Assembly (NCBI GenBank): GCA_016235595.1
Contig: JACRJX010000039.1
Coordinates: 1-64,000 of the forward strand
DNA: 64,000 nt
Direction of reading: 5' to 3'
Origin: Verrucomicrobiota bacterium
GTDB taxonomy: Bacteria; Verrucomicrobiota; Verrucomicrobiia; CAIQCK01
The notes beneath the pieces are model-generated. The model saw only the letters and a program-made list of their open reading frames with translations. It was not told the origin of the DNA and made no database searches. Each line of letters opens with the position of its first letter. Positions within the stretch are counted from its first letter, which is position 1. Shown here in pieces: positions 1 through 64,000 of the stretch. A program made the position numbers and the translations under genes.

Positions 1-1
1 C

Positions 2-2818
2 ATTCATCCCGACGACCGGGATGCGGTCTGGGACGCGGTGCAGGCGGCGCTGCAAGCCCGGCAGTCGTTCCAGATGGTTTACCGCATCGTCACCGCCACC
101 GGCGTGGAGAATTGGGTCTGGGAGAAGGGTCAGGGGGTTTTCTCCGAGCAAGGCGAGTTGCTGGCTCTGGAAGGATTCATCACCGACATCACCGAGCGCA
201 AGCAGGCGGAGGAGGCGCTACGCCGGCTGAATCGCGAACTGCGGGCGATCAGCAACTGCAACCAGGTTCTGGTGCGGGCTGAGGACGAGCAAACGCTGCT
301 CAACGACATCTGCCGTATCGTTTGCGACGAGGCCGGCTACCGCATGGCCTGGGTGGGATATGCCGAGCATGATGACGCCAAAACCGTGCGTCCTGTGGCT
401 TGGGGTGGGTTCGATAACGGGTATGTCGCCAACGCCAAACTCAGTTGGGCCGAGGACGCGGAACGCGCACAGGGTCCCGGAGGAGCCGCTATCCGGAGTG
501 GAGAAACAGTCTGTGTTCAGGATTTCATAACTGACCCGCGAATGGCTCCGTGGCGGGAGAGCGCCTTGCAACGCGGCTATCGCTCCACGATTGCCCTGCC
601 TCTCAAGGACGAAAGCGCCAACGTATTCGGCGTTCTCCTGATCTATTCCTCGGAACTCAACGCCTTCACACCGGAAGAAATCCGGCTCTTGGAGGAACTG
701 GCAGGCGATCTGGCTTTTGGCATCATAGTTCTGCGAGGACGGATCGTGCGCCAGCGGGTGGAAGAGGCTTTGCGACTGGCAAGTGCTTACAACCGCAACC
801 TGATTGAAGTGAGTCTGGACCCGCTTGTGACCATCGGTCCCAACGGGAAGATTACTGATGTGAACGCGGCCACTGAGAAAGTCACTGGCTGTTCTCGCAC
901 AGAACTTATCGGCACCGACTTCTCCAACTATTTTACCGAACCGGAAAAAGCCCGCGCAGGCTATCAGCAGGTGTTCCGCGAAGGCTTTGTGAAGGATTAC
1001 GCGTTGGAACTGCGACATCGCGATGGCCGTCTCACCTCCGTCCTCTACAACGCCTCGGTTTATAGGGATAACAGTGGCAAAGTGATAGGTGTTTTCGCCG
1101 CCGCTCGTGACATCACCGAGCGCAGGCGCGCGGAGGAGGCGCTCCGCGACAGTGAGGAGAGTTTCAGATCCTTGGCAGAACAATCCCCGCTTAGCATCCA
1201 AGTTCTATCACCGGATGGCCGGACGCTTCAGATCAATCACGCCTTCGAGACTCTATGGGGAATTACTCTGAAGGATTTGGAGAATTACAACTTGCTCGCA
1301 GATCAGCAACTGGTGCGCCTCGGGCTCATGCCCTGCATACAACGCGCCTTTTCCGGCGAGGCAACCGCTATTCCCCCCGCCGAATACAGCGCCAAGGATG
1401 CTTTGGGGACTGGAAACAAGAAATGGGTGCAGGCGCGCATTTACCCGGTGAAGGATGATGCTGGGAATGTTCGGCAGGTTGTTTTAATCCATGAGGACAT
1501 CACCGAGCGCAAGCGGGCGGAGACCGCGTTGCGGCAATCGGAACAAAGAAAGACAATCCTCAACCAGATCGCGCATATCTTCCTCACTGTCCCGGACGAA
1601 GAAATATACGCGCAGGTCCTGTCCGTGGTGCTTCAGGCGATGAAGAGCAAGTTCGGCATATTTGGATACATCGGAACCAACGGTGACCTCGTCGTTCCGA
1701 GTTTGACGGGCGAAGTGTGGAGCGAATGCAAGGTGACTGGCAAGTCAGTCATCTTCTCAAAAGCCACGTGGGGAAACAGCCTCTGGGGAAGAGCGATCAG
1801 AGAGAGCAAGACATACTGTTCGGATGGACCTTTTCATACACCCAAGGGTCACATTAACATTGATCATTTCCTCGCGGTGCCGATTGTGTTTGGAAACACA
1901 AGCATCGGGTTGCTCTCCGTTGCCAATGCCGAGCGGAGCTACACGAAGGATGACAAGGAGTTGCTTGAGAACATTGCCGACAGCATCTCGCCTATTCTGA
2001 ACGCAAAGATGCAAAGAGATTTGCAGGAGCAGAAGCGGCAACAAGCGGAGGAGGAGATTCGAAAGCTCAACGCGGACCTGGAACAGCGCGTCGCCGAGCG
2101 CACTGCCCAGCTTCAAGAGGCCAACAAGGAACTGGAGGCGTTCTCCTACTCAGTGTCGCACGACCTTCGCGCGCCGCTGCGGGCCATCGCCGGCTATGCG
2201 AACATTGTGGTCGAGGACTACGCGAAGCAGCTCGACGAGGAAGGCCGGCGCGAACTGGGTGTCATCAGCCAGGAAACCAAACGCATGGGCCAGTTGATTG
2301 ACGACTTGCTGGCGTTCTCACGGATGAGCCGGCAATCCGCGCAGTGGGCGGAAGTTGACATGGGCGATCTGGCGCAAGAGGTCTATAACGAGTGCGAGGC
2401 GCGGGCATCGGGCCGCAAGCTCCAGTTTAAACTCCATCCGTTGCCGCCGGCGCGAGGCGATAGAGCCTTGCTGCGCCATGTGTTGGTGAACCTTATTTCC
2501 AACGCCATCAAATACAGCCGCCCCAGAGCAGTGGCCGAAATCGAAATGGGAGGCTGCGAGGAAGGTGGGGAACTTCTCTACTACGTGAAAGACAACGGCG
2601 TTGGCTTCGATATGAAGTATGTGCAGAAGCTCTTCGGTGTATTTCAGCGGTTACACACCGAGGAGCAGTTTGAAGGCACGGGTGTGGGGCTGGCCATCGT
2701 TCAGCGCGTGATTCATCGGCATGGCGGCCGGGTTTGGGCGGAATCAACTCTTAACGAGGGCGCCACGTTTCATTTCTCGTTGCCGGTGAGAAAGGAACCC
2801 CCAGTGCAAGGAGGATGA
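2..2818 (+). CDS. Multi-PAS/GAF sensor histidine kinase (5' truncated)
   Basis: The reading frame is open from base 2, before the first ATG at 38, and already encodes PAS sequence (HPDDRDAVWDAV), so the N-terminus lies outside the window. Seen in order after the partial PAS: a GAF domain (about residues 85-240), two PAS domains each ending in a DITER(K/R)-type PAC motif, a second GAF domain, a coiled coil, a HisKA box (SYSVSHDLRAPLRAIAGY, phospho-acceptor His) and a HATPase with NAIKYS, DNGVGF and GTGVGLAIV boxes. No receiver and no membrane segment are visible, so it is probably a cytosolic kinase of the phytochrome-like HisKA class. The stimulus is unknown. No partner regulator lies immediately downstream; the receiver proteins near 15-17 kb are too far away to assign. 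Confidence 0.93.
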   Translation: MHPDDRDAVWDAVQAALQARQSFQMVYRIVTATGVENWVWEKGQGVFSEQGELLALEGFITDITERKQAEEALRRLNRELRAISNCNQVLVRAEDEQTLLNDICRIVCDEAGYRMAWVGYAEHDDAKTVRPVAWGGFDNGYVANAKLSWAEDAERAQGPGGAAIRSGETVCVQDFITDPRMAPWRESALQRGYRSTIALPLKDESANVFGVLLIYSSELNAFTPEEIRLLEELAGDLAFGIIVLRGRIVRQRVEEALRLASAYNRNLIEVSLDPLVTIGPNGKITDVNAATEKVTGCSRTELIGTDFSNYFTEPEKARAGYQQVFREGFVKDYALELRHRDGRLTSVLYNASVYRDNSGKVIGVFAAARDITERRRAEEALRDSEESFRSLAEQSPLSIQVLSPDGRTLQINHAFETLWGITLKDLENYNLLADQQLVRLGLMPCIQRAFSGEATAIPPAEYSAKDALGTGNKKWVQARIYPVKDDAGNVRQVVLIHEDITERKRAETALRQSEQRKTILNQIAHIFLTVPDEEIYAQVLSVVLQAMKSKFGIFGYIGTNGDLVVPSLTGEVWSECKVTGKSVIFSKATWGNSLWGRAIRESKTYCSDGPFHTPKGHINIDHFLAVPIVFGNTSIGLLSVANAERSYTKDDKELLENIADSISPILNAKMQRDLQEQKRQQAEEEIRKLNADLEQRVAERTAQLQEANKELEAFSYSVSHDLRAPLRAIAGYANIVVEDYAKQLDEEGRRELGVISQETKRMGQLIDDLLAFSRMSRQSAQWAEVDMGDLAQEVYNECEARASGRKLQFKLHPLPPARGDRALLRHVLVNLISNAIKYSRPRAVAEIEMGGCEEGGELLYYVKDNGVGFDMKYVQKLFGVFQRLHTEEQFEGTGVGLAIVQRVIHRHGGRVWAESTLNEGATFHFSLPVRKEPPVQGG

Positions 2819-3112
2819 GGTCCGACCGCAGTTGGGGATGAACCGAGGCGTGCAGTTTGCATCGGTTCTATTCACACCGGAAGTCGTCAATCACCACGCG
2901 AGTCTCAGTCAACATCCAGAGTCGCTTGATGTTGAACACCGCAACAGATTCCACCCACCTCAACGGCATTGCTTCTCAGATCAACCAACCACAGATGGAT
3001 GCGGCTTTCACGCCTGAGCTGGAATTTGTCAGCACCTCGTTCCCGACCACAAAATCCGGTCATCGTTCTGTTGTTGTAATGGAGGCCGGACTCAGGGTAG
3101 GAAACGGGCGCG

Positions 3113-4366
3113 ATGAACAAGCCGCCCATCAAACATCTACGCTGGTATATCGCGGTCCTGCTCTGTCTGGCTTCGGCCCTGAACTACCTCGACCGCCAAA
3201 CGCTGTCGGTGCTGATCGGCACCATCAAGGAAGACCTTGGCCTTAACAACGCTGACTACGGCGCCATCAACGCGTGGTTTCTGGCCAGCTACGGCGTCAT
3301 GTATGCCGTCAGCGGAGTGGTCATTGATCGCATCGGCACACGGCGCGGGTTTTCACTCTTTGTGTCGGGCTGGTCACTGGCCAACATGCTGCACATTTTT
3401 GCTGCCACGGTGGGCCAATTCTCATTCTTCCGGTTCATGCTCGGCGTGTTCGAGCCGGGCAGTTTCACCGGCGGCATGCGCGCGGTGAGCGAGTGGTTCC
3501 CGATGCGTGACCGCGCACTCGCCGTCGGCATCTTCAACGCCGGCACCGCGTTTGGCTCGATGTTTGCCGCGCCGGTGGTCTCCTTCATCGCGTATTATTT
3601 CGGCTGGCGCGCGGCGTTTCTCGTCACGGGCGGGCTGGGTTTCGTCTGGGTCGCCGCGTGGATGGTGCTCTTCAAGCTGCCAAAAGATCACCCGCGGCTC
3701 AGCGAGGAAGAACGCCAGTTGATCCTCGCCGACCGAAGCGAGGAAAGCGAACAGCCGGTGTCACTCTTACGCCTGCTGCGGATGCGCGAGACATGGGGTT
3801 GTGTGCTGGTGCGCGTGCTGACGGATCCGATCAGCTATTTCCTGTTGTTCTGGATGCCGCTCTACTTCCAACATAGCCACGGTTTCGACCTTAAGCAGAT
3901 TGGGATGTTCGTCTGGATTCCGTATGCGGTCGCCGCTGTCGGCAACATCTTCGGCGGTGCGATGCCACGCTGGCTCATCAGCCAAGGATGGGAACTCAAC
4001 CAAGCGCGCAAAACCACGATGACGGTGATGACCTTCCTGATGCCGGTGTTCTGCGTGCTGGCAACACAGGTCAGCAATCCCGCGCTGGCGTTGGCCATCG
4101 TGGCCGGGATGACGTTCTGCCATGCGAGCTGGGGCAATATCACGCTCGTGGCGGAGGTGTTCCCGAAAAACGCCGTCGGCACGGTCACCGGACTCGGCGG
4201 CGCACTAGGGTCGCTGATGAGCGCACTGTCGCAGCTTTACATCGGCCGCGTTGTGGAAGCCCTGGGTTTCGCACCTATCTTCATCGCCTGCGCCGTCTTG
4301 TATCCGATAGCGCTGCTGCTGGTACAACTGATGATCGGCAAGCTTGGCGTCACGCGGAAGGTTTGA
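3113..4366 (+). CDS. MFS transporter, hexuronate/anion:cation symporter type
   Basis: A 417-residue polytopic protein with about twelve hydrophobic segments. The first helix carries NYLDRQTLSVL, and the loop after helix 2 has the MFS signature GVVIDRIGTRRGF. FLMLGVFEPGSFTGG-like sequence and EWFPMRDRALAVGIFNAG are typical of the anion:cation symporter (ExuT/GarP/hexuronate) branch. It probably imports a sugar acid by proton symport across the inner membrane; the substrate cannot be read from the sequence. It is convergent with an isomerase gene, with a strong hairpin between them. Start chosen at the ATG that gives a short cytoplasmic N-terminus before helix 1; the overlapping ORF at 2857 is a shadow. 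Confidence 0.9.
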   Translation: MNKPPIKHLRWYIAVLLCLASALNYLDRQTLSVLIGTIKEDLGLNNADYGAINAWFLASYGVMYAVSGVVIDRIGTRRGFSLFVSGWSLANMLHIFAATVGQFSFFRFMLGVFEPGSFTGGMRAVSEWFPMRDRALAVGIFNAGTAFGSMFAAPVVSFIAYYFGWRAAFLVTGGLGFVWVAAWMVLFKLPKDHPRLSEEERQLILADRSEESEQPVSLLRLLRMRETWGCVLVRVLTDPISYFLLFWMPLYFQHSHGFDLKQIGMFVWIPYAVAAVGNIFGGAMPRWLISQGWELNQARKTTMTVMTFLMPVFCVLATQVSNPALALAIVAGMTFCHASWGNITLVAEVFPKNAVGTVTGLGGALGSLMSALSQLYIGRVVEALGFAPIFIACAVLYPIALLLVQLMIGKLGVTRKV

Positions 4367-4396
4367 GCGGCATTGCCGCGCCCGCCCTGACAAACG

Positions 4397-4426
4397 AAAA
4401 GGGACGCCGTCTCCGGCGTCCCTTTT
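4397..4426. terminator. Bidirectional rho-independent terminator
   Basis: AAAAGGGACGCCG-TCTC-CGGCGTCCCTTTT is a perfect 13-bp inverted repeat around a 4-base loop, flanked by A and T runs so that it works on either strand. It lies between the convergent MFS gene (ends 4366) and the isomerase gene (ends 4454). Confidence 0.9.
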
Positions 4427-4453
4427 CTCATGCGGGGCGAACAACGACTTTGG

Positions 4454-5494
4454 TTACTTCCCCATCAAGTGCTCCAACACCATCTGGTCGAGCGCCTGGT
4501 AGTCGCGGGCGGCGACCAGCTTCTGCGCAGCGGTCTCGTTGAACGTCTTCACCTTCTCCAGCAGGCGCAGGAACGTGCGGCGGCTGTTGTCGAGGTGGGC
4601 GGTCCAGTGTTCCGGCTTGGTGGTGCGGAAAGGATGCACGTCGAACGCGACGTATTCGCCGCCGCTGCCGTAGCGGTTGCGCCAGAGAGCACGGACCTGG
4701 TTGAACGCGCCACGGAGGTTGTTGCTCCCAAACGGCTTGTCCTGGTCAAACTTCAGTCCGTTCTGGTCGTTGAGATGCAACGACCAGAGCTTGTTGAACG
4801 ACATAGCGAAATCAATCTCGTCCGAGGGATCCAGCCCGGCCAAAATCGAGTGTGCCGACTCCATCACGCAACCGACACGCTTCGGGTCGCGCGTCAAATG
4901 CGCCACCGCCACCGCATGGCCGATCGTCGGGATGTAGGCGTGGTCCATCGGCTCATTCGGTTTGGGCTCGATGGCGATGCGAATCTTCTTGTCGTGGCCA
5001 AGCATCGCATCGAGTGCCTCGACGAGATACTCAACGCTCCGTTTGGCGTTCTTGGACTCGCGCAGGTAGCTGCCCTCGCGCGCCAGCCAGAGAACCATGA
5101 GGTTGGTGTCAAGAAGCCGGGCGATGTCAATGCAGCGTTTGGTGCGCTCAATGGCATAGGCGCGCGCCTTCGGGCAGTTGCTCGTATAAGCGCCGTCAAT
5201 CGTCATCGGACTGAACCAGAGCCGCGGCGCGACCATCTCTGCCGCGACGCCGGCGTCGTCGAGCTTCTTCTTGAGCGCCTTGGCTTCGCCACGGACCTGC
5301 GCGGCAGACTTGTTGTCAAGATCCGGCACTGCGTCGTCGTCATGGAACATCATCGCCTCGTAGCCGAGCTTCTTGAGCTGCGCCAGTTTCCAGTCGAACG
5401 TCTGTATCGGTCGGGTAGGCGGGCCGTAAGGATCTGCGCCTTCGCTGAGATTCCACGGCCCGAAGCTGAATTTGAAAGAATGTTCTTTTGGCAT
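4454..5494 (-). CDS. Xylose-isomerase-like TIM-barrel sugar isomerase
   Basis: A 346-residue cytosolic protein of the xylose isomerase-like TIM-barrel superfamily. Visible motifs are FHDDDAVP near residue 50, AIEPKPNEPMDHAY near 180 (the metal-ligand EPKPxEP signature of XylA-type enzymes), ESAHSILAG, HLNDQNG and FDVHPFR, all typical metal or substrate positions. It is shorter than classical XylA (about 390-440), so the exact aldose or ketose substrate is uncertain, though aldose-ketose isomerisation with divalent metal is likely. Only the terminator separates it from the MFS sugar-acid transporter, which is compatible with a shared catabolic role. No signal peptide. Confidence 0.85.
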   Translation of the reverse strand: MPKEHSFKFSFGPWNLSEGADPYGPPTRPIQTFDWKLAQLKKLGYEAMMFHDDDAVPDLDNKSAAQVRGEAKALKKKLDDAGVAAEMVAPRLWFSPMTIDGAYTSNCPKARAYAIERTKRCIDIARLLDTNLMVLWLAREGSYLRESKNAKRSVEYLVEALDAMLGHDKKIRIAIEPKPNEPMDHAYIPTIGHAVAVAHLTRDPKRVGCVMESAHSILAGLDPSDEIDFAMSFNKLWSLHLNDQNGLKFDQDKPFGSNNLRGAFNQVRALWRNRYGSGGEYVAFDVHPFRTTKPEHWTAHLDNSRRTFLRLLEKVKTFNETAAQKLVAARDYQALDQMVLEHLMGK

Positions 5495-5557
5495 GGTGAC
5501 CGGAGATTAGGCGAACGGTGTTTTTTTGAAAGCGAAAAATACGGTCGCGTCCGCGGT

Positions 5558-5586
5558 TTGACAGTGTCTGCGTTCTCGCCTATCAA
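5558..5586 (+). promoter_or_regulatory. Sigma-70-like promoter of nadA, possibly leaderless
   Basis: TTGACA (5558-5563) is a perfect -35 box. After 17 bases comes TATCAA (5581-5586), a 4/6 match to the -10 box. Transcription would start about 7 bases later, near 5593, only about 3 bases before the nadA ATG at 5596. No Shine-Dalgarno sequence is present, so a leaderless mRNA is plausible. Confidence 0.5.
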
Positions 5587-5595
5587 TTCCTGATC

Positions 5596-6555
5596 ATGTC
5601 TACAGCAACGACCATCGTCGAATCGTCGCGTCTGGCCGCGCTTCGGGCCGAGGTACTGGATCTGAAGCGCCAGCGCAACGCCGTCATCCTGGCGCACAAT
5701 TACCAGTTGCCGGAAATCCAGGATGTGGCGGACTTCGTCGGTGATTCGCTCGGCCTGTCGCAACAGGCGGCGGCCACGTCGGCCGGCGTCATCGCGTTCT
5801 GCGGCGTCCACTTCATGTGCGAGACGGCCAAGATCCTCTGTCCGGATCGGACCGTGATCATGCCCGATCCGGACGCGGGCTGCTCGCTGGCTGATTCCTG
5901 CAATGCCGACGCGCTCGCCGCGTGGAAACAGCGGCATCCGGAGCATGCTGTTGTCAGCTACATCAATTGCAGCGCCGGTGTGAAGGCGCTCAGCGATGTC
6001 ATCTGCACCTCCGGCAACGCGGTGAAGATCGTCCAGAGCATCCCGGCAGACCGGCCGATTTTGTTTTGTCCTGACCAGAACCTCGGCCAGTGGGTCATGC
6101 AGAAGACCGGCCGTGCAATGGAACTGTGGCCGGGTGTCTGCTACGTCCACGTCCAGTGGACACACGAGGCGATCAGCAAGATCAAGCGAGAGCATCCCGG
6201 CGCGCCACTGGTGGCACATCCGGAGTGCATCGGACCGGTCCGTCAACTCGCCGACGAAGTTTGTTCCACAGAGAAAATGATAAAGTTTTGCCGCGATAAT
6301 CCGGCGGCGAAGTTCATCATCGCCACCGAGATCGGCATGCTCCACCGGTTGCGCAAGGAGTGCCCCGGCAAGACGTTCATTCCCGCCGCGACGGACAATT
6401 GCCGCTGTAACGAGTGCCGCTTCATGAAGCTCAACACGCTGGAAAAACTTCGCGACTGCCTGCGCGATCTGTCCAACCGTATCGAGCTGCCCGCGGAAAC
6501 CTGCCGTCGCGCCCGCGCGCCGATCCAACGGATGTTGGACGTCAGCGCGGCGTGA
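5596..6555 (+). CDS. nadA: Quinolinate synthase
   Basis: NadA condenses iminoaspartate with dihydroxyacetone phosphate to quinolinate in de novo NAD synthesis and needs a [4Fe-4S] cluster. The 319-residue protein shows LAHNYQLPEIQDVADFVGDS at the N-terminus, FCGVHFMCETAKIL, PDPDAGCSLADSC, YINCSAGVKA, FCPDQNLG, HPEC and ATDNCRCNECRFMKLN. The cysteines expected to hold the cluster are among these. Length and motif order match the family. A gene for a small Cys-rich YgbA-type protein follows 39 bases downstream on the same strand. nadB and nadC are not in the window. Confidence 0.97.
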   Translation: MSTATTIVESSRLAALRAEVLDLKRQRNAVILAHNYQLPEIQDVADFVGDSLGLSQQAAATSAGVIAFCGVHFMCETAKILCPDRTVIMPDPDAGCSLADSCNADALAAWKQRHPEHAVVSYINCSAGVKALSDVICTSGNAVKIVQSIPADRPILFCPDQNLGQWVMQKTGRAMELWPGVCYVHVQWTHEAISKIKREHPGAPLVAHPECIGPVRQLADEVCSTEKMIKFCRDNPAAKFIIATEIGMLHRLRKECPGKTFIPAATDNCRCNECRFMKLNTLEKLRDCLRDLSNRIELPAETCRRARAPIQRMLDVSAA

Positions 6556-6594
6556 GGTTGAAACCCATGCTTCGTAATGTGTAACAGGAACCGC

Positions 6595-6936
6595 ATGGCC
6601 TCCCTGCCTGCCGACCCCTGCCGATTCGACCGCGAGCGCCGCACAGTGGCGGCGATGATCCGACTCTATTGTCGGCATCAGCACGGAAGCCCAGATCACC
6701 TCTGCACGGAGTGCGCAGAGTTGTGGGACTACGTCCAGCGCCGGCTGGAACGATGCCCATTTCAAGAGAACAAACCGACATGCGCGGAGTGTCCGGTTCA
6801 CTGCTACCAGCCGGCCCGCCGCACGCAGATTCAGGCTGTCATGCGTCACGCCGGTCCGCGGATGCTGTGGCGTCATCCGGTGCTTGCCATACGTCATTTG
6901 CTGGATGGGACGAAGAAAGCAAAGCACAAGACGTAA
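6595..6936 (+). CDS. YgbA-family nitric-oxide-stimulated Cys-rich protein
   Basis: A 113-residue soluble protein closely resembling E. coli YgbA ('nitrous oxide-stimulated promoter' family): REKRTVA-like start, MIRLYCRHQHG, LCTECAELWDYVQRRLERCPF, KPTCAECPVHCYQPARR, MRHAGPRMLWRHPVLAIRHL. The eight or so cysteines in CxxC-like pairs suggest a metal or Fe-S site (inference). In enterobacteria the family is linked to nitrosative stress; its biochemistry is not settled. The start at 6595 is preferred to 6577 because ACAGGAA lies just upstream of it. It probably forms an operon with nadA. Confidence 0.88.
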   Translation: MASLPADPCRFDRERRTVAAMIRLYCRHQHGSPDHLCTECAELWDYVQRRLERCPFQENKPTCAECPVHCYQPARRTQIQAVMRHAGPRMLWRHPVLAIRHLLDGTKKAKHKT

Positions 6937-6943
6937 GCACGTC

Positions 6944-8383
6944 TCATGTTTTGTTTGTCATTTCCGGGCGCGGCGGCGGCGTGAGATACGTCATCGCCCA
7001 GCCAGTCGCCATCGCCGCAAAGGCCGGCAGATACTCGAGTAGTCTGACACCGAGCGAAACCCCGCCGCGATTTGGATCTGCCAATCCGCCCCAGTAACTC
7101 AGCAACACCGTCGCACTCAGCAGCATCCAGCCGGGACTCGGATAGAAGCAAAGGAACGGCACCAGGAACGCCACGTAATGCGGATATACAACCGGACTGA
7201 AAAGCAGAAAGACGCCGGTGACGATGTAGAACGAGCGGATCGTGTTCACGCGCAACACAATCAACGCCAGCAGCGCCGTCAGGCACGCGCCAGCTGCCAT
7301 CAGCTTTGGGATGGCGTGCGCGACCAAAACACCCCCGGGCAACTGCGGCGTCCATGGAGTGTCGAACAACGCCGCCAACACGCTGAACATCGAGTCGTTG
7401 AACTGTAAACCGCCGACGCACTGCCGCAACCCGTCGAACAGATGACCGCCCGCACCGGAAAAGGGGAGGTAGAACAACCCCGCAATCAGCGGTATCAGCA
7501 GCCAATACCGTGCCTTGATCTGCCGCATCACCAGCGGCACCAGCGGCAACGCGAAGTAATGCGAGCACACCGCGCCAGTGAGGCTGGCTGCGGCAAGCGT
7601 TTGCTCGATCACACCGGCCCACCTCCGCCGGGGGATTTGCGGCGTCGCCAGATAAACCGCCGACAGCGCCAGGAACATCGTCAGCGTCAGGGCATGTCCA
7701 CTGCCGGCAAACTCCACAATAGGCAGCGGACACCACGCGTAGAGGATCGCCATGTTCTCGTTCAGCCCGCGCAGCCGCAGCAACCGCATCACCAACCACA
7801 CCACGCCAAGGTCCACGAGAACAAGTAGTGCCTTCAACAGGCCGGGCCCTTGGGGTGAGATATTGGCAACGATGCGGAACAACAACTCGTTCAGCGGCAA
7901 GGAAACCGCAGGTATGTTCGGCGCGGCGATGTGCAGAATCATCTCCGGCGCCAGATAGCTTATTTCCGGCGAGGCTGGCGATTCGACGTAGGGATTGTGG
8001 CCACGCATCTGTGCGCGTCCTTCCCACAGGCTGCGGTTGACCTCATTCGAAAGCATCGGCGGCGCGAACCAGAGCGTCACCCGGAAGAAAATCGCAAACA
8101 CGAAGATGCCCCGCAGCGCCACGGACGGCGCCAACCGCCGCGCGTATCTCAGCGCAAGCACATACGGCACGAACGACAGCAACCACACCGGCAACAGTGC
8201 TGTGGCGCAGGCCGGTTGCTGTCCCATTCGCGTCAGCAGGATCGTGACCACCGCCAGCAGCAGTTGCAACCCCATGCCCAGTCGCCACAACGGCCACGCC
8301 TCTGCTTTTTCGGTCGGGCTGCTCGGCGTAATCAGCGGTTTGTAAGCTTTCGAACTGGCGGTGGGTGTGCTGGGTGGTGGCAT
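6944..8383 (-). CDS. Polytopic membrane protein, GT-C/DUF2029-like glycosyltransferase
   Basis: A 479-residue protein with a Pro/Ser-rich cytosolic N-terminus and about ten to twelve hydrophobic helices. A first-loop stretch, LSNEVNRSLWEGRAQMRGHNPY, resembles the acidic loop of GT-C mannosyl- or arabinosyltransferases (DUF2029/GT87-like 'YRYLWEGR...GINPY'). This points to a lipid-phosphosugar-dependent transferase in the inner membrane; the sugar is unknown. It is the last gene of a minus-strand run, 38 bases after folD, and converges on the YgbA-like gene with a gap of about 7 bases. Confidence 0.7.
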   Translation of the reverse strand: MPPPSTPTASSKAYKPLITPSSPTEKAEAWPLWRLGMGLQLLLAVVTILLTRMGQQPACATALLPVWLLSFVPYVLALRYARRLAPSVALRGIFVFAIFFRVTLWFAPPMLSNEVNRSLWEGRAQMRGHNPYVESPASPEISYLAPEMILHIAAPNIPAVSLPLNELLFRIVANISPQGPGLLKALLVLVDLGVVWLVMRLLRLRGLNENMAILYAWCPLPIVEFAGSGHALTLTMFLALSAVYLATPQIPRRRWAGVIEQTLAAASLTGAVCSHYFALPLVPLVMRQIKARYWLLIPLIAGLFYLPFSGAGGHLFDGLRQCVGGLQFNDSMFSVLAALFDTPWTPQLPGGVLVAHAIPKLMAAGACLTALLALIVLRVNTIRSFYIVTGVFLLFSPVVYPHYVAFLVPFLCFYPSPGWMLLSATVLLSYWGGLADPNRGGVSLGVRLLEYLPAFAAMATGWAMTYLTPPPRPEMTNKT

Positions 8384-8421
8384 GGGGTTCCAGCAGAAAT
8401 GACGTCACCGGCAACCGCGGG

Positions 8422-9312
8422 CTACGGTGCGGCCGGATTGAGGTCGCCGCATGCTTTCACCGTGTTCTTCATCAACATGGCAATCGTCATCAGCCCGACT
8501 CCACCCGGCACCGGGCTGATCTTCGATGCAACCTCCTTCACGGCATCGAAATCCACGTCGCCCACCAACCGGGAGCCGCTCTTCTTCGTCGCGTCCGGCA
8601 CCGAGTTGATGCCGACATCAATGACCACCGCACCCGGCTTGACCATGTCGGCCTTCACGAACCGGGGCTGGCCGATCGCCGCAATCAGGATATCAGCCTG
8701 CCGCGTGAACGCGCCGATGTCCGGCGTGCGCGAATGGCAGACCGTCACGGTTGCGTCGCCGGTCTTGCTCTTCAGACTCAGTAGTAGTTGCAGCGGCCGG
8801 CCAACGCGGATGCTGCGGCCGACAATGACCGCGTGCTTGCCGGCAATCGTCACACCGCTGCGCACCAGCATCTCGATCACTCCCGCCGGCGTACAGGCCA
8901 CGAGGCAAGGCTGGCCCACGGCGAGCCGGCCGAGGTTCATCGGGTGAAAACCGTCCACGTCTTTCGCTGGCGCGATCCGTTCCCACATCGTCTCCTCGCG
9001 GAGCGGCTTCGGCAACGGCGACTGCACGAGCAAACCGTGAATGCTCGGGTCGGCATTGAGCGCGTCTATCTCCGCCAGCAGTTCCGCCTCGCTGGTCGTC
9101 GCCGGCAGTTGCTTGAGCACCGAATGGAAGCCCAACTGGCGCGCCATCTTCTCCTTGTTGGCGACATAAACTTTCGACGGGGGATCTTCTCCTACGAGAA
9201 TGACGGCCAGTCCTGGCATCACGCCGCGCCCCTTCAGCCGCTCGACCGCGGCAAGGGTCTCACCGTAGATTTGCGCAGCAAGGAGGCGACCGTCGATAAT
9301 TTCAGCGGGCAT
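8422..9312 (-). CDS. folD: Methylenetetrahydrofolate dehydrogenase/cyclohydrolase
   Basis: FolD interconverts 5,10-methylene-, methenyl- and 10-formyl-tetrahydrofolate (NADP-dependent dehydrogenase plus cyclohydrolase). The 296-residue cytosolic protein has YVANKEKMA (catalytic Lys of YVxxKxK), [48 protein letters not shown] and a C-terminal PGGVGLMT. Usual forms are VQLPLP and PGGVGPMT, so two normally strict positions differ (Leu to Ser, Pro to Leu). Overall length and the catalytic Lys are intact. It lies 20 bases after the SH3-repeat protein gene. Confidence 0.95.
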
Positions 9313-9332
9313 AGACGCAAGGAGGGGGCGGT

Positions 9333-11411
9333 TTACTTCAACAATTCAACCTGATTGACGCGGACCAGCGGCTGGTTCCATCCCTTCTGCCAATGTTCGC
9401 CACCCGTGATGCGCACGTGTTTGCCTTCGTATTGGTCGAGGTTGACGGTCGTGCTGGAGAGGAAGGTCATCACCATCGCCAACGGCTTGTCAGTAGACAT
9501 GAGCTGATGCGTGCCAGGCTTCTTGAACAAACCAGTAGCGGGCCGCACCCAACCTTCCTTGGTGATAATCTTGGTGGATGGATCCTCAACGGTCGAGGGC
9601 GGAACGGTCGGCGGCGTGGGCGGCATGGGAGCCGGCGGTGGTGAGATTTTTGCCATGTCCACCTGAGGTGCCGGCAACGACGGCGCCGGCGCGGGCTTCG
9701 GGATCTCTGCTTTCGGGGCTTCTACCTTGGGTGCCTCCACCTTGGGCAGTTCCACTTTTGGAACATCAATCTTGGGAGACTCGACTTTTGGCGCTTCGAC
9801 TTTCGGCATTTCAGTGACCGTCGGCGCAGGCGGAGGCTCGACCTTCGGTGCTTCCACCTTTGGAGGTTCGATCTTCGCAAGCTCGGTCTTCGGCACCTCG
9901 ACCTTGGGCGATTCGACTTTCGGCATTTCAGTGACCGTCGGCGCGGGCGGAGGCTCGATCTTCGGCGCTTCCACCTTTGGGGGCTCGATCTTCGCAAGCT
10001 CGGTCTTCGGCACCTCGACCTTGGGCGCTTCGACTTTCGGCATTTCAGTGACCGTCGGCGCAGGCGGAGGCTCGATCTTCGGTGCTTCCACCTTTGGAGG
10101 CTCAATCTTCGCAAGCTCGGTCTTCGGTGCCTCGACCTTGGGCGCTTCAACCTTCGGCATTTCAACGACCGGCGGCGCGGGCAGAGGTTCGACCTTCGGC
10201 GCCTCCACCTTTGGGGGCTCAATCCTCGCAAGCTCGGTCTTCGGTGCCTCGACCTTGGGCGCTTCGACCTTCGGCATTTCAACGACCGGCAGCGCGGGCA
10301 GAGGTTCGACCTTCGGTGCTTCCACCTTTGGAGGCTCGATCTTCGCAAGCTCGGTCTTCGGTGCCTCGATCTTGGGCGCTTCAACCTTCGGCATTTCAAC
10401 CACAGCCGGCACGGACGGAGGCGGCACACTCGGCGCTTCCACTTTTGGGACTTCGACCTTTGGCGTTGTGACTTTTGGCGCTTCTGCTTTCGATGGTTCA
10501 GCCTTTACCACTTCCACTCTCGGCGGCTCCGGCTTGACAACGGCAGGCTCGATAATCTTCGGCGGTTCGATCTTCTGCGGCTCGGCTTTTACAATTTCAA
10601 CTTTCGGCAAACCGGCAATCGGCTCGACCGGCCGCTTGGGCGTGGTCTTCTTCGCCGCGGGCTTGTGCGGTTTTGCTTTGGCCGTTTTCGCCGGCGTTGC
10701 GGCTTCCTTCAACGCTTTCTCCTTCGCGGCAGATTTCTCAGACACGCCAGGCATGTCAACCGGCGGCGGCGGCGCAGGCATTACGGCCGGCGCGGCGGGC
10801 GGAGCCACCGTCTCAGGCGCAGGTGGCGCAAGTGGCGCGGGTTGAACGGGAGCCGGGGCGGTGCTTGGCGTTGTCGGTTGCGCAGACGCCGGAGCGGTCG
10901 AGGGAGGAGCGGGCGGCGCCGAGGGGCGCGCCGGAGCCGAAGCAGCGCCGGGCTGGAGGAATTTAGCGGCGACGAAGGCGAAGCAGTTCGTCGTGGGTTT
11001 GATCTTCACCCAGTCGTCCTGAGTTTGCTCAGGTTGAATCACGTCGCCCTTGTTGATCTTGCCAACGACGGTGTAACTGATGCCCGGACCGGCGCGCAAG
11101 CGGACGTCAGCCTTGAGCACGGTGGTGCCGGCAGCATCGAGCATGTTCTTGTGAACCCAGACGCGAGCAGCGGCCGGCATGTGAATCTTCGCAAAGACCA
11201 CCGTTCCAGCCGCGGCGGCGGCAGGGAACGGCTCAGCCAGTTCCACCTGGTCGCCTTGGTTGAATTGAAGCAGCACTTCGGAAGTAGCCTTGGCGGCAGC
11301 GCGGACGTTGACGCGGTCGGTGGTGACGGTCGCCATGTCGGCGGCGGAGGCGGTCCACGCGACAAGCAGCGTGCTAACCCATGCGAGATAATTTTGCCAA
11401 CTCTTGATCAT
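9333..11411 (-). CDS. Exported SH3-domain protein with 39-residue Pro/Lys/Glu/Val repeats
   Basis: A 692-residue protein with a signal peptide ([15 protein letters not shown]). Two bacterial SH3-like domains follow (about 25-90 and 95-155, the latter with [21 protein letters not shown]). Then comes an Ala/Pro linker and a KPHKPAAKK basic patch, and about 300 residues of low-complexity repeats built on KVEAPKVE and [11 protein letters not shown] folded C-terminal domain of about 85 residues ends it ([15 protein letters not shown] to RVNQVELLK). It looks like a periplasmic cell-wall-associated protein whose rod-like linker spans the envelope. The gene overlaps the 3' end of the pseudouridine synthase gene by 38 bases; GGAGAC precedes its ATG. 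Confidence 0.85.
9804..10400 (-). repeat. Tandem 117-bp coding repeat, about five units
   Basis: The 10-mer CGGCATTTCA recurs at 9804, 9921, 10038, 10155, 10272 and 10389, exactly 117 bases apart each time, so the repeat is 39 codons long and stays in frame. Units differ by scattered substitutions (CAGTGACC or CAACGACC after the 10-mer), which groups the first three and last three copies. Confidence 0.95.
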
Positions 11412-12105
11412 TAAGCAGTCTCCATTTGCCGGGCTTGAGATCGCCCAGATTGATCGGTCCGACGCTGAGCCTCTTCAACCGGATCACTTCGCGACCCAGT
11501 TCAGCCAGCATCACACGAATCTGGCGCTTCTTTCCCTGACTGAGAACCATTTGAAACGTGGACGTCTCGCCGGCGGGCCGCACGCCGAATACCTTGTCGG
11601 CCACCATGCGCTCACCGCCGATGACCATGCCCTTTTGCAGCCGCTCCATTTCCGCGGCCGTCAACGATCCACGGATGCCGACCTCATAGGTCTTCGGAAT
11701 CTTGTGACGCGGATGCGCGATCTTCTGCGCCAGTTCGCCGTCGTTAGTGACCAACAACAATCCTTCGCTCTCGCGGTCCAGCCGTCCGATGCTGAATACT
11801 CGCGGCCAATCCTTTGGCAACAAGTCTATCGCGAGCTTCTCCGCATGTCGGTCGCGGCTGCTGCACGTGTAACCGACCGGCTTGTAGAGCACGGCATAGG
11901 TCAACCGTTGCGTGCTCAGCGGCCGTCCGTTCAACGTAATACGGTCCGCGACCGGCTGCACGCGCGAACCGAGCGCGGCGACGCGCCCGTTCACACGGAC
12001 ACGGCCCGCCACGATCAACTGCTCGCAAGCGCGCCGCGATCCCAGACCCGCAGAGGCGAGAAATCGCTGCAAGCGCACGCCAATAGACTCGTCGGAAGTC
12101 TTCAC
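11374..12105 (-). CDS. rRNA pseudouridine synthase, RsuA/RluB family
   Basis: It converts a specific uridine of rRNA to pseudouridine. The predicted 243-residue protein has an N-terminal S4 domain (GVRLQRFLASAGLGSRRACEQLI, GRVRVNGR) and a catalytic domain with YKPVGYTCSSRD, SIGRLDRESEGLLLVTNDG (catalytic Asp in GRLD) and the RsuA/RluB/E/F signature QGKKRQIRVM. The track starts at 12183, but that extension overlaps the small basic protein gene. The in-frame GTG at 12105, 26 bases after that gene's stop, gives a normal length. RluB versus RsuA specificity cannot be decided here. Confidence 0.93.
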   Translation of the reverse strand: MKTSDESIGVRLQRFLASAGLGSRRACEQLIVAGRVRVNGRVAALGSRVQPVADRITLNGRPLSTQRLTYAVLYKPVGYTCSSRDRHAEKLAIDLLPKDWPRVFSIGRLDRESEGLLLVTNDGELAQKIAHPRHKIPKTYEVGIRGSLTAAEMERLQKGMVIGGERMVADKVFGVRPAGETSTFQMVLSQGKKRQIRVMLAELGREVIRLKRLSVGPINLGDLKPGKWRLLNDQELAKLSRMG

Positions 12106-12131
12106 GGCACGAAGCCGGAGTAAGACGATTG

Positions 12132-12284
12132 TTATTCGGGCTTGGTCTTCGGCAGACCGAACACGCGGTCGCCGGCTTTCCACTGCCCGCGCTTCTTCAT
12201 CAACTCAACACGTTCAAACCGCTTCAGCACGTTGCGTTTCGCTTTCAGCGTGCTGGATGATTTCAAACTGCTATGCAATCCCAT
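12132..12284 (-). CDS. Verrucomicrobia/Chlamydiae small basic protein
   Basis: Too short for the ORF track. On the minus strand the frame from ATG at 12284 encodes 50 residues beginning MGLHSSLKSSSTLK and containing VLKRFERVELMKKRGQW and FGLPKTKPE. This matches what I remember of the 'small basic protein' family of Chlamydiae and Verrucomicrobia, thought to be ribosome-related though its function is unproven. AAGGAAAA precedes the ATG at a good distance. Fourteen of 50 residues are Lys or Arg. It sits between the ABC-F ATPase and the pseudouridine synthase, both ribosome-linked, which suits a translation role. Confidence 0.9.
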   Translation of the reverse strand: MGLHSSLKSSSTLKAKRNVLKRFERVELMKKRGQWKAGDRVFGLPKTKPE

Positions 12285-12407
12285 AAATCCGTTTTCCTTA
12301 TTTCTTGAACAACCTTGCTACCAAGAATCAACCCGTGGCTTCTACCACAGCACAGCACGCCTGAAAATACTTATTTACAGGCTTGTGCCTCGTGCAACCT
12401 TCGCATG

Positions 12408-14351
12408 TCAGGCGGAATCCGGCATCGCCTCGCTCAATTTCGCCGCCGCCTGTTCCCACTTCGCCGTTGCCTCCGCGAGGTCGTCGGTGACACCGCTCAA
12501 CTCGCGGTTCACCGCCACGGCGCGACCGGGCTGTTGATAGGTGTCGGGATTCTCCAAATCGGCGGTCAACTCCTTCTGCCGCTGTTCCAACCGCGCGATG
12601 ACCTTCTCCAACCCATCCACGACCTGCTGCTGCGCCCGACGCTCGCGAGAGCGGGCCTGGCGCACTTCGGCTTCCAGCCGCTTCTGGTCGCGCAATTTGA
12701 CTCGTTTGTCGTCGGGTGCAGCTGCCGCAGACGCTGTCTCCTTTCCGCCAGCCGTGAGCGCGGCTTGGGCGGAAGTGGCGGCCGTTTTGTCGAGGTAATA
12801 CTGGTAGTCGCCGTGGTAGTGCGTGAGTTCGCCCGCATTTACGTGCAGGACGTGACGCGCCAGTTTGCGAATAAAATAAACGTCGTGACTGATGAAGATG
12901 AGCGTGCCCTCGTATTGCTCCAGCGCGCTGATGAGTGCGTCAATACTCGGCATATCGAGGTGTGTCGTCGGCTCGTCCATCAACAGCAGGTTCGGCGGAT
13001 CGAGCAAAAGCTTCACCAACGCCAGCCGGCTCTTCTCACCGCCGCTGAGCACAGCCACCGGCTTGAACACATCGTCACCACGAAACAGAAACGAGCCAAG
13101 CACGGTGCGCGCTGTTTCCACAGAAATCATCTGCTTCGTGTCGAGCGCCTCCTCCAGCACCGTGCGCTCCGGTTTCAGCATTTCCACGCGATACTGGGCG
13201 TAGTAGCCGGTCTTGATATTCAAGCCCGGCTCGCGCGTGCCGGACTGGAACTGCAATACGCCGGCCAGAATTTTCAGCAGTGTGGATTTGCCCGCGCCAT
13301 TGGGGCCAACGAGCACGATGCGCTGGCCACGCTCGGCTTCGAAGTTCATGCCGCGATAGACGACGTTCTCGCCGTAAGCGTGATGGATGTTCTTCAACGA
13401 GATCGCGCGCAGGCCACTGCGGCGCGGCTGCGGGAAACGAAACTTGATCGTGCGTGTGTCGTTCACCGGCGCCTCGATCTTCTCCATGCGTTCGATCTGC
13501 TTGAGCTTGGCCTGCGCCTGCGAGGCTTTGCTGGCCTTGGCACGGAACCGATCGGCAAACTCCTGCAACCGCTGGATGTCGCGCTGCTGGTTCTTGTAAG
13601 CGGCCAGAAGCTGCTCCGCCTGCGCTGCGCGCTGGACCAGATACTCATCGTAGTTGCCGCGGTAGCGCAACAGCCGGTTCTGGCGGATTTCCACAATGCT
13701 GCCAACGAGTTGGTTCAGGAACTCGCGGTCGTGCGAGATCATCAGGACCGCGCCGGGATAAGTCTTCAGGTATTCCTGAAACCACCGCAGCGCGTCGAGG
13801 TCGAGGTGGTTCGTCGGCTCATCGAGCATCAACAGGTCGGGTTGCTGCACGAGCAACCGCGCCAGATGCGCGCGCATCACCCAGCCACCGCTCATCGTGC
13901 TCGCCGGCCGGTGGAAATCCTTCTCTCGGAACGCCAGCCCGCGCAGGATCGTCTTCGCCTTCGGTTCGAGCTGGTAGCCGCCCAGCGCGTCGAACTGCGA
14001 CTGCGCCTTGTGAAAATCTTCCGTCCCGGTGGCCTCGCCATCCTCAAACGCCTTCAGTTCCCGCCGCAACGCCGTGATCTCCGGTGTAATCGCCGTCGCC
14101 AGTTCCAGCACCGTCTCGTCGCCGACCGGCACGTTTTCCTGCGGCAGATGGCCAACCGCCGCGCCGCGCTCGATGGCCACCCCGCCCTCGTCAGGCATAT
14201 CGTGGCCAAGAATGAGCGAGAACAACGTGGATTTGCCCGCGCCGTTCGGCCCGACCAGTCCAATGCGGTCGCCGCGGTTGATCTGGAGCGTCGCGTCCTC
14301 GAACAGGACGCGCGCGCCGAAAGCCTTTGTTATTCCCGAAATTGTCAGCAT
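12408..14351 (-). CDS. ABC-F family ATPase (Uup/YheS-like)
   Basis: A 647-residue soluble protein with two ABC ATPase cassettes and no membrane domain. First cassette: GLVGPNGAGKST, then MSGGWVMRAHLA and LLMLDEPTNHLDLDAL. Second cassette: VLVGPNGAGKST, LSGGEKSRLALVKLL and LLMDEPTTHLDMPSI. The Ala/Arg-rich helical linker between them (about residues 240-320) is the P-site-tRNA interaction motif of ABC-F proteins, and a Lys/Glu/Arg-rich coiled C-terminus (about 560-640) follows. ABC-F proteins act on ribosomes, rescuing stalls or giving antibiotic protection. Among described groups it most resembles Uup/YheS; the precise role is unknown. Confidence 0.93.
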   Translation of the reverse strand: MLTISGITKAFGARVLFEDATLQINRGDRIGLVGPNGAGKSTLFSLILGHDMPDEGGVAIERGAAVGHLPQENVPVGDETVLELATAITPEITALRRELKAFEDGEATGTEDFHKAQSQFDALGGYQLEPKAKTILRGLAFREKDFHRPASTMSGGWVMRAHLARLLVQQPDLLMLDEPTNHLDLDALRWFQEYLKTYPGAVLMISHDREFLNQLVGSIVEIRQNRLLRYRGNYDEYLVQRAAQAEQLLAAYKNQQRDIQRLQEFADRFRAKASKASQAQAKLKQIERMEKIEAPVNDTRTIKFRFPQPRRSGLRAISLKNIHHAYGENVVYRGMNFEAERGQRIVLVGPNGAGKSTLLKILAGVLQFQSGTREPGLNIKTGYYAQYRVEMLKPERTVLEEALDTKQMISVETARTVLGSFLFRGDDVFKPVAVLSGGEKSRLALVKLLLDPPNLLLMDEPTTHLDMPSIDALISALEQYEGTLIFISHDVYFIRKLARHVLHVNAGELTHYHGDYQYYLDKTAATSAQAALTAGGKETASAAAAPDDKRVKLRDQKRLEAEVRQARSRERRAQQQVVDGLEKVIARLEQRQKELTADLENPDTYQQPGRAVAVNRELSGVTDDLAEATAKWEQAAAKLSEAMPDSA

Positions 14352-14587
14352 GAAAAGCCGCGAAGGTTACGAGCCGCCGGGGAAGCTAGCAAGGCCAGAA
14401 TCAATCAATCCAACCGGTTTCAGAAACTCCTGCATGGACAAACTGGATTGCCAAAACTACAGTCTCGCCAGTTGCGGCTGGATGCAGCAACGGGATTGAA
14501 CGCGAGGTTCAGCACAAGTTGGTAAACAGCCGCAGTCACGCATTTGCACCTCTGGCTGCGGGACCGCGGTGGCAACGGAGACCGAAC

Positions 14588-14959
14588 ATGCAGACACCTG
14601 ATCGCACTGAGCAAAAGAATCCTGCGGTGGATGCTGCGGCGATTGAGCGGTTGCGAGAGATTGGCGACGTGGCGTTTCTGAAAGACGTGTTCTCCGCATT
14701 CGATAGCGACACAGCCCGGCGACTGGTGGCAATGCGCGAGATGCTCGCGACGGGTGACGTCACCGGACTGAAGCGGGCCGCGCACACGATCAAAGGCAGC
14801 AGCCTGAATGTCGGCGCCAGCAACCTGACAGCCATCTCCCTGCAATTGGAACAACTGGCCGGTTCCGGGAAGCTGGAGGGAGCCGCCGAACTGATCACCC
14901 GGATGGAAGAGGAGTTCAAGCGGGTCGTTGTGGAATTGAACCGCTTCACACAGGGGTAG
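14588..14959 (+). CDS. HPt-domain phosphotransfer protein
   Basis: A 123-residue soluble protein made of one histidine phosphotransfer domain. The signature is AAHTIKGSSLNVGASNL, with the phospho-acceptor His before the conserved Lys-Gly. The flanking helices include IERLREIGDVAFLKDVFSAF and ITRMEEEFKRVV. Start chosen at 14588 because GGAG lies 7 bases upstream; the longer ORF from 14519 has an unrelated N-terminus. It would relay phosphate from a hybrid kinase to a receiver. The two receiver proteins directly downstream are the obvious partners; no hybrid kinase is adjacent. Confidence 0.9.
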   Translation: MQTPDRTEQKNPAVDAAAIERLREIGDVAFLKDVFSAFDSDTARRLVAMREMLATGDVTGLKRAAHTIKGSSLNVGASNLTAISLQLEQLAGSGKLEGAAELITRMEEEFKRVVVELNRFTQG

Positions 14960-15027
14960 TTTGACGAAGAAGTTTCCCTTCCGCGAACGCATGGGCAACG
15001 ACGGTCGTCAGTAGGAAAGAAAACACC

Positions 15028-16212
15028 ATGAGCACCAAGGTATACAACATCCTGCTAGTGGAAGATAACGCCGTGGACGCGCGCGTGATCACCGAGGCGC
15101 TGACCAAGACCGGCGAGGGAGCTTTTGCGATCCAACGCGCCGAGCAGCTCAGCGAAGCGCTGGAGAAGCTGCGCACTCAGGCGATTGACCTGGTGTTGCT
15201 GGACTTCATGCTTCCCGACAGTGAGGGCATGGCAACGTTCACGGCGGTTCGGAAGGAAGCGCCCAACGTGCCCGTCGTGGCACTGACAGGCGTGAGCGAC
15301 GAGAGCATCGCCATCGAGGCGGTACGGCAAGGCGCGCAGGATTTTCTGGTCAAGGGCCAGGTGCAACCCAAAGCGTTGCACCGTGCCCTGTACTACGCCA
15401 TTGAGCGGCACAAGGCGCAAGCAGCACAGTTGAAACATATTCAGGAAGGAAAGACCGGAAAGATGATCGGCGTCATCGGTGCTCGCGGCGGGGTCGGCAC
15501 CACCACCGTCGCCCTCAATGTCGCCACTGCGCTCGCCAAGAAACACAAGGACGTCATCGCCGTGGAACTGCTTGGCTCCTACAGCTCCTTTTACGACCAT
15601 TTCTTCTACAAGAAGAGCCGGGCGACATTGAGCAGTCTCGATGCTTTGATGAAGCTGGAGCCGGAGAAAATCACCCCACAGGAAGTCGAGCGATGTTTGG
15701 TAAAGCTGCCATCCGGGCTGGGCCTGTTGCTGGGTCCGCAGCGCGTGGAGGATTTCACCGAACTCCAACCCGACAAGACCGACGCCTTGGCACGCGCGCT
15801 GGCCGGCTTGGGCCAATACGTCGTTTTGGATTTGCAGAGTCATGCTTCTGCGGCATGCCAGGCGGCGATGAAGCACTGCGATTTCGTCGTGGTAGTGATT
15901 GACCGCACGCCGACGTGTGTGGCGGCAGGCAAAATGACGGCGGACCTGCTCCAGCAATTGGGCGTAATTCCAGTGCGTATCGGCGTGGTGGTGGTCAATC
16001 GCCAGCCACTACCCATTTCCGTGGATGTGGCCGAGGTGCTGAATACGATGGGCTGCCAACTGGTGGGCGTCATGCCGACGGCGACGGACGCCTGCTCGGA
16101 GGCCCTGCGGGCGGGCGTGCCCATGGTGACCGGCGACCCGCAAGGCACGGCCAGTGACGCGTTGACTGAGATCGCCGACCGCCTCGCTACAGAACAGTTC
16201 CTCGGCAAGTGA
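15028..16212 (+). CDS. Receiver domain fused to CpaE/TadZ-type MinD/ParA domain (copy 1)
   Basis: 394 residues. The N-terminal 130 are a receiver domain: VEDNAVDAR (acid pocket), LLDFMLPDSEG (phospho-Asp), ALTGVSD (Thr) and DFLVKGQ (Lys). After a linker comes a MinD/ParA-like ATPase fold with GARGGVGTTTVALNVATAL as P-loop. The canonical deviant Walker A is KGGxGK(S/T); here Arg and Thr replace both lysines, and AVELLG stands where an Asp-rich Walker A' is usual. Such receiver-ATPase fusions are CpaE/TadZ proteins that place Tad pili at the cell pole in other bacteria. No tad/cpa genes are in the window. AGGAAAG precedes the ATG. Confidence 0.88.
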   Translation: MSTKVYNILLVEDNAVDARVITEALTKTGEGAFAIQRAEQLSEALEKLRTQAIDLVLLDFMLPDSEGMATFTAVRKEAPNVPVVALTGVSDESIAIEAVRQGAQDFLVKGQVQPKALHRALYYAIERHKAQAAQLKHIQEGKTGKMIGVIGARGGVGTTTVALNVATALAKKHKDVIAVELLGSYSSFYDHFFYKKSRATLSSLDALMKLEPEKITPQEVERCLVKLPSGLGLLLGPQRVEDFTELQPDKTDALARALAGLGQYVVLDLQSHASAACQAAMKHCDFVVVVIDRTPTCVAAGKMTADLLQQLGVIPVRIGVVVVNRQPLPISVDVAEVLNTMGCQLVGVMPTATDACSEALRAGVPMVTGDPQGTASDALTEIADRLATEQFLGK

Positions 16213-16311
16213 CACCATCGCAGTGCGGACCTGAGCCTTCATCTCGAATTCGCCGGCCGCCTCGCCACAAAAAGGTTCTCGGTAAGTGACACCATCACGG
16301 TGCGGACCTGA
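16201..16311 (+). repeat. 34-bp direct repeat covering a gene 3' end
   Basis: CTCGGCAAGTGACACCATCG... at 16201-16234 covers the last codons and TGA stop of receiver-TadZ copy 1. It is repeated at 16278-16311 as CTCGGTAAGTGACACCATCA..., with about three mismatches. The second copy is followed by ATTTTTTATC. The gap to the next gene (16213-16434) holds little else that I recognise. Confidence 0.8.
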
Positions 16312-16434
16312 TTTTTTATCTCCCCTTTGATTTTGATGATGTGATGGCGTAGTTTCCCGCGCCGATGCAAAAAGGAAGAAGAAGCGTCGGCTTGAGCAGC
16401 ATCAAATCAGACACGATTCGCAAACAATGGACCT

Positions 16435-17673
16435 ATGGCAGCGGAAATTCTAATCGCAGACGACGACAGCAGCACATTGCGGGTACTCTCCCACGCCTTG
16501 GAGCGCGAAGGTTATCAAGTGCACCTTGCACAAGACGGCGCGGAAGCTCTGCAACAAGTGGAGGAGCACCAGCCGGATCTGCTCATCCTGGACGTGGTGA
16601 TGCCGCAACTGGACGGCCATGAAGTTTGCCGTCGTCTCAGGTGCAAGCCGGAATTCACCCGCATGCCAGTCATCATCCTGACCGCTCAGAGTTCGCAAGA
16701 TGAAAAAGTCCGCTTCCTCGATGCCGGTGCGGACGACTATCTGACCAAGCCTTTTCACGCGCCCGAACTGCTGGCGCGGATCAAAGTGCTGTTGCGCCGG
16801 GCCGGTGAGCGCACGAGAGAAGGTCAGGCGCAACGAATCGAGGGCAAGGTCATCGCGACGTATTCGCTGCGCGGCGGCGTGGGCGTCTCCAGCTTGGCGG
16901 CCAACATGGCGACGGGTCTGGCCCAGTTGTGGAGCCAACCCACCGTGCTGGTGGACCTTGCACGCGTGGCCGGCCACGGCGCGCTCATGCTCAACCTTGC
17001 CGCACGCACGAGTTGGGCCGAGATCTCGACAGTGCCGGCTAACGAAATCGAGATTGACATGCTGAACAAGCTGCTTCTGCCGCACAGCAGTGGCGCGTTC
17101 GTGCTGCCGGCGCCCAGTCATATCGAGACGATGTCGACGTTCAAGCCGGAACAGCTCTCGCAAATGCTGACGCTGCTGAGTCAGAACTATCATTACGTGG
17201 TGCTGGACCTGCCGGGCGACATCAGCGACTCCACCATGGCTGGATTGGACGCTGCTCAGGAAATCCTCGCCGTCATGGCGCCCGACATGGCCTCCATCGT
17301 CACCATGAAAGCCATGCTGGAGTTCTTCGACATCCGCCACTATCCCCGCACCAACATTCGGCTCGTGCTGAATCATCTGTTCAAGCGCAACGATCTGGAG
17401 CGGAGCCAGATCGAAAATGCGCTATCGCGGCAGTTCGATCTGGAGATTCCCTTTACTGCAGAGGCGATGGAAGCCCTCAACATCGGCGTGCCGCTGATTG
17501 TCAGCTCTCCCAATCTTCCGGCGTCCATGGCACTGGAGAACTTCGTCTTTAACGCCAGCAAGGAAGAGCATCGTAAACAGACTCCCGAAAAGCCGTCCAA
17601 GGCATGGCAACGAGTCACGAGCCGTTTGGAAACACAGGGCAGGAAGGGTTTGCGCCAGTTCTTCAAATTCTAG
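16435..17673 (+). CDS. Receiver domain fused to CpaE/TadZ-type domain (copy 2)
   Basis: 412 residues. The receiver domain (1-125) has IADDDSST, LLILDVVMPQLDG, ILTAQSS and DDYLTKPFHAPELLARI, an OmpR-like arrangement. Then YSLRGGVGVSSLAANMATGL takes the place of the MinD P-loop: both lysines and the P-loop Thr are missing (Arg, Val, Ser). VVLDLPGDISDSTMAGLDAA matches the later Walker B-like strand of CpaE. It ends in a basic tail (RVTSRLETQGRKGLRQFFKF) that could bind a membrane or partner. It lies in tandem with copy 1, probably in the same transcript as the HPt gene. ATP hydrolysis looks unlikely; a positioning or scaffold role is inferred. Confidence 0.87.
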   Translation: MAAEILIADDDSSTLRVLSHALEREGYQVHLAQDGAEALQQVEEHQPDLLILDVVMPQLDGHEVCRRLRCKPEFTRMPVIILTAQSSQDEKVRFLDAGADDYLTKPFHAPELLARIKVLLRRAGERTREGQAQRIEGKVIATYSLRGGVGVSSLAANMATGLAQLWSQPTVLVDLARVAGHGALMLNLAARTSWAEISTVPANEIEIDMLNKLLLPHSSGAFVLPAPSHIETMSTFKPEQLSQMLTLLSQNYHYVVLDLPGDISDSTMAGLDAAQEILAVMAPDMASIVTMKAMLEFFDIRHYPRTNIRLVLNHLFKRNDLERSQIENALSRQFDLEIPFTAEAMEALNIGVPLIVSSPNLPASMALENFVFNASKEEHRKQTPEKPSKAWQRVTSRLETQGRKGLRQFFKF

Positions 17674-18128
17674 CGGCCGGCGTGGAACGCTTCCCAAAGC
17701 CTGCCAATCCACGCCACCAGCAGCAATGTTCCTCCCATGATGGCAAGCACGACCCACTGCCATTGGCGCAACCGCACCGGCGGTGAATCGGTTGCCAATT
17801 TCCAGCCTGCGCCAGCCATCATCACCAGCATCGCAAAGAATGCCACAGTACCGGCTGGTTGTTCGCGAAATGCCTCGGCGAACCGGCCGTGCGCGGCGCA
17901 GGCAAACGCGTGAGTGAACCCGCATGTGGCGCACGGCAGCGGCCGGCCAAAAACCCAGCCGGTGATCGTCTTGAACGAGCACGGCGGCAGCCGCCACTGG
18001 CCGGCTTCGCCCCAACCGTCCGCGCCCGGCGAGAACGTCAGCGCCGCGACGAGGACCGCCGCGCCGCCAAGCAACATCGCCAGCGCTGGAAACTTCTGCT
18101 TGCACCACTGCATGGAGCTACGATACAC
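17670..18128 (-). CDS. DUF2752 membrane protein
   Basis: A 152-residue protein with three to four hydrophobic helices and the DUF2752 pattern CSFKTITGWVFGRPLPCATC followed by GFTHAF (usual form CPF..LTG..CPxCGxTRA). The function of the family is unknown. Its stop codon overlaps the stop of the convergent receiver-TadZ gene in the shared bases CTAG. A later in-frame start at 18113 (MQWCKQKF) is possible. Confidence 0.8.
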   Translation of the reverse strand: MYRSSMQWCKQKFPALAMLLGGAAVLVAALTFSPGADGWGEAGQWRLPPCSFKTITGWVFGRPLPCATCGFTHAFACAAHGRFAEAFREQPAGTVAFFAMLVMMAGAGWKLATDSPPVRLRQWQWVVLAIMGGTLLLVAWIGRLWEAFHAGR

Positions 18129-18167
18129 ACAGCGCGCCCCGGAAAAAAACCGAATTCAGGAATCAGC

Positions 18168-19049
18168 ATGGAACTGAAAAGCTACTTGGATGAACGTCTC
18201 CGTCTTGTGGACGCCGCGCTGGACCGCGCGATGCCCTCAGAACAAACGCGCCCCGCTACGATACACAAGGCGATGCGCTATTCACTCCAGGCCGGCGGCA
18301 AACGCCTGCGCCCCATCCTGGTGCTCGCCGCGTGCGAGGCCGTCGGCGGCAAGATCAAGGACGCGATGCCTTCGGCCTGCGCTGTCGAAATGGTCCACAC
18401 CTACTCGCTCATTCACGATGACCTGCCGGCGATGGACAACGACGATTTCCGCCGCGGCAAGCCGACCTCGCACAAGGTCTTTGGTGAGGGCATCGCCATC
18501 CTCGCCGGCGACGGCTTGCTAACGCAGGCGTTTGAAGTCATCGCGCAGACCAAGCCGCAGCCGCGCCACCCGACCGCTAAGTTCGTGCTGGAACTGGCGC
18601 GCGCCGGCGGAAGTCTCGAATTGATCGCCGGCCAGGTGGAAGACCTCGAAGGCGAGAACCGCGCGGTAAGCTTCGACGATCTCCGGTACATCCACGAGCG
18701 CAAGACGGCGGCATTGATCCGCGCCTGCGTCCGGCTCGGCGCAATGGCGGGCAACGCCACACCCGCGCAGCTCAAAGCGGTCACCGCCTACGGTCACGGC
18801 CTCGGCGTCGCCTTCCAGATCATTGACGACATCCTTGACTGCACCGCCACCACCGAGCAACTCGGCAAGACCGCCGGCAAGGACGCCAAGGCGAATAAGG
18901 CCACTTACCCTTCGTTACTCGGCTTGGAGAAATCCCGTGTTGAAGCGGCCCGCTGGACGGCGTCCACGCTGAAGGCCATCGCACGTTTCGGGAAAGCCGG
19001 CGAGGCACTGCGCGCGATGGCGGATTATCTGTTGAAGCGCACCTACTGA
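18168..19049 (+). CDS. ispA: Farnesyl/geranyl diphosphate synthase (short-chain polyprenyl synthase)
   Basis: Condenses isopentenyl diphosphate with allylic diphosphates to C15 (or C20) prenyl diphosphate in the cytosol. The 293-residue protein has GGKRLRPIL, HDDLPAMDNDDFRRG (first Asp-rich motif with the two-residue insertion of bacterial FPP synthases), the Lys-Thr pair ERKTAALI, and FQIIDDILDCTATTEQLGKT followed by GKDAKANKATYPSLLG (second Asp-rich region). The ORF track begins at 17859, but the upstream 100 residues are antisense to the DUF2752 gene. ATG 18168 follows AGGAA and gives the family length. dxs or xseB, often neighbours of ispA, are absent. Confidence 0.93.
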   Translation: MELKSYLDERLRLVDAALDRAMPSEQTRPATIHKAMRYSLQAGGKRLRPILVLAACEAVGGKIKDAMPSACAVEMVHTYSLIHDDLPAMDNDDFRRGKPTSHKVFGEGIAILAGDGLLTQAFEVIAQTKPQPRHPTAKFVLELARAGGSLELIAGQVEDLEGENRAVSFDDLRYIHERKTAALIRACVRLGAMAGNATPAQLKAVTAYGHGLGVAFQIIDDILDCTATTEQLGKTAGKDAKANKATYPSLLGLEKSRVEAARWTASTLKAIARFGKAGEALRAMADYLLKRTY

Positions 19050-19065
19050 ACAGGTCCTCTCACCT

Positions 19066-19536
19066 CTACCCCATCGGGCCGGTTGTGAATATGCACAACT
19101 TGTAGAAACGCCTCAGGCACCACACGAAAGCCGGGATCGTGGCGATCATGCTGATCGCAATCAACACCGTCGTCAGTCGCTGAAGGATCTTGTCCAGAAG
19201 CTTGCGGCGGCGGCGGCGATGGCGGCTCTTGTGCCGATTATACTCTCCCCACAACAGCTTTCCTCCCCACAAAAGAACGCCGATTTGCATCAGGCTGCTG
19301 GCGGGAACCGTCAGCACGGCCGCCAGATCGCCTCTCGGCTCGGAGTTTTGGCCGCCCGCCTCCATTGTCTCCTGCGGACCGGTGAGGGGACTGGGGCCTT
19401 GATTGATCAGGATGAACGTCATCAGCAAGGCTGACGGCATCCAGAGCGCGAAAAGCACCGTCAACAGATGCCACAAGGAAGTGTGGGCATTCCCGCTGAG
19501 TCCTGTCCGCTCAATCTCTGATACTCCAGTTATCAA
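19066..19536 (-). CDS. Small membrane protein of unknown function
   Basis: Not recognised. 156 residues with two or three hydrophobic segments (LWHLLTVLFALWMPSALLMTFIL; ASSLMQIGVLLWGG; TTVLIAISMIATIPAFVWCL) and a strongly basic loop (NRHKSRHRRRRRKLLDK). It begins 12 bases after the lpxB stop on the same strand and is probably the last gene of the lipid A run. No competing good ORF is present on the other strand. Confidence 0.55.
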   Translation of the reverse strand: MITGVSEIERTGLSGNAHTSLWHLLTVLFALWMPSALLMTFILINQGPSPLTGPQETMEAGGQNSEPRGDLAAVLTVPASSLMQIGVLLWGGKLLWGEYNRHKSRHRRRRRKLLDKILQRLTTVLIAISMIATIPAFVWCLRRFYKLCIFTTGPMG

Positions 19537-19548
19537 TACGACCTCTCT

Positions 19549-20706
19549 TCAAATTCCACACTTGCAGCGTCCGGCACCTGCCGCGTCCAAGGCCGCCAGT
19601 GCCGCCGCTGCTGCTCTTTCGGCCGCGTGATCGCCTTCCAGCGTCGCCATCGCCTCGGCCAGTTCCCGCTGCATCTGCTCGCACCGCACGCGGTTGCCAA
19701 GCAATTCCGTCGCCGCTTGCGCCAGCAATTCCGGCCGGGCTCGCTGCTGGATGAACTCAGGCACGATCTCCCGGCCGGCCATGACGTTGACGATGCCCAA
19801 ATGCCGCACCGTCACCAAACATCGCGCCACGGCGTATGTCAGCCAGCTTACGCGATAAACCAGCAGGTATGGCAAACCAAAAAATGCGCACTCCAGCGTC
19901 GCCGTGCCGCTGGCCACCATGCCCACCGCTGCACGTTGCATCAGGTCGCGCGCGCCGCCCACGCGCACCTCGACCGGTTCACCCTGGACCAGCGTCCGCG
20001 CGAGTGCGGCGACCTTCTCCGAGGCCGCCGCCAGTTCAAACCGCAACCCCGGCCGCTCGCGCCGCAACAATCGCGCCGCATCCAGCATCGGCGGCAGGAT
20101 GCGCTGCACCTCCGCCTCGCGGCTGCCTGGCAACAATGCCATCAGATTCTCCTCGCGCTGCACCTCGCGCCGCTGCCGGCTCAGTTGCTCGACCACAGGA
20201 TGACCGACGAACTCGACCCGCAGCGTCGGCGCGTGTTCCCGATAGAAATCCTTCTCGAACGGAAACACCACCATCATCAAGTCCACGAGCTTCGGAATTT
20301 CCTTCACACGACCGCGGCCCCAGGCCCAAACCTGCGGACTGATGTAATAGAAAACGGGAATCCCCCGCGCCTTCATTTGTTTCGCGAAACGGAGATTGAA
20401 GCCGGGATAGTCGGTGAGGATAACGGCGTCCGGCTTGCGCTGCTCGGCGGCGCGCACCAGTTGCCAGAAGAGCCGCCGGAATTTCGCGTAATTCGCCAGC
20501 ACGTCGGTCAGCCCAACCACCGCGTGTTCCGTCAGGTCCAGCAGCAACTCGACGCCGGCTGCTTTCATCGCCGGGCCGCCTGCGCCGAACAGTTGCGCGC
20601 CGGGACGCTGCCGGAGGATTTCCGCCGCGACCCGCGCGGCGTGGTTGTCGCCGCTGATCTCACCGGCGATCATCATGATCGTCGGCGCTTCACGTTGCGC
20701 GCTCAT
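19549..20706 (-). CDS. lpxB: Lipid-A-disaccharide synthase
   Basis: Joins UDP-2,3-diacylglucosamine and lipid X to tetraacyl-disaccharide 1-phosphate at the cytosolic face of the inner membrane. The 385-residue GT19 protein shows MMIAGEISGDNHAA, LFGAGGPAMKAAG, DYPGFNLRFAKQMK, YYISPQVWAWGRGRVKEI, FPFEKDFY, VEFVGHPVVEQ, LLPGSREAEV and SGTATLECAF. It overlaps the upstream dehydrogenase gene by 4 bases (ATGA), so the two are translationally coupled. Its presence shows the host makes lipopolysaccharide. Confidence 0.96.
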   Translation of the reverse strand: MSAQREAPTIMMIAGEISGDNHAARVAAEILRQRPGAQLFGAGGPAMKAAGVELLLDLTEHAVVGLTDVLANYAKFRRLFWQLVRAAEQRKPDAVILTDYPGFNLRFAKQMKARGIPVFYYISPQVWAWGRGRVKEIPKLVDLMMVVFPFEKDFYREHAPTLRVEFVGHPVVEQLSRQRREVQREENLMALLPGSREAEVQRILPPMLDAARLLRRERPGLRFELAAASEKVAALARTLVQGEPVEVRVGGARDLMQRAAVGMVASGTATLECAFFGLPYLLVYRVSWLTYAVARCLVTVRHLGIVNVMAGREIVPEFIQQRARPELLAQAATELLGNRVRCEQMQRELAEAMATLEGDHAAERAAAAALAALDAAGAGRCKCGI

Positions 20707-21716
20707 TGGCCGGAACGGATCTGCTCGGTAATGGCGAGCGCCACATCGAGCGCGCGCTTGGCCTGCTCGCCGCTGACTTCCGGCGCGCGATGGTCGCGCA
20801 CGGCGGTGACGAATGACGCCAGTTCCAACTTCAAAGGCTCGCCTTTCTCAATGGGCACCGGCTCGCGAATGATCGTCTTGCCGGCAAACTGCGAGACTAC
20901 CGTCGCCGCCGCGCCGGCGGTGGCGAGCAACTTCGCCAACAAGCCGCTCTCGCGCACGTCCTCGTCGGCGCGCGCGATGCGATAGATCTGTCCTTCCTGT
21001 CGCATGTAATCGAGCGAGAGGTAGCTGGTGCTCGTGAATAAGCGGATTTTTCGCAGCCGCTCGGCGCTGACTCGAGAGCAGGTGAGGTTGGCGACGCAGC
21101 CGTTGGCAAATCGCAACCGCGCGTTGGCAATGTCCTCGCTGGATGAAAGCACCGGCACACCGACGGCATCCACGGAAACCAGCGGCGATTTCACCAAATG
21201 CAGGATGACATCCAGGTCGTGGATCATCAGGTCAAGCACGACGCCGATGTCCGTCGAGCGACCCGGGTGCGGCGAGAGCCTGTGCGCCTCAATAAACCTC
21301 GGCTTGGCGGCAACCTGCTCCAGGTATTTCAACACCGGGTTGAACCGCTCCACATGGCCGACCTGCAACACCAGCCCGCGCGCATGCGCCAGCCGCACCA
21401 GTTGCTCGGCCTGTGCGCCGTTGTCGGTGATCGGCTTCTCGACAAGCAGGTGTTTGCCGCGTTGGAGCAATGCGCTGGCGATTTCGAAGTGATGTTTCGT
21501 TGGCGTCACGATACTGAGCGCGTCGCAGGCATCGGCAAGCGCTTCGGCGCTGTCAAATGCACGCGCGCTGCTTTTCGCCACGGCGCGCTCAGCGGCCGCG
21601 CGATGGACATCGAACACGCCCACCAGTTCCGCCTCAGGCAGCTCGGAATACACGCGCACATGGTGCTGGCCGAGATGGCCAACGCCGATCACACCGATTT
21701 TGACCTTGTCGCTCAT
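20703..21716 (-). CDS. Gfo/Idh/MocA dehydrogenase in lipid A operon (GnnA-like?)
   Basis: A 337-residue cytosolic NAD(P)-dependent sugar dehydrogenase: GVIGVGHLGQHHVRVYSEL (Rossmann loop), SIVTPTKHHFEIA, KHLLVEKPIT (catalytic Lys of EKP), VGHVERFNP and DLMIHDLDVIL (GxxxDxxxH-like His). It lies between lpxI and lpxB with 4-base overlaps on both sides. In some bacteria a related enzyme, GnnA, oxidises UDP-GlcNAc at C3 so that a GnnB aminotransferase can make the 3-amino sugar of amide-linked lipid A. That is a contextual inference; no GnnB is visible here. Confidence 0.9.
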   Translation of the reverse strand: MSDKVKIGVIGVGHLGQHHVRVYSELPEAELVGVFDVHRAAAERAVAKSSARAFDSAEALADACDALSIVTPTKHHFEIASALLQRGKHLLVEKPITDNGAQAEQLVRLAHARGLVLQVGHVERFNPVLKYLEQVAAKPRFIEAHRLSPHPGRSTDIGVVLDLMIHDLDVILHLVKSPLVSVDAVGVPVLSSSEDIANARLRFANGCVANLTCSRVSAERLRKIRLFTSTSYLSLDYMRQEGQIYRIARADEDVRESGLLAKLLATAGAAATVVSQFAGKTIIREPVPIEKGEPLKLELASFVTAVRDHRAPEVSGEQAKRALDVALAITEQIRSGQ

Positions 21717-22534
21717 GATGGCGCAGCAACTCCGGTGATAATAAGTTTCGCGCTGTCGGCGGCGGCGAGGACAGCGTCCTTCTCCAGCATCAACGACCGC
21801 CCCGCTTCGACAGCGAGGACGGCGACGCGGCCCACGGCACAGCTCTCGATGGTGCGTGTGCCGACCACCGGCACGTCAAAGCGCATGTCCTGGTTCGGTT
21901 TGGTGACCTTGACGACCACCGCGCCGCCTTGCTCGCCGGCGAGCGCGCCGCCGCGGCGGATGCACTCGTCGGTGCCTTCGAGCGCCTCGACGGCAAGAAC
22001 GGTGCCGTTCTTCACCACGACGGTCTGGCCGATGTCGAACGCGCTGACACTCTTGGCAATCTTCAAACCGAACGCGATGTCCTCCTCCTGCTCTCGTGAC
22101 GGCCGGCGCTTGGTGACCGGGCCGGTGGGCGCAAGGTAATCCTCCATGAATGTCGTTGCAGGCAGCAGCGTCACACCATCCTTTTTCAACTCCGCCGCAA
22201 TGGCGCCAAAGATCGTTTCCGCGTTGCGCTCCTTCAGCCGCGCAATCATCGTCATCAACCGCAAGTCCGGCCGGATGTCGCGGAACAAATTCTTCGGCGC
22301 GATCTGGCCAGCCATGATGGTTTCCGCAACGCCGCGCTGGGTGAACGTGCTGATGAGCCGGCTGAGTTGGCCGATCTTGATCCACTCGACGTGATCAGCC
22401 GCTTGCGCGATGTCGGGCGATGTCTCGTTCTCAAACGCCACAGCCACCACCTGGCGCACGCCGCGCGCCCGTGCCGCCCGCGCCAGCAACAACGGATACA
22501 TACCGCTGCCTGCGATGAGACCCAGTTGTTCCAT
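21713..22534 (-). CDS. lpxI: UDP-2,3-diacylglucosamine pyrophosphatase LpxI (DUF1009)
   Basis: Hydrolyses UDP-2,3-diacylglucosamine to lipid X, the step before LpxB; LpxI replaces LpxH in many lineages. The 273-residue protein has GLIAGSGMYPLLLARAARARG at the N-terminus, VEWIKIGQLSRLI, AGQIAPKNLF, ALEGTDECIRRGG and KPNQDMRFDVPVVGTRTIE near the C-terminus, all family hallmarks. It starts 3 bases after the VOC gene and overlaps the dehydrogenase gene by 4 bases. Confidence 0.94.
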   Translation of the reverse strand: MEQLGLIAGSGMYPLLLARAARARGVRQVVAVAFENETSPDIAQAADHVEWIKIGQLSRLISTFTQRGVAETIMAGQIAPKNLFRDIRPDLRLMTMIARLKERNAETIFGAIAAELKKDGVTLLPATTFMEDYLAPTGPVTKRRPSREQEEDIAFGLKIAKSVSAFDIGQTVVVKNGTVLAVEALEGTDECIRRGGALAGEQGGAVVVKVTKPNQDMRFDVPVVGTRTIESCAVGRVAVLAVEAGRSLMLEKDAVLAAADSAKLIITGVAAPS

Positions 22535-22537
22535 ACG

Positions 22538-22951
22538 TCAGCGATCGCCCCGGTTGGCCACGCCGCCGAACCCGATGGGCTGGCATAGCTCCAGCCGGTT
22601 GCCGTCAGGGTCGTAGCAGTAAACGGAATGAACTCCGCCCGCGCCAGCCTTCAGTTCGGCAACACAGTGAATGTGATGTGCCTGCAACACAGCTTTGGCA
22701 GCACGGATGTCGGTCACTTCGATTGCGACATGCTGAAGCGGGTTGACGTTCGTGTCGCGAGCCTCAATCAGATGCAATTCCTGCGCGCCGAGAAAATACC
22801 AGACGCCGGGAAAACTCAGGTCCGCAGGCCGTTTAATCGGCACAAAACTGAGAACGCCCTCGTAAAACGCCCGCGCGCGCCTCAAATCGCTGGTCACTAG
22901 CGAGACGTGCATGATGCCGCGCCCGTGAAATGTTCTTTTTGCGTGTGCCAT
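22538..22951 (-). CDS. VOC (glyoxalase/dioxygenase-like) protein
   Basis: A 137-residue single-domain vicinal-oxygen-chelate protein. Metal-ligand candidates are seen in GIMHVSLVTSDLRRARAFYEGVL (His), LHLIEAR, LQHVAIEVTD (His) and YCYDPDGNRLELCQP (Glu), the usual beta-alpha-beta-beta-beta plan. Substrate unknown. Start placed at MAHAKRTFHG (22951) rather than 23005 because the extra 18 residues look non-conserved; no clear Shine-Dalgarno for either. It is directly upstream of lpxI. Confidence 0.8.
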   Translation of the reverse strand: MAHAKRTFHGRGIMHVSLVTSDLRRARAFYEGVLSFVPIKRPADLSFPGVWYFLGAQELHLIEARDTNVNPLQHVAIEVTDIRAAKAVLQAHHIHCVAELKAGAGGVHSVYCYDPDGNRLELCQPIGFGGVANRGDR

Positions 22952-23017
22952 GGGGGGGAACTTATACCTACCGCGAACCTGTCGCGACAAGCGATTTGTC
23001 CGCACCGGTCGGCGTCA

Positions 23018-23893
23018 TCACATTGCAGCCTGCTCCGCCAATCGGAACTTCACGCCCCGGCCGAGCCGGCACTGCGCCAGACGGGCCACGTCGTGCGCGT
23101 CCACGACGCCAAGTTTCGGATAACCGCCCACCGTCGGCCCGTCACGCATCATGACGATCGGCTGGCCGTCTTCGGGGATCTGCACCGTGCCCACCCGCAG
23201 TGGCTCGCTGATCATCTGCCATTGGCCCGGCGAGAGCGACTGGCCCGACAGCCGGTAACCGACGCGGTCGCTCTGCGGCATCACCGTCCACGTTTGCTCA
23301 AAGAACGCCGCGCGATCAGCCTTGCTGAACGAATCCCACTGCGGCCCGGGCCACACACGCAATAGCGGCGTTGCATCGTAGTTGCGCCGCTCTTCCCACG
23401 CCACGCTGCGCCCTGCCACGCTCGCCGGCAGCCGGAAAGGCGCGCCGGGCGTGCGCAACAAGACGTCGCCGCGAACCAGCGGTACGCCGAGCCGGCCTCG
23501 CGCATAGACGCTGGCGCTGCCGAGCCACAGCGGCGCGTCGAACCCCCCTTCCACCGCCAGATATGTCCAGACGCCGCTGCGAATCCTTGGAAACCGGATC
23601 TCCTCGTCCGCACGCAACCGCACCGCGCGCCACATCGGCACGCTGGATTCGGCGTCGGCGCCGCAGACGGCGACCCAACAGTCGTGCAACGCCAGAAACC
23701 GCGCGCCCTGCAGCAACAACTCCACGACCGGCGCCGTCGGCGGATTGTCGAGCAACGCGTTCGCCCAACACGCTGCGTGATCGTCCATTGCACCGCTCGG
23801 CGGCACGCCAAACCGCCGCCAGCTGGGCCGGCCGTGATCCTGGAACATCGCTCCGAGTCCCGGATTAAGAACCTCTAGAAGATGGGCGCTCAT
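23018..23893 (-). CDS. pxpC: 5-oxoprolinase subunit C / KipA-type carboxyltransferase domain protein
   Basis: A 291-residue member of the biotin-dependent carboxylase-like (KipA/YbgK) family. Visible are MFQDHGRPSWRRFGVPPSGAMD (family form QDxGRxGxxxxGVPxSGAMD), FRLPASVAGR and DRVGYRLSGQSL. Further on are ILPEGQP-like IPEDGQPIVMMRDGPTVGGYPKLG and a C-terminal DVARLAQCRLGRGVKFRL. With PxpB it should form the complex that opens 5-oxoproline to glutamate using ATP. It follows pxpB by 9 bases. pxpA is not in the window. Confidence 0.92.
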   Translation of the reverse strand: MSAHLLEVLNPGLGAMFQDHGRPSWRRFGVPPSGAMDDHAACWANALLDNPPTAPVVELLLQGARFLALHDCWVAVCGADAESSVPMWRAVRLRADEEIRFPRIRSGVWTYLAVEGGFDAPLWLGSASVYARGRLGVPLVRGDVLLRTPGAPFRLPASVAGRSVAWEERRNYDATPLLRVWPGPQWDSFSKADRAAFFEQTWTVMPQSDRVGYRLSGQSLSPGQWQMISEPLRVGTVQIPEDGQPIVMMRDGPTVGGYPKLGVVDAHDVARLAQCRLGRGVKFRLAEQAAM

Positions 23894-23902
23894 GGCCGGC
23901 AG

Positions 23903-24568
23903 TTACTGTCCATTGCTTCTCACGAACTTCACGCGGTCGCCTTGCTTGAGCAAGAACATTGCTTCGTCGCCGCCGTCGGGTGAACGTCGCCCCGGATCGA
24001 AAATCTTCGCCGGCGTATGACCGATGATGTTCCAGCCGCCGGGACAATCCACGGTGTAAATACCCGTGTGCTGGCCGCCAATGGCCACCGAGCCGGCCGG
24101 CACCCGCGCTCGCGGCGTTGCCAATCGCGGCGTGTGCAGCCGCGCGTCCAGATCACCGAGATACGGGAAGCCCGGCGCGAAACCGAGCAGATAAACTTTG
24201 TAGATCGGCTCTGCGTGCAGCCGGCAAACCTCCGCCGTCGTCAGGTCGTGCGCGTGGGCGACGTGTTCGAGATCCTGGCCGTCGTAGACCACGGGAATCT
24301 CTTTCACTGGCGCTGGTGGCAGCGCGAGGGTCGCCGCCATCTGGAACTGCTCCAGAATGTCCGGCATCGCGGCGTCGAGGCTTGGCACTCCGCGCGCGCT
24401 GAACTCCAGTAACACCGTCGTGCACGCCGGCACGAACTCCAGCAGTCCTTCCGGAGGGTTGCGCTCCAACGCCGCGCGGATTGCGCTTGCGCGCGCGAAC
24501 GCTTTGTCGCCCACGGCGTCAGCGAAACGCACCAGCGCCGCATGCGGGCCGTAAGGTATCCAGTCCAT
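23903..24568 (-). CDS. pxpB: 5-oxoprolinase subunit B / KipI-type protein
   Basis: 221 residues of the KipI/YbgJ family. The strongest block is LLGFAPGFPYLGDLD followed by RVPAGSVAIGGQHTGIYTVD and CPGGWNIIGHTP, nearly invariant in PxpB. The start at 24568 (MDWIPYGPHAALVRF) is chosen because the longer ORF to 24613 would run into the upstream epimerase gene. It pairs with pxpC. In Bacillus KipI/KipA also modulate a sporulation kinase, but the enzyme role is the general one. Confidence 0.92.
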   Translation of the reverse strand: MDWIPYGPHAALVRFADAVGDKAFARASAIRAALERNPPEGLLEFVPACTTVLLEFSARGVPSLDAAMPDILEQFQMAATLALPPAPVKEIPVVYDGQDLEHVAHAHDLTTAEVCRLHAEPIYKVYLLGFAPGFPYLGDLDARLHTPRLATPRARVPAGSVAIGGQHTGIYTVDCPGGWNIIGHTPAKIFDPGRRSPDGGDEAMFLLKQGDRVKFVRSNGQ

Positions 24569-24573
24569 CTTGG

Positions 24574-25572
24574 TTACAGCGGTTTCACGCGCATCGTCAC
24601 GACGCCGCGCCACGGCTTGCCTGGCTCCAGCGTCGCGAAGCCGGTGTTGGCCACGCCGCGCGCGTGGAGGTTGAACGCGTCAGTCACGCAGGTGTAAGGC
24701 TCAAAGCAAATGACGGGACGCGCCGGCGCATAGACGACCCAGTGCCGGAAACCCGTGTCGGCGTGCAATACCACTTCGTATTTCGAATCCGGATCGTGCA
24801 ACACGCAGGCTGAACCGCGCGCGTCAAGTTGTGTCGAGGTGAAAACGTCGTCGAGATTCGTGTCGCCCAGCGGGCGCATCCGTTGCCACTCGGCCGGCTC
24901 GCGCCGGCCGGTCGGCAGGCAATCGGGCGTCAGTTCCATCCGCTCGCCGCACGGCACCTGAACCTGGCAGCGCTCACGCGCGCCGGCTGGCGTCAACGGC
25001 AGTGGATGATACGGATGAACACCGAATCCAAATGGCATCGGCTCGTCGCCGAGATTCTCCGCAACCGCTTCCATCGTGAGCGCGAGACCTTGAAGCCGGT
25101 AGGTGACGGTGAGTCTGCACGGCCATGGCCAGTGTTGTTTGAGCGTGTCGTCAAACTCGCTGCTAATGACGCCGGTGACCGCCGCGCCCGCCGGCACATC
25201 CGCACTCATCGCCTTCACGCGCCACGGACGGTTCAACACAAAGCCGTGGATCGCATTGGCGTTCTTCGATTTCACCGGCACGCGATACGTCTTGCCGCCG
25301 AATACAAACTCTCCTCTCGCGATGCGGTTCGGGAACGGAAACAGGATCGGCCAGCCGAAACCAGCGCCGCCGGTCTTGAGTTGCTCTGGGTCGGCCGGGC
25401 CGGCGAGAAACTCCACCCGCTCGCCCACGTCGGTCGCGAGCGCAAAGCGCAAACAGTTGAACCCCGCGCGCGGCAGCACGACAGCGGTGGTCCTGGCCTG
25501 CGTGTCGCGAAGCACAATCTCCAGCCCGTGCGGCGAGGTGCGCTCCTGAATTGAATAGGGGTTGGTTGACAT
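24574..25572 (-). CDS. Aldose 1-epimerase (galactose mutarotase-like)
   Basis: Interconverts alpha and beta anomers of aldoses. The 332-residue cytosolic protein shows GWPILFPFPNRIARGEF, NAIHGFVLNRPW (His), FGFGVHPYHPL (catalytic His), NLDDVFT and CFEPYTCVTDAFNL (catalytic Glu region). The C-terminus ends LEPGKPWRGVVTMRV. The start at 25572 (MSTNPYSIQ) is used; the 37 extra residues in the track run into the MFS gene. It lies 10 bases downstream of that gene and 5 upstream of pxpB, hence an operon with both. Confidence 0.92.
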   Translation of the reverse strand: MSTNPYSIQERTSPHGLEIVLRDTQARTTAVVLPRAGFNCLRFALATDVGERVEFLAGPADPEQLKTGGAGFGWPILFPFPNRIARGEFVFGGKTYRVPVKSKNANAIHGFVLNRPWRVKAMSADVPAGAAVTGVISSEFDDTLKQHWPWPCRLTVTYRLQGLALTMEAVAENLGDEPMPFGFGVHPYHPLPLTPAGARERCQVQVPCGERMELTPDCLPTGRREPAEWQRMRPLGDTNLDDVFTSTQLDARGSACVLHDPDSKYEVVLHADTGFRHWVVYAPARPVICFEPYTCVTDAFNLHARGVANTGFATLEPGKPWRGVVTMRVKPL

Positions 25573-25582
25573 GACTGATTTG

Positions 25583-26719
25583 TTACCGCCGACGGGCCGC
25601 AAAATCCAGCCCGACTTGCACCACCGCCCCGGCCACGAACAGGATCGCCGCAAAGAAATACGGCGCTCGCAAACCCCACGCATCGCCGACGAAACCTGCC
25701 GCTACCGGACCGAGAAAACTGCCCGCGCCCAGCACCATTTCCGTCCAGCCCGCGCCCGCGGCTTTCCCTTCGAACGCCTCCATCGCGTAGAAAATGCTCG
25801 CCAAATACACCGCGCCGTTGATGAACCCCAGCACGACGAAGCCGGTGAAAAACAGCGTCACGTTCGACGTATACGCAAAGGTCAGCGCGCCTATCTCGCC
25901 CGCGACGTAAATCGCCAGCAGCGGCCACGTCCGGTGATGCCACCAATGCGACCAACCCATCACCAGAAACGCCGCCACCGCCGCCGCCCGCGACGCCCCG
26001 AAGAGTTGGCCATGCAGCGACGGACTCACGTCCAGATGCGCTGCCAGTTGCGGGAACATCGCCTGCACCGCGCCAAGTCCCAGCAGCACCGTCAGGTTTA
26101 CCAGCCATCCCGCCCACATGAAGTGCAATGCTGTCGCGCGGCCCACCGGCACGGGCATGGCGTTGTCGTCGCCCGCCGCCACGCGCGTCCGCAGCAGCAA
26201 TAACAACGGCGCCGCAACCGTAATCAAACCGAACACCGCGAACGACCACCACGGGTCCATTTCGTAAAGTTTTCCGCTGCCCACCGAGCCAACACTCAGC
26301 CCGATGTTCCAACTGATGCAGTAAATCCCCAGCACGCTCACCAAGGCCGCGCCGCGCCGGCCCTCGCTAAACCACGCGATCAGCGTCGGCCAGAACAACG
26401 CCGCCGCTGCGCCCGCCGCGCCACACAATGCCAGCAGCGCCTCGAATCGCGTCTCGTACGCGCACGCCCACATCAGCACGCCCGCCACCATCATCCCCGC
26501 CACCATGAACCGCTTCCGTCCGAACCGGTCGGACAGCTTGCCAACCAGCGGCGACACGACAGCATAAGTGATGAAGAACACCCCGCTCAGCCAGCCCAGC
26601 CGCACTGCATCCATTCCTGCGTCCGCCGCACGGCGCGGCACGGCGAAGAGAAATGTCGCCATCACAGCCATGTCCATCAGCAGCGCCAGCACATAGCCGA
26701 TTTGTTCGCGTCTCAACAT
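25583..26719 (-). CDS. MFS transporter
   Basis: A 378-residue protein with about twelve hydrophobic helices. The loop between helices 2 and 3 has the MFS motif GKLSDRFGRKRFMVAG. Start chosen at MLRREQIGYVLALL (26719), which puts a short basic segment before helix 1; the track's 30 extra residues are not membrane-like. Substrate unknown; the aldose epimerase directly downstream hints at a sugar. It is the first gene of the nine-gene minus-strand run. Confidence 0.88.
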   Translation of the reverse strand: MLRREQIGYVLALLMDMAVMATFLFAVPRRAADAGMDAVRLGWLSGVFFITYAVVSPLVGKLSDRFGRKRFMVAGMMVAGVLMWACAYETRFEALLALCGAAGAAAALFWPTLIAWFSEGRRGAALVSVLGIYCISWNIGLSVGSVGSGKLYEMDPWWSFAVFGLITVAAPLLLLLRTRVAAGDDNAMPVPVGRATALHFMWAGWLVNLTVLLGLGAVQAMFPQLAAHLDVSPSLHGQLFGASRAAAVAAFLVMGWSHWWHHRTWPLLAIYVAGEIGALTFAYTSNVTLFFTGFVVLGFINGAVYLASIFYAMEAFEGKAAGAGWTEMVLGAGSFLGPVAAGFVGDAWGLRAPYFFAAILFVAGAVVQVGLDFAARRR

Positions 26720-26873
26720 GGCCGCGATGGTGTCGCAATCGCGCCCGCCGGTCAACGCCGCGGAGTGTACTATCACCCACTGACTCCGAAGAGCCCTGAC
26801 ATCAGGCACGATGTGATCTTGATGTTTTGGTTAAGAAACCGATGTTGGAGGTCTGTTATGAGGGTTGTTTGAG

Positions 26874-26901
26874 TTGACACCATGAAGCAGTAACGTAGTC
26901 T
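26874..26901 (+). promoter_or_regulatory. Possible sigma-70 promoter upstream of the DUF2225 gene
   Basis: TTGACA at 26874-26879 is a perfect -35 box. The best -10 candidate at 16-base spacing is TAGTCT (26896-26901), only 3/6. It lies 14 bases before the annotated start, in the intergenic region between divergent genes (26720-26914), where nothing else stands out. Confidence 0.3.
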
Positions 26902-26914
26902 GTGCGCCGAGGTT

Positions 26915-28099
26915 ATGAGCGCGGTGAAAGAAATAAATGCAGTGTGGAAACACCTCCGGCACGGAGACGCTGAGAGCTCGAACGATTCTCCAAACTCGCC
27001 CGCCACTTTCAGCCGGTCAGAACGCACTTGTTATCGGCTGTGTGTGTTGATGGTGGTTTTCGCAATGGTGTGTTTTGAACCGCGTGTTGAAGCCACGACA
27101 TTAAGCTCGGTGGAAACGACGTGCCCGGTGTGCGGCCATAAGTTCACGGGCGTGAATTGGATTAGCACGAATAGTTTTGGGGGCACCGATAGGGATTTCC
27201 TGCAACATGCGGCGGGATCACAGACGGTGCTCATTGTCTGCTGGACCTGCCCGAAGTGCTGGTATAGCGGTTACCAGGCAGATTTCAAACCTGCGCGGGT
27301 CACGCCGCAACTCGTCGAGCAAATCCTAACGAAGAAAGTTCTGAAACCTGCCAAGCCCATCCTGGGCGCGGCCAAAGAATTCCAAAGCATCCCGGCATGG
27401 GTGCGATTCGATTTGCTCGCTCAAGTGTTACAGCTCAGACAAGGTGCCAAGGCCGAAGAAATTGCTTGGGCCTGGTTGCGCGCTGCTCATTGCCAGCGAT
27501 TTGTCACCGTAAACCTGTACGGCATCCCCGACATTGAGAACCGGTTGGACAAGTTGATGAGGCGCGCGTCGGCCGGCAATCTTTTTCGTACGGACTACGA
27601 AGAGGCCGTGCGATCCGGCGCAGCTCTCGAAAAACTGGCGGACGACGGAGCCAACAACCTGTCCTCATCGGATCGGGCCATCGCTCGATTGCAGGCAGCC
27701 ATATTTTACAAAGGGCGCGGTGAGGACCCCGATGTGAGACGCATTGTGACGGCGCTTCGGAAAGGAAAAGCGTTGGAGCCGGGTATGGAGGATGCTCTGA
27801 AGGCATTGGAGGTGTTGTCGGAACGGGAAAAACTGTTCATCGGACGCTCGATTCCTTTCTATGAGGAAGCAGTGAGGAAGCAGGAGGTTGGCCCGGCCGA
27901 TTTGATTGGCGTGCGCTATCTCATCGGCGAGCTTTACCGGAAGGTTGGCGACAACGCCAAAGCACTGCAAGTATTGGAACCGTTGAGCAAAGAAACCATC
28001 TCCCCCAACCTCCCGCGTGCGTGGATTACCGACGCCATCCTCAAAGCCAAGGGCTGTCCACTGCCATCAGTCCCGTTGTCTCTGAACAAGAAGAAATAG
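26915..28099 (+). CDS. DUF2225-like exported Cys-rich protein with TPR-like C-terminus
   Basis: 394 residues. A hydrophobic stretch near residues 42-56 (RLCVLMVVFAMVCFEPRVEA) looks like a signal peptide with an unusually long N-region, so a later start (near 27044-27050) is possible. Then come two CxxC pairs, TTCPVCGHKFTGV and CWTCPKCWYSGYQADF, the DUF2225 zinc-ribbon-like pattern. The remainder is helical with TPR-like character (AIARLQAAIFYKGRG, ADLIGVRYLIGELYRKVGDNAKALQVLEPL). Function unknown; probably a metal-binding, protein-protein interaction role. Confidence 0.7.
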   Translation: MSAVKEINAVWKHLRHGDAESSNDSPNSPATFSRSERTCYRLCVLMVVFAMVCFEPRVEATTLSSVETTCPVCGHKFTGVNWISTNSFGGTDRDFLQHAAGSQTVLIVCWTCPKCWYSGYQADFKPARVTPQLVEQILTKKVLKPAKPILGAAKEFQSIPAWVRFDLLAQVLQLRQGAKAEEIAWAWLRAAHCQRFVTVNLYGIPDIENRLDKLMRRASAGNLFRTDYEEAVRSGAALEKLADDGANNLSSSDRAIARLQAAIFYKGRGEDPDVRRIVTALRKGKALEPGMEDALKALEVLSEREKLFIGRSIPFYEEAVRKQEVGPADLIGVRYLIGELYRKVGDNAKALQVLEPLSKETISPNLPRAWITDAILKAKGCPLPSVPLSLNKKK

Positions 28100-28246
28100 A
28101 CGCGGCGGAGTTTCAGTGTGCGCTTCAGCGCAAAAACGCCCCGCGCGCGCCAGTTGCGAAAGACCTCGATCTACTTTCGAGTTGCTCCGCCGGGGTGAAA
28201 GGTGCAGTCATTACTGCGTACAGGCTGCTGGGAGAAGGGCAATCCT

Positions 28247-29851
28247 ATGAAGAACGTCTGGGTGGAGACGGCCGCAATGTGGATGTTGGCGGCGAACTGT
28301 GCGACGGACCTCGTTCGCGCCGGCGATTGGCCGCAATGGGGCGGCAATGATCCTGGCCGGAACATGGTTTCGTCCGAGACGAGGTTGCCGGAATCGTTCC
28401 AGCTCAGCGGGGAAGCACTGGAAAACGTGCGCTGGATAGTGTCGCTGGGATCGCACATTTACGGCAATCCCACGGTCGCCAACGGCCGCGTATTTGTGGG
28501 TACCGACGACAGGCACCTTTCAGATGACTCGCGTTTTCATCGCACACACGGCGGCATGGTGTGGTGTCTGGAGGAAGCAACGGGCAGGATGCTCTGGCGG
28601 TTGGTGGTGCCGGAACGGTCAGCGAACCGTCTGCCCGCGGGCGCGCTTTACGGGCAGCAATACAATGGCACATGCTCATCGGCGGCGGTCGTGGGCAAGC
28701 GCGCGTTCCTGGTGACGAGCGCGTGCGAGGTCGTCTGCCTCGATGTCAACGGCCAGGCGGACGGCAATGACGGACCGTTCAAGGACGAGGCGCGTTACAT
28801 GACCGGCGAGGACAACCCGCCCGTCAAGCTCGGCCCGCGCGACGCGGACATCATCTGGGTTTGCGACATGGTGGAACAGTTCGGCGTCTGTCCGCACGAC
28901 GTGGCAAGTTGTTCGCCGCTGGTGGACGGCCGCATCCTCTACACCGAAACGTGCAATGGCGTTAATAAACCCCACAAGACATGCCTGCGGCCGGACGCGC
29001 CAAGCTTCATCGCGCTGGACACGAAGACAGGCCGGTTGCTGGCCTCCGACACCGAGGGTCTGGGCCGCACGATGTGGCACTGCGAGTGGTCGTCGCCGTC
29101 TCTGGGCGTGGTCCGCGGCAAAAAATTGGTGTTCTTCGGCGGTGGTGACGGCATCTGTTATGCGTTCGAGGCGCTGACATCCGTGCCGGACAGACCGGTC
29201 CATTTCAAAAAGGTCTGGCAATACGATTGCGTCCCGCCGAACTACCGCCAACCCGAAGGCAAGCCGTTCGATTACTACATCGGCGACCAGCGCAAGAAAT
29301 ACTCAACCAACAAGAACGACGGCAAGTTCCTCGGCCCGAGCGAGATCATCTCGACGCCGGTGTTCCACAACGGGCGCGTCTATGTGACCATCGGCCAGGA
29401 CCCGGCGCACGGCCGCGGTCGCGGGCTGCTGCACTGCATTGATGCATCGAAAACCGGCGACATCACCCAGAGCGGCCGCGTGTGGACCTACGACGCCATC
29501 GAGCGCACCATCTCCAGCGTGGCGATTGCCGACGGGCTGCTCTATGCGGTGGATCTGGCCGGGTGCGTCCATTGCCTCAACGTGAGGACAGGCCAGCCAT
29601 ATTGGGTTTACAAGACGCACGAGGAATCGTGGGCGTCGCCGCTGGTGGTCGACGGCAAACTGTTCGTCAAGACCAGCAAGCGCCTCCATGTGTTGGCGCT
29701 GGGCAAGGAAGCAAAACTGCTGGCGGAAATCAACATCGGGTCGCCCAGCTCGCCGATCGCTGCCAACGGCACCCTTTTCGTCTCCTCGGCCCGCTCCCTC
29801 TACGCGGTGCAGAAAGGCGCGAAGCTGGCCTCGCCGCCCGCCGAGCCCTAG
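28247..29851 (+). CDS. Exported PQQ-type beta-propeller protein
   Basis: 534 residues with a signal peptide (MKNVWVETAAMWMLAANCATDLVRA) and the start DWPQWGGNDPGRNM common to verrucomicrobial/planctomycete PQQ-like repeat proteins. Blades are marked by GNPTVANGRVFVGT, YNGTCSSAAVVGKRAFLVT, SCSPLVDGRILY, ISTPVFHNGRVYVTIG, TISSVAIADGLLYAVDLAGCVHC and WASPLVVDGKLFVKT. Catalytic PQQ-dehydrogenase residues are not evident, so it may be structural or a binding propeller rather than an enzyme. Start at 28247 follows AGAAGG and gives a proper signal peptide. Confidence 0.85.
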   Translation: MKNVWVETAAMWMLAANCATDLVRAGDWPQWGGNDPGRNMVSSETRLPESFQLSGEALENVRWIVSLGSHIYGNPTVANGRVFVGTDDRHLSDDSRFHRTHGGMVWCLEEATGRMLWRLVVPERSANRLPAGALYGQQYNGTCSSAAVVGKRAFLVTSACEVVCLDVNGQADGNDGPFKDEARYMTGEDNPPVKLGPRDADIIWVCDMVEQFGVCPHDVASCSPLVDGRILYTETCNGVNKPHKTCLRPDAPSFIALDTKTGRLLASDTEGLGRTMWHCEWSSPSLGVVRGKKLVFFGGGDGICYAFEALTSVPDRPVHFKKVWQYDCVPPNYRQPEGKPFDYYIGDQRKKYSTNKNDGKFLGPSEIISTPVFHNGRVYVTIGQDPAHGRGRGLLHCIDASKTGDITQSGRVWTYDAIERTISSVAIADGLLYAVDLAGCVHCLNVRTGQPYWVYKTHEESWASPLVVDGKLFVKTSKRLHVLALGKEAKLLAEINIGSPSSPIAANGTLFVSSARSLYAVQKGAKLASPPAEP

Positions 29852-30035
29852 CCGTCCATGGACAAGCCGTCGAAACGGTGAGATTAGCCGCCGAATAACC
29901 TTGAAACGCGGTGTGGGCGGACTGTTAACTACCGCGGCCAACCGGAGGAGATTCGGATTGCATCCGAACGCAAGGCTGGATTTCACTGGTGGCTGCGGTT
30001 GACCCGTTTTGAGTGAATGGAAAGGATCGCTGTTT

Positions 30036-32279
30036 ATGGACAAGGCTGAAGAAAAGAAGACGGTCGAGACGTTGCGAACGCTGCCCGGCGACGACGTGCG
30101 CCAGATCATGTGGCGGTTCGCGGAGCGTTACGACCTGCAAATGCTCGTGCAGTCCACGCGCGCCGTCGCCCGCGGGCCGGTCGCCCGGCTGGTGGCCGAG
30201 GGCGGCCGCAATTCGCACGAGTGGACGGCCGGGAAGTCAGCGTTGCTCCAGGCTTACGACGAGTCCGGGATCACGGCGGCGTTCCTGGACCCGAGCCAGG
30301 GCGGGTTTGTGGAGGGGCCGAAGAATTTTGTGCTGGCAATGGTGGCGTTTGAGCTGTCGTGGGTGGACGCGGGCGCGGCGACGTGCAGCCTGGCGGGCAA
30401 CCTCGGCCTTGCGCCGATTCACGAATGCGGCACGGAGGAACAGAAGGCGTTCTACATGACCAAGGCGCTTCCGCCCAAGCCCGGTGAGAACCGCAAACCG
30501 TGGCGCGCAGCGTTCGCGCTGACGGAGCCGTTGCCGTATGTAGGCGTCGAGACGGGCGTGCTCAGCGGCAAGGTGCGCGTGGCGGAATGGAAAGAAGGCC
30601 AGGAACCCATCTTGCAGGTGGACAAACGCGGGCGGTTCATCACGAACATGGGTTTCGCGAATATCGTCACCGCCGCCGTGGACACGGCCGACCCGAGGAT
30701 CAAGCGGAGTTGCATGGTGATCATCGAGGACACCGACCCCGGCGTGTTCGATCCCGGCGTGCCGACGAAGAAACTCGTGCACCAGCTTTCCTCGACGAAC
30801 GACCCGGTCTTCAGCGTGAAGGTCCCCGCGAGCCGCATTATCGGCGGCTACACGATCAAGGACGGCATCATCGTGCCGAACGTCAGCCACAGTGAGATGA
30901 TCGAGGCGGTGTTCCGCCGCACGCGTGTGACGGTGGGCCTGATGACGTCGGCGAAACTGCTTTCGGCAGTGGAACCGTTGATCCGCTACCAGCGCAGCCG
31001 GTTCCGCGGCAGCGAGACGACGACGCCAGGTTCGCCGCGCTACGACCTCGGTCTGCAAGGCAAGGAGGATGTGGTGCACCGGCTGGTGGACATCTGGGCA
31101 ACGGGCGAAGCGGCGTCGTCGCTCGGCTTCGAGGCGGCGCGTTTGTTTGACGTGTTGGATCCTCTGGAGAAGCAGAAGGACGAGATTTTCGCCAAGAAGA
31201 AGATCGAAGGTGTCCGCGCACAGCTTCGCGCGCTGGCGCCGGCCGAAAAAGATGCAATCGAGTTCCTGCAACTCTCCTCGAAGCCGGAAGCCGAGCGGGA
31301 TGCGAAGCGCTTCGAGGCGCTCCAGAACGACACGCTCGTGCAATTCGTGTTGAACGACTCGCTCGCCAACGTGCTCTGCCCGGCGACGAAGCTTTGGAAC
31401 ACCGGCTACGGCGCCACCATGATGCGCGAGGCGGTCAGTCTGATGGGCGGCTACGGCATCACGGAAGATTGCCCCGGTTTCCTGGGACACAAGTGGATGG
31501 ACGCGCAGTTGGAAGCGACCTACGAAGGCCCCGAATCGGTCCAGCGCCGGCAGCTCTCAATAACGATGACGACCGACGCTTTCCTTGCGCGGATGAAGCA
31601 ATGGATCATCGAGTTGCGGCAGATCGCCTCCGAACGGCCCGGCACCGGCGCATGCGCGCTCGGCACGGCGATGCAGTTGTGGCTCTGGACGCTGAACCAT
31701 CTGCAAAACGCCACCGACGCGAACGGTGTGAAGCTCTATCACAGCAATCGCCAGGGTGTGACGTTCCCGCTGGCCGACGCGCTCTGCTGGCTGTTGGCGG
31801 CGTACTACCAGATTCTCGATGTGCTCGAGCTGGCCAGGAAAGGCCCGGAGAACCCGACGGTCGCCGAGGGCTTGCCGGGTTTGTTGAACTTCATGACCGA
31901 CCTCTGTCACGTCCAGTCCGCGCGCGCCGCCGGCGAAGTCGGCCGCATCTGCGCTGAACTGGTCCACGGTTACAATCGTCACCCGGCGTGGGACGACGAG
32001 GGTTGCGCCGCATGCTACGGTGCGGAGGATCTGGATGATATCGAGGGCGTCATTCCCGGCATTGCCGGCGCCGCCCGCACCTGCAGCGACGTGACGGAAC
32101 CAGGCCAGGCGCATCCGATCAAAGCCGGCCCGTGTGTGCGTTTCGCTGGCGCGGAGGATTTTATTCGTCTGCGTGTAAAGCTGGACAGTTGCCTCACCGG
32201 TTCACGCCTCGCTAAGGACCGTGCTGCCGACGCGCTGACGAAGGTGATGATTCCCGAAGCACTGGATTACCCGAAGTGA
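30036..32279 (+). CDS. Very long acyl-CoA dehydrogenase family protein
   Basis: 747 residues, compared with about 380-600 for common acyl-CoA dehydrogenases. The FAD/acyl-CoA core is visible: AAFALTEP (FAD-binding loop), NLGLAPIHECGTEEQKAFYM, SLMGGYGITEDCPGFLG and ATYEGPESVQRRQLS, where the Glu of YEG is the usual catalytic base. An extra charged helical insert (about 370-450, DPLEKQKDEIFAKKKIEGVRAQ) and a C-terminal helical domain of about 200 residues follow. AAAGGAT precedes ATG 30036; the track's TTG at 30009 is less likely. Acyl substrate unknown; no ETF or thiolase genes nearby. Confidence 0.88.
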   Translation: MDKAEEKKTVETLRTLPGDDVRQIMWRFAERYDLQMLVQSTRAVARGPVARLVAEGGRNSHEWTAGKSALLQAYDESGITAAFLDPSQGGFVEGPKNFVLAMVAFELSWVDAGAATCSLAGNLGLAPIHECGTEEQKAFYMTKALPPKPGENRKPWRAAFALTEPLPYVGVETGVLSGKVRVAEWKEGQEPILQVDKRGRFITNMGFANIVTAAVDTADPRIKRSCMVIIEDTDPGVFDPGVPTKKLVHQLSSTNDPVFSVKVPASRIIGGYTIKDGIIVPNVSHSEMIEAVFRRTRVTVGLMTSAKLLSAVEPLIRYQRSRFRGSETTTPGSPRYDLGLQGKEDVVHRLVDIWATGEAASSLGFEAARLFDVLDPLEKQKDEIFAKKKIEGVRAQLRALAPAEKDAIEFLQLSSKPEAERDAKRFEALQNDTLVQFVLNDSLANVLCPATKLWNTGYGATMMREAVSLMGGYGITEDCPGFLGHKWMDAQLEATYEGPESVQRRQLSITMTTDAFLARMKQWIIELRQIASERPGTGACALGTAMQLWLWTLNHLQNATDANGVKLYHSNRQGVTFPLADALCWLLAAYYQILDVLELARKGPENPTVAEGLPGLLNFMTDLCHVQSARAAGEVGRICAELVHGYNRHPAWDDEGCAACYGAEDLDDIEGVIPGIAGAARTCSDVTEPGQAHPIKAGPCVRFAGAEDFIRLRVKLDSCLTGSRLAKDRAADALTKVMIPEALDYPK

Positions 32280-32342
32280 GTGTGCGGCACGCGTCTTTTT
32301 CGCGTTGCCGGTTTCGAAGGCCGCCGTTAAGATTGGAGTGTT

Positions 32343-32714
32343 ATGGCACTGTTGTTTTTCGAGAAAGCCAACGGAGAACGCGTTGAAGTCGCTATTGCGG
32401 GCGATCCGCTCTCAATCGGGCGCGGGCCAACGGCCGACGTGAGTCTTGACGACTTGGAAGTGTCGCGGCATCACTGTGCATTGCTGCTGTGGGAGGACGA
32501 CTGGGTGCTGAAGGACGGCGGCTCCATCAATGGCACATGGGTCAACCAGAATCGCGTCCCGATCGCGATCCTCAAGGATGGCGACATTATCCGCATCGGC
32601 AAAACCGAACTGGAGTTCCGCGCCGAGGAGCGTCAGCGCGGCAAGAGTCTCAGTGCGACGTTGCAGTTGATCGCGCCGCCAACGATTCCAACGACCCCGC
32701 CGGGCAAGAAGTAG
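32343..32714 (+). CDS. FHA-domain protein
   Basis: 123 residues forming one forkhead-associated domain that would bind phosphothreonine peptides. The conserved positions are seen in LSIGRGPTADVSLDDLEVSRHH (Arg, Ser, His) and GGSINGTWVNQNRVP (NGTxVN). A short Pro/Thr-rich tail follows. No Ser/Thr kinase is adjacent; it lies between the acyl-CoA dehydrogenase and FAH-family genes on the same strand. Confidence 0.93.
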   Translation: MALLFFEKANGERVEVAIAGDPLSIGRGPTADVSLDDLEVSRHHCALLLWEDDWVLKDGGSINGTWVNQNRVPIAILKDGDIIRIGKTELEFRAEERQRGKSLSATLQLIAPPTIPTTPPGKK

Positions 32715-32800
32715 ATCGGCCGCATGTTGCGACGTTCCCAGTTCGCCAACATCTTTCCCCTTTCGGCCCGCTGCGCGCCGCGCTAGACTGCATCTTCAGC

Positions 32801-33715
32801 ATGAAGCTTTGCACGTTCGAGTCGAAAGGCCATCTGCACGTCGGCAGCGTCGCCGGCAATGACGTGGTGGATCTCACAGCCGCCGCCGCCGGCCTGCCGG
32901 CATTCAAGAAGTACTCAGCCTTGTTTCACTGCATCGAGTGCCTGCTCCACATGCCGCAGGCACTGGCCATCGCGCGCAAGGTCGAAAAAGCCGCGCTCGC
33001 CGCTGCCGCAGGCGCAAAACGCAAACCCAGGTTCCTGCGTCCGATCTCGGGAGTGAAATACGGTCCGCCGGTGCCGCATCCGCCAAAAGTACTCTGCATC
33101 GGCCAGAACTACGTGGACCACTGCCGTGAGCAGAACGTGCCGCTGCCGGAGATTCCTGAATTGTTCTGCAAGTTCTCCACCTCGATCATCGGCTGCGGTG
33201 ATGCGATCATGCTGCACAAGGCCACCCGAAAGGTGGACTACGAAGTCGAACTGGCCATCGTCATCGGCAAAGGCGGCAAGAACATCTCGAAGGCGCGCGC
33301 CCTCGAACACGTCTTCGGTTACACCATCTTCCACGATGTCAGCGCACGCGACCTCCAGTTCAAGAGCAAGCAATGGACGCGCGGCAAGTCGCCCGACACG
33401 TTCGCACCGACCGGCCCGTGGCTGGTGACGCGCGATGAGGTGCCCGACCCACACAACCTGACCATCCGCACGTGGCTCAACGACCAGCTCATGCAGGACT
33501 CCAATACCCGCAACCTCGTTTTTGGCGTGCCGGCACTGGTGGAGTTCCTCAGCCAGACGATTACGCTGGAGCCGGGCGACATCATTGCCACCGGCACTCC
33601 GCCGGGTGTCGGCTGCTTTCGCAAACCGCCGGTGTTCCTGAAACCCGGCGATGTCGTGAAGATGGAAATCGCCGGACTCGGCGTGCTGGAAAGCCCGGTG
33701 GTGGCAGAAAAGTGA
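32801..33715 (+). CDS. Fumarylacetoacetate hydrolase family protein
   Basis: 304 residues of the FAH/FAHD1/HpcE family (C-C bond hydrolases, decarboxylases or isomerases needing Mg). Motifs: KVLCIGQNYVDHCREQNV, ELFCKFSTSIIGCGD, VDYEVELAIVIGKGGKNIS (acidic metal ligands), FHDVSARDLQ, DTFAPTGPWLVTRDEV, and C-terminal LEPGDIIATGTPPGVG with LKPGDVVKMEIAGLG. The ORF track's 104-residue N-terminal extension overlaps the FHA gene; ATG 32801 begins the conserved MKLCTFES. The substrate, possibly a beta-diketo or 2-keto acid, is unknown. Confidence 0.9.
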   Translation: MKLCTFESKGHLHVGSVAGNDVVDLTAAAAGLPAFKKYSALFHCIECLLHMPQALAIARKVEKAALAAAAGAKRKPRFLRPISGVKYGPPVPHPPKVLCIGQNYVDHCREQNVPLPEIPELFCKFSTSIIGCGDAIMLHKATRKVDYEVELAIVIGKGGKNISKARALEHVFGYTIFHDVSARDLQFKSKQWTRGKSPDTFAPTGPWLVTRDEVPDPHNLTIRTWLNDQLMQDSNTRNLVFGVPALVEFLSQTITLEPGDIIATGTPPGVGCFRKPPVFLKPGDVVKMEIAGLGVLESPVVAEK

Positions 33716-33762
33716 GCGCGAAAATCATTGTGTAAAGACACCGCATGGAGGACAAAGGAGAT

Positions 33763-34293
33763 ATGAGCGACGAAGTTTCAATTGACCAATTCCACACCGT
33801 CCCGGCGTTCAAAGGCCTGACACCCGCCGATCTGGATGTGGTGAACTCCATCATCTACAGTGTGGCACTCAAGCCCGGCCAGACGCTTTTCAAGGAAGGC
33901 GATCATGGCGACGGCATGTATCTCATTATCAGTGGCAACGTCGAAGTCAGCAAACAGGTCGATGAGGGTTCCCGCTGGCAAATCGCGCAGCACGGCCCGG
34001 GCATATGCTTCGGCGAGATGGCGCTGCTCGGCAATCAAACGCGCGCGGCCACATGCACCGCGTTGGAAACCACATTGTTGCTCAAGCTGCCTTACAAGGA
34101 ATTCAGCACGCTGTTGAAACAAAACAACATTGCCGCGCTCAAGGTCACCGCCAATCTGGCGCGGTCTCTCAGCATGCGTCTGGCGCAGCTCCTTTCAGAA
34201 CAGACGCGCATTCTCAAAGCGCATCGCTCGTTCACCCGCGAGGTGCAGAAGCATTTGCTCACCACCTACCAGCGCGTCGAAGGCGTGAAGTAG
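33763..34293 (+). CDS. Cyclic-nucleotide-binding domain protein without DNA-binding domain
   Basis: 176 residues. A CRP-type cNMP-binding beta-roll spans about 15-130 (FKEGDHGDGMYLIISGNVEVS, ICFGEMALLGNQTRAATCTA; the last block is the phosphate-binding cassette with Arg). It is followed by one long helix and a short tail; no winged-helix motif is present, so it is a stand-alone sensor rather than a CRP regulator. AAGGAG directly precedes ATG 33763, which is preferred to the track start at 33745. Confidence 0.88.
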   Translation: MSDEVSIDQFHTVPAFKGLTPADLDVVNSIIYSVALKPGQTLFKEGDHGDGMYLIISGNVEVSKQVDEGSRWQIAQHGPGICFGEMALLGNQTRAATCTALETTLLLKLPYKEFSTLLKQNNIAALKVTANLARSLSMRLAQLLSEQTRILKAHRSFTREVQKHLLTTYQRVEGVK

Positions 34294-34318
34294 GATCGAT
34301 CCCAGCAGGGAACAGGTG

Positions 34319-34344
34319 GCACGCGGCTGGCACGTGCCGTGTGC
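34319..34344. terminator. Hairpin between convergent genes
   Basis: GCACGCGGC - 8-base loop - GCCGTGTGC can form a 9-bp stem with one G-U pair in the 50-base gap between two convergent genes. There is no T-run, so it is at most a weak intrinsic terminator. Confidence 0.35.
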
Positions 34345-35141
34345 TACTTGATCTCCATCAACACGCGGAAGCCGACATCCTTCTTTTGGGCGAGATTCTG
34401 AAGCGCGCTGCGCTTCGCGGAACGGCAATCCTGCGCGGGACTATTGGCCGCGCCACCGCGCGCCACCCACGTTCCTGAACTGTTCAGGTGCCGGTCGTAG
34501 CGGTTGAAATAACGCGTCTCACACCATTCCCAGACGTTGCCGTGCATATCGAAGAGGCCCCACGCGTTCGGCTGCTTCTGGCCGACCTCGTGTGTCTGGC
34601 TAGCGGCGTTGTCGGCATACCAGGCGACTTTGGCCAAATCGTCGCTGCTCTCACCCGAACAATATGCCATCGTCGAGCCAGCGCGGCAGGCGTATTCCCA
34701 TTCCACTTCCGTCGGCAGACGGCAGAGCCGCCCTTCCTTCCCCGACAGTTGTTCGCAAAAAGCGCGAGCCTTGGCGAGACTGAGATACTCCATCGGCAGC
34801 CGCAGGTTTGTCGGGTCCTTGTGGGCACTGCGATTGGGCAGCTTGTCGCCGATGATGTTCTGCCATTGCTCCTGCGTCACCTCGAAGATGCCGAGGTAAA
34901 ACGGCGTGGTGATCACCTCCTCATGCACCGGCAACTCATCGGCGTTGCCCTTGTTGCTGCCCATCACGAATTTTCCCGCCGGAATCAATGCATATTGGAT
35001 ACCCGTGCTCGGACTGACATAAAGCCTGGCCTTGCCAAACTCGGCAGCAGGCGTTGCCGGGTTCTGGCTCCAGGCCGCGGAACAACAAACCATCATCAAG
35101 ACGCTCCACAGGACAAACGAGATGTGTGTGCGATTTTTCAT
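34344..35141 (-). CDS. Exported SUMF1/formylglycine-generating-enzyme-like protein
   Basis: 265 residues with a signal peptide (MKNRTHISFVLWSVLMMVCCSAAWS) and one SUMF1/FGE-sulfatase domain. Seen are FVMGSNKGNADELPVHEEVI, FYLGIFEVTQEQW, LCRLPTEVEWEYACRAG, WGLFDMHGNVWEWCETRY, WVARGGAANSPAQDCRSAKR and VGFRV. Only one Cys stands in the C-terminal active-site region, where true formylglycine generators have a redox pair, so it is more likely a structural or binding relative. AAGGAG precedes the chosen ATG; the track's upstream 31 residues are not conserved. Confidence 0.88.
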   Translation of the reverse strand: MKNRTHISFVLWSVLMMVCCSAAWSQNPATPAAEFGKARLYVSPSTGIQYALIPAGKFVMGSNKGNADELPVHEEVITTPFYLGIFEVTQEQWQNIIGDKLPNRSAHKDPTNLRLPMEYLSLAKARAFCEQLSGKEGRLCRLPTEVEWEYACRAGSTMAYCSGESSDDLAKVAWYADNAASQTHEVGQKQPNAWGLFDMHGNVWEWCETRYFNRYDRHLNSSGTWVARGGAANSPAQDCRSAKRSALQNLAQKKDVGFRVLMEIK

Positions 35142-35268
35142 GAGATCTCCTTGGTACCGGTTCATTCGAGTGCAGTAACACCGATTGCGACGGACGCTCT
35201 CGTCCATGGCACTGACAGCATTATCTTCCGGCAAACCGCGCGCCGCGTCAAGTCCCCTGCCTTCAGCG

Positions 35269-36066
35269 TCAGGGTTTCTTCGGCGGCGTCACCACAGTCT
35301 TGACGAACGTCTCCGGCGCGAACAGCGCGGGGTCGAACTGCTCCATGTGGTCTTCGCGAATGCGCAAGACCGTGCGGGACTTTTTCTGCACGTTCTCCAG
35401 TGCAATCTGGCCGACAATATAGTGGCCCTTGTCGTCAAGTTTGCGAACGCTCCCGATTTCGAATTTCTTCAACAGCTTGTTCTTTGCGTCGTAGGCCTCG
35501 GCGATGACGATGGCCATGAATTTTTTGTCCACCCACATGAGAACGTGCTGGTATTGCGAGGCTGATCCGGACGCAGGCGTGCCTTCGATGACCCAGCAAT
35601 CGAATCCGAGCCGCCGGCTCTCGCGCACAAACTTCTGGTTGGGCCAGCGCAGGAAAGCCAGTTCCAGGTCTTCGTAACCAAAGTCGCTGCCGAGAAATGG
35701 CGCGGCTCGCTCGGCCGGCGTGAGCTTGCGCGGCTCGGCCTTGTTCTTCTCGCAAAGCCATGTGTCGCCGGCCTCGATCATCAACACGGTCGTGCCGGCG
35801 GCTTCCTTCGGGTCGGTAACGCGATAAACGGTGCGAAGCCGGTTCAGATCGCCGTTAAGGAAAATGTGCAAGTCGTAACGGTCGGCGGTGCGGCGCTGGA
35901 TGGTCAGTTCGGCTTCGAGCCAGAGGCTGATGGCCGGCCGGTTTGCCAGCACACGGCGCATGATATCCCCCGCATCGGGCGCGTCGGCGGCGAAGGCGGC
36001 CGCGCCAAGGAACAGGCCGGCTGAAACGAAAATCCCTGCGATGTTTCGGATGACGCGCGTATGCAT
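35269..36066 (-). CDS. LolA-like outer membrane lipoprotein-sorting protein
   Basis: 265 residues with a signal peptide (IAGIFVSAGLFLGAAAFAAD). A lipoprotein-sorting (LolA-like beta-barrel) domain follows, marked by DAGDIMRRVLANRP, GSDFGYEDLELAFL, CWVIEGTPA, YQHVLMWVDKKFMAIV and the C-terminal IALENVQKKSRTVLRI. These are typical of the 'outer membrane lipoprotein-sorting protein' family often tied to RND or ABC export of lipids. Role inferred only. Start at 36066 (MHTRVIRNIAG) chosen for a compact signal peptide; 36105 is an alternative. Confidence 0.8.
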   Translation of the reverse strand: MHTRVIRNIAGIFVSAGLFLGAAAFAADAPDAGDIMRRVLANRPAISLWLEAELTIQRRTADRYDLHIFLNGDLNRLRTVYRVTDPKEAAGTTVLMIEAGDTWLCEKNKAEPRKLTPAERAAPFLGSDFGYEDLELAFLRWPNQKFVRESRRLGFDCWVIEGTPASGSASQYQHVLMWVDKKFMAIVIAEAYDAKNKLLKKFEIGSVRKLDDKGHYIVGQIALENVQKKSRTVLRIREDHMEQFDPALFAPETFVKTVVTPPKKP

Positions 36067-36180
36067 GTACAGGTTGTATCTAACGGCAGTAGCGGCGGAT
36101 TTCAACGAAGAACACAGTCCTTTTCACAATACCGGTGTCCCGAATCCAACCGCGTGATGCCAAACAGCGGGAGTTTAGGG

Positions 36181-36210
36181 TTGTCACGCTGAGGGGGGGG
36201 TCGGTATAGT
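36181..36210 (+). promoter_or_regulatory. Sigma-70 promoter of tRNA-Leu
   Basis: TTGTCA (36181-36186, 5/6) and TATAGT (36205-36210, 5/6) are separated by 18 bases that include a run of eight G. The predicted start near 36217 lies about 35 bases before the mature tRNA 5' end. Confidence 0.6.
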
Positions 36211-36251
36211 GCCGCCGCATTTTGAGCTGCCGTTGACGGCAGCGTGCGATT

Positions 36252-36337
36252 GCGGTCGTGGCGGAATGGCAGACGCGCTAGGCTCAGGACCTAGTGGTGG
36301 CAACACCGTGGAGGTTCAACTCCTCTCGACCGCACCA
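36252..36337 (+). tRNA. tRNA-Leu (anticodon CAG)
   Basis: An 86-base class II tRNA. The acceptor arms are GCGGTCG and CGACCGC, followed by an encoded ACCA end. The anticodon stem-loop is CTAGG-CTCAGGA-CCTAG with anticodon CAG, a variable arm follows (GTGGTGGCAACACC), and the T loop is GGTTCAACTCC. It would read CUG, a frequent Leu codon in this GC-rich window. The long ORF drawn through it (36209) is an artefact. Confidence 0.97.
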
Positions 36338-36367
36338 ATTGCAAGAAAGTTTTGGGGAGGAGAAGAT

Positions 36368-36907
36368 ATGGAAACTGAACCTAAAAAGTCAGCAACCGGC
36401 AAACGCGCCAGCGGCGGTCGTCAGACGAAGAAAACAGCCCCCGCACCGTTGCCGCCGGAAGCCTGCGCGCGTGTAAGCGCCGCCGCAGCGGCGGCAGGAG
36501 CCGCGAAACCGGCCTCAGCGCCAGTCACGACCGTTGCAGCCAAACCTTCAGTGCCCGCGCCGGTGCAACCTGCGAAACCCGCCCCGCCCACCTTGCCAAG
36601 GCCGGTGCCGCCCGCGCCTGTCATCGCGCCACCGACCGTCGTGCCCGTTGCAACGCGTAAAGTGCAACTGAGTTTCGATGCGCCGTTGGCGAAGGCTGTT
36701 AACGTTGCCGGCGACTTCAACGCATGGGAAATGACGACGTTCGCGATGCGCAAGACCGATGGCGTTTGGAAGATTACGCTGGATCTGAGACCCGGGACCT
36801 ATCAATACAAGTTCCTGGTGGACGGCGAGTGGGTGAACGACCCCAACAATGTGCGCACCACGCCCAACCAGTTTGGATCGCTTAACAACGTGTTGGAAGT
36901 AAGCTGA
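36368..36907 (+). CDS. CBM48/AMPK-type glycogen-binding domain protein
   Basis: 179 residues. The first 100 are a disordered Lys/Ala/Pro-rich segment (PAKPAPPTLPRPVPPAP). The last 80 form an early-set CBM48 domain: KVQLSFDAPLAKAVNVAGDF, NAWEMTTFAMRKTDGVWKIT, LRPGTYQYKFLVDGEWVNDP and a terminal LNNVLEVS. CBM48 domains bind alpha-glucans. GGGGAGGAGAAGAT gives a strong ribosome-binding site for ATG 36368. The GT4 transferase gene starts 26 bases downstream, so the protein may tether or stimulate that enzyme on glycogen (inference). Confidence 0.9.
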   Translation: METEPKKSATGKRASGGRQTKKTAPAPLPPEACARVSAAAAAAGAAKPASAPVTTVAAKPSVPAPVQPAKPAPPTLPRPVPPAPVIAPPTVVPVATRKVQLSFDAPLAKAVNVAGDFNAWEMTTFAMRKTDGVWKITLDLRPGTYQYKFLVDGEWVNDPNNVRTTPNQFGSLNNVLEVS

Positions 36908-36933
36908 GCCAGACCGGGAAGAGCACCAACGCT

Positions 36934-38094
36934 ATGCGCATCGCCCTTTGCGCGTGGGAGTCCTTGCACTCGATCGCGGTCGGCGGCCTCGCGGTTCACG
37001 TGACGGAGCTGGCTGCCGGCCTTGAACGCGCCGGCCACGAGGTCCACGTTTTCACCCGCCGCGGCCCCCTGCAACTCGCTTACGAGCGCATCTACGGCGT
37101 TCACTACCATCGCGTCGCGCACGCGTTGAACCGGGACTTCGTCACGGAAATCCTCGACATGAACCGCGCGATGATCAACGCGATCTGGCAAACGGAGGAT
37201 TATCTCCACACGCCGTTCGATGTCGTCCACTGCCACGACTGGCTCACCGCGCCGGCCGGCGAATGGGCCAAGAAAGGCCGGGATCGGCGGTTTGTGCTAA
37301 CGATGCACTCCACCGATTACGGCCGGAACGGGAACAATTTCTACGAAGGCCGCTGCCGTCAGATTCGCGACATGGAGTGGCGCGGTTGCTACGAGGCGGC
37401 GAAGCTCATCACCGTTTCCAGTGCGCTGCGTGACGAACTGGTATGGATCTATCAAGTGCCGCTCGAGAAGATCACGGTGATCTATAACGGTGTCAGCTAT
37501 CACCACTTCGACGGACCGTTTGATCCGGGACCGCTCAAGATGCAAATCGGCATCGGGCCGTGGGAACCGATGGTGCTCTTCAGCGGGCGCATGACCCAGC
37601 AAAAGGGGCCGGATATCCTGATGGAAACGCTGCCGGAGTTGCGCGGAGCCAACTCGAAGGCGCGTTACGTATTCATGGGCGACGGCGACTTGCGCTGGCG
37701 GTTGCAGCAACGGGCGAAGGAACTGAAGGTGGATGATATCTGCCGCTTTGTCGGACATCGCACCGGGCAGGGATTAGTGGAAATGTTCCAGGCTGCCGAT
37801 GTGGTGGCAGTGCCGAGCCGTAACGAGCCATTCGGGTTGGTGATCCTCGAAGCCTGGAGTGCCGGCAAACCGGTCGTGGCGCCGAACCACGGCGGCCCGA
37901 ACGAGTTCGTCTGGCACGGCGTCACTGGCTTGAAGACCGCGTCGCAGGTCCCGGAATTGACCGGTTCGATGGCGGAACTGCTGAGCGACTGGGATCGCGC
38001 ACGTTGGATGGGGCAAAACGGTCGCGCCGCCGTGGAGCGAGGGTTTACGTGGGACCGCATCGCCGCAGAAACGGCGAACGCCTATCGCAGTTGA
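36934..38094 (+). CDS. GT4 glycosyltransferase, glycogen/maltosyl-transferase-like
   Basis: A 386-residue GT-B enzyme. N-terminal domain: ESLHSIAVGGLAVHVTELA (nucleotide-sugar loop), FDVVHCHDWLTAPAG, FVLTMHSTDYGR and ITVSSALRDEL. C-terminal domain: IYNGVSYHHF, VLFSGRMTQQKGPDILMETLP, FMGDGDLRWRLQQRA and VPSRNEPFGLVILEAWSAGKPVVAPNHGGPNE, the E-x7-E region. The overall pattern recalls archaeal-type glycogen synthases and GlgM. Directly downstream of the CBM48 gene, which supports alpha-glucan synthesis, though other acceptors are possible. Confidence 0.9.
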   Translation: MRIALCAWESLHSIAVGGLAVHVTELAAGLERAGHEVHVFTRRGPLQLAYERIYGVHYHRVAHALNRDFVTEILDMNRAMINAIWQTEDYLHTPFDVVHCHDWLTAPAGEWAKKGRDRRFVLTMHSTDYGRNGNNFYEGRCRQIRDMEWRGCYEAAKLITVSSALRDELVWIYQVPLEKITVIYNGVSYHHFDGPFDPGPLKMQIGIGPWEPMVLFSGRMTQQKGPDILMETLPELRGANSKARYVFMGDGDLRWRLQQRAKELKVDDICRFVGHRTGQGLVEMFQAADVVAVPSRNEPFGLVILEAWSAGKPVVAPNHGGPNEFVWHGVTGLKTASQVPELTGSMAELLSDWDRARWMGQNGRAAVERGFTWDRIAAETANAYRS

Positions 38095-38237
38095 AGCGAT
38101 GCGTGCGACCCGTGTCGCAATGAGGATCGCCCTTTCAGAACAGGGGCAAAAGCGCCATCTTCCGGCCGCCAGAAGACACAAGACTTCCGCGTTCCCTTCC
38201 GCCGCCTTCAAGCGCCGGCAAAACCGTTCGTCTTTGC

Positions 38238-39824
38238 TTACAGCTTCGCCACGGTCACGCCGTAGATGTCCTTGTCAGCCTTGATCTCTGCCAGCAACGC
38301 CTCGCTGGGTTCGCTGTCGAGGTTGACAAGAGTCAATGCCGTGCCGCCGCGCTTGTCGCGGCCGAGTGTCATCTGCGCGATGTTGACCTTGTGCTTGCCC
38401 ATGATGGTGCCGATCCAGCCAACGATGCCGGGGCGGTCCTTGTTTTGCATGATGAACAGCACGCCTTTGGGCACGCTCTCCACGGGCACATCGTTGAGCC
38501 GCACGATACGCGGGTTGTTCAACGAGCCGTAGAATGTCCCGCTCACGCTCGCGCGCTGACCGCCGGTGTGCGACTCGACGGTAATCAATTCCGCATAGTC
38601 GCTCTGCGCGCTGGAGCGAGTTTCCTCGACCTTCAGGCCGATGGTGGAGGCAATGATGGGCGCGTTGACGAAGTTCACCTCACGCCCCTCGGCGCTGCGC
38701 AGGAAGCCGACCAGCACGGAGCGCGAGATGGGATTGGTGTCCATCTCCGAAACGCGGCCGGAGTAGTGAACCACCAGCTTCTCGCAGCGGCGCGGGCCTG
38801 TCTGCGCGAGCAAACGGCCGAGTTTCTCGGCGAAATCAATATAGGGCTTCAGCGTCGCCAGCGTCTTGGCGTCGAGGCTCGGCATGTTCACCGCGTTGCG
38901 GATGCCGCCGCCACCCAGCACTTCGGCGATGGCCTGCCCGATCTCGATGCCGACGCTCTCCTGCGCCTCGCTGGTGCTTGCCCCGAGGTGCGGCGTGACG
39001 ATGATGTTCGGCAGTTTCAACAACGGCGAGTCCGCAGGCAGCGGCTCGGTTTCATACACATCGAGCGCGGCGCCGGCAACTTTGCCCGCCTTGATGGCCT
39101 CGATGAGGTCGGCTTCGTTGACGAGACCACCGCGGGCGCAGTTGACGATGCGCACGCCCTTCTTCATCTTCTCGAACGCAGCCTTGTTGACGATGCCGCG
39201 GGTCTGGTCGGTCAGCGGCGTGTGGACGGTAATGAAATCGGCTTGCGTGAAAATCTCGTCCAGTTCCACCATCTCGACCTGCAACGCCTTGGCTCGGCTG
39301 ATCGTCAGGTAAGGATCATAGGCCAGCACGCGCATCCCAAACGCCACCGCGCGCCGCGCTACCTCGCCGCCGATGCGGCCGGTGCCAATGATGCCGAGGG
39401 TCTTGTTGTAAAGCTCCACACCCTGGAACGACTTGCGGTCCCACTTGCCGCCCTTGAGCGTGGCGCACGCCTGCGGGATATTCCGCGACACCGCCATCAT
39501 CATCGAGATCGTATGTTCGGCGGTGGAAATGGTGTTGCCGCCGGGCGTGTTCATGACGATCACGCCGCGCTCGGTGGCTGCCTCCACGTCCACGTTGTCC
39601 ACGCCGACGCCTGCGCGGCCGACGACGCGGAGTTTCTTGGCCGCAGCGAGCACCTCGCGGGTGATCTTGGTCTCACTGCGGACCGCGATCGCCTCGACAT
39701 CGGCGACGGCGGCAAGCAGATCGGCGCCTTTCAGGCCGTGACGCTCTTCAACAGTCAACCCGGGCGTCTGCCGGAGCACCTCAACGCCGCGTTTGGCAAT
39801 AGGATCACAAACAAGAACTTTCAT
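38238..39824 (-). CDS. serA: D-3-phosphoglycerate dehydrogenase
   Basis: First step of serine synthesis: oxidises 3-phosphoglycerate to phosphohydroxypyruvate with NAD. The 528-residue long-form protein has VRSETKIT, VGRAGVGVDNVDVEAAT, NTPGGNTISTAEH, TLGIIGTGRIGGEVARR (NAD loop), NCARGGLVNEADL (Arg), DVYETEPLP (Glu) and VTPHLGASTSEAQ (His). An allosteric substrate-binding domain (about 320-450) and a C-terminal ACT domain (FIMQNKDRPGIVGWIGTIMG) that may bind serine follow. Start at 39824 (MKVLVCDPIAK) rather than 39866. Confidence 0.96.
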   Translation of the reverse strand: MKVLVCDPIAKRGVEVLRQTPGLTVEERHGLKGADLLAAVADVEAIAVRSETKITREVLAAAKKLRVVGRAGVGVDNVDVEAATERGVIVMNTPGGNTISTAEHTISMMMAVSRNIPQACATLKGGKWDRKSFQGVELYNKTLGIIGTGRIGGEVARRAVAFGMRVLAYDPYLTISRAKALQVEMVELDEIFTQADFITVHTPLTDQTRGIVNKAAFEKMKKGVRIVNCARGGLVNEADLIEAIKAGKVAGAALDVYETEPLPADSPLLKLPNIIVTPHLGASTSEAQESVGIEIGQAIAEVLGGGGIRNAVNMPSLDAKTLATLKPYIDFAEKLGRLLAQTGPRRCEKLVVHYSGRVSEMDTNPISRSVLVGFLRSAEGREVNFVNAPIIASTIGLKVEETRSSAQSDYAELITVESHTGGQRASVSGTFYGSLNNPRIVRLNDVPVESVPKGVLFIMQNKDRPGIVGWIGTIMGKHKVNIAQMTLGRDKRGGTALTLVNLDSEPSEALLAEIKADKDIYGVTVAKL

Positions 39825-39998
39825 GATGCGCCGCAGTCTAGGGTTCTGCGGCCAAAGTTCAACCACGTTTTGCAGGTTCGAGGTTCAAATGGGCGCAAAT
39901 GTGAAAACCATCCCGGGCATCATCTGCCAGAGCGCCCCCTTCCCTTCTCCGATCTGTCCGCGCCTTTCCACCCCCCCGGACCGGGGTAACGCATGTCG

Positions 39999-40370
39999 TT
40001 ACGAGCGCAGAATCCGCCTCGCCTCTTCCATGTTCTTGCACGTCATGATGTGAACACCGTGGTGATAATTATAGTGGAACAAGGACATGATGTTGAACCC
40101 GACATCCTTGTAGGGATCGGGAATGATCCTTGTGACCGTATCCACACCGCGCCGATGGAAAAGCTCCATGATCCGGTCAATGTGAATCGCGCACTCATGA
40201 TCCATGGATTCCAAACGGCTCAAATCCGTCAGGACCCGGCCTCGCGGCTCTATCCCGTCCAAACGCTTCTGAACTTCTTCGCAACATCGCCTCGTTTCTT
40301 CCAAATCAACGTGCCCCGCCCAGCTGATCGTAAGCAGATGGGCCGTTGGGTCTATCTCAACGCGGTGCAT
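39999..40370 (-). CDS. SpoIIAA/STAS-like protein
   Basis: A 123-residue soluble alpha/beta protein resembling the SpoIIAA-like (STAS-fold) family: MHRVEIDPTAHLLTISWAGHVDLEE, GRVLTDLSRLESMD, FHRRGVDTVTRIIPDPYKDVGF, MTCKNMEEARRIL. No clear phospho-Ser typical of anti-anti-sigma factors was identified. Function unknown. Divergent from the thioesterase gene across a 181-base gap in which I see nothing clear. Confidence 0.6.
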   Translation of the reverse strand: MHRVEIDPTAHLLTISWAGHVDLEETRRCCEEVQKRLDGIEPRGRVLTDLSRLESMDHECAIHIDRIMELFHRRGVDTVTRIIPDPYKDVGFNIMSLFHYNYHHGVHIMTCKNMEEARRILRS

Positions 40371-40551
40371 GTATGTATTTTCTCCGTGCTTAAATCATTA
40401 ACGCAAAATCCGTCTCGGTTATTGGGGGGATTAGACGGGCGAGCCTGCTGAACATTCATCGCCGCTGAATTTTGTAGGAACTGGCGGTGAAGCCGCGGTT
40501 TGGCTTAACGAATGCGCCGGTTTATCGTATTCTTCGGGACTTCAGGAACAG

Positions 40552-40992
40552 ATGCTTATGGATTCAACAGCGAATGGAATTTACCGGCACGAGTTTACGG
40601 TGCTGCCAGCCTCGGTGGACGAGAACGGGCATGTGAACAACGTGGAATACGTGAAGTGGATGCAGGACGTGGCTGTGATGCACTCAGACAGCGTCGGCTG
40701 CACCGCTGCGACCAAGGAAGCCGGCGCAACATGGGTGGCCCGTTCTCACCGTATTGAATACCTGCGCCCCGCTTTTGCCGGTGATCGGGTCGTGGCTCTG
40801 ACGTGGGTGTGCAACTTCAGGAAGGTCCGCTCGTCGAGACGATACAAGTTTTTCAGATCGATTGATGACACCGTGCTCGCGGAGGGCGAAACTGACTGGG
40901 TCTTCGTGGACACCAAAACGGGACGGCCACGTTCCGTTCCCGAGAGCGTATCCTCCCTGTTTGAGTTGATATCCGAGGACCGGGAACCGTAG
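40552..40992 (+). CDS. Hot-dog acyl-CoA thioesterase (YbgC/FadM-like)
   Basis: 146 residues of the 4-hydroxybenzoyl-CoA thioesterase-like family: DENGHVNNVEYVKWMQDVAVMH (family form D.dGHVNNv.Yl.w), SHRIEYLRPAFAGDRVVALTWV, RRYKFFRSIDDTVLAEGETDWVFVD. It should hydrolyse an acyl-CoA or acyl-ACP thioester; chain length is unknown. AGGA lies upstream of both ATG 40552 and ATG 40558. Convergent with the sulfatase gene, 11 bases apart. Confidence 0.9.
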   Translation: MLMDSTANGIYRHEFTVLPASVDENGHVNNVEYVKWMQDVAVMHSDSVGCTAATKEAGATWVARSHRIEYLRPAFAGDRVVALTWVCNFRKVRSSRRYKFFRSIDDTVLAEGETDWVFVDTKTGRPRSVPESVSSLFELISEDREP

Positions 40993-41003
40993 AAGTCTCC
41001 CGG

Positions 41004-42467
41004 TCAGGATTCCGCCACCGCTTGGTCGAGTTCCGCAGTTGGCTTCGCCTGACGTTTGCCGCCGCCCTTGCCCTTGCGCGGCGGCGGGGCTTTGTCTTTT
41101 TCGGCGTCGGCATTCGGGTTGACTGCTGGCAACTGTGCGCCAACAGACTCGCGCCACGCTTGGAGCTTCTTGCGAAGCTCGGCGGCCTTCTCCGGCATCT
41201 TCGAGGCGAGATCGTGCTGCTCGCCGATGTCGTCCTTGAGGTTGTAAAGCTCCACGTGGTTGTCCTCGAAGAACTCGATCAACCGCCAGTCACCCGCACG
41301 CACGGCGCTGTAAGGGGTGGCGCTGCCGGGATGATAGTGCGGGTAGTGCCAGTAGATCGCGTCGCGTTTCAGCAGCCCGCTGCCCCTGAGCAACGGCGCC
41401 AGGCTCTCGCCGTCCACGGCGGGCGACGCATCTGCGCCAGCCATGGCGGCCATCGTTGGGAAATGGTCCACGCTGATGACGGGCGTGGCGCAGACGCTGC
41501 CGGGTTGGGTCACGCCGGGCCATTTCACGATGAGCGGCACGCGCACGCCGCCCTCGTAGGCGGAGCCTTTGCCCCAGCGCAGGGGGGAGTTGTCGGTCGG
41601 GCCTTTGTTCCAGACGCCGTTGCGCACCGTGCCGTAGAGGCCGCCGTTGTCGCTGGTGAAAAAGATGACGGTGTTCTGGTCGAGCTTCAGTTCGGCGAGT
41701 TTGGCCATCACGCGGCCCACGCTATCGTCCACGCTCTCAACCAGCGCGGCATAGACAGGGTTGTTCTGCTTGAGGCCGGCGGCGTCCTTCTTCTTGTATT
41801 TCTCGATGACCTCCGGCTTGCCACCGATGGGCGTGTGAACAGCGTAGTGCGCCAGATAGATGAAGAACGGCCGATTCTTGTTCGACTCGATGAATTTCAA
41901 CGTCTCGTCGGTGAGCCGGTCGGAGAGCATTTGGCCGGGATGCTCGTCCTTGATCGCCGGCACGCCGTAGGGCGGAAAATAACTGCGCGGCGCGCCCACG
42001 GCGCAACCACCGAAGTTGAAATCGAAGCCCTGTTTGTCAGGGAAGAACTCCTCATCGCCGAGGTGCCATTTGCCAATGCATGCGGTGGTGTAACCCCGGG
42101 CCTTGAGTTGCTCGGCAATGGTCTTTTCCTCCAGCGGCAGGTGCTTCTGCCAGTCGGGAATACGCAATTTGGCAAACGGCCGCTCGTGGCCGGCAATCCA
42201 ATCGGTAATGTGGAGCCGAGCTGGATACTTGCCGGTCATGACCGCCGCGCGCGTCGGCGAACAGACGGTGCAGGCCGCGTAGGCATCGGTAAACTTCATG
42301 CCCTGCGCACAGAGCCGGTCAATGTTTGGCGTCTCGTAGAACTTGCTGCCGAAACAACCAAGGTCCGTCCAGCCCATGTCATCAATCAGGACGAAGATGA
42401 TGTTGGGGGCGGCGTTACAAGCCAGCGCCACCAGCCACACATAAACAGCGAACAACAGTTTTTTCAT
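41004..42467 (-). CDS. Exported arylsulfatase-type sulfatase
   Basis: 487 residues with signal peptide (MKKLLFAVYVWLVALACNA). The alkaline-phosphatase-fold sulfatase core has IIFVLIDDMGWTDLGCFGS (Ca ligands), CSPTRAAVMTGKYPARL (C-x-P-x-R; the Cys is converted to formylglycine), GKWHLGDEEF, FFTSDNGG and RVPLIVKWPG. The C-terminus is a disordered Lys/Pro tail (KDKAPPPRKGKGGGKRQ). It would remove sulfate esters from glycans in the periplasm or outside. It is last in a minus-strand set with DUF1080 and two acetylesterases. A dedicated maturase (anSME) is not visible nearby. Confidence 0.93.
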   Translation of the reverse strand: MKKLLFAVYVWLVALACNAAPNIIFVLIDDMGWTDLGCFGSKFYETPNIDRLCAQGMKFTDAYAACTVCSPTRAAVMTGKYPARLHITDWIAGHERPFAKLRIPDWQKHLPLEEKTIAEQLKARGYTTACIGKWHLGDEEFFPDKQGFDFNFGGCAVGAPRSYFPPYGVPAIKDEHPGQMLSDRLTDETLKFIESNKNRPFFIYLAHYAVHTPIGGKPEVIEKYKKKDAAGLKQNNPVYAALVESVDDSVGRVMAKLAELKLDQNTVIFFTSDNGGLYGTVRNGVWNKGPTDNSPLRWGKGSAYEGGVRVPLIVKWPGVTQPGSVCATPVISVDHFPTMAAMAGADASPAVDGESLAPLLRGSGLLKRDAIYWHYPHYHPGSATPYSAVRAGDWRLIEFFEDNHVELYNLKDDIGEQHDLASKMPEKAAELRKKLQAWRESVGAQLPAVNPNADAEKDKAPPPRKGKGGGKRQAKPTAELDQAVAES

Positions 42468-42544
42468 GGCACGTCCCACGTGAAACGCAGCCGGACAGCC
42501 CGGTTATCTCAGCCCGTCACGTTTCACACTTCATGTCCCCGGTA

Positions 42545-43252
42545 CTATTCCACCTTTTCGCCTGCTTTCAATTCACGGATGCGGACGTTCTTCCAGCGCA
42601 CCTCAAACGGGCCGGTGCCTTTCTTGATGCCGTGAACCTGCAGGCCGATGAACCCGCTCGCGTCGGTCTTGTCGCAAAAATCAGCCGCCGCGACGCCGTT
42701 GACCCATGAGCGGATGTGATCGCCCTGCGCGACGATGCGATAGTGGTTCCACTCGTTGTCCTTGAACGCCTTCTGCGCCTCGGGCTTCTTGCTGAAGTCG
42801 TCGAGCCACTTCGCCCGGCGCGCCTCGTCCCAGAAATTACCGGCGTTCCCGCCGGTATGCATGATCTCGCACTGGTAGCCGTACACGGTGCCGGCTTTGC
42901 GGACGCGCTTCGGGTTCGCCGGGTCGGTCCAGTCCTTCTCGTGAACGTGGCTGCGAATCTGGCAGCCCGAGTTCAACTCGACGGCGCACTTCACCTCGAA
43001 CTCCAGCACGAAGTCCGCGTAATCGCGCGTGGTGCAGAGGAACGTGTTCGGGCTGCCCTCGACGGTCTTGCCGACGATGCAGCCGTCCTCAACGCGATAC
43101 TCCGCTGTGCCACCCTTGGTGGCCCAGCCGTCGAGCGTTTTACCGTCAAAGATCGGTTTCAAGGCTGTGCCGCCTTCTTTGGCGTTCTGCGTTGCGCAGC
43201 CAATCGGCAGCAGTGCAAGAACGGCGGTGAGGGTGATGAGTCGTGTTTTCAT
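42545..43252 (-). CDS. DUF1080 (3-keto-disaccharide hydrolase domain) lipoprotein
   Basis: 235 residues with a lipoprotein signal (LLPIGC). The concanavalin-like DUF1080 domain shows LKPIFDGKTLDGWATKGGTAEYRVEDGCIVGKT, FVLEFEVKCAVELNSGCQIRS, WDEARRAKWLDDF, EWNHYRIVAQGDHIRSWVNGVAAADF and GFIGLQVHGI followed by VRWKNVRIREL. Family members bind or cleave 3-keto-glycosides. It lies between the sulfatase gene (77 bases downstream) and the acetylesterase gene (39 bases upstream). Confidence 0.92.
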   Translation of the reverse strand: MKTRLITLTAVLALLPIGCATQNAKEGGTALKPIFDGKTLDGWATKGGTAEYRVEDGCIVGKTVEGSPNTFLCTTRDYADFVLEFEVKCAVELNSGCQIRSHVHEKDWTDPANPKRVRKAGTVYGYQCEIMHTGGNAGNFWDEARRAKWLDDFSKKPEAQKAFKDNEWNHYRIVAQGDHIRSWVNGVAAADFCDKTDASGFIGLQVHGIKKGTGPFEVRWKNVRIRELKAGEKVE

Positions 43253-43291
43253 GATGGTTTGCCTGTTGGTTTTGAGTTGTGGCTTGGGAAC

Positions 43292-44869
43292 TTACTTGCG
43301 TTTCGGCTGCGCCGGCTGTTCTTCCACCGGCCAGTGGTCGGTGCGGAACGGTGACGCGGGCAGGCCGGCTCCGTTGAAAAGGTTGCAGTCGGGATTATCC
43401 AGCCACGCGTAACGCGCCGCGACTGGCTTCGGCACGTCGGGGCTCGACACGATCACCTTGTCGCCCTCGATGCGCGCGGTGGCGGGTTTCCACTGCTTGT
43501 CAGCGCCCGCGATCACGAAGCATTTCAGCGCGCCGCCTTTGGCAACGAGGCCGCCGTTGGTATGCGTGAACGACAGCACGATCTCGCTGCCGCGAATCTT
43601 GTGCCCGGCCGGAAGCGGGCCGGAGACGGCGGAAACTTTCTCGCCGTAGACCGTGCCGAGTGCCCAGAGGGCGAGCCGCTTGCCGACATCCTGTTTGTTC
43701 TTCGGATGAATGTCCTGCGGGTCGCCGATGTCAATGATGATGGCCATGCCGGTCTTCGGCACCGAGAGCGATTTGAGCATGGACTCGCGCACGAGCATCC
43801 AGCCGTCGCCAGGCCGGTTGAAGTTCGGCAACTGCGCCCACGCGAACGGGAATTCATAACCCCAGCGCGTGCGCCAATCCTTGATGAGCAGCGGGAGCTG
43901 TTTCGCGTAGAGCAAGCCGCCGACGGGGTTGGCGTTGTGCTCGCCCTGATACCAAATCGCCCCGCGAATGCCGTAGGGCAGAATGGGTGCGATCATGCCG
44001 TTGTAAAGGTTGGCGGGATGGTTCTGGCTGAGGCGCGGCTGGACCGGTTTCTGCGGCGCGCGCGGCGGTTTCTCGCCAGCGGCGCGAGCTTTCTTGGTTT
44101 TCTCCTTCCAAGCAGCGAGTTGCTTCTCGTAGACGGCCATGGCCTTCTCCGGCACATACGCCGCGTCGTTCCTGGCCCAATTCTCGAACGCCGCCTTCAA
44201 TTCCGGCACCTTCATCTGCACGTCCTCGCTGGTCCACGCGGCGATGTCGGTGCCGCCGTAGGAGGAATTGATGAGGCCAACGGGCACGCCGAGCTTCTGG
44301 TGCAGTTCGCGGCCAAAGAAATACGCCGCCGCGGAAAACGGCCCGACATTCTCCGGCGTGGTCAATTTCCACGAGCCTTTGCAGTCGCTCTGTGGCGTGC
44401 GTTGTGGATTGCGATCCACGGTGAACATGCGGACCTGCGGGAAATTCGCCGCGGCCTTCTCCTGCTCGAAGTTGTTCGACGACTGCACCGTCATCGCCAT
44501 GTTGGACTGGCCCGAGCCGAGCCAGACCTCGCCGACAAGGATGTCCGTGACGCGTAATTCGTGATTCGTGGCTTGTGAGCGGACGGTGAGAGTCCGCGCC
44601 TCGGTGCTGGCGGGCATGGGGTCGAGTTTCACCATCCATTTGCCTTTCGCGTCAGCCTTGGCCGTCTTCTTCTGGCCGGCAAACTCCACCGCCACCTCCT
44701 CGCCCGGTTCCGCCCAGCCCCAGACGGCCACGCTGGCGTCGCGCTGGAACACAAGGTGGTCGGAAAAGATCGCCGGCAACCGCACGTCAGCGTGGAGCGC
44801 AGGCACGAGCAGTGCGGCGGCAAGCAGGGAAATGGCGAGAGTCAGTTCAGGTCGGCGGATACGCTTCAT
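43292..44869 (-). CDS. Sialate O-acetylesterase family protein, copy 1
   Basis: 525 residues with signal peptide (LAISLLAAALLVPALHA). Beta-sandwich start RLPAIFSDHLVFQRD and VWGWAEPGEEV, then an SGNH-hydrolase domain with GSGQSNMAMTV (nucleophile Ser), NSSYGGTDIAAW, GAIWYQGEHNA and DIGDPQDIHPKNKQDVGKRLA (Asp/His). It removes O-acetyl groups from sialic acid or other glycans in the periplasm. Start at MKRIRRPE (44869); the track's 28 extra residues belong to the conserved leader. A tandem paralog lies upstream. Confidence 0.93.
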   Translation of the reverse strand: MKRIRRPELTLAISLLAAALLVPALHADVRLPAIFSDHLVFQRDASVAVWGWAEPGEEVAVEFAGQKKTAKADAKGKWMVKLDPMPASTEARTLTVRSQATNHELRVTDILVGEVWLGSGQSNMAMTVQSSNNFEQEKAAANFPQVRMFTVDRNPQRTPQSDCKGSWKLTTPENVGPFSAAAYFFGRELHQKLGVPVGLINSSYGGTDIAAWTSEDVQMKVPELKAAFENWARNDAAYVPEKAMAVYEKQLAAWKEKTKKARAAGEKPPRAPQKPVQPRLSQNHPANLYNGMIAPILPYGIRGAIWYQGEHNANPVGGLLYAKQLPLLIKDWRTRWGYEFPFAWAQLPNFNRPGDGWMLVRESMLKSLSVPKTGMAIIIDIGDPQDIHPKNKQDVGKRLALWALGTVYGEKVSAVSGPLPAGHKIRGSEIVLSFTHTNGGLVAKGGALKCFVIAGADKQWKPATARIEGDKVIVSSPDVPKPVAARYAWLDNPDCNLFNGAGLPASPFRTDHWPVEEQPAQPKRK

Positions 44870-45183
44870 TGTTTCAGTTCCTTGTTCTTGATCTGGTTTC
44901 ACTTTCAAACACCAGAGCCCGCGAATCGTCTCTCTGCTCCTGCCGGAAATCAAGTCTGGTGCGCGAAAGCTGCAACAAAGCTGAACTTCGCGAGGGCGTT
45001 GGCTGTCAATCGCTTGCCGGGCTTTCTGAATGTGGGAGGGGCCTTAGCGCCCCGATCCGCGAGGCCGACAAACCAAGACAGTCGGGGCACTAAGGCCCCT
45101 CCCACATTCAAAACACGCCTCTCAGTGTCCGCCGCTTCGAACCGCACCCGCGCGTGGCGGATCGCTGGATGTGCGCGACCCGC
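44870..45183. other. 314-base intergenic region: conserved leader plus palindromic element
   Basis: Bases 44870-44958 form an 89-base leader that aligns without gaps to 46810-46898 in front of the paralogous esterase gene (about 80% identical by hand count). The rest holds the inverted repeat of 45027-45110. I see no gene here. Confidence 0.8.
45027..45110. repeat. Interspersed palindromic element, copy A
   Basis: TGAATGTGGGAGGGGCCTTA... (45027-45056) and its inverted counterpart ...CCCCTCCCACATTCA (45081-45110) match at 28 of 30 positions around a 24-base centre. The same arms recur at 52637-52744. No T-run follows. Confidence 0.92.
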
Positions 45184-46809
45184 TTATTTCCAGTCGTCCG
45201 TGCGGAATGGCGACGCCGGAATACCAGCGCGGTTGAAGAGATTGCAGTCGGGATTGTCGGCCCACCCGTAGCGGACGGCAACGGGCTGCTTCACTTCGAG
45301 TGACTTCACGACCACGGTGTCGCCGACGATCTTCGCGTAGGCCCGATGCCATTGCTTGTCGGCTCCGGCGACGGCAAAGCCGCGAATCTGGCCAAAGCCG
45401 CCCTCCGGCAATGTGGTGGAAGGCCAATCCTCACGCGGAGTGACCAGCGCCTCGCCGATCTTGACGACCAGGCCGCCATCGGTGTGTTTGAACGTGATGG
45501 TCACTTCGCTGTCGTTGATCTTGTGACCGCAGGCGAGCGGGCCGGAGGAGGCGATGCCTTTCTGTTTGTAAACGTCCGCCAGCGCCCACATCGCAAGCCG
45601 CTTGCCGACGTCCTGTTTGTTCACCGGATGAATGTCATCGGCCTCGCCGATGTCGGTGGTGATGGCCATGCCGGTATTCGGCAGCGCGAGCGTCTTCAGC
45701 ATCCCCTCGCGCACGAGCACCCATCCGGTGTCCTCGACGGGCTGCTTCTGCGCTGCATGGAAGTTCGGTAATTGCACCCACGCGAACGGGAAGTCGCCCT
45801 GCCCCCAGCGCGCGCGCCAATCCTTGATCATCGTCGAGAGTTGCAGTTGGTAAAGATGGCCCTGGCCGGCGTTGCTCTCGCCCTGATACCAGATGGCGCC
45901 GCGGATGGCGTAGGGGATCCACGGCGCGATCTTGCCATTGAACAAGGTTGCCGGATGGTGTGAATCGAGTCGCGGCTCCACCGGCGGACGTGGCGCACGC
46001 CGCTTCTTGCCGGCGCCAGACTTGTCTTTCTTCACGGCATCCTTGAACGCGGCGAGTTGTTTCTCGTAGGCAGCCTTCGCCTTGTCAGGATTCCACGTGG
46101 CCTGCCTCTTCTCCCAGCTTTCAAACAGCGGCTTCAACTCGGCGAAATCCTTCTGCGCCTGCAGGCTTGTCCACGCCTCCACCGGCGTGCCGCCGACGGA
46201 CGAGTTGATGAGGCCGACCGGCACGCCGAGTTTGCGGTGCAGATCGCGGCCAAAGAAATAAGCCGTGGCCGAGAAACCGCCGACCGTGTCCGGGCTGCAC
46301 AGCTCCCACTGGCCTTTGCCTTTTTCCTGCGGCGTCGGCGACGCGCTGGAGGACTCGCGGAAATGGCGAATCTTCGGCAGATTGGCCGCGGCCTTCTCCT
46401 TGTCGAAATCCTTCGCGCGATTCACCGTCATCGCCATGTTCGACTGCCCGGAGCAAAGCCAGACTTCGCCGACGAGGATGTCTGTGACCCGTGACTCGGG
46501 ATTCGTGGCTCGCGAGCGGACGGTGAGAGTCCGGGCCTCCGTAGAAACGGGCATCGGGTTGAGTCTCACCATCCATTTGCCGTTTGCATCGGCCTTGGCT
46601 GTCTTCTTCTGGCCGGCAAAATCCACTGTCACCTCCTCGCCCGGTTCGGCCCATCCCCAGACCGGCACGGGCGTGTCGGCTTGCAACACCATGTGGTCGG
46701 AGAAGATCGCCGGCAACGTCACATCGGCCACGGCGCGCGGCGCGAGCAATGCAACGGCGGCCAGCAGGGAAATTCCGAGAGTCAATTCAAGTCGGCGGGT
46801 TCGCTTCAT
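45184..46809 (-). CDS. Sialate O-acetylesterase family protein, copy 2
   Basis: 541 residues, same plan as copy 1: signal peptide (LGISLLAAVALLAPRAVA), VTLPAIFSDHMVLQAD, VWGWAEPGEEV, LCSGQSNMAMTV (nucleophile Ser), NSSVGGTPVEAW, GAIWYQGESNAGQGH and EADDIHPVNKQDVGKRLA. A Lys-rich loop (KDKSGAGKKRRAPRPP) is inserted in the middle. The first 150 residues are far more alike between the two copies than the rest, suggesting duplication with later divergence or partial conversion. First gene of the minus-strand glycan set. Confidence 0.93.
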   Translation of the reverse strand: MKRTRRLELTLGISLLAAVALLAPRAVADVTLPAIFSDHMVLQADTPVPVWGWAEPGEEVTVDFAGQKKTAKADANGKWMVRLNPMPVSTEARTLTVRSRATNPESRVTDILVGEVWLCSGQSNMAMTVNRAKDFDKEKAAANLPKIRHFRESSSASPTPQEKGKGQWELCSPDTVGGFSATAYFFGRDLHRKLGVPVGLINSSVGGTPVEAWTSLQAQKDFAELKPLFESWEKRQATWNPDKAKAAYEKQLAAFKDAVKKDKSGAGKKRRAPRPPVEPRLDSHHPATLFNGKIAPWIPYAIRGAIWYQGESNAGQGHLYQLQLSTMIKDWRARWGQGDFPFAWVQLPNFHAAQKQPVEDTGWVLVREGMLKTLALPNTGMAITTDIGEADDIHPVNKQDVGKRLAMWALADVYKQKGIASSGPLACGHKINDSEVTITFKHTDGGLVVKIGEALVTPREDWPSTTLPEGGFGQIRGFAVAGADKQWHRAYAKIVGDTVVVKSLEVKQPVAVRYGWADNPDCNLFNRAGIPASPFRTDDWK

Positions 46810-47180
46810 GGTTTCGGTTCCTTGTTCTTGCTTCAGATTCACTTTGAAATATCAGAGGTTGCGCATCGTCTCTCTGCGCCTGCCAGAAATCAAGTCTGCC
46901 TCGCAAATAGGGAAGGCGCGTGGCCAGCGGCGAGAAAAACGGAGCGTGAGAACGGAGATCCTCCTGAATGCGCCAGCCGGATTTCAATCTGACCCACGAT
47001 CCGGAAAACAGCTTCGTTGCAATTCCAGCGAAAACGGTTAATAGTTCATCTAGTTGGCAGTGTTTTGCAGTGAGTCGGTGGATCGTCAAGCGGCCTTCGA
47101 ACAGCCGGTGATAATCCGAAACCCGAACGTCGGGAACAGTCACCGCTGAACTCTCCAAGCGAAACAAAAGAGAAAGCACA
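46810..47180. other. 371-base intergenic region between divergent genes
   Basis: It contains the 89-base conserved leader of esterase copy 2 (46810-46898). On the other side is the long untranslated leader of the RRM gene. A weak candidate promoter, TTGCAA (47017) with TAATAG about 16 bases on, would give a leader of roughly 130 bases, as is common for cold-inducible RNA-binding genes. Nothing else recognised. Confidence 0.5.
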
Positions 47181-47561
47181 ATGGCTACAAAGTTGTTCGT
47201 CGGCAACCTGTCGTTCAACACCACTGAAGGAGACATTCTGGAGCTGTTCAAAACGGCCGGCAATGTCACATCCTGCGCCCTCATCCTGGACAAGATGACC
47301 AACAAGTCCCGCGGGTTCGCATTCGTTGAAATGGCTTCCCAGGAAGAAGCCACCAAAGCGATCGCCGAGCTCAACGGCAAGGAGCTTGATGGTCGCGCTC
47401 TGAACGTCAGCGAAGCCCGTCCTCGCGAAGAACGCCCCCGCGGCGGTGGCGGCGGCTTTGGCGGCGGTCATGGTGACGGCGGTCGCGGCTTCGGCGGTGG
47501 CGGTGGCGGTCACGGCTACGGTGGCGGCCACGGTGGCAGCCGCGGCAGTCGCCGCTCCTGA
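47181..47561 (+). CDS. RRM-type RNA-binding protein with Gly-rich tail
   Basis: 126 residues. One RNA recognition motif (1-80) with RNP2 LFVGNLSF and RNP1 SRGFAFVEM, followed by a Gly/Arg/His-rich tail (GGGGGFGGGHGDGGRGFGGG). It resembles cyanobacterial and verrucomicrobial Rbp proteins, often cold-induced RNA chaperones. The overlapping minus-strand ORF 47046-47687 is a shadow of the Gly repeats. Confidence 0.95.
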   Translation: MATKLFVGNLSFNTTEGDILELFKTAGNVTSCALILDKMTNKSRGFAFVEMASQEEATKAIAELNGKELDGRALNVSEARPREERPRGGGGGFGGGHGDGGRGFGGGGGGHGYGGGHGGSRGSRRS

Positions 47562-47778
47562 CCCCGTGTGGTTGTCAGCAAGCTCGCTCTTTAAGAGCAG
47601 GATGCCCGGCATCCCGGCAGGGAACGTTTCGGCCCGGAAGAGGTCTGCAATCCGGAATCGAGATATGCCCCACAGTATTGTTCGCACATCCTGACCGGAT
47701 CAGTTAATGTTGCGTGTCGGCGGGGAAACCAATTATTCCGCCGGCCAGAATAACCCGCAGATGAAAGGCATCCCAATC

Positions 47779-47904
47779 ATGGGCGATAAATCTCCCAAAG
47801 CGGTTCACAAGCAGTCGTCGCAGAAACAGGCCAAAGCCGACCAGGCAAAACAACAGAAACAGCAGGCAGTGTTTGCCAAACAGTCGGCCAACAAAAAGAA
47901 ATAG
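47779..47904 (+). CDS. Tiny Lys/Gln-rich protein (MGDKSPK family)
   Basis: 41 residues: MGDKSPKAVHKQSSQKQAKA followed by a Lys/Gln/Ala helix. Short proteins starting MGDKSPK with a lysine-rich tail are widespread and uncharacterised. AAAGG sits about 10 bases before ATG 47779. The track's start at 47707 adds a non-conserved segment. Possibly nucleic-acid- or ribosome-binding (inference from charge). Confidence 0.75.
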   Translation: MGDKSPKAVHKQSSQKQAKADQAKQQKQQAVFAKQSANKKK

Positions 47905-47985
47905 CAGCCCTCCCACCCCGCGGATCGCATTCCATTCGTTCGCAGCGTGGATGGAAGGGTCCGGCGAATCGAGTCGGCACTGACG

Positions 47986-48552
47986 ATGACTACCATATTA
48001 TCCACGGAATTCAGGCGTGGCATCACCCTGATGCTGGATGGCGTTCCCCACATGATCGAAAGCCTGCGCACTTCCGGCACCGCGCAAACCCGGCACAAGA
48101 TGCACGTCCGGGTGCGGAACTTGAACACGAACCGCGTCGTTGAGCGATTGTTTTCCGAGAACGAACGCGTGATTGTCGCTGATCTGGAAACCCGCATGGT
48201 TCAACTGAGTTACCATCAGGATGACAAGTTTGTGTTCACCGACTCCGAAACCTACGACGAAGTGACCATGACGGCCGATCAAGTCGGCGAACGTCACTGT
48301 TTTCTAAAGGAGAACGAGGCATACAAAGCCTTCTACCTCGAAGGCAAGCTGCTCGACATCGAGCTTCCCGAAAACGTGGTGTTGAAGGTCATCGAGACTG
48401 CCTCTCCGCAAAAGGGAGGTTCGCAATCCTCTTTCAAGACCTCAAAACTCGAGGGCGGACTGGAGGTCATGGTGCCTCTGTTTATCGGGCCGGGCGACTT
48501 GATCCGCGTGGACACGGCAGAGCGAACATACATCTGCAAGGTGGCGGAGTAG
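47986..48552 (+). CDS. Elongation factor P-like protein lacking the modified lysine
   Basis: 188 residues with the three-domain EF-P layout: STEFRRGITLMLDGVPHMIESL, HVRVRNLNTNRVVERLFSENERV, TYDEVTMTADQVGE and C-terminal KLEGGLEVMVPLFIGPGDLIRVDT (EF-P signature GLxVxVPxFIxxGDxIxVDT). In classical EF-P the tip loop reads PGKGxA with a modified Lys that stabilises P-site tRNA during polyproline synthesis. Here the loop is TSGTAQTRHKM, with no Lys at that place. It is probably a paralog, with a canonical efp elsewhere. Start 47986 is preferred to 47947. Confidence 0.87.
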   Translation: MTTILSTEFRRGITLMLDGVPHMIESLRTSGTAQTRHKMHVRVRNLNTNRVVERLFSENERVIVADLETRMVQLSYHQDDKFVFTDSETYDEVTMTADQVGERHCFLKENEAYKAFYLEGKLLDIELPENVVLKVIETASPQKGGSQSSFKTSKLEGGLEVMVPLFIGPGDLIRVDTAERTYICKVAE

Positions 48553-48703
48553 CCAAAGCAGAAGAGCCGGCAAGCCGACTCTTGGCGTCCGTCTGACATT
48601 GTCGTTGTCACTGGTGTCACGGATTGTCACCGGGATCGCTCCGTGGTTTCGCCAGACGGCAGTCTTGCCGGCTGGACGCGGTTGTGTTACTCGAAGGAAC
48701 GTC

Positions 48704-49564
48704 ATGCCCGGCAAGAGCTATCCTCGCCGTCTCTATCTGCCTCCGGCTGGCCGGCCCCGCTGGTTGCCGCGCAACCCCGATGCATGGGACCTGCTTTATC
48801 TTTCGTGGGGCCAGCGATGGTTTGGCGACAGTCCCATCCCGGTTGCCATGCACGATGGGTGGGTGTATGTGGTCATTCTGGAGGGCACGCCGACCTTGGT
48901 GACCGGCGACGGTCTGGTGGAAATGCGGACCGGCAGTGTCCTCATCATCCATCCCGACTGCGCGTATGGCTGGACCGACTCGCCGCGCCGTTCAAGCCGG
49001 ATTCTGACATGGCTGTGGCGCTCGGCTCCCGCGCTCGCCTCCCTCCAGCCGCCACGGGGCGGTTTCCGCCGCTTCGAACTGGACCGCGCCACTCTGCGCA
49101 GGCTCGCTGCGCTGCACGTGAACTGTGTCCGTGAAGTCGCGACGCCCGACGAGGCCGCCGTCCTGTCGCTGCACTGCGCGCGGCTGGAATTGGACATCGC
49201 CCTGGCGCGCGCTGAAAACCGTCCGCCCGAGGTGGACTCGCGTTATCGGATGAAGCTGGCGCTGGAGTTTCTGCGCAACAATCCCGCCGAGCGCCAGCCG
49301 GCGCAGCGTCTGTGCGAATACCTGCAAGTGACGCCCGCGGCCCTCAACGAGCTTTTCCGCCAGCACAGCGGCGAGAACGCCCGGAGCTTCCTGCTTCGCT
49401 GGCGGATGGAGCTGGCTCGCGTGAAACTGCGCGACGGGCGGTTGCCGGCCAAGCAGGTGGCGTTCGAGTTGGGCTACCGTCACGCGAACGATTTCAGCCG
49501 CGCGTTCAAACGGTTCTTTGGCGTCACCGCACGCAAAGTAGCAGCACCGGGCAAAGCCGGCTAA
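48704..49564 (+). CDS. AraC-family transcriptional regulator
   Basis: 286 residues. An N-terminal cupin-like effector domain (VYVVILEGTPTLVTGDGLVEM, GSVLIIHPDCAYGW) precedes a C-terminal double helix-turn-helix: RLCEYLQVTPAALNELFRQH and KQVAFELGYRHANDFSRAFKRFFG (AraC signature). AAGGA lies just before ATG 48704; the ORF extension to 48599 is unlikely. It directly precedes the exported oxidoreductase/TIM barrel/DUF1080 locus, 72 bases away on the same strand, and is its probable sugar-responsive activator. Confidence 0.9.
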   Translation: MPGKSYPRRLYLPPAGRPRWLPRNPDAWDLLYLSWGQRWFGDSPIPVAMHDGWVYVVILEGTPTLVTGDGLVEMRTGSVLIIHPDCAYGWTDSPRRSSRILTWLWRSAPALASLQPPRGGFRRFELDRATLRRLAALHVNCVREVATPDEAAVLSLHCARLELDIALARAENRPPEVDSRYRMKLALEFLRNNPAERQPAQRLCEYLQVTPAALNELFRQHSGENARSFLLRWRMELARVKLRDGRLPAKQVAFELGYRHANDFSRAFKRFFGVTARKVAAPGKAG

Positions 49565-49636
49565 TGCTAGCAGTTTGTTGTTCCACGCGCCCGGTCGTGT
49601 GGCTATGAAAGCGCCCACTCAATCACCACGACGACC

Positions 49637-51001
49637 ATGAGCCACATTCATCTCCCCCTCACCCGACGTTCGTTCCTCCGCCGCGCCTCCGCCGCCATCG
49701 CAGGCATCGCCGGCGCGCCCACCATCCTGCCCACATCGGTGTTCGGCGCCAACGCGCCCAGCAACCGCGTCACCATCGGCTTCATCGGCTGCGGGCGGCA
49801 GTGCTACTACGCCAACATTCCCGGCTTCCTCAAAGTCGCCGGCGTCCAAGCCGTCGCCGTATGCGACGTGGACTCATGGCGCATGGCGCAGGCGAAGAAG
49901 CTGATCGAGGACACTTGCGCGAAGAAGAAGGATGGCAGCTTCAAAGGCTGCGCGACTTACAAGGACTTCCGGGAACTGCTCGCCGACAAGGGCATTGACG
50001 CGGTGATGATCTCCACACAGGACCATTGGCACGTGCCTATGGCCGTCGCCGCTGTGCGCGCCGGCAAGGACGTGGCGCTGGAGAAGCCGATCACCCGCTA
50101 CATTGACGAGGGCCGCCTGCTCGCCAGCGAGGTCGCGAAGCATAAGCGCGTTTTCCGCGTGGACAGCGAGTTTCGCTCGTTGGAGCCGATGCACCGCGCC
50201 GCTGAATTGGTCCGCAACGGCCGCATCGGCAAGGTCCGCGTCGTCCGCACCGGCTCGCCCAAGGAGCAGTTTCCCGACGAACCCGAAACGGTGACCGAGC
50301 CGCCCGCGAACCTCGACTACGATCTCTGGCTCGGCCCCGCGCCGAAGGTCCCCTACATGCAGAAGCGCGTCCACACGCCGCAGAACCTCAAGAGCCGTCC
50401 CGGCTGGATGCGCAGCCTCGATTACTGCGACGGCATGATCACCAACTGGGGCACCCACCTCAACGACATCGGCCAGTGGGGCGCCGGCACCGAGCGCACC
50501 GGCCCCGTCGAGATTAAGGCCACGGGCAAATTCCACGATGGCAAAGTTTGGAACGTGCTGGAGAGCTTCGACGCTTGGTACAAATTCGCCAACGGCATCG
50601 AGCTGTTCTACCAGATGGGCGAACCTCACGTCCGCTTCGAGGGCGACAAAGGCTGGATCCACGTCAACTATATGGCCAGCAAGCTCTCGCCCGAGCGGCT
50701 CAAAGCCAGCGACCCAGCGATCCTCAAGGAGAAAATCGGCCCCGAAGAACTGCACTTCCCGCTCAAGAGCGAGAAGCAGGATTTCATAGACGCCGTGCGT
50801 TCGCGCGGACAAACACTGGAGGACGAGGAAGTCGGCCAGCGCACCACCTCGCTCTGCCACCTCGCCCATATCGCCATCCAGCTCGGCGGAGTGAAACTCG
50901 CGTGGGACCCCGACAAGGAAGTGTTCGCCCACAACGACGACGCCAACAAACTGGCCAAGCGTCCGCCGATGCGCGCGCCATGGAGCTTTGACAAACTATG
51001 A
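49637..51001 (+). CDS. Tat-exported Gfo/Idh/MocA oxidoreductase
   Basis: 454 residues. Tat signal TRRSFLRRASAAIAGIAGAP; Rossmann loop VTIGFIGCGRQ; ISTQDHWHVPMAVAAVRAGKDVALEKPI (catalytic Lys in EKP); ITNWGTHLNDIGQWG (catalytic His). Folded export by Tat allows it to carry a tightly bound NAD(P), as in glucose-fructose oxidoreductase. Likely oxidises a glycoside hydroxyl (C3) in the periplasm. Its ATGA overlaps the start of the TIM-barrel gene by 4 bases, so the two products probably work together. Confidence 0.94.
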   Translation: MSHIHLPLTRRSFLRRASAAIAGIAGAPTILPTSVFGANAPSNRVTIGFIGCGRQCYYANIPGFLKVAGVQAVAVCDVDSWRMAQAKKLIEDTCAKKKDGSFKGCATYKDFRELLADKGIDAVMISTQDHWHVPMAVAAVRAGKDVALEKPITRYIDEGRLLASEVAKHKRVFRVDSEFRSLEPMHRAAELVRNGRIGKVRVVRTGSPKEQFPDEPETVTEPPANLDYDLWLGPAPKVPYMQKRVHTPQNLKSRPGWMRSLDYCDGMITNWGTHLNDIGQWGAGTERTGPVEIKATGKFHDGKVWNVLESFDAWYKFANGIELFYQMGEPHVRFEGDKGWIHVNYMASKLSPERLKASDPAILKEKIGPEELHFPLKSEKQDFIDAVRSRGQTLEDEEVGQRTTSLCHLAHIAIQLGGVKLAWDPDKEVFAHNDDANKLAKRPPMRAPWSFDKL

Positions 51002-51852
51002 GAACCTGCATTCTTGCCTCCGTCATTGCGCTGACAGCCATAGTGGCAAACGCCGAGACGAATCCGTTCTTCGTTTTCGACAACGGCTTGCGCGGCGAAA
51101 ACCTCAAGACCATCGAGTCGCAGTTGGACCTCGCGAAGGAGATCGGTTTCGCGGGACTTGCGTGGCGCACCGACGCGCCTGAGCGCGTCAAACAGGTCCT
51201 CGACGGTTGCCGGCAGCGCGGAATGAAATGCTTCGTCATCTACGCCAACCTCGAACTCAAGGACGGCAAGCTGGTTTACAAACCGGAGTTGAAGGAGATC
51301 ATCGCGCTCTGCAAAGGCACCGACACGATGATCTGGCCAAACATGACCAGCAAGCAGTTCAAAAACTCCGACCCCGCCGGCGACGACATCGCCGTGGCCG
51401 GCCTGCGAGAGCTGGCGGACCTCTGCGAGGCCAACGGCCTCCGCATCGCCATCTACCCGCACGTCAACATGTGGGTCCACCGCGTCGAGGACGCGTTGCG
51501 CGTCGTCAAGAAGGTGAACCGCAAGAACGTCGGCCTGACATTCAACCTTTGCCATGCGTTGCTGGACGAAGCCGAGGCGCGCATCCCGGCGCTCATCGAA
51601 GAGGCCGCGCCACACATGTTCGTGGCCACCATCAACGGAGCCGACAGCGGCGCGTCGAAGAAGGAAATGCCGCGCATCATCCAGACGCTCGACAAGGGCA
51701 CCTACGACGTGGGCATCGTATTGAAGAAGCTCAAGGCCGTCGGCTTCAAAGGCCCGATCGGCCTTCAGTGCTACAACATCAAGGGCGACCCCAAAACGCT
51801 GCTGACCGGTTCAATGGCTGCTTGGCGAAAGATGTCAAACCTGCTTAAGTAA
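50998..51852 (+). CDS. Exported sugar phosphate isomerase/epimerase-like TIM barrel
   Basis: 284 residues with a short signal peptide (MRTCILASVIALTAIVANA). The AP-endonuclease-2-like TIM barrel has KEIGFAGLAWRTDAPE, DLCEANGLRIAIYPHVNMWV (Glu/His), VGLTFNLCHALLDEAE (metal-site His), HMFVATINGADSG and GPIGLQCYNIKGD. Secreted members near Gfo/Idh genes act on oxidised sugars (isomerase, hydratase or lyase). Translationally coupled to the upstream oxidoreductase gene. Confidence 0.9.
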   Translation: MRTCILASVIALTAIVANAETNPFFVFDNGLRGENLKTIESQLDLAKEIGFAGLAWRTDAPERVKQVLDGCRQRGMKCFVIYANLELKDGKLVYKPELKEIIALCKGTDTMIWPNMTSKQFKNSDPAGDDIAVAGLRELADLCEANGLRIAIYPHVNMWVHRVEDALRVVKKVNRKNVGLTFNLCHALLDEAEARIPALIEEAAPHMFVATINGADSGASKKEMPRIIQTLDKGTYDVGIVLKKLKAVGFKGPIGLQCYNIKGDPKTLLTGSMAAWRKMSNLLK

Positions 51853-51873
51853 CCGGCAGCCCGCGAGAATATT

Positions 51874-52599
51874 ATGAAACCTCTGCCCAAGTCTCTGGCG
51901 CTTGCACTCCTCACCCTGATCCCCGCCCTGCCCCTCCTGGCAGCCGACCCGCCGAACACGCTGACCGCCGAAGAAAAGGCCGCTGGCTGGCAGTTGCTTT
52001 TCGACGGCAAATCGCTCGCCGGCTGGCGCGCCTACAAGACGCCCAAAGGCACGGGTGAGATCGGCCCCGGCTGGAAAGTTGAAAACGGCCTGTTGAAAAA
52101 ACTCGTCGGTGTCAAAGGCGGCGACATCATCACTGTGAAGCAGTATGACGACTTCGAACTGACGTGGGAGTGGCGCATTGAGAAAGGCGGCAACAACGGC
52201 GTGAAGTATCTCGTTACCGAGCAACGGCCCTCCGCGCCCGGCCACGAGTATCAGATGCTCGACGATGAGTTCGAGAAGTGGGCCAAGAAACCCGCGAAGG
52301 ACCACACGGCCTCGTTTTATGAAGTGTTGCCGCCGGTGGCGGACAAGGGCTACAAGCCGGCGGGCGAATGGAACTGTTCCCGAATCCTGCTAAAGGGCAA
52401 CCACGTGGAGCACTGGCTAAACGGCAAGAAGGCCATCGAATACGAACTCGGCAGCGACACTGTCAAAGCCGCCGTCGCAGAGAGCAAGTTCAAGAAATAT
52501 CCCGACTTCGGCCAGAAGATCAAAGGCCACATCATGCTGACCGATCACCACGACGAAGCATGGTTCCGCAACATCAAGCTGCGCGAACTCTCGAAGTAA
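51874..52599 (+). CDS. Exported DUF1080 (3-keto-disaccharide hydrolase domain) protein
   Basis: 241 residues with a signal peptide (ALLTLIPALPLLAAD). DUF1080 fold: WQLLFDGKSLAGWRAYKTPKG, GPGWKVENGLLKK, DIITVKQYDDFELTWEWRIEKGGNNGVKYLVTE, GHEYQMLDDEF, AGEWNCSRILLKGNHVEHWLNGKK and GHIMLTDHHDEAWFRNIKLREL. It lies 21 bases after the TIM-barrel gene. Together with the oxidoreductase it forms the core set expected for cleavage of a glycosidic bond after C3 oxidation. Confidence 0.93.
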   Translation: MKPLPKSLALALLTLIPALPLLAADPPNTLTAEEKAAGWQLLFDGKSLAGWRAYKTPKGTGEIGPGWKVENGLLKKLVGVKGGDIITVKQYDDFELTWEWRIEKGGNNGVKYLVTEQRPSAPGHEYQMLDDEFEKWAKKPAKDHTASFYEVLPPVADKGYKPAGEWNCSRILLKGNHVEHWLNGKKAIEYELGSDTVKAAVAESKFKKYPDFGQKIKGHIMLTDHHDEAWFRNIKLRELSK

Positions 52600-52636
52600 C
52601 GGCGACGATGAGAACGACTCAGCCAGAACAACGCTT

Positions 52637-52744
52637 CCTGAATGTGGGAGGGGCCTCAGCGCCCCGACTGTGGCAGCGAAGTCGATGGCTTGGCTATGGC
52701 GGCGCGGGCGCCGTCGGGGCGCTGAGGCCCCTCCCACATTCAGG
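52637..52744. repeat. Interspersed palindromic element, copy B
   Basis: CCTGAATGTGGGAGGGGCCT... (52637-52668) is an exact 32-base inverted repeat of 52713-52744, with 44 bases between. The arms match those of copy A at 45027-45110, but the centre differs. It lies between the DUF1080 and DUF6807 genes. Confidence 0.95.
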
Positions 52745-52769
52745 CGACTGCGTCGGCAGAAGGCGGTTC

Positions 52770-53741
52770 ATGGTGAAAGACCGTTGCTGCGGCGGCGTTT
52801 CAGTCATGGCAATTCTGGTGAGCTTGCTCTGCATCCACGGGTTTGTTGCAGGCGCGGCTGAGAAAACCGCAGCCTCCGCGTTCGGTTGGGAAGCGATGCC
52901 GAACGACACCGGTCTGGTCCTCATCAACAAGGGCACCTCTCTGCCCGTCTGGCGCGCTGTGTGCGACCCCGCGCAGCCGAAGCCCTACATCTACCCGCTC
53001 GCCACGATCGACGGCACCGAACTGACTGCGAACTCTCCCGCCGACCACGTCTGGCACCACAGTCTGTGGTTCGCCTGGAAATACATCAACGGGATCAATT
53101 ACTGGGAAGTGGACAAGAAGACCGGCCTCAGCGCCGGCCGCACCAACATCAAGTCCGCCAGCTTCCGCCGCGGCGATGATTTCTCCGCGCGCGCCGAGAT
53201 GGCCATCGAGTATGCCCCGCCCGGCCAGCCGCCGGTGCTGCGTGAAACGCGCGTGCTGGAATTCATCGCGCCAAGAGCGGATGGCTCGTATGCGATTGAC
53301 TGGGACGCGAAGTTCACCGTCGGCGACGCAGACATCACGCTCGACCGCACGCCGCCCAAGGCCAAGAGCGGCGGTTACGCTGGCTTGTCGCTGCGTTTTC
53401 CAAAGGGAACCACCGGCTGGAGCTTCCTGACAAGCGAGGGCGCGCACAACTCCGACGAAGGCAACGGGAAAAGCGCGCGCTGGGTGGATTTCTCCGGCCC
53501 GACCAAAAAGGGCACGGTCGCCGGCATTGCCGTGTTCGATCATCCAGCCAATCCGCGTTATCCCACGGCATGGTATCTCAACGAGAGCCATCCTTATTTC
53601 AGTCCCGCGCTGATCTACCAGAAACCGATGACATTGAAGGCCGGCGCGACGATGCGGCTGCGCTACCGCGTGCTGGTCCACAACGCCGCCGGCGATGCCG
53701 CCGCGCTCGAACGCTGGTGGAAGTCGTTCACAACAGATTAG
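52770..53741 (+). CDS. Exported DUF6807 (PmoA-like) protein
   Basis: 323 residues with a hydrophobic N-terminus (VMAILVSLLCIHGFVAGAAE), probably a signal peptide. The beta-sandwich DUF6807/PmoA-type domain has YIYPLATIDGTELT followed by DHVWHHSLWFAWKYINGINYW, YAGLSLRFP, WVDFSGPTKKGTVAGIAVFDHPANPRYPTAWYL and LRYRVLVHNA. Members cluster with Gfo/Idh genes; their activity is unknown to me. The track's N-terminal 134 residues are a read-through of the palindrome and upstream gene. AAGG precedes ATG 52770; 52806 is an alternative. Confidence 0.85.
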   Translation: MVKDRCCGGVSVMAILVSLLCIHGFVAGAAEKTAASAFGWEAMPNDTGLVLINKGTSLPVWRAVCDPAQPKPYIYPLATIDGTELTANSPADHVWHHSLWFAWKYINGINYWEVDKKTGLSAGRTNIKSASFRRGDDFSARAEMAIEYAPPGQPPVLRETRVLEFIAPRADGSYAIDWDAKFTVGDADITLDRTPPKAKSGGYAGLSLRFPKGTTGWSFLTSEGAHNSDEGNGKSARWVDFSGPTKKGTVAGIAVFDHPANPRYPTAWYLNESHPYFSPALIYQKPMTLKAGATMRLRYRVLVHNAAGDAAALERWWKSFTTD

Positions 53742-53758
53742 AGAAAGGAACCCCCATC

Positions 53759-55111
53759 ATGATGACCCGTCGCCATTTCCTCAAACAAGGGAGCATCGCC
53801 ACCAGCGCATTGCTCATCGGCACCCACCGCGCGTGGGCCGGCGCCAACAACCGTGTCCGCCTTGCTGTCGTTGGCATTCACGGCATGGGCCAAAGCCACA
53901 TCAGGGCTTACAACGAACTGCCCAACGTCGAGGTGGCAGCGCTGTGCGACATTGATGAGAACCTTTTCCCGGAGGTCATCGCCAAGCATTTCACCAAGAA
54001 GAATCGCCCCGCGCCGAAGACCTACACCGATATCCGGAAGATGGTCGAGGACAAGGAGATTGACGGCTTCTCGGTCGTCACGCCGAACCACTGGCACACG
54101 CTCGCGGCAATCTATGGCATCCAGGCCGGCAAACATGTCTCGGTCGAGAAACCGTGCTGCCACAATTTCTTCGAGGGCCGCAAGCTCGTCGAGGCATCGA
54201 AGAAGTACCGTGTGCTCGTCCAGGACGGCGCTGAACAACGCAGCAACCCGTGCTCGCAGACGATGGCACAGTTCCTCGAAGAAGGCGGGCTCGGCGAGGT
54301 CTATATGGCCAAGGGCATGTGTTACAAGTGGCGCAAGACCATCGGCCACTTCGAGGACGAGCCGGTGCCGAAGGGCGTCCATTACGACCTCTGGCAAGGC
54401 CCCGCGCCAGCGCGGCCGTTCAACAAAAACCGCTTCCACTACGAGTGGCACTGGAACTGGGCCTACGGCAACGGCGATATGGGCAACCAGGGCGTGCACG
54501 AGATGGACATCGCCCGCTGGGGTCTCGGCGTGAAGCTCCCGACGAAAATCAGCGCGATGGGCGGCCACGTCATGTTCAACGACGACCAGCAGACGCCGAA
54601 CGTGTTGATGGCGATGTTCGAGTTCCCGAACCCCAAGGGCGGCGGCGACAAGAAGAAGATTCTCCAGTTCGAAGTGCGGCATTGGATCGGCAACAGCGAA
54701 GACGCGATGTGGATGAAGAACGCCGGCACGGATGGCTACAAGGCCACCAGCGCCGGCAACACCGTCGGGAACCTGTTCTTCGGCTCCAAAGGCTACATGG
54801 CCAAGAACGTCAACGAGTGGCGCACGTTCCTCGGCGAGAAACGCGAGGCCGGTCCGACCGGCAAGGGCGCGGGCAATCACTACGAGGTCTTCGTCAACGC
54901 CATCCGCGACCCGAAGCCGGAGACATTCAATCAAAGCATCCAGGAGGGCTTCTACTCCTGCGCGCTTATTCATCTCGGCAATATCTCCTATCGGCTGGGC
55001 CGCAGCCTGGAGTTCGATCCGGCGACGATGACTTTCCCGCACGACAAGGAAGCCAACGCGATGCTCACGCGCGAATACCGCGCGCCGTTTGTGGTGCCGG
55101 ACAAGGTCTAA
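53759..55111 (+). CDS. Tat-exported Gfo/Idh/MocA oxidoreductase
   Basis: 450 residues. Tat signal TRRHFLKQGSIATSALLIG, Rossmann loop VRLAVVGIHGMGQSH, TPNHWHTLAAIYGIQAGKHV, SVEKPCCHNFFEG (EKP Lys), DGAEQRSNP, NGDMGNQGVHEMDIARWGLG (catalytic His) and a long C-terminal dimer domain. AAAGGA precedes ATG 53759. Seventeen bases after the DUF6807 gene, so probably co-transcribed. A second exported dehydrogenase in one locus suggests different hydroxyls or both an oxidation and a re-reduction step. Confidence 0.93.
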   Translation: MMTRRHFLKQGSIATSALLIGTHRAWAGANNRVRLAVVGIHGMGQSHIRAYNELPNVEVAALCDIDENLFPEVIAKHFTKKNRPAPKTYTDIRKMVEDKEIDGFSVVTPNHWHTLAAIYGIQAGKHVSVEKPCCHNFFEGRKLVEASKKYRVLVQDGAEQRSNPCSQTMAQFLEEGGLGEVYMAKGMCYKWRKTIGHFEDEPVPKGVHYDLWQGPAPARPFNKNRFHYEWHWNWAYGNGDMGNQGVHEMDIARWGLGVKLPTKISAMGGHVMFNDDQQTPNVLMAMFEFPNPKGGGDKKKILQFEVRHWIGNSEDAMWMKNAGTDGYKATSAGNTVGNLFFGSKGYMAKNVNEWRTFLGEKREAGPTGKGAGNHYEVFVNAIRDPKPETFNQSIQEGFYSCALIHLGNISYRLGRSLEFDPATMTFPHDKEANAMLTREYRAPFVVPDKV

Positions 55112-55202
55112 AAACAGCTTCTGTAGCCGCCGATGTGAGAAGGCGGAGGCGTTGCGGCAAGCCGCGCGTCCGCCGCCTTACGGCGGCGATTACGACAATA
55201 CC

Positions 55203-56348
55203 ATGACACCGCGCGAACGCCTTCTAACCACCCTCCGCGGCAAGATCGCCGACCGCGTGCCGGTCGCGCCGTTCGTGCAGGAGGAATACCTCTCCTTCTA
55301 CTATCCACAGAAGCCGAAGCTCGACCGGGTCATTGACGCCACAGAACTGGCCAATGAACTCGACTTCGATTTGATGGCGAAGCATCGCGCACTGGAAGCG
55401 CCGCACTTCTTCCGGCGCAGTCATCCAAACTGGGAACTCCGCCGCACCGAGACGCGCAGCGACGGTATGATCCAGCGGCGTCTGGAAATCGTCACGCCGA
55501 CGCGGACGCTTGTGCAGGAGGAGACCGGTCCCGACAGCGGTGCGGCCACCACCGGTGTGCGGTTTCACGTCACGCGGACTCTCCTGCAAGACGCGGACGA
55601 TACGGAGGCGTTCCTGAAATGGCTGCCGGCACTCGACAACGAGGACCGCTGCTTCATGCGCGAAACCGCCGACACCTGGCGGCGCATCCTCGGCGACCGC
55701 GGCGTGCTCGCGCCGTGGGGATTCGCGGGCGTTTTCAACTTCTGCGCCGACCTGTGCGGCATGGACAACTTCTACATCGCACCCTACATGGACGAGGCAT
55801 CCTATCGCGCGCTGATGAGCGGCGTGGCCGATGGGATGTGCGCCTACAGCGCGGCGCTCGGCGAGACGGCGATTGACTGCATCGGCATCCAAGGCCACAT
55901 GGCCGGCGGCTCGACCACCGGGCCGGATTTCTTCCGGCAATTTGTCCTGCCGTATGAAAAACGAATGATCGACGCCATCCACGCCGCCGGCAAGTTCAGC
56001 GTCTATCACAACTGCGGTTGCGCGAAGATTCTCTATGAGAACTACCGCGAACTGGGCATGACCGTCTGGGAAACCGTCAGCGAGCCGCCCCGTGGCGACA
56101 ACAAGCTTGCCGACGCGAAGGCGGTGCTCGGCGACCGCCTCTGTTTGCTTGGCAACCTCGATCAGGTGGATTTCCTCAAACGCGCCACGCCAAAGGAAGT
56201 GGATGCCGCCACACGTGAGATCGTCCGCATTGGCAAGCCAGGCGGCCGTTACATCTTCTCGACCTCCGACTATCTCGAGAAAGGCACGCCGCGCGAGAAC
56301 GTCGTCGCGATGATTGAGGCCGCGAAAGACGAAGGCCGTTACGCCTGA
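55203..56348 (+). CDS. UroD/MtaA-family methyltransferase-like protein
   Basis: 381 residues, cytosolic. Uroporphyrinogen decarboxylase fold: TPRERLLTTLRGKIADRVPV, ILGDRGVLAPWGFAG, GIQGHMAGGSTTGPDFFRQFVLPY, YHNCGCAKILYENYRELG (His-x-Cys-like zinc site of MtaA/corrinoid methyltransferases) and YIFSTSDYLEKGTPRENV. The true UroD substrate-binding Arg/Asp set is not evident, and the HxC site suggests methyl transfer rather than haem synthesis. In a sugar locus it may handle methoxyl groups (inference). Start at 55203; the track's 38 extra residues are not family-like. Confidence 0.85.
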   Translation: MTPRERLLTTLRGKIADRVPVAPFVQEEYLSFYYPQKPKLDRVIDATELANELDFDLMAKHRALEAPHFFRRSHPNWELRRTETRSDGMIQRRLEIVTPTRTLVQEETGPDSGAATTGVRFHVTRTLLQDADDTEAFLKWLPALDNEDRCFMRETADTWRRILGDRGVLAPWGFAGVFNFCADLCGMDNFYIAPYMDEASYRALMSGVADGMCAYSAALGETAIDCIGIQGHMAGGSTTGPDFFRQFVLPYEKRMIDAIHAAGKFSVYHNCGCAKILYENYRELGMTVWETVSEPPRGDNKLADAKAVLGDRLCLLGNLDQVDFLKRATPKEVDAATREIVRIGKPGGRYIFSTSDYLEKGTPRENVVAMIEAAKDEGRYA

Positions 56349-56441
56349 TCGCGGTTGCGGCAACTCAACCCGAAGGCTGAAGCTGTGCTGACAGGGACAC
56401 CGGCGCCGTGGTCAATCACGGCGTTTGGCTTATGATCTTGC

Positions 56442-57761
<1,320 letters not shown>

Positions 57762-58061
57762 CGTTCGTTTCCTTCCATGAGGTTTGAGAGTGGGCACACG
57801 GCCCGAACGTCGGTGGCATGGTAACACCACAACCGGGCGCGGCACAACGGCAAAGCCGGAGGCCGCAGGCTGCGGCGGGGAACATGGGCGCCGAACAACG
57901 CGCGATTCCGGGCGCGGAGAGTCGGGGTTTTCCCTACGCGCTGTTCGGGATGTTCCCGAGTAGCGCGTTTTGCCCCTGAAGCGTAGTGTTTGTCATCGAC
58001 AACGTGGGAGTGTTCGCGAGCGCCTATGCTTGATGAATGTGTTCCCAAGGAGTCGTGCGTC

Positions 58062-58538
58062 ATGACAATCGTACTAGAGATTTGGGGCATCTGCCTCGGC
58101 GTGGTTTTCATTTTGTGCCTGGCGTTATGCCGCGCAGCCAAGCGACCGATACCCGGCATCAGACACTCGAATCCCATCATTCTCGTCATGGACGACAATG
58201 CCGGCGTTCTTAACACAGTCCGCATGGGGTTGGAGAACGAAGGCTATACGGTTCTCACAGCCTCCGATCCAAACGAAGGACTGCGGTTATTCAAGGAAGG
58301 ATGCCAGAATATCAGTCTGGTCCTACTGGATGCCTCCATGCCTGAAATGACAGGGCATCGCATGTTCGAGAACTTGTGGAAGATTGACGCCGAGGTGCCG
58401 GTCCTGCTAATGGCCCGCTTTTACGAAGAGATCGCGGCAGCCGGGGAACTCAAGAGCAATGTTCACGGATCCTTGCTCAAGCCGTTCTCCCTGGGCGATC
58501 TGGTCGGAAAAGTGCGGGAACTGGTCAGCTTCGCGTAA
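58062..58538 (+). CDS. Membrane-anchored single receiver-domain protein
   Basis: 158 residues. One N-terminal membrane helix (IVLEIWGICLGVVFILCLALCRAA) followed by a receiver domain: ILVMDDNAGVLNTV (acid pocket), LVLLDASMPEMTG (phospho-Asp), LLMARFYEE (Ala in place of the usual Thr/Ser) and SLLKPFSLGDLVGKV (Lys). No output domain. AAGGAG is 9 bases upstream of ATG 58062, favouring this start over 57990. It lies alone on the plus strand between two minus-strand Gfo/Idh genes. A membrane-tethered receiver could act as a phosphate sink or localised signal; partner unknown. Confidence 0.8.
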   Translation: MTIVLEIWGICLGVVFILCLALCRAAKRPIPGIRHSNPIILVMDDNAGVLNTVRMGLENEGYTVLTASDPNEGLRLFKEGCQNISLVLLDASMPEMTGHRMFENLWKIDAEVPVLLMARFYEEIAAAGELKSNVHGSLLKPFSLGDLVGKVRELVSFA

Positions 58539-58581
58539 GCTGTGCCAAGTCGCGCGCTGTCGTTGAGTGGGGTATTTCCTT

Positions 58582-59832
58582 TCAACCCTTTCGGATGACG
58601 CGCTTCTCGCGATCGTAAACCGTGCGGATGCCAAGGTTGAACGACTCCACAGCCATGATGCAGGCGACGGCGTGTTGGTAACCGGCCTCGATGGGAGCGC
58701 GGGTGGTTTTGCCGCTGCGGATGCATTGCAGCCAATTCTGAAAGTGGTCGGGACCTTCGATGCCTTTCACGTCGTTGACGCCGCGAATCTTGCCATCACG
58801 CTTGGGACCGCCTTCGGCGCTGTATGTTGGCGCGGCCCAGTTATCGAGATTCAACTGGCCCTTCTCTGTGTAATACCGATGTCGCCGACCGCCGGAGTGG
58901 CCCATGTTGCACGAGAACACTGCCATGAAACCTTCCGGGTAGACCCACAGCGCCTCGGCGTGATCGGGCGCGGTAAATTTGTGTTCATCCTTCCACGTGA
59001 ACGTGCCGCCCAAACAAACGCAACTCTCCGGGAACTGCGCGCCGGTGATGTAGTGCAGAAGGTCCACGAAATGGCTGCCGAAGCCCGTGATGGGACCATC
59101 GCTGTAGTCACGATAGCCATACCAGCCGGAGTAAAGGTCGGATGTGAACGCCTGTTTCGGAGCGTCCATCTGGAACTCGTCCCACGCCACGTCATCCTTC
59201 TTCACGTCCTTCAAGTAGCGATACCAGTAAGGCTGGTCGCTATTACGGCATTGCTCGATGCGTGACGCCTTGCCGAGCAGGCCGGACTTCCACAACTCGC
59301 GACAGGCGGTGCTGGTGGGCAGGCTGCGCACCTGCGTGCCAACCTGTGCCACGACACCCGCCGCCTTCACCGCGTCCACAGAGCGAACCAGTTCCTCCAT
59401 GTTCTTCGCCATCGGTTTCTCGACATAGATGTGCTTCCCGGCCTTGGCGGCGGCTTCGAGATGCGTGGCATGCTGGTGGTCGCACGAAGCAATCATGACC
59501 GCGTCCACGTCCTTGCACGCCAGCAAGTCGCGGTAGCTGACGAACTGTTTCGCGTCGAGACCATACCATTCCTTGCAGAGCGCGGCGGCCTGTTCGCGCG
59601 CCACACGCCATGGATCGGCCACGGCCACGAATTCGACATTCTCAACCTTGTCATGCTTGTGAATGCCGGCCATGTGCGCATTGCGGCCGCGGTCGCCGCA
59701 ACCGATCTGGCCAATACGGATGCGCTCATTGGCGCCGACGATGCGCGCGTAACTGCGCGCCGTGAACGACATCGCCGTCGCGCCCGCGGCGGCTGTCTTG
59801 AGAAAATCCCTGCGGTTACAGTTGGTTTGCAT
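58582..59832 (-). CDS. Tat-exported Gfo/Idh/MocA oxidoreductase
   Basis: 416 residues. Tat signal NRRDFLKTAAAGATAMSFTA, Rossmann loop IRIGQIGCGDRGRNAHM, IASCDHQHATHLEAAAKAGK followed by HIYVEKPMAKN (EKP Lys), VGTQVRSLPTS, PITGFGSHFVDLLHY (catalytic His) and GPDHFQNWLQCIRSGKTT at the dimer domain. Uses NAD(P) on a sugar-like substrate in the periplasm. Same strand as the TGA-interrupted gene but separated from it by the receiver gene, so a shared operon is doubtful. Confidence 0.93.
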   Translation of the reverse strand: MQTNCNRRDFLKTAAAGATAMSFTARSYARIVGANERIRIGQIGCGDRGRNAHMAGIHKHDKVENVEFVAVADPWRVAREQAAALCKEWYGLDAKQFVSYRDLLACKDVDAVMIASCDHQHATHLEAAAKAGKHIYVEKPMAKNMEELVRSVDAVKAAGVVAQVGTQVRSLPTSTACRELWKSGLLGKASRIEQCRNSDQPYWYRYLKDVKKDDVAWDEFQMDAPKQAFTSDLYSGWYGYRDYSDGPITGFGSHFVDLLHYITGAQFPESCVCLGGTFTWKDEHKFTAPDHAEALWVYPEGFMAVFSCNMGHSGGRRHRYYTEKGQLNLDNWAAPTYSAEGGPKRDGKIRGVNDVKGIEGPDHFQNWLQCIRSGKTTRAPIEAGYQHAVACIMAVESFNLGIRTVYDREKRVIRKG

Positions 59833-60099
59833 GGCTCAATGCTCCTGAACAGGTGGGTGAACTTGGAGGGTTCTCCAGGTCTGGCGTTGCGGCGGGCACC
59901 GCTGGATTCCGCTCTGCTGCGAAACCACGCGCGTGTCCCGCTTTGATCGTTCCGTCTTTGCCTCCATGGCGTTCGTCTCTATCAACGGTTCCGACTTCGG
60001 CGGCAGTATAGCGCGCAGCGGCTCCGGTGCGAGCAAGAAACCCTCCGGTCGCGTGTCAGAAACCCGGCCAGCGAACATCAGCGTGGGATCGGTTGCGAA

Positions 60100-61746
60100 C
60101 TAGGAGACTTCGCGCGCCGGTTTCTTGATCCCCCACTTGTTCATCCTTGAAAGCAAGGTCGTGGGTTTGACTCCGAGAAGTTCGGCGGCGCCATCGGGGC
60201 CTTTGATCTTCCAATGGGCCTTGTCGAGAATGACCAGCAGGTTCTCGCGCTCGCGGCGCTGAAGTTCAGCTTCTGTGAGAAAGCCTGGTTGAGGAACGTC
60301 CCCTTCCTGTGGTTCCACCGGCGAAGCCGATCGAGATGCAGGCGATGAATGCGTTGTCACAGGCAGGTCAAACTCCAAAGTCCCGCCACGCGCCAGGATG
60401 ACGGCGCGTTCGATCACGTTGCGCAATTCCCGAACATTGCCCGGCCAATGGTAACTTTGGAGTTGAGCGACTCCAGCCTTGGTCAGACGGGGTTTCGTGC
60501 ATTTCAGATCCCTGACCGACAGGTCGATGAAATGCTTCGCCAATAGCGGGATGTCGTCTGCTCGTTCCCTGAGTGGTGTAACCTGAATCGGGAACACGTG
60601 CAGCCGGTAATAGAGATCCTCGCGGAACCGGCCCGCCGCCACCACTTTCTTCAAGTCCCGGTTGGTGGCCGCGATGATGCGCACATCTGCGTGGCGTGTT
60701 CGGTCATCACCGACGCGCTCATACCGTTTCTCCTGCAGGACACGCAGAAGTTTCGCCTGCATCTCCAAGGGAATCTCCGCGATCTCGTCCAGGAAAAGGG
60801 TACCGCCCTCGGCTGTTTCAAAGCGACCGGCGCGGTCTTTGATGGCACCGGTGAAGGCTCCTTTGACGTGGCCGAAGAACTCACTTTCAAAGAGATCCTT
60901 GGGAATGGAAGCACAGTTGACCCTCACCAGCGGCTTGTCGCTGCGCCCGCTGCGCCGGTGAATTTCGCGCGCGACCAATTCCTTGCCCGTCCCGGTATCT
61001 CCAAGGATGAGCACCGAAGCTTCCGTCGGCGCCACCATGTCAATCTGACTGATGATCTGCCGCAAGGAGGCGCTCTGACCGACGAGGTCGCCGAATGCCT
61101 TGGCTTCCACCACCTCTTCCTGCAAGTAGGTGTTTTGCAGTTCGAGCTGTGCCTTAAGTCGTTGGATCTCCTCAAAAGCCCGCGCGTTGGCGATCGCAGC
61201 GCCGACGTGATCAGCGAAGATCCGGCCCCAGGGCCGCGATTCGTCCGGCATGTCTTCGCGGGAGAAGCCAACGATAACGCCCAGAACCTCTCCCTTGAAG
61301 ATGATCGGCGTTGCGCCAAACGCGCGAATCCGTTCCTGTTTCAGCCAATCCAGTCCAACGGTCTCTTCTGGCTGTTTGTCCAGGTCCTTGATAAGTCTTT
61401 GTTCCCCTGTCGCCGCTGATTTGCCCAAGAGTCCTACTCCCAAAGGGATACGGGCGTTTGGATTGCTGAAACGCGGAGCCTCCTGCTCGGGACCGAACAG
61501 AGAAGCACCTTTGCCTGCGACCAGATGCAGGCAACGAAACTGGTCGGGACATTCCGGCCTGCGCGGACAAACCGAACAGATATCTCCCTTGTCAATCAGC
61601 CAAATCTGCACACACACCATCGGCCCCTCCCCGGCACGACTGACGAGCCTCTTCACGAGGAGGTCCAAGGAGTGTTCTTGGGCGATATCCAACAACAGTT
61701 GCGTGGCACGATTGGGATCGAACCGCCTATCACTCGTTGATTCCAT
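60100..61746 (-). CDS. Sigma-54-dependent activator with Cys-rich GAF sensor
   Basis: 548 residues. N-terminal GAF-type sensor (about 10-190) containing CSVCPRRPECPDQFRC (C-x2-C-x5-C-x5-C), which could hold a metal or Fe-S cluster (inference). Then AAA+ domain: GDTGTGKELVAREIH (Walker A), GHVKGAFTGA (GAFTGA loop contacting sigma-54), GGTLFLDEIAEIP (Walker B) and HWPGNVRELRNVIERAV. C-terminal Fis-type helix-turn-helix (DGAAELLGVKPTTLLSRMNKWG). Divergent from the thioredoxin-like operon, whose upstream region carries a sigma-54 promoter, so it very likely controls that operon. Confidence 0.94.
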   Translation of the reverse strand: MESTSDRRFDPNRATQLLLDIAQEHSLDLLVKRLVSRAGEGPMVCVQIWLIDKGDICSVCPRRPECPDQFRCLHLVAGKGASLFGPEQEAPRFSNPNARIPLGVGLLGKSAATGEQRLIKDLDKQPEETVGLDWLKQERIRAFGATPIIFKGEVLGVIVGFSREDMPDESRPWGRIFADHVGAAIANARAFEEIQRLKAQLELQNTYLQEEVVEAKAFGDLVGQSASLRQIISQIDMVAPTEASVLILGDTGTGKELVAREIHRRSGRSDKPLVRVNCASIPKDLFESEFFGHVKGAFTGAIKDRAGRFETAEGGTLFLDEIAEIPLEMQAKLLRVLQEKRYERVGDDRTRHADVRIIAATNRDLKKVVAAGRFREDLYYRLHVFPIQVTPLRERADDIPLLAKHFIDLSVRDLKCTKPRLTKAGVAQLQSYHWPGNVRELRNVIERAVILARGGTLEFDLPVTTHSSPASRSASPVEPQEGDVPQPGFLTEAELQRRERENLLVILDKAHWKIKGPDGAAELLGVKPTTLLSRMNKWGIKKPAREVS

Positions 61747-61776
61747 GGCAGGTTAATATTGCCAGATGGCGCACGA

Positions 61777-61790
61777 TCTGTCCAAACAGA
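61777..61790. promoter_or_regulatory. Candidate enhancer (UAS) for the sigma-54 activator
   Basis: TCTGT-CCAA-ACAGA is a perfect 5-bp dyad about 105-118 bases upstream of the sigma-54 promoter, the usual enhancer distance. A second dyad, TGGCA-N9-TGCCA, lies at 61746-61764 over the activator's own start codon and could allow autoregulation. Confidence 0.35.
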
Positions 61791-61894
61791 AACGAACGGT
61801 TTTTCGTACGTGCAATATTTCGACTCTTCATAGCTAACGCATGAATCGTTGTTAAACGCTTACAATAAGCATCTTATGCAACTGAATGTGCCAA

Positions 61895-61909
61895 TGGCAC
61901 AAATACTGC
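61895..61909 (+). promoter_or_regulatory. Sigma-54 promoter of the thioredoxin-like/DUF4405/RND operon
   Basis: TGGCAC-AAATA-CTGC matches the -24/-12 consensus TGGCAC-N5-TTGC at all but one position, with exact GG-N10-GC spacing. Transcription would start near 61921, about 24 bases before the ATG at 61945. Confidence 0.75.
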
Positions 61910-61944
61910 GCAATGTGTAGTGAATTTGAAGCACGGCCAAAAAT

Positions 61945-62331
61945 ATGAACGTTGTCCCAGACAAAACACTGTGTGTTGAGGTTGGCGAAGCAGATTTCGA
62001 GTCAGAAGTTCTGCGTTCGAAACAGCCGGTCTTGGTCGTGTTCTGGGCACCTTGGAGCCATCCCTGCCAGATCCTTGATGCGGCATTGAATGAAGTCGCA
62101 ACCGCATGTGCAGGGAAAGTGAAGGTCGTCAAGATCAACGCCGACGACAATCCGGATCTCAGCCTGGTGTGCGAAATCCAATCCATTCCAACGTTGTTGT
62201 TCTTTGTGAACGGGAGTCTCCGCGCCAAAGTTGTTGGAACCACCAGCACGCAAGCGATCCTGTCCAAATGGCAGTCGGTCTTCCGCGACAGCGATGCCAT
62301 GCCTCCTTCTTCCACCCAACAAGGGAAATAA
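61945..62331 (+). CDS. Thioredoxin-like protein with single-Cys active site (WSHPC)
   Basis: 128 residues with the thioredoxin fold: LCVEVGEADFESEVLRS, VLVVFWAPWSHPCQILD, VKVVKINADDNPDLSLVCEIQSIPTLLFFVNG (cis-Pro in IPT). The usual WCGPC site is WSHPC: the nucleophilic first Cys is Ser and only the resolving Cys remains, so classic disulfide reduction is not expected. There is another Cys before the cis-Pro segment. No signal peptide. First gene after the sigma-54 promoter, 33 bases before the DUF4405 gene. Confidence 0.88.
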   Translation: MNVVPDKTLCVEVGEADFESEVLRSKQPVLVVFWAPWSHPCQILDAALNEVATACAGKVKVVKINADDNPDLSLVCEIQSIPTLLFFVNGSLRAKVVGTTSTQAILSKWQSVFRDSDAMPPSSTQQGK

Positions 62332-62364
62332 GCACTGCGATATTTTTACAGAAAGGGACTTCTT

Positions 62365-62859
62365 ATGAACATAAAGCGTGAGTGGGTAACACCGATTACT
62401 ACGGGTGCGTTTTTTCTGTCCGCTGCGACCGGGATTCTGTTGTTCTTTCACATGAATTCGGGGGCAACCAAGGTTGTCCACGAGTGGTTGAGCTGGATCT
62501 TGGTAGGCGGCGTCGCCCTTCACATGGTGCCGAATTTCCGCGGACTGAAAATGTGTCTCTCCAACAAACGAGGAGCGCTTATCATTGGAGTGTTTGCTGC
62601 TATTCTTGCAGTCAGCATTCTTCTCCCGACGGGGAAACATGGCGAACCTCCTTTTATGCAACCCGTTCGGGCGCTTTCACAAGCACCTCTCACAACGCTG
62701 GCCCAAGTGGCGCAGATTCCGCCTCAACAATTGCTTGAGCGACTCTCGAAGGCCGGTCTCCAGCCGGTGTCAGACCAGCAGAAGTTGAGCGAACTCACTG
62801 GCGACGATACGAGGAAGCAACTGCGCGTATTATCCCTAGTGCTGAGCGAAAACAACTGA
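62365..62859 (+). CDS. DUF4405 membrane protein
   Basis: 164 residues. DUF4405-type helices: TPITTGAFFLSAATGILLFFHMN, VVHEWLSWILVGGVALHMVPNFRG and LIIGVFAAILAVSILLP. The His residues in FFH, VHEW and LHMVPN are typical of the family, which is suspected to bind haem. A soluble helical C-terminus (LTTLAQVAQIPPQQLLERLSKAG) follows. Function not established. Lies between the thioredoxin-like and RND adaptor genes; electron transfer with the former is only a guess. Confidence 0.85.
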   Translation: MNIKREWVTPITTGAFFLSAATGILLFFHMNSGATKVVHEWLSWILVGGVALHMVPNFRGLKMCLSNKRGALIIGVFAAILAVSILLPTGKHGEPPFMQPVRALSQAPLTTLAQVAQIPPQQLLERLSKAGLQPVSDQQKLSELTGDDTRKQLRVLSLVLSENN

Positions 62860-62947
62860 TGCTGCACGGCACGCTGTTCGAGAGGCACAACCTTACAATT
62901 CGAATACTTTTTCTTCACCAAGCCATTAACCATCTCTGCAACCCAGT

Positions 62948-64000
62948 ATGAATCTTCCATTTCATCCACGTCTTCTGATCGCGGCCCTGGCGGTGCTTAC
63001 GACCTCTTGTTCGAAGACCCAGGCTCCGCCACCCGCCTCTGTGCCAGAAGTCGCAACCATCACGGTCGCCCGGCAGAAGGTCGTGCTGACGACCGAACTG
63101 CCCGGCCGCACGTCTCCGTATTGCATCGCGGAAATCCGGCCCCAGGTCAACGGCCTCATATTGAAACGCCTGTTCACTGAAGGGTCCGACGTCAAAGCCG
63201 GCCAGGAGCTTTACCAGATCGACCCCGCTCCCTTTCAGGCGGTGCTGGACAATGCCAAGGCGGCTCTCGGCCGGGCTGAAGCCCACCGGCCTGCCCTTCA
63301 GTTGAGGGCGGAGCGCTACAAGCAAGCGCTCTCCGAACAAGCCGTCAGCCGGCAGGATTTCGACGATGCGGATTCGGCATTGAAACAAGCCGAAGCCGAT
63401 ATCCAGTATTACAAAGCGATGGTGGAGACAGCGCGCATCAATCTCGGATACGCCCGGGTCGTCTCGCCCATCACCGGCCGCATTGGAACATCCACCGTGA
63501 CGGACGGCGCCATTGTGACGGCGTATCAGCCCGTGGCCCTCGCAACCATTCAGCAAATGGATCCCATTTATGTGGATGTGCGCCAATCCACGACGGATCT
63601 GCTGCGACTGCAGCGCCGCCTGGAGGATGGACAACTCAACCGCAGCGGGCCGAACCTGAAACAGGTGCAGGTGATCCTGGGAAACGGCGTGATGTATCCC
63701 TTGGAAGGGACGTTTCAGTTCCGCGACGTTTCGGTGGACCCGACCACGGCAACTGTGACTTTGCGGATGGTCTTCCCCAATCCCAAGGGAGTTCTTCTGC
63801 CGGGCATGTTCGTCCGTGTGTTGCTGAAGGAAGGCGTTAACGAACACGCGATTCTGATCCCCCAGCAAGCAGTCGCGCGCGATCCAAAGGGTAATCCTAT
63901 CGTTTCGGTAGTGGATAACAATGGCAAGGTCGAACAGCGGAAGCTGGGCCTCGACCGGGTCATCGGCGATCAATGGCTCGTTTCCTCAGGTCTGGCGCCC
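62948..64000 (+). CDS. RND efflux periplasmic adaptor, AcrA/MexA type (3' truncated)
   Basis: Absent from the plus-strand ORF track because it runs off the window without a stop. From ATG 62948, 351 codons are open. A lipoprotein signal (LLIAALAVLTTSC) is followed by TVARQKVVLTTELPGRTSPY, then AEIRPQVNGLILKRLFTEGS (lipoyl half), DVKAGQELYQIDPAPFQAVL, a coiled-coil hairpin (LKQAEADIQYYKAMVETARINLGYARV), SPITGRIGTSTVTDGAIV, MDPIYVDVRQSTTDLLRLQ and VLLPGMFVRVLL. It would link an inner-membrane RND pump to an outer-membrane channel. The pump gene should follow outside the window. The track's minus ORF 62915-63973 is its shadow. Confidence 0.94.
   Translation, partial: MNLPFHPRLLIAALAVLTTSCSKTQAPPPASVPEVATITVARQKVVLTTELPGRTSPYCIAEIRPQVNGLILKRLFTEGSDVKAGQELYQIDPAPFQAVLDNAKAALGRAEAHRPALQLRAERYKQALSEQAVSRQDFDDADSALKQAEADIQYYKAMVETARINLGYARVVSPITGRIGTSTVTDGAIVTAYQPVALATIQQMDPIYVDVRQSTTDLLRLQRRLEDGQLNRSGPNLKQVQVILGNGVMYPLEGTFQFRDVSVDPTTATVTLRMVFPNPKGVLLPGMFVRVLLKEGVNEHAILIPQQAVARDPKGNPIVSVVDNNGKVEQRKLGLDRVIGDQWLVSSGLAP

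Follow-up and report, generated by a model that had tools for sequence, protein, structure and literature searches.

Gene content of the locus

We analysed a stretch of 64,000 nucleotides, hereafter the window, from the draft genome of a Verrucomicrobiota bacterium (GCA_016235595.1; contig JACRJX010000039.1, positions 1-64,000). The estimated contamination of this genome is 5.6%, but the contig is 197 kb long and the module described here recurs in independent genomes. The control region is the gap 61747-61944 between a leftward gene encoding a sigma-54 activator and a rightward gene encoding a thioredoxin-like protein. Its features and those of the flanking genes are listed in Table 1. The rpoN gene, coding for sigma-54, is present in the same genome. 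The region to the left of the activator gene (53570-59832) holds clustered genes for Gfo/Idh/MocA-type oxidoreductases that carry twin-arginine-like signals.

Table 1. Genes and regulatory features of the activator/thioredoxin-like locus (window coordinates)
Feature	Position	Strand	Basis or remark
Sigma-54 enhancer-binding activator, 548 aa, GAF + AAA+ + AAA lid + Fis-type HTH	60100-61746	-	Pfam; alignment of 80+ homologues
C-terminal HTH, recognition region VKPTTLLSRMNKWGI	60127-60171	-	By eye from Fis-type HTH motif
GAFTGA sigma-54 contact motif, aa 296-301	60844-60861	-	Motif position
Four-Cys GAF loop C-x2-C-x5-C-x5-C (C57, C60, C66, C72)	61531-61578	-	Alignment; modelled loop
Possible third activator site, ACGATCTGTCC	61773-61783	+	~122 bp before -24 element; tentative
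Predicted activator site 1, CGAACGGTTTTTCGTACG	61793-61810	+	102 bp before -24 element; from conservation
Predicted activator site 2, GTGCAATATTTCGACTCT	61810-61827	+	85 bp before -24 element; from conservation
Spacer of near-constant length	61828-61894	+	IHF-like sites enriched in relatives, weak in window; suggestive
-24/-12 sigma-54 promoter, TGGCACAAATACTGC (TGGCAC-N5-CTGC)	61895-61909	+	Matrix score; position conserved in relatives
Thioredoxin-like protein, 128 aa, with WSHPC active site (Ser in place of the first Cys)	61945-62331	+	Pfam; alignment; L121 and L142 copies
Small membrane protein; weak match to DUF4405 that does not reach the cut-off	62365-62859	+	33 bp after thioredoxin-like gene
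RND periplasmic adaptor, MexA/AcrA type	62948-64000, continues past window	+	88 bp after small membrane protein gene

The adaptor gene is followed on the contig by genes encoding an AcrB-type pump and then an outer-membrane factor, the latter called from its open reading frame and clustering. Together these make up the gene set of an RND multidrug efflux operon. The small membrane protein was not found in the related loci. Linkage of the activator gene to a thioredoxin-like gene was seen in ten loci, and in most of them RND genes are linked as well. A squalene-hopene cyclase gene (L119:10857-12896) runs in the same direction 54 bp after the outer-membrane factor gene, about 6.5 kb beyond the thioredoxin-like gene, and hopanoid synthesis might share the expression of the efflux operon.

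The thioredoxin-like protein does not have the CxxC of catalytic thioredoxins. WSxPC is found in the window and in all verrucomicrobial partners examined, and the distant L051 partner has WCPPC. The chaperedoxin CnoX (YbbN) of E. coli carries SXXC and is without oxidoreductase activity (PMC6282202); in the window protein, too, serine replaces the first cysteine of the thioredoxin motif. Since CnoX lacking that cysteine has no oxidoreductase activity, a holdase or structural role appears, by analogy, more likely than catalysis. The window protein differs from CnoX, a thioredoxin domain fused to TPR, in that it is a stand-alone domain with no C-terminal TPR and is encoded beside an RND pump. Most of the thioredoxin-like proteins with WSxPC retain a second cysteine (ACAG) that is not part of the active site; SXXC CnoX proteins are also reported to keep a second cysteine, at another position.

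The sigma-54 promoter

A preliminary description of this DNA had placed a near-perfect -24/-12 sigma-54 promoter before the thioredoxin-like gene. The site is there, ending 35 bases upstream of the gene, with GG at -24, GC at -12 and the correct spacing, and would give a predicted transcription start near 61921. "Near-perfect" is too strong, as the site departs from the consensus TGGCACG-N4-TTGCW at three positions and its score is unexceptional, ranking 6th within the window. With the matrix, which was set by hand from the known consensus, 3-10 equal or better sites (about 7 per 64 kb) are expected from Markov shuffles. The match alone is thus not evidence, and the promoter score by itself was rejected as such; the position of the site in relatives is evidence. 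Nine verrucomicrobial relatives, with activators 57-75% identical to that of the window, have a -24/-12 site at the same place, approximately 150 bp away from the start of the activator gene and with the orientation seen in the window. The site is weak or degenerate in L039, L040 and L121.

The wider activator family gave a similar picture. The 64 upstream regions compared come from several phyla. A divergent sigma-54 site with a score of 8 or more is present in 45 of them, compared with 5 of 64 for the opposite orientation and 7.8% for shuffles. At a score of at least 10 there are 33 divergent sites versus 0 on the opposite strand. It is conceivable that TGGCAC-N5-CTGC is fortuitous and that the thioredoxin-like gene is read from a sigma-70-type promoter, in keeping with the number of matches expected by chance. 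Relatives share the position and orientation of the site, however, and a consensus scan of the plus strand from 61700 to 62980 found no sigma-70-like site, and we consider this explanation exceedingly unlikely.

The paired upstream sites

In an alignment of ten loci, a 34-bp block (61793-61826 in the window) is conserved together with the promoter and has the consensus.G.ACGATttTTCGtaCGTTCAataTTTCGaccC. The block and the promoter have mean pairwise identities of 0.67 and 0.64, versus 0.32 for the spacer. A leave-one-out matrix, made from the other nine sequences with the window omitted, scores 38.3 bits at 61793, the only strong match; the next-best place in the 64 kb, counting both strands, scores 10.0 bits. 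Such a single strong match was obtained for eight of the ten loci, including the window, the exceptions being L042 and L046 (indel). The distance between the block and the -24 element is 101-102 bp in nine of the ten loci and slightly more in L046. The paired sites lie within the range of approximately 80-150 bp from the promoter that is characteristic of enhancer-binding proteins.

The preliminary description had also pointed to dyads at about -110 and over the activator start as candidate enhancer and autoregulatory sites. Both dyads exist, but they are short and imperfect, and no inverted repeats with arms of at least 8 were found. The dyad near -110, CGAACGGTTTTTCG (61793-61806), is inside the conserved block. 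An enhancer at about this position is borne out by conservation, in the form of a tandem pair in near-fixed geometry instead of isolated dyads. The dyad near the activator start is present as well, at a position similar to that of the third sites of L051, L066 and L092, but showed no fixed-register conservation.

The conserved block is located 47-81 bp from the start codon of the activator gene, and the minus strand has a single weak sigma-70-like match at 61784-61755. Both would suit an operator through which the activator represses its own promoter, rather than an enhancer of the thioredoxin-like gene. The distance from the block to the -24 element is held, however, even at promoters distant from the activator gene or unlinked to it. 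In L122 the block is approximately 500 bp from the activator gene and 100 bp before a promoter followed by an efflux adaptor gene, with no thioredoxin-like gene. In L141, an otherwise unrelated place that was found by pattern search alone, a perfect -24/-12 core is located 101 bp from the block. We therefore regard autorepression as the sole role of the block as very unlikely; autorepression and enhancer roles can coexist, and given the distance of the sites from the activator start, autoregulation of the activator is possible.

Two further searches were rejected as evidence. An IHF-like site (at least 8 of 9 matches) occurs in the spacer of seven of the ten loci, against 10% of shuffles, but the positions scatter across loci and the site in the window is weak. 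A short-pattern search of the window's own genome for a regulon gave an exact match at the window site only, and the reversed control had more loose matches.

The activator and its GAF domain

As described earlier, the divergent gene encodes a GAFTGA activator. In brief, the protein has a GAF domain, an AAA+ domain with Walker motifs and GAFTGA, and a C-terminal HTH, as is typical of enhancer-binding proteins. The HTH was recognized from its motif; a Pfam search of the activator gave no HTH match. The predicted structure (mean pLDDT 89) is a GAF fold in which the four cysteines sit in a confidently modelled, ordered loop that connects two strands. All four cysteines are present in approximately 50 of the 80 homologues compared, and nearly all of the aligned GAF domains retain C57 and C60. 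The loop is a candidate redox or metal sensor, possibly a metal site, an Fe-S site or a thiol switch. L042 and L043 have lost the four cysteines and retained the DNA module, indicating that the cysteines are not essential in all members.

The same genome encodes at least five further strong sigma-54 activators, and the promoter might be driven mainly by one of these, the divergent gene being merely a neighbour. In G169 the promoter that carries the enhancer block is unlinked to the activator gene; the most similar activator of G169 matches over the AAA+ and HTH part only. Against this, the block is found together with close relatives of the divergent activator, and more distant relatives, in different phyla, have the same class of motif in their upstream regions. 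Control by another activator is improbable in our view.

Comparison with known activators

VnfA and AnfA are sigma-54 activators with N-terminal cysteines (Fe-S) and a GAF domain. The window activator resembles them in being a Cys-rich, GAF-containing, one-component regulator, whereas the pattern and position of the cysteines appear to differ, and there are no nitrogenase genes at the window locus. NorR, which responds to nitric oxide, has the domain order GAF-AAA+-HTH, a divergently transcribed regulator gene and multiple enhancer sites, features that the window system shares, its enhancer sites being predicted. The window activator is not a NorR equivalog (376.8 bits, below the curated NCBIfam cut-off of 476), and the NorR site, GT-N7-AC (PMC4987338), differs from the window motif, as do the targets.

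The best NCBIfam score of the activator, 390 bits, was obtained for FhlA, the formate hydrogenlyase activator of E. coli, among all activators. FhlA and the window protein have the GAF input, the AAA+ sigma-54 domain and the HTH in common, but the score falls far short of the equivalog cut-off of 830 bits. The window activator differs from FhlA in having one GAF domain with a Cys loop, and its targets are not hydrogenase genes. The published FhlA site is CATTTCGTACGAAATG (PMC4987338), which has TTTCGTACG in common with the window block at 61803-61811.

Proposed regulation

Comparison of the loci shows the promoter, the paired sites, their geometry and the linkage of activator, sites, thioredoxin-like gene and, in most loci, RND genes. 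We suggest, with a probability of close to nine in ten, that the control region belongs to a one-component sigma-54 circuit, consisting of the divergent activator, a tandem enhancer, the -24/-12 promoter and a thioredoxin/RND output.

Sigma-54 promoters are switched on by an activator that binds at an enhancer, contacts the holoenzyme via DNA looping and opens it by ATP hydrolysis. From this established mechanism we infer binding, looping and opening at the present locus. The activator would bind the tandem pair of half-palindromic sites at 61793-61827, and looping of the DNA across the spacer of near-fixed length would bring it into contact with RNA polymerase-sigma54 at the promoter. ATP hydrolysis by the activator would then open the polymerase, leading to transcription of the thioredoxin-like gene. 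The same transcript probably covers the gene for the small membrane protein and those for the RND adaptor, pump and outer-membrane factor. The GAF domain would gate the activator. Our most likely guess for the signal is oxidant, electrophile or metal stress, read partly via the four-Cys loop, in which case the output would be efflux and protein protection. This signal and the role in stress-induced efflux are the least certain part of the proposal.

The mechanism is of a known kind, ordinary for sigma-54, while the activator family and its enhancer code seem undescribed. A literature search on the activator family, on isochorismatase with DUF1348 and on sigma-54 with RND or thioredoxin genes in Verrucomicrobia gave nothing directly relevant. 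Neither the activator family and its enhancer code nor their coupling to an RND pump with a Ser-x-Pro-Cys thioredoxin-like protein was found described in the literature searched, which does not prove novelty. RND efflux under a sigma-54 activator appears to be uncommon. The locus offers a readable set of regulator, site, promoter and target in Verrucomicrobiota, where sigma-54 circuits have been little studied. The near-constant distance between enhancer and promoter should be noted, as such enhancers are usually described as position-flexible.

The wider activator family

A de novo motif, t.AcGAaattTCgT.a, was trained on the activator family without the clade of the window, and reached a log-likelihood of 209 against a shuffle maximum of 42. 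ACGA-N4-TCGT occurs in 23 of the 64 family upstream regions (shuffle maximum 5). Sites of the family motif, ACGAAATTTCGT, are usually paired, 17-18 bp apart. Their distances upstream of the -24 element are mostly about 102 and 85 bp (ranges 98-104 and 82-87 bp), and shorter in some members; a third site is sometimes found near 121-125 bp. On the window, the family-wide matrix gives a weak 2.1 bits at 61793, indicating that the clade of the window carries a diverged version, and a test for a fixed-spacing pair with the family motif was not significant in the window (P 0.145). Direct use of the family-wide motif on the window was rejected as too weak, and the clade-specific leave-one-out block was used instead.

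Elsewhere in the family, the neighbours are often isochorismatase-like, DUF1348, DsrE-like, YHS or SDR proteins. Genes for isochorismatase, DUF1348, DsrE-like and YHS proteins form a recurrent set beside relatives of the activator in L049-L105 (several phyla), for which we know of no function.

We speculate, at even odds, that an undescribed and widespread family of activators with a four-Cys GAF sensor uses one enhancer code, the tandem motif at near-fixed distances from the -24 element, to control operons for stress responses or detoxification across many phyla, and that in Verrucomicrobia its output is an RND pump together with a Ser-x-Pro-Cys thioredoxin-like protein. A family-wide enhancer code would allow regulon prediction for these activators in several phyla.

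The activators of L084, L085, L090 and L145 are 57-67% identical to that of the window in the AAA+/HTH part and have a different N-terminus, which is receiver-like in L084, L085 and L090. In L084 and L145 a TGGCA site follows the enhancer block at a distance of 101-102 bp, which suggests that the sensor was exchanged while the DNA code stayed the same.
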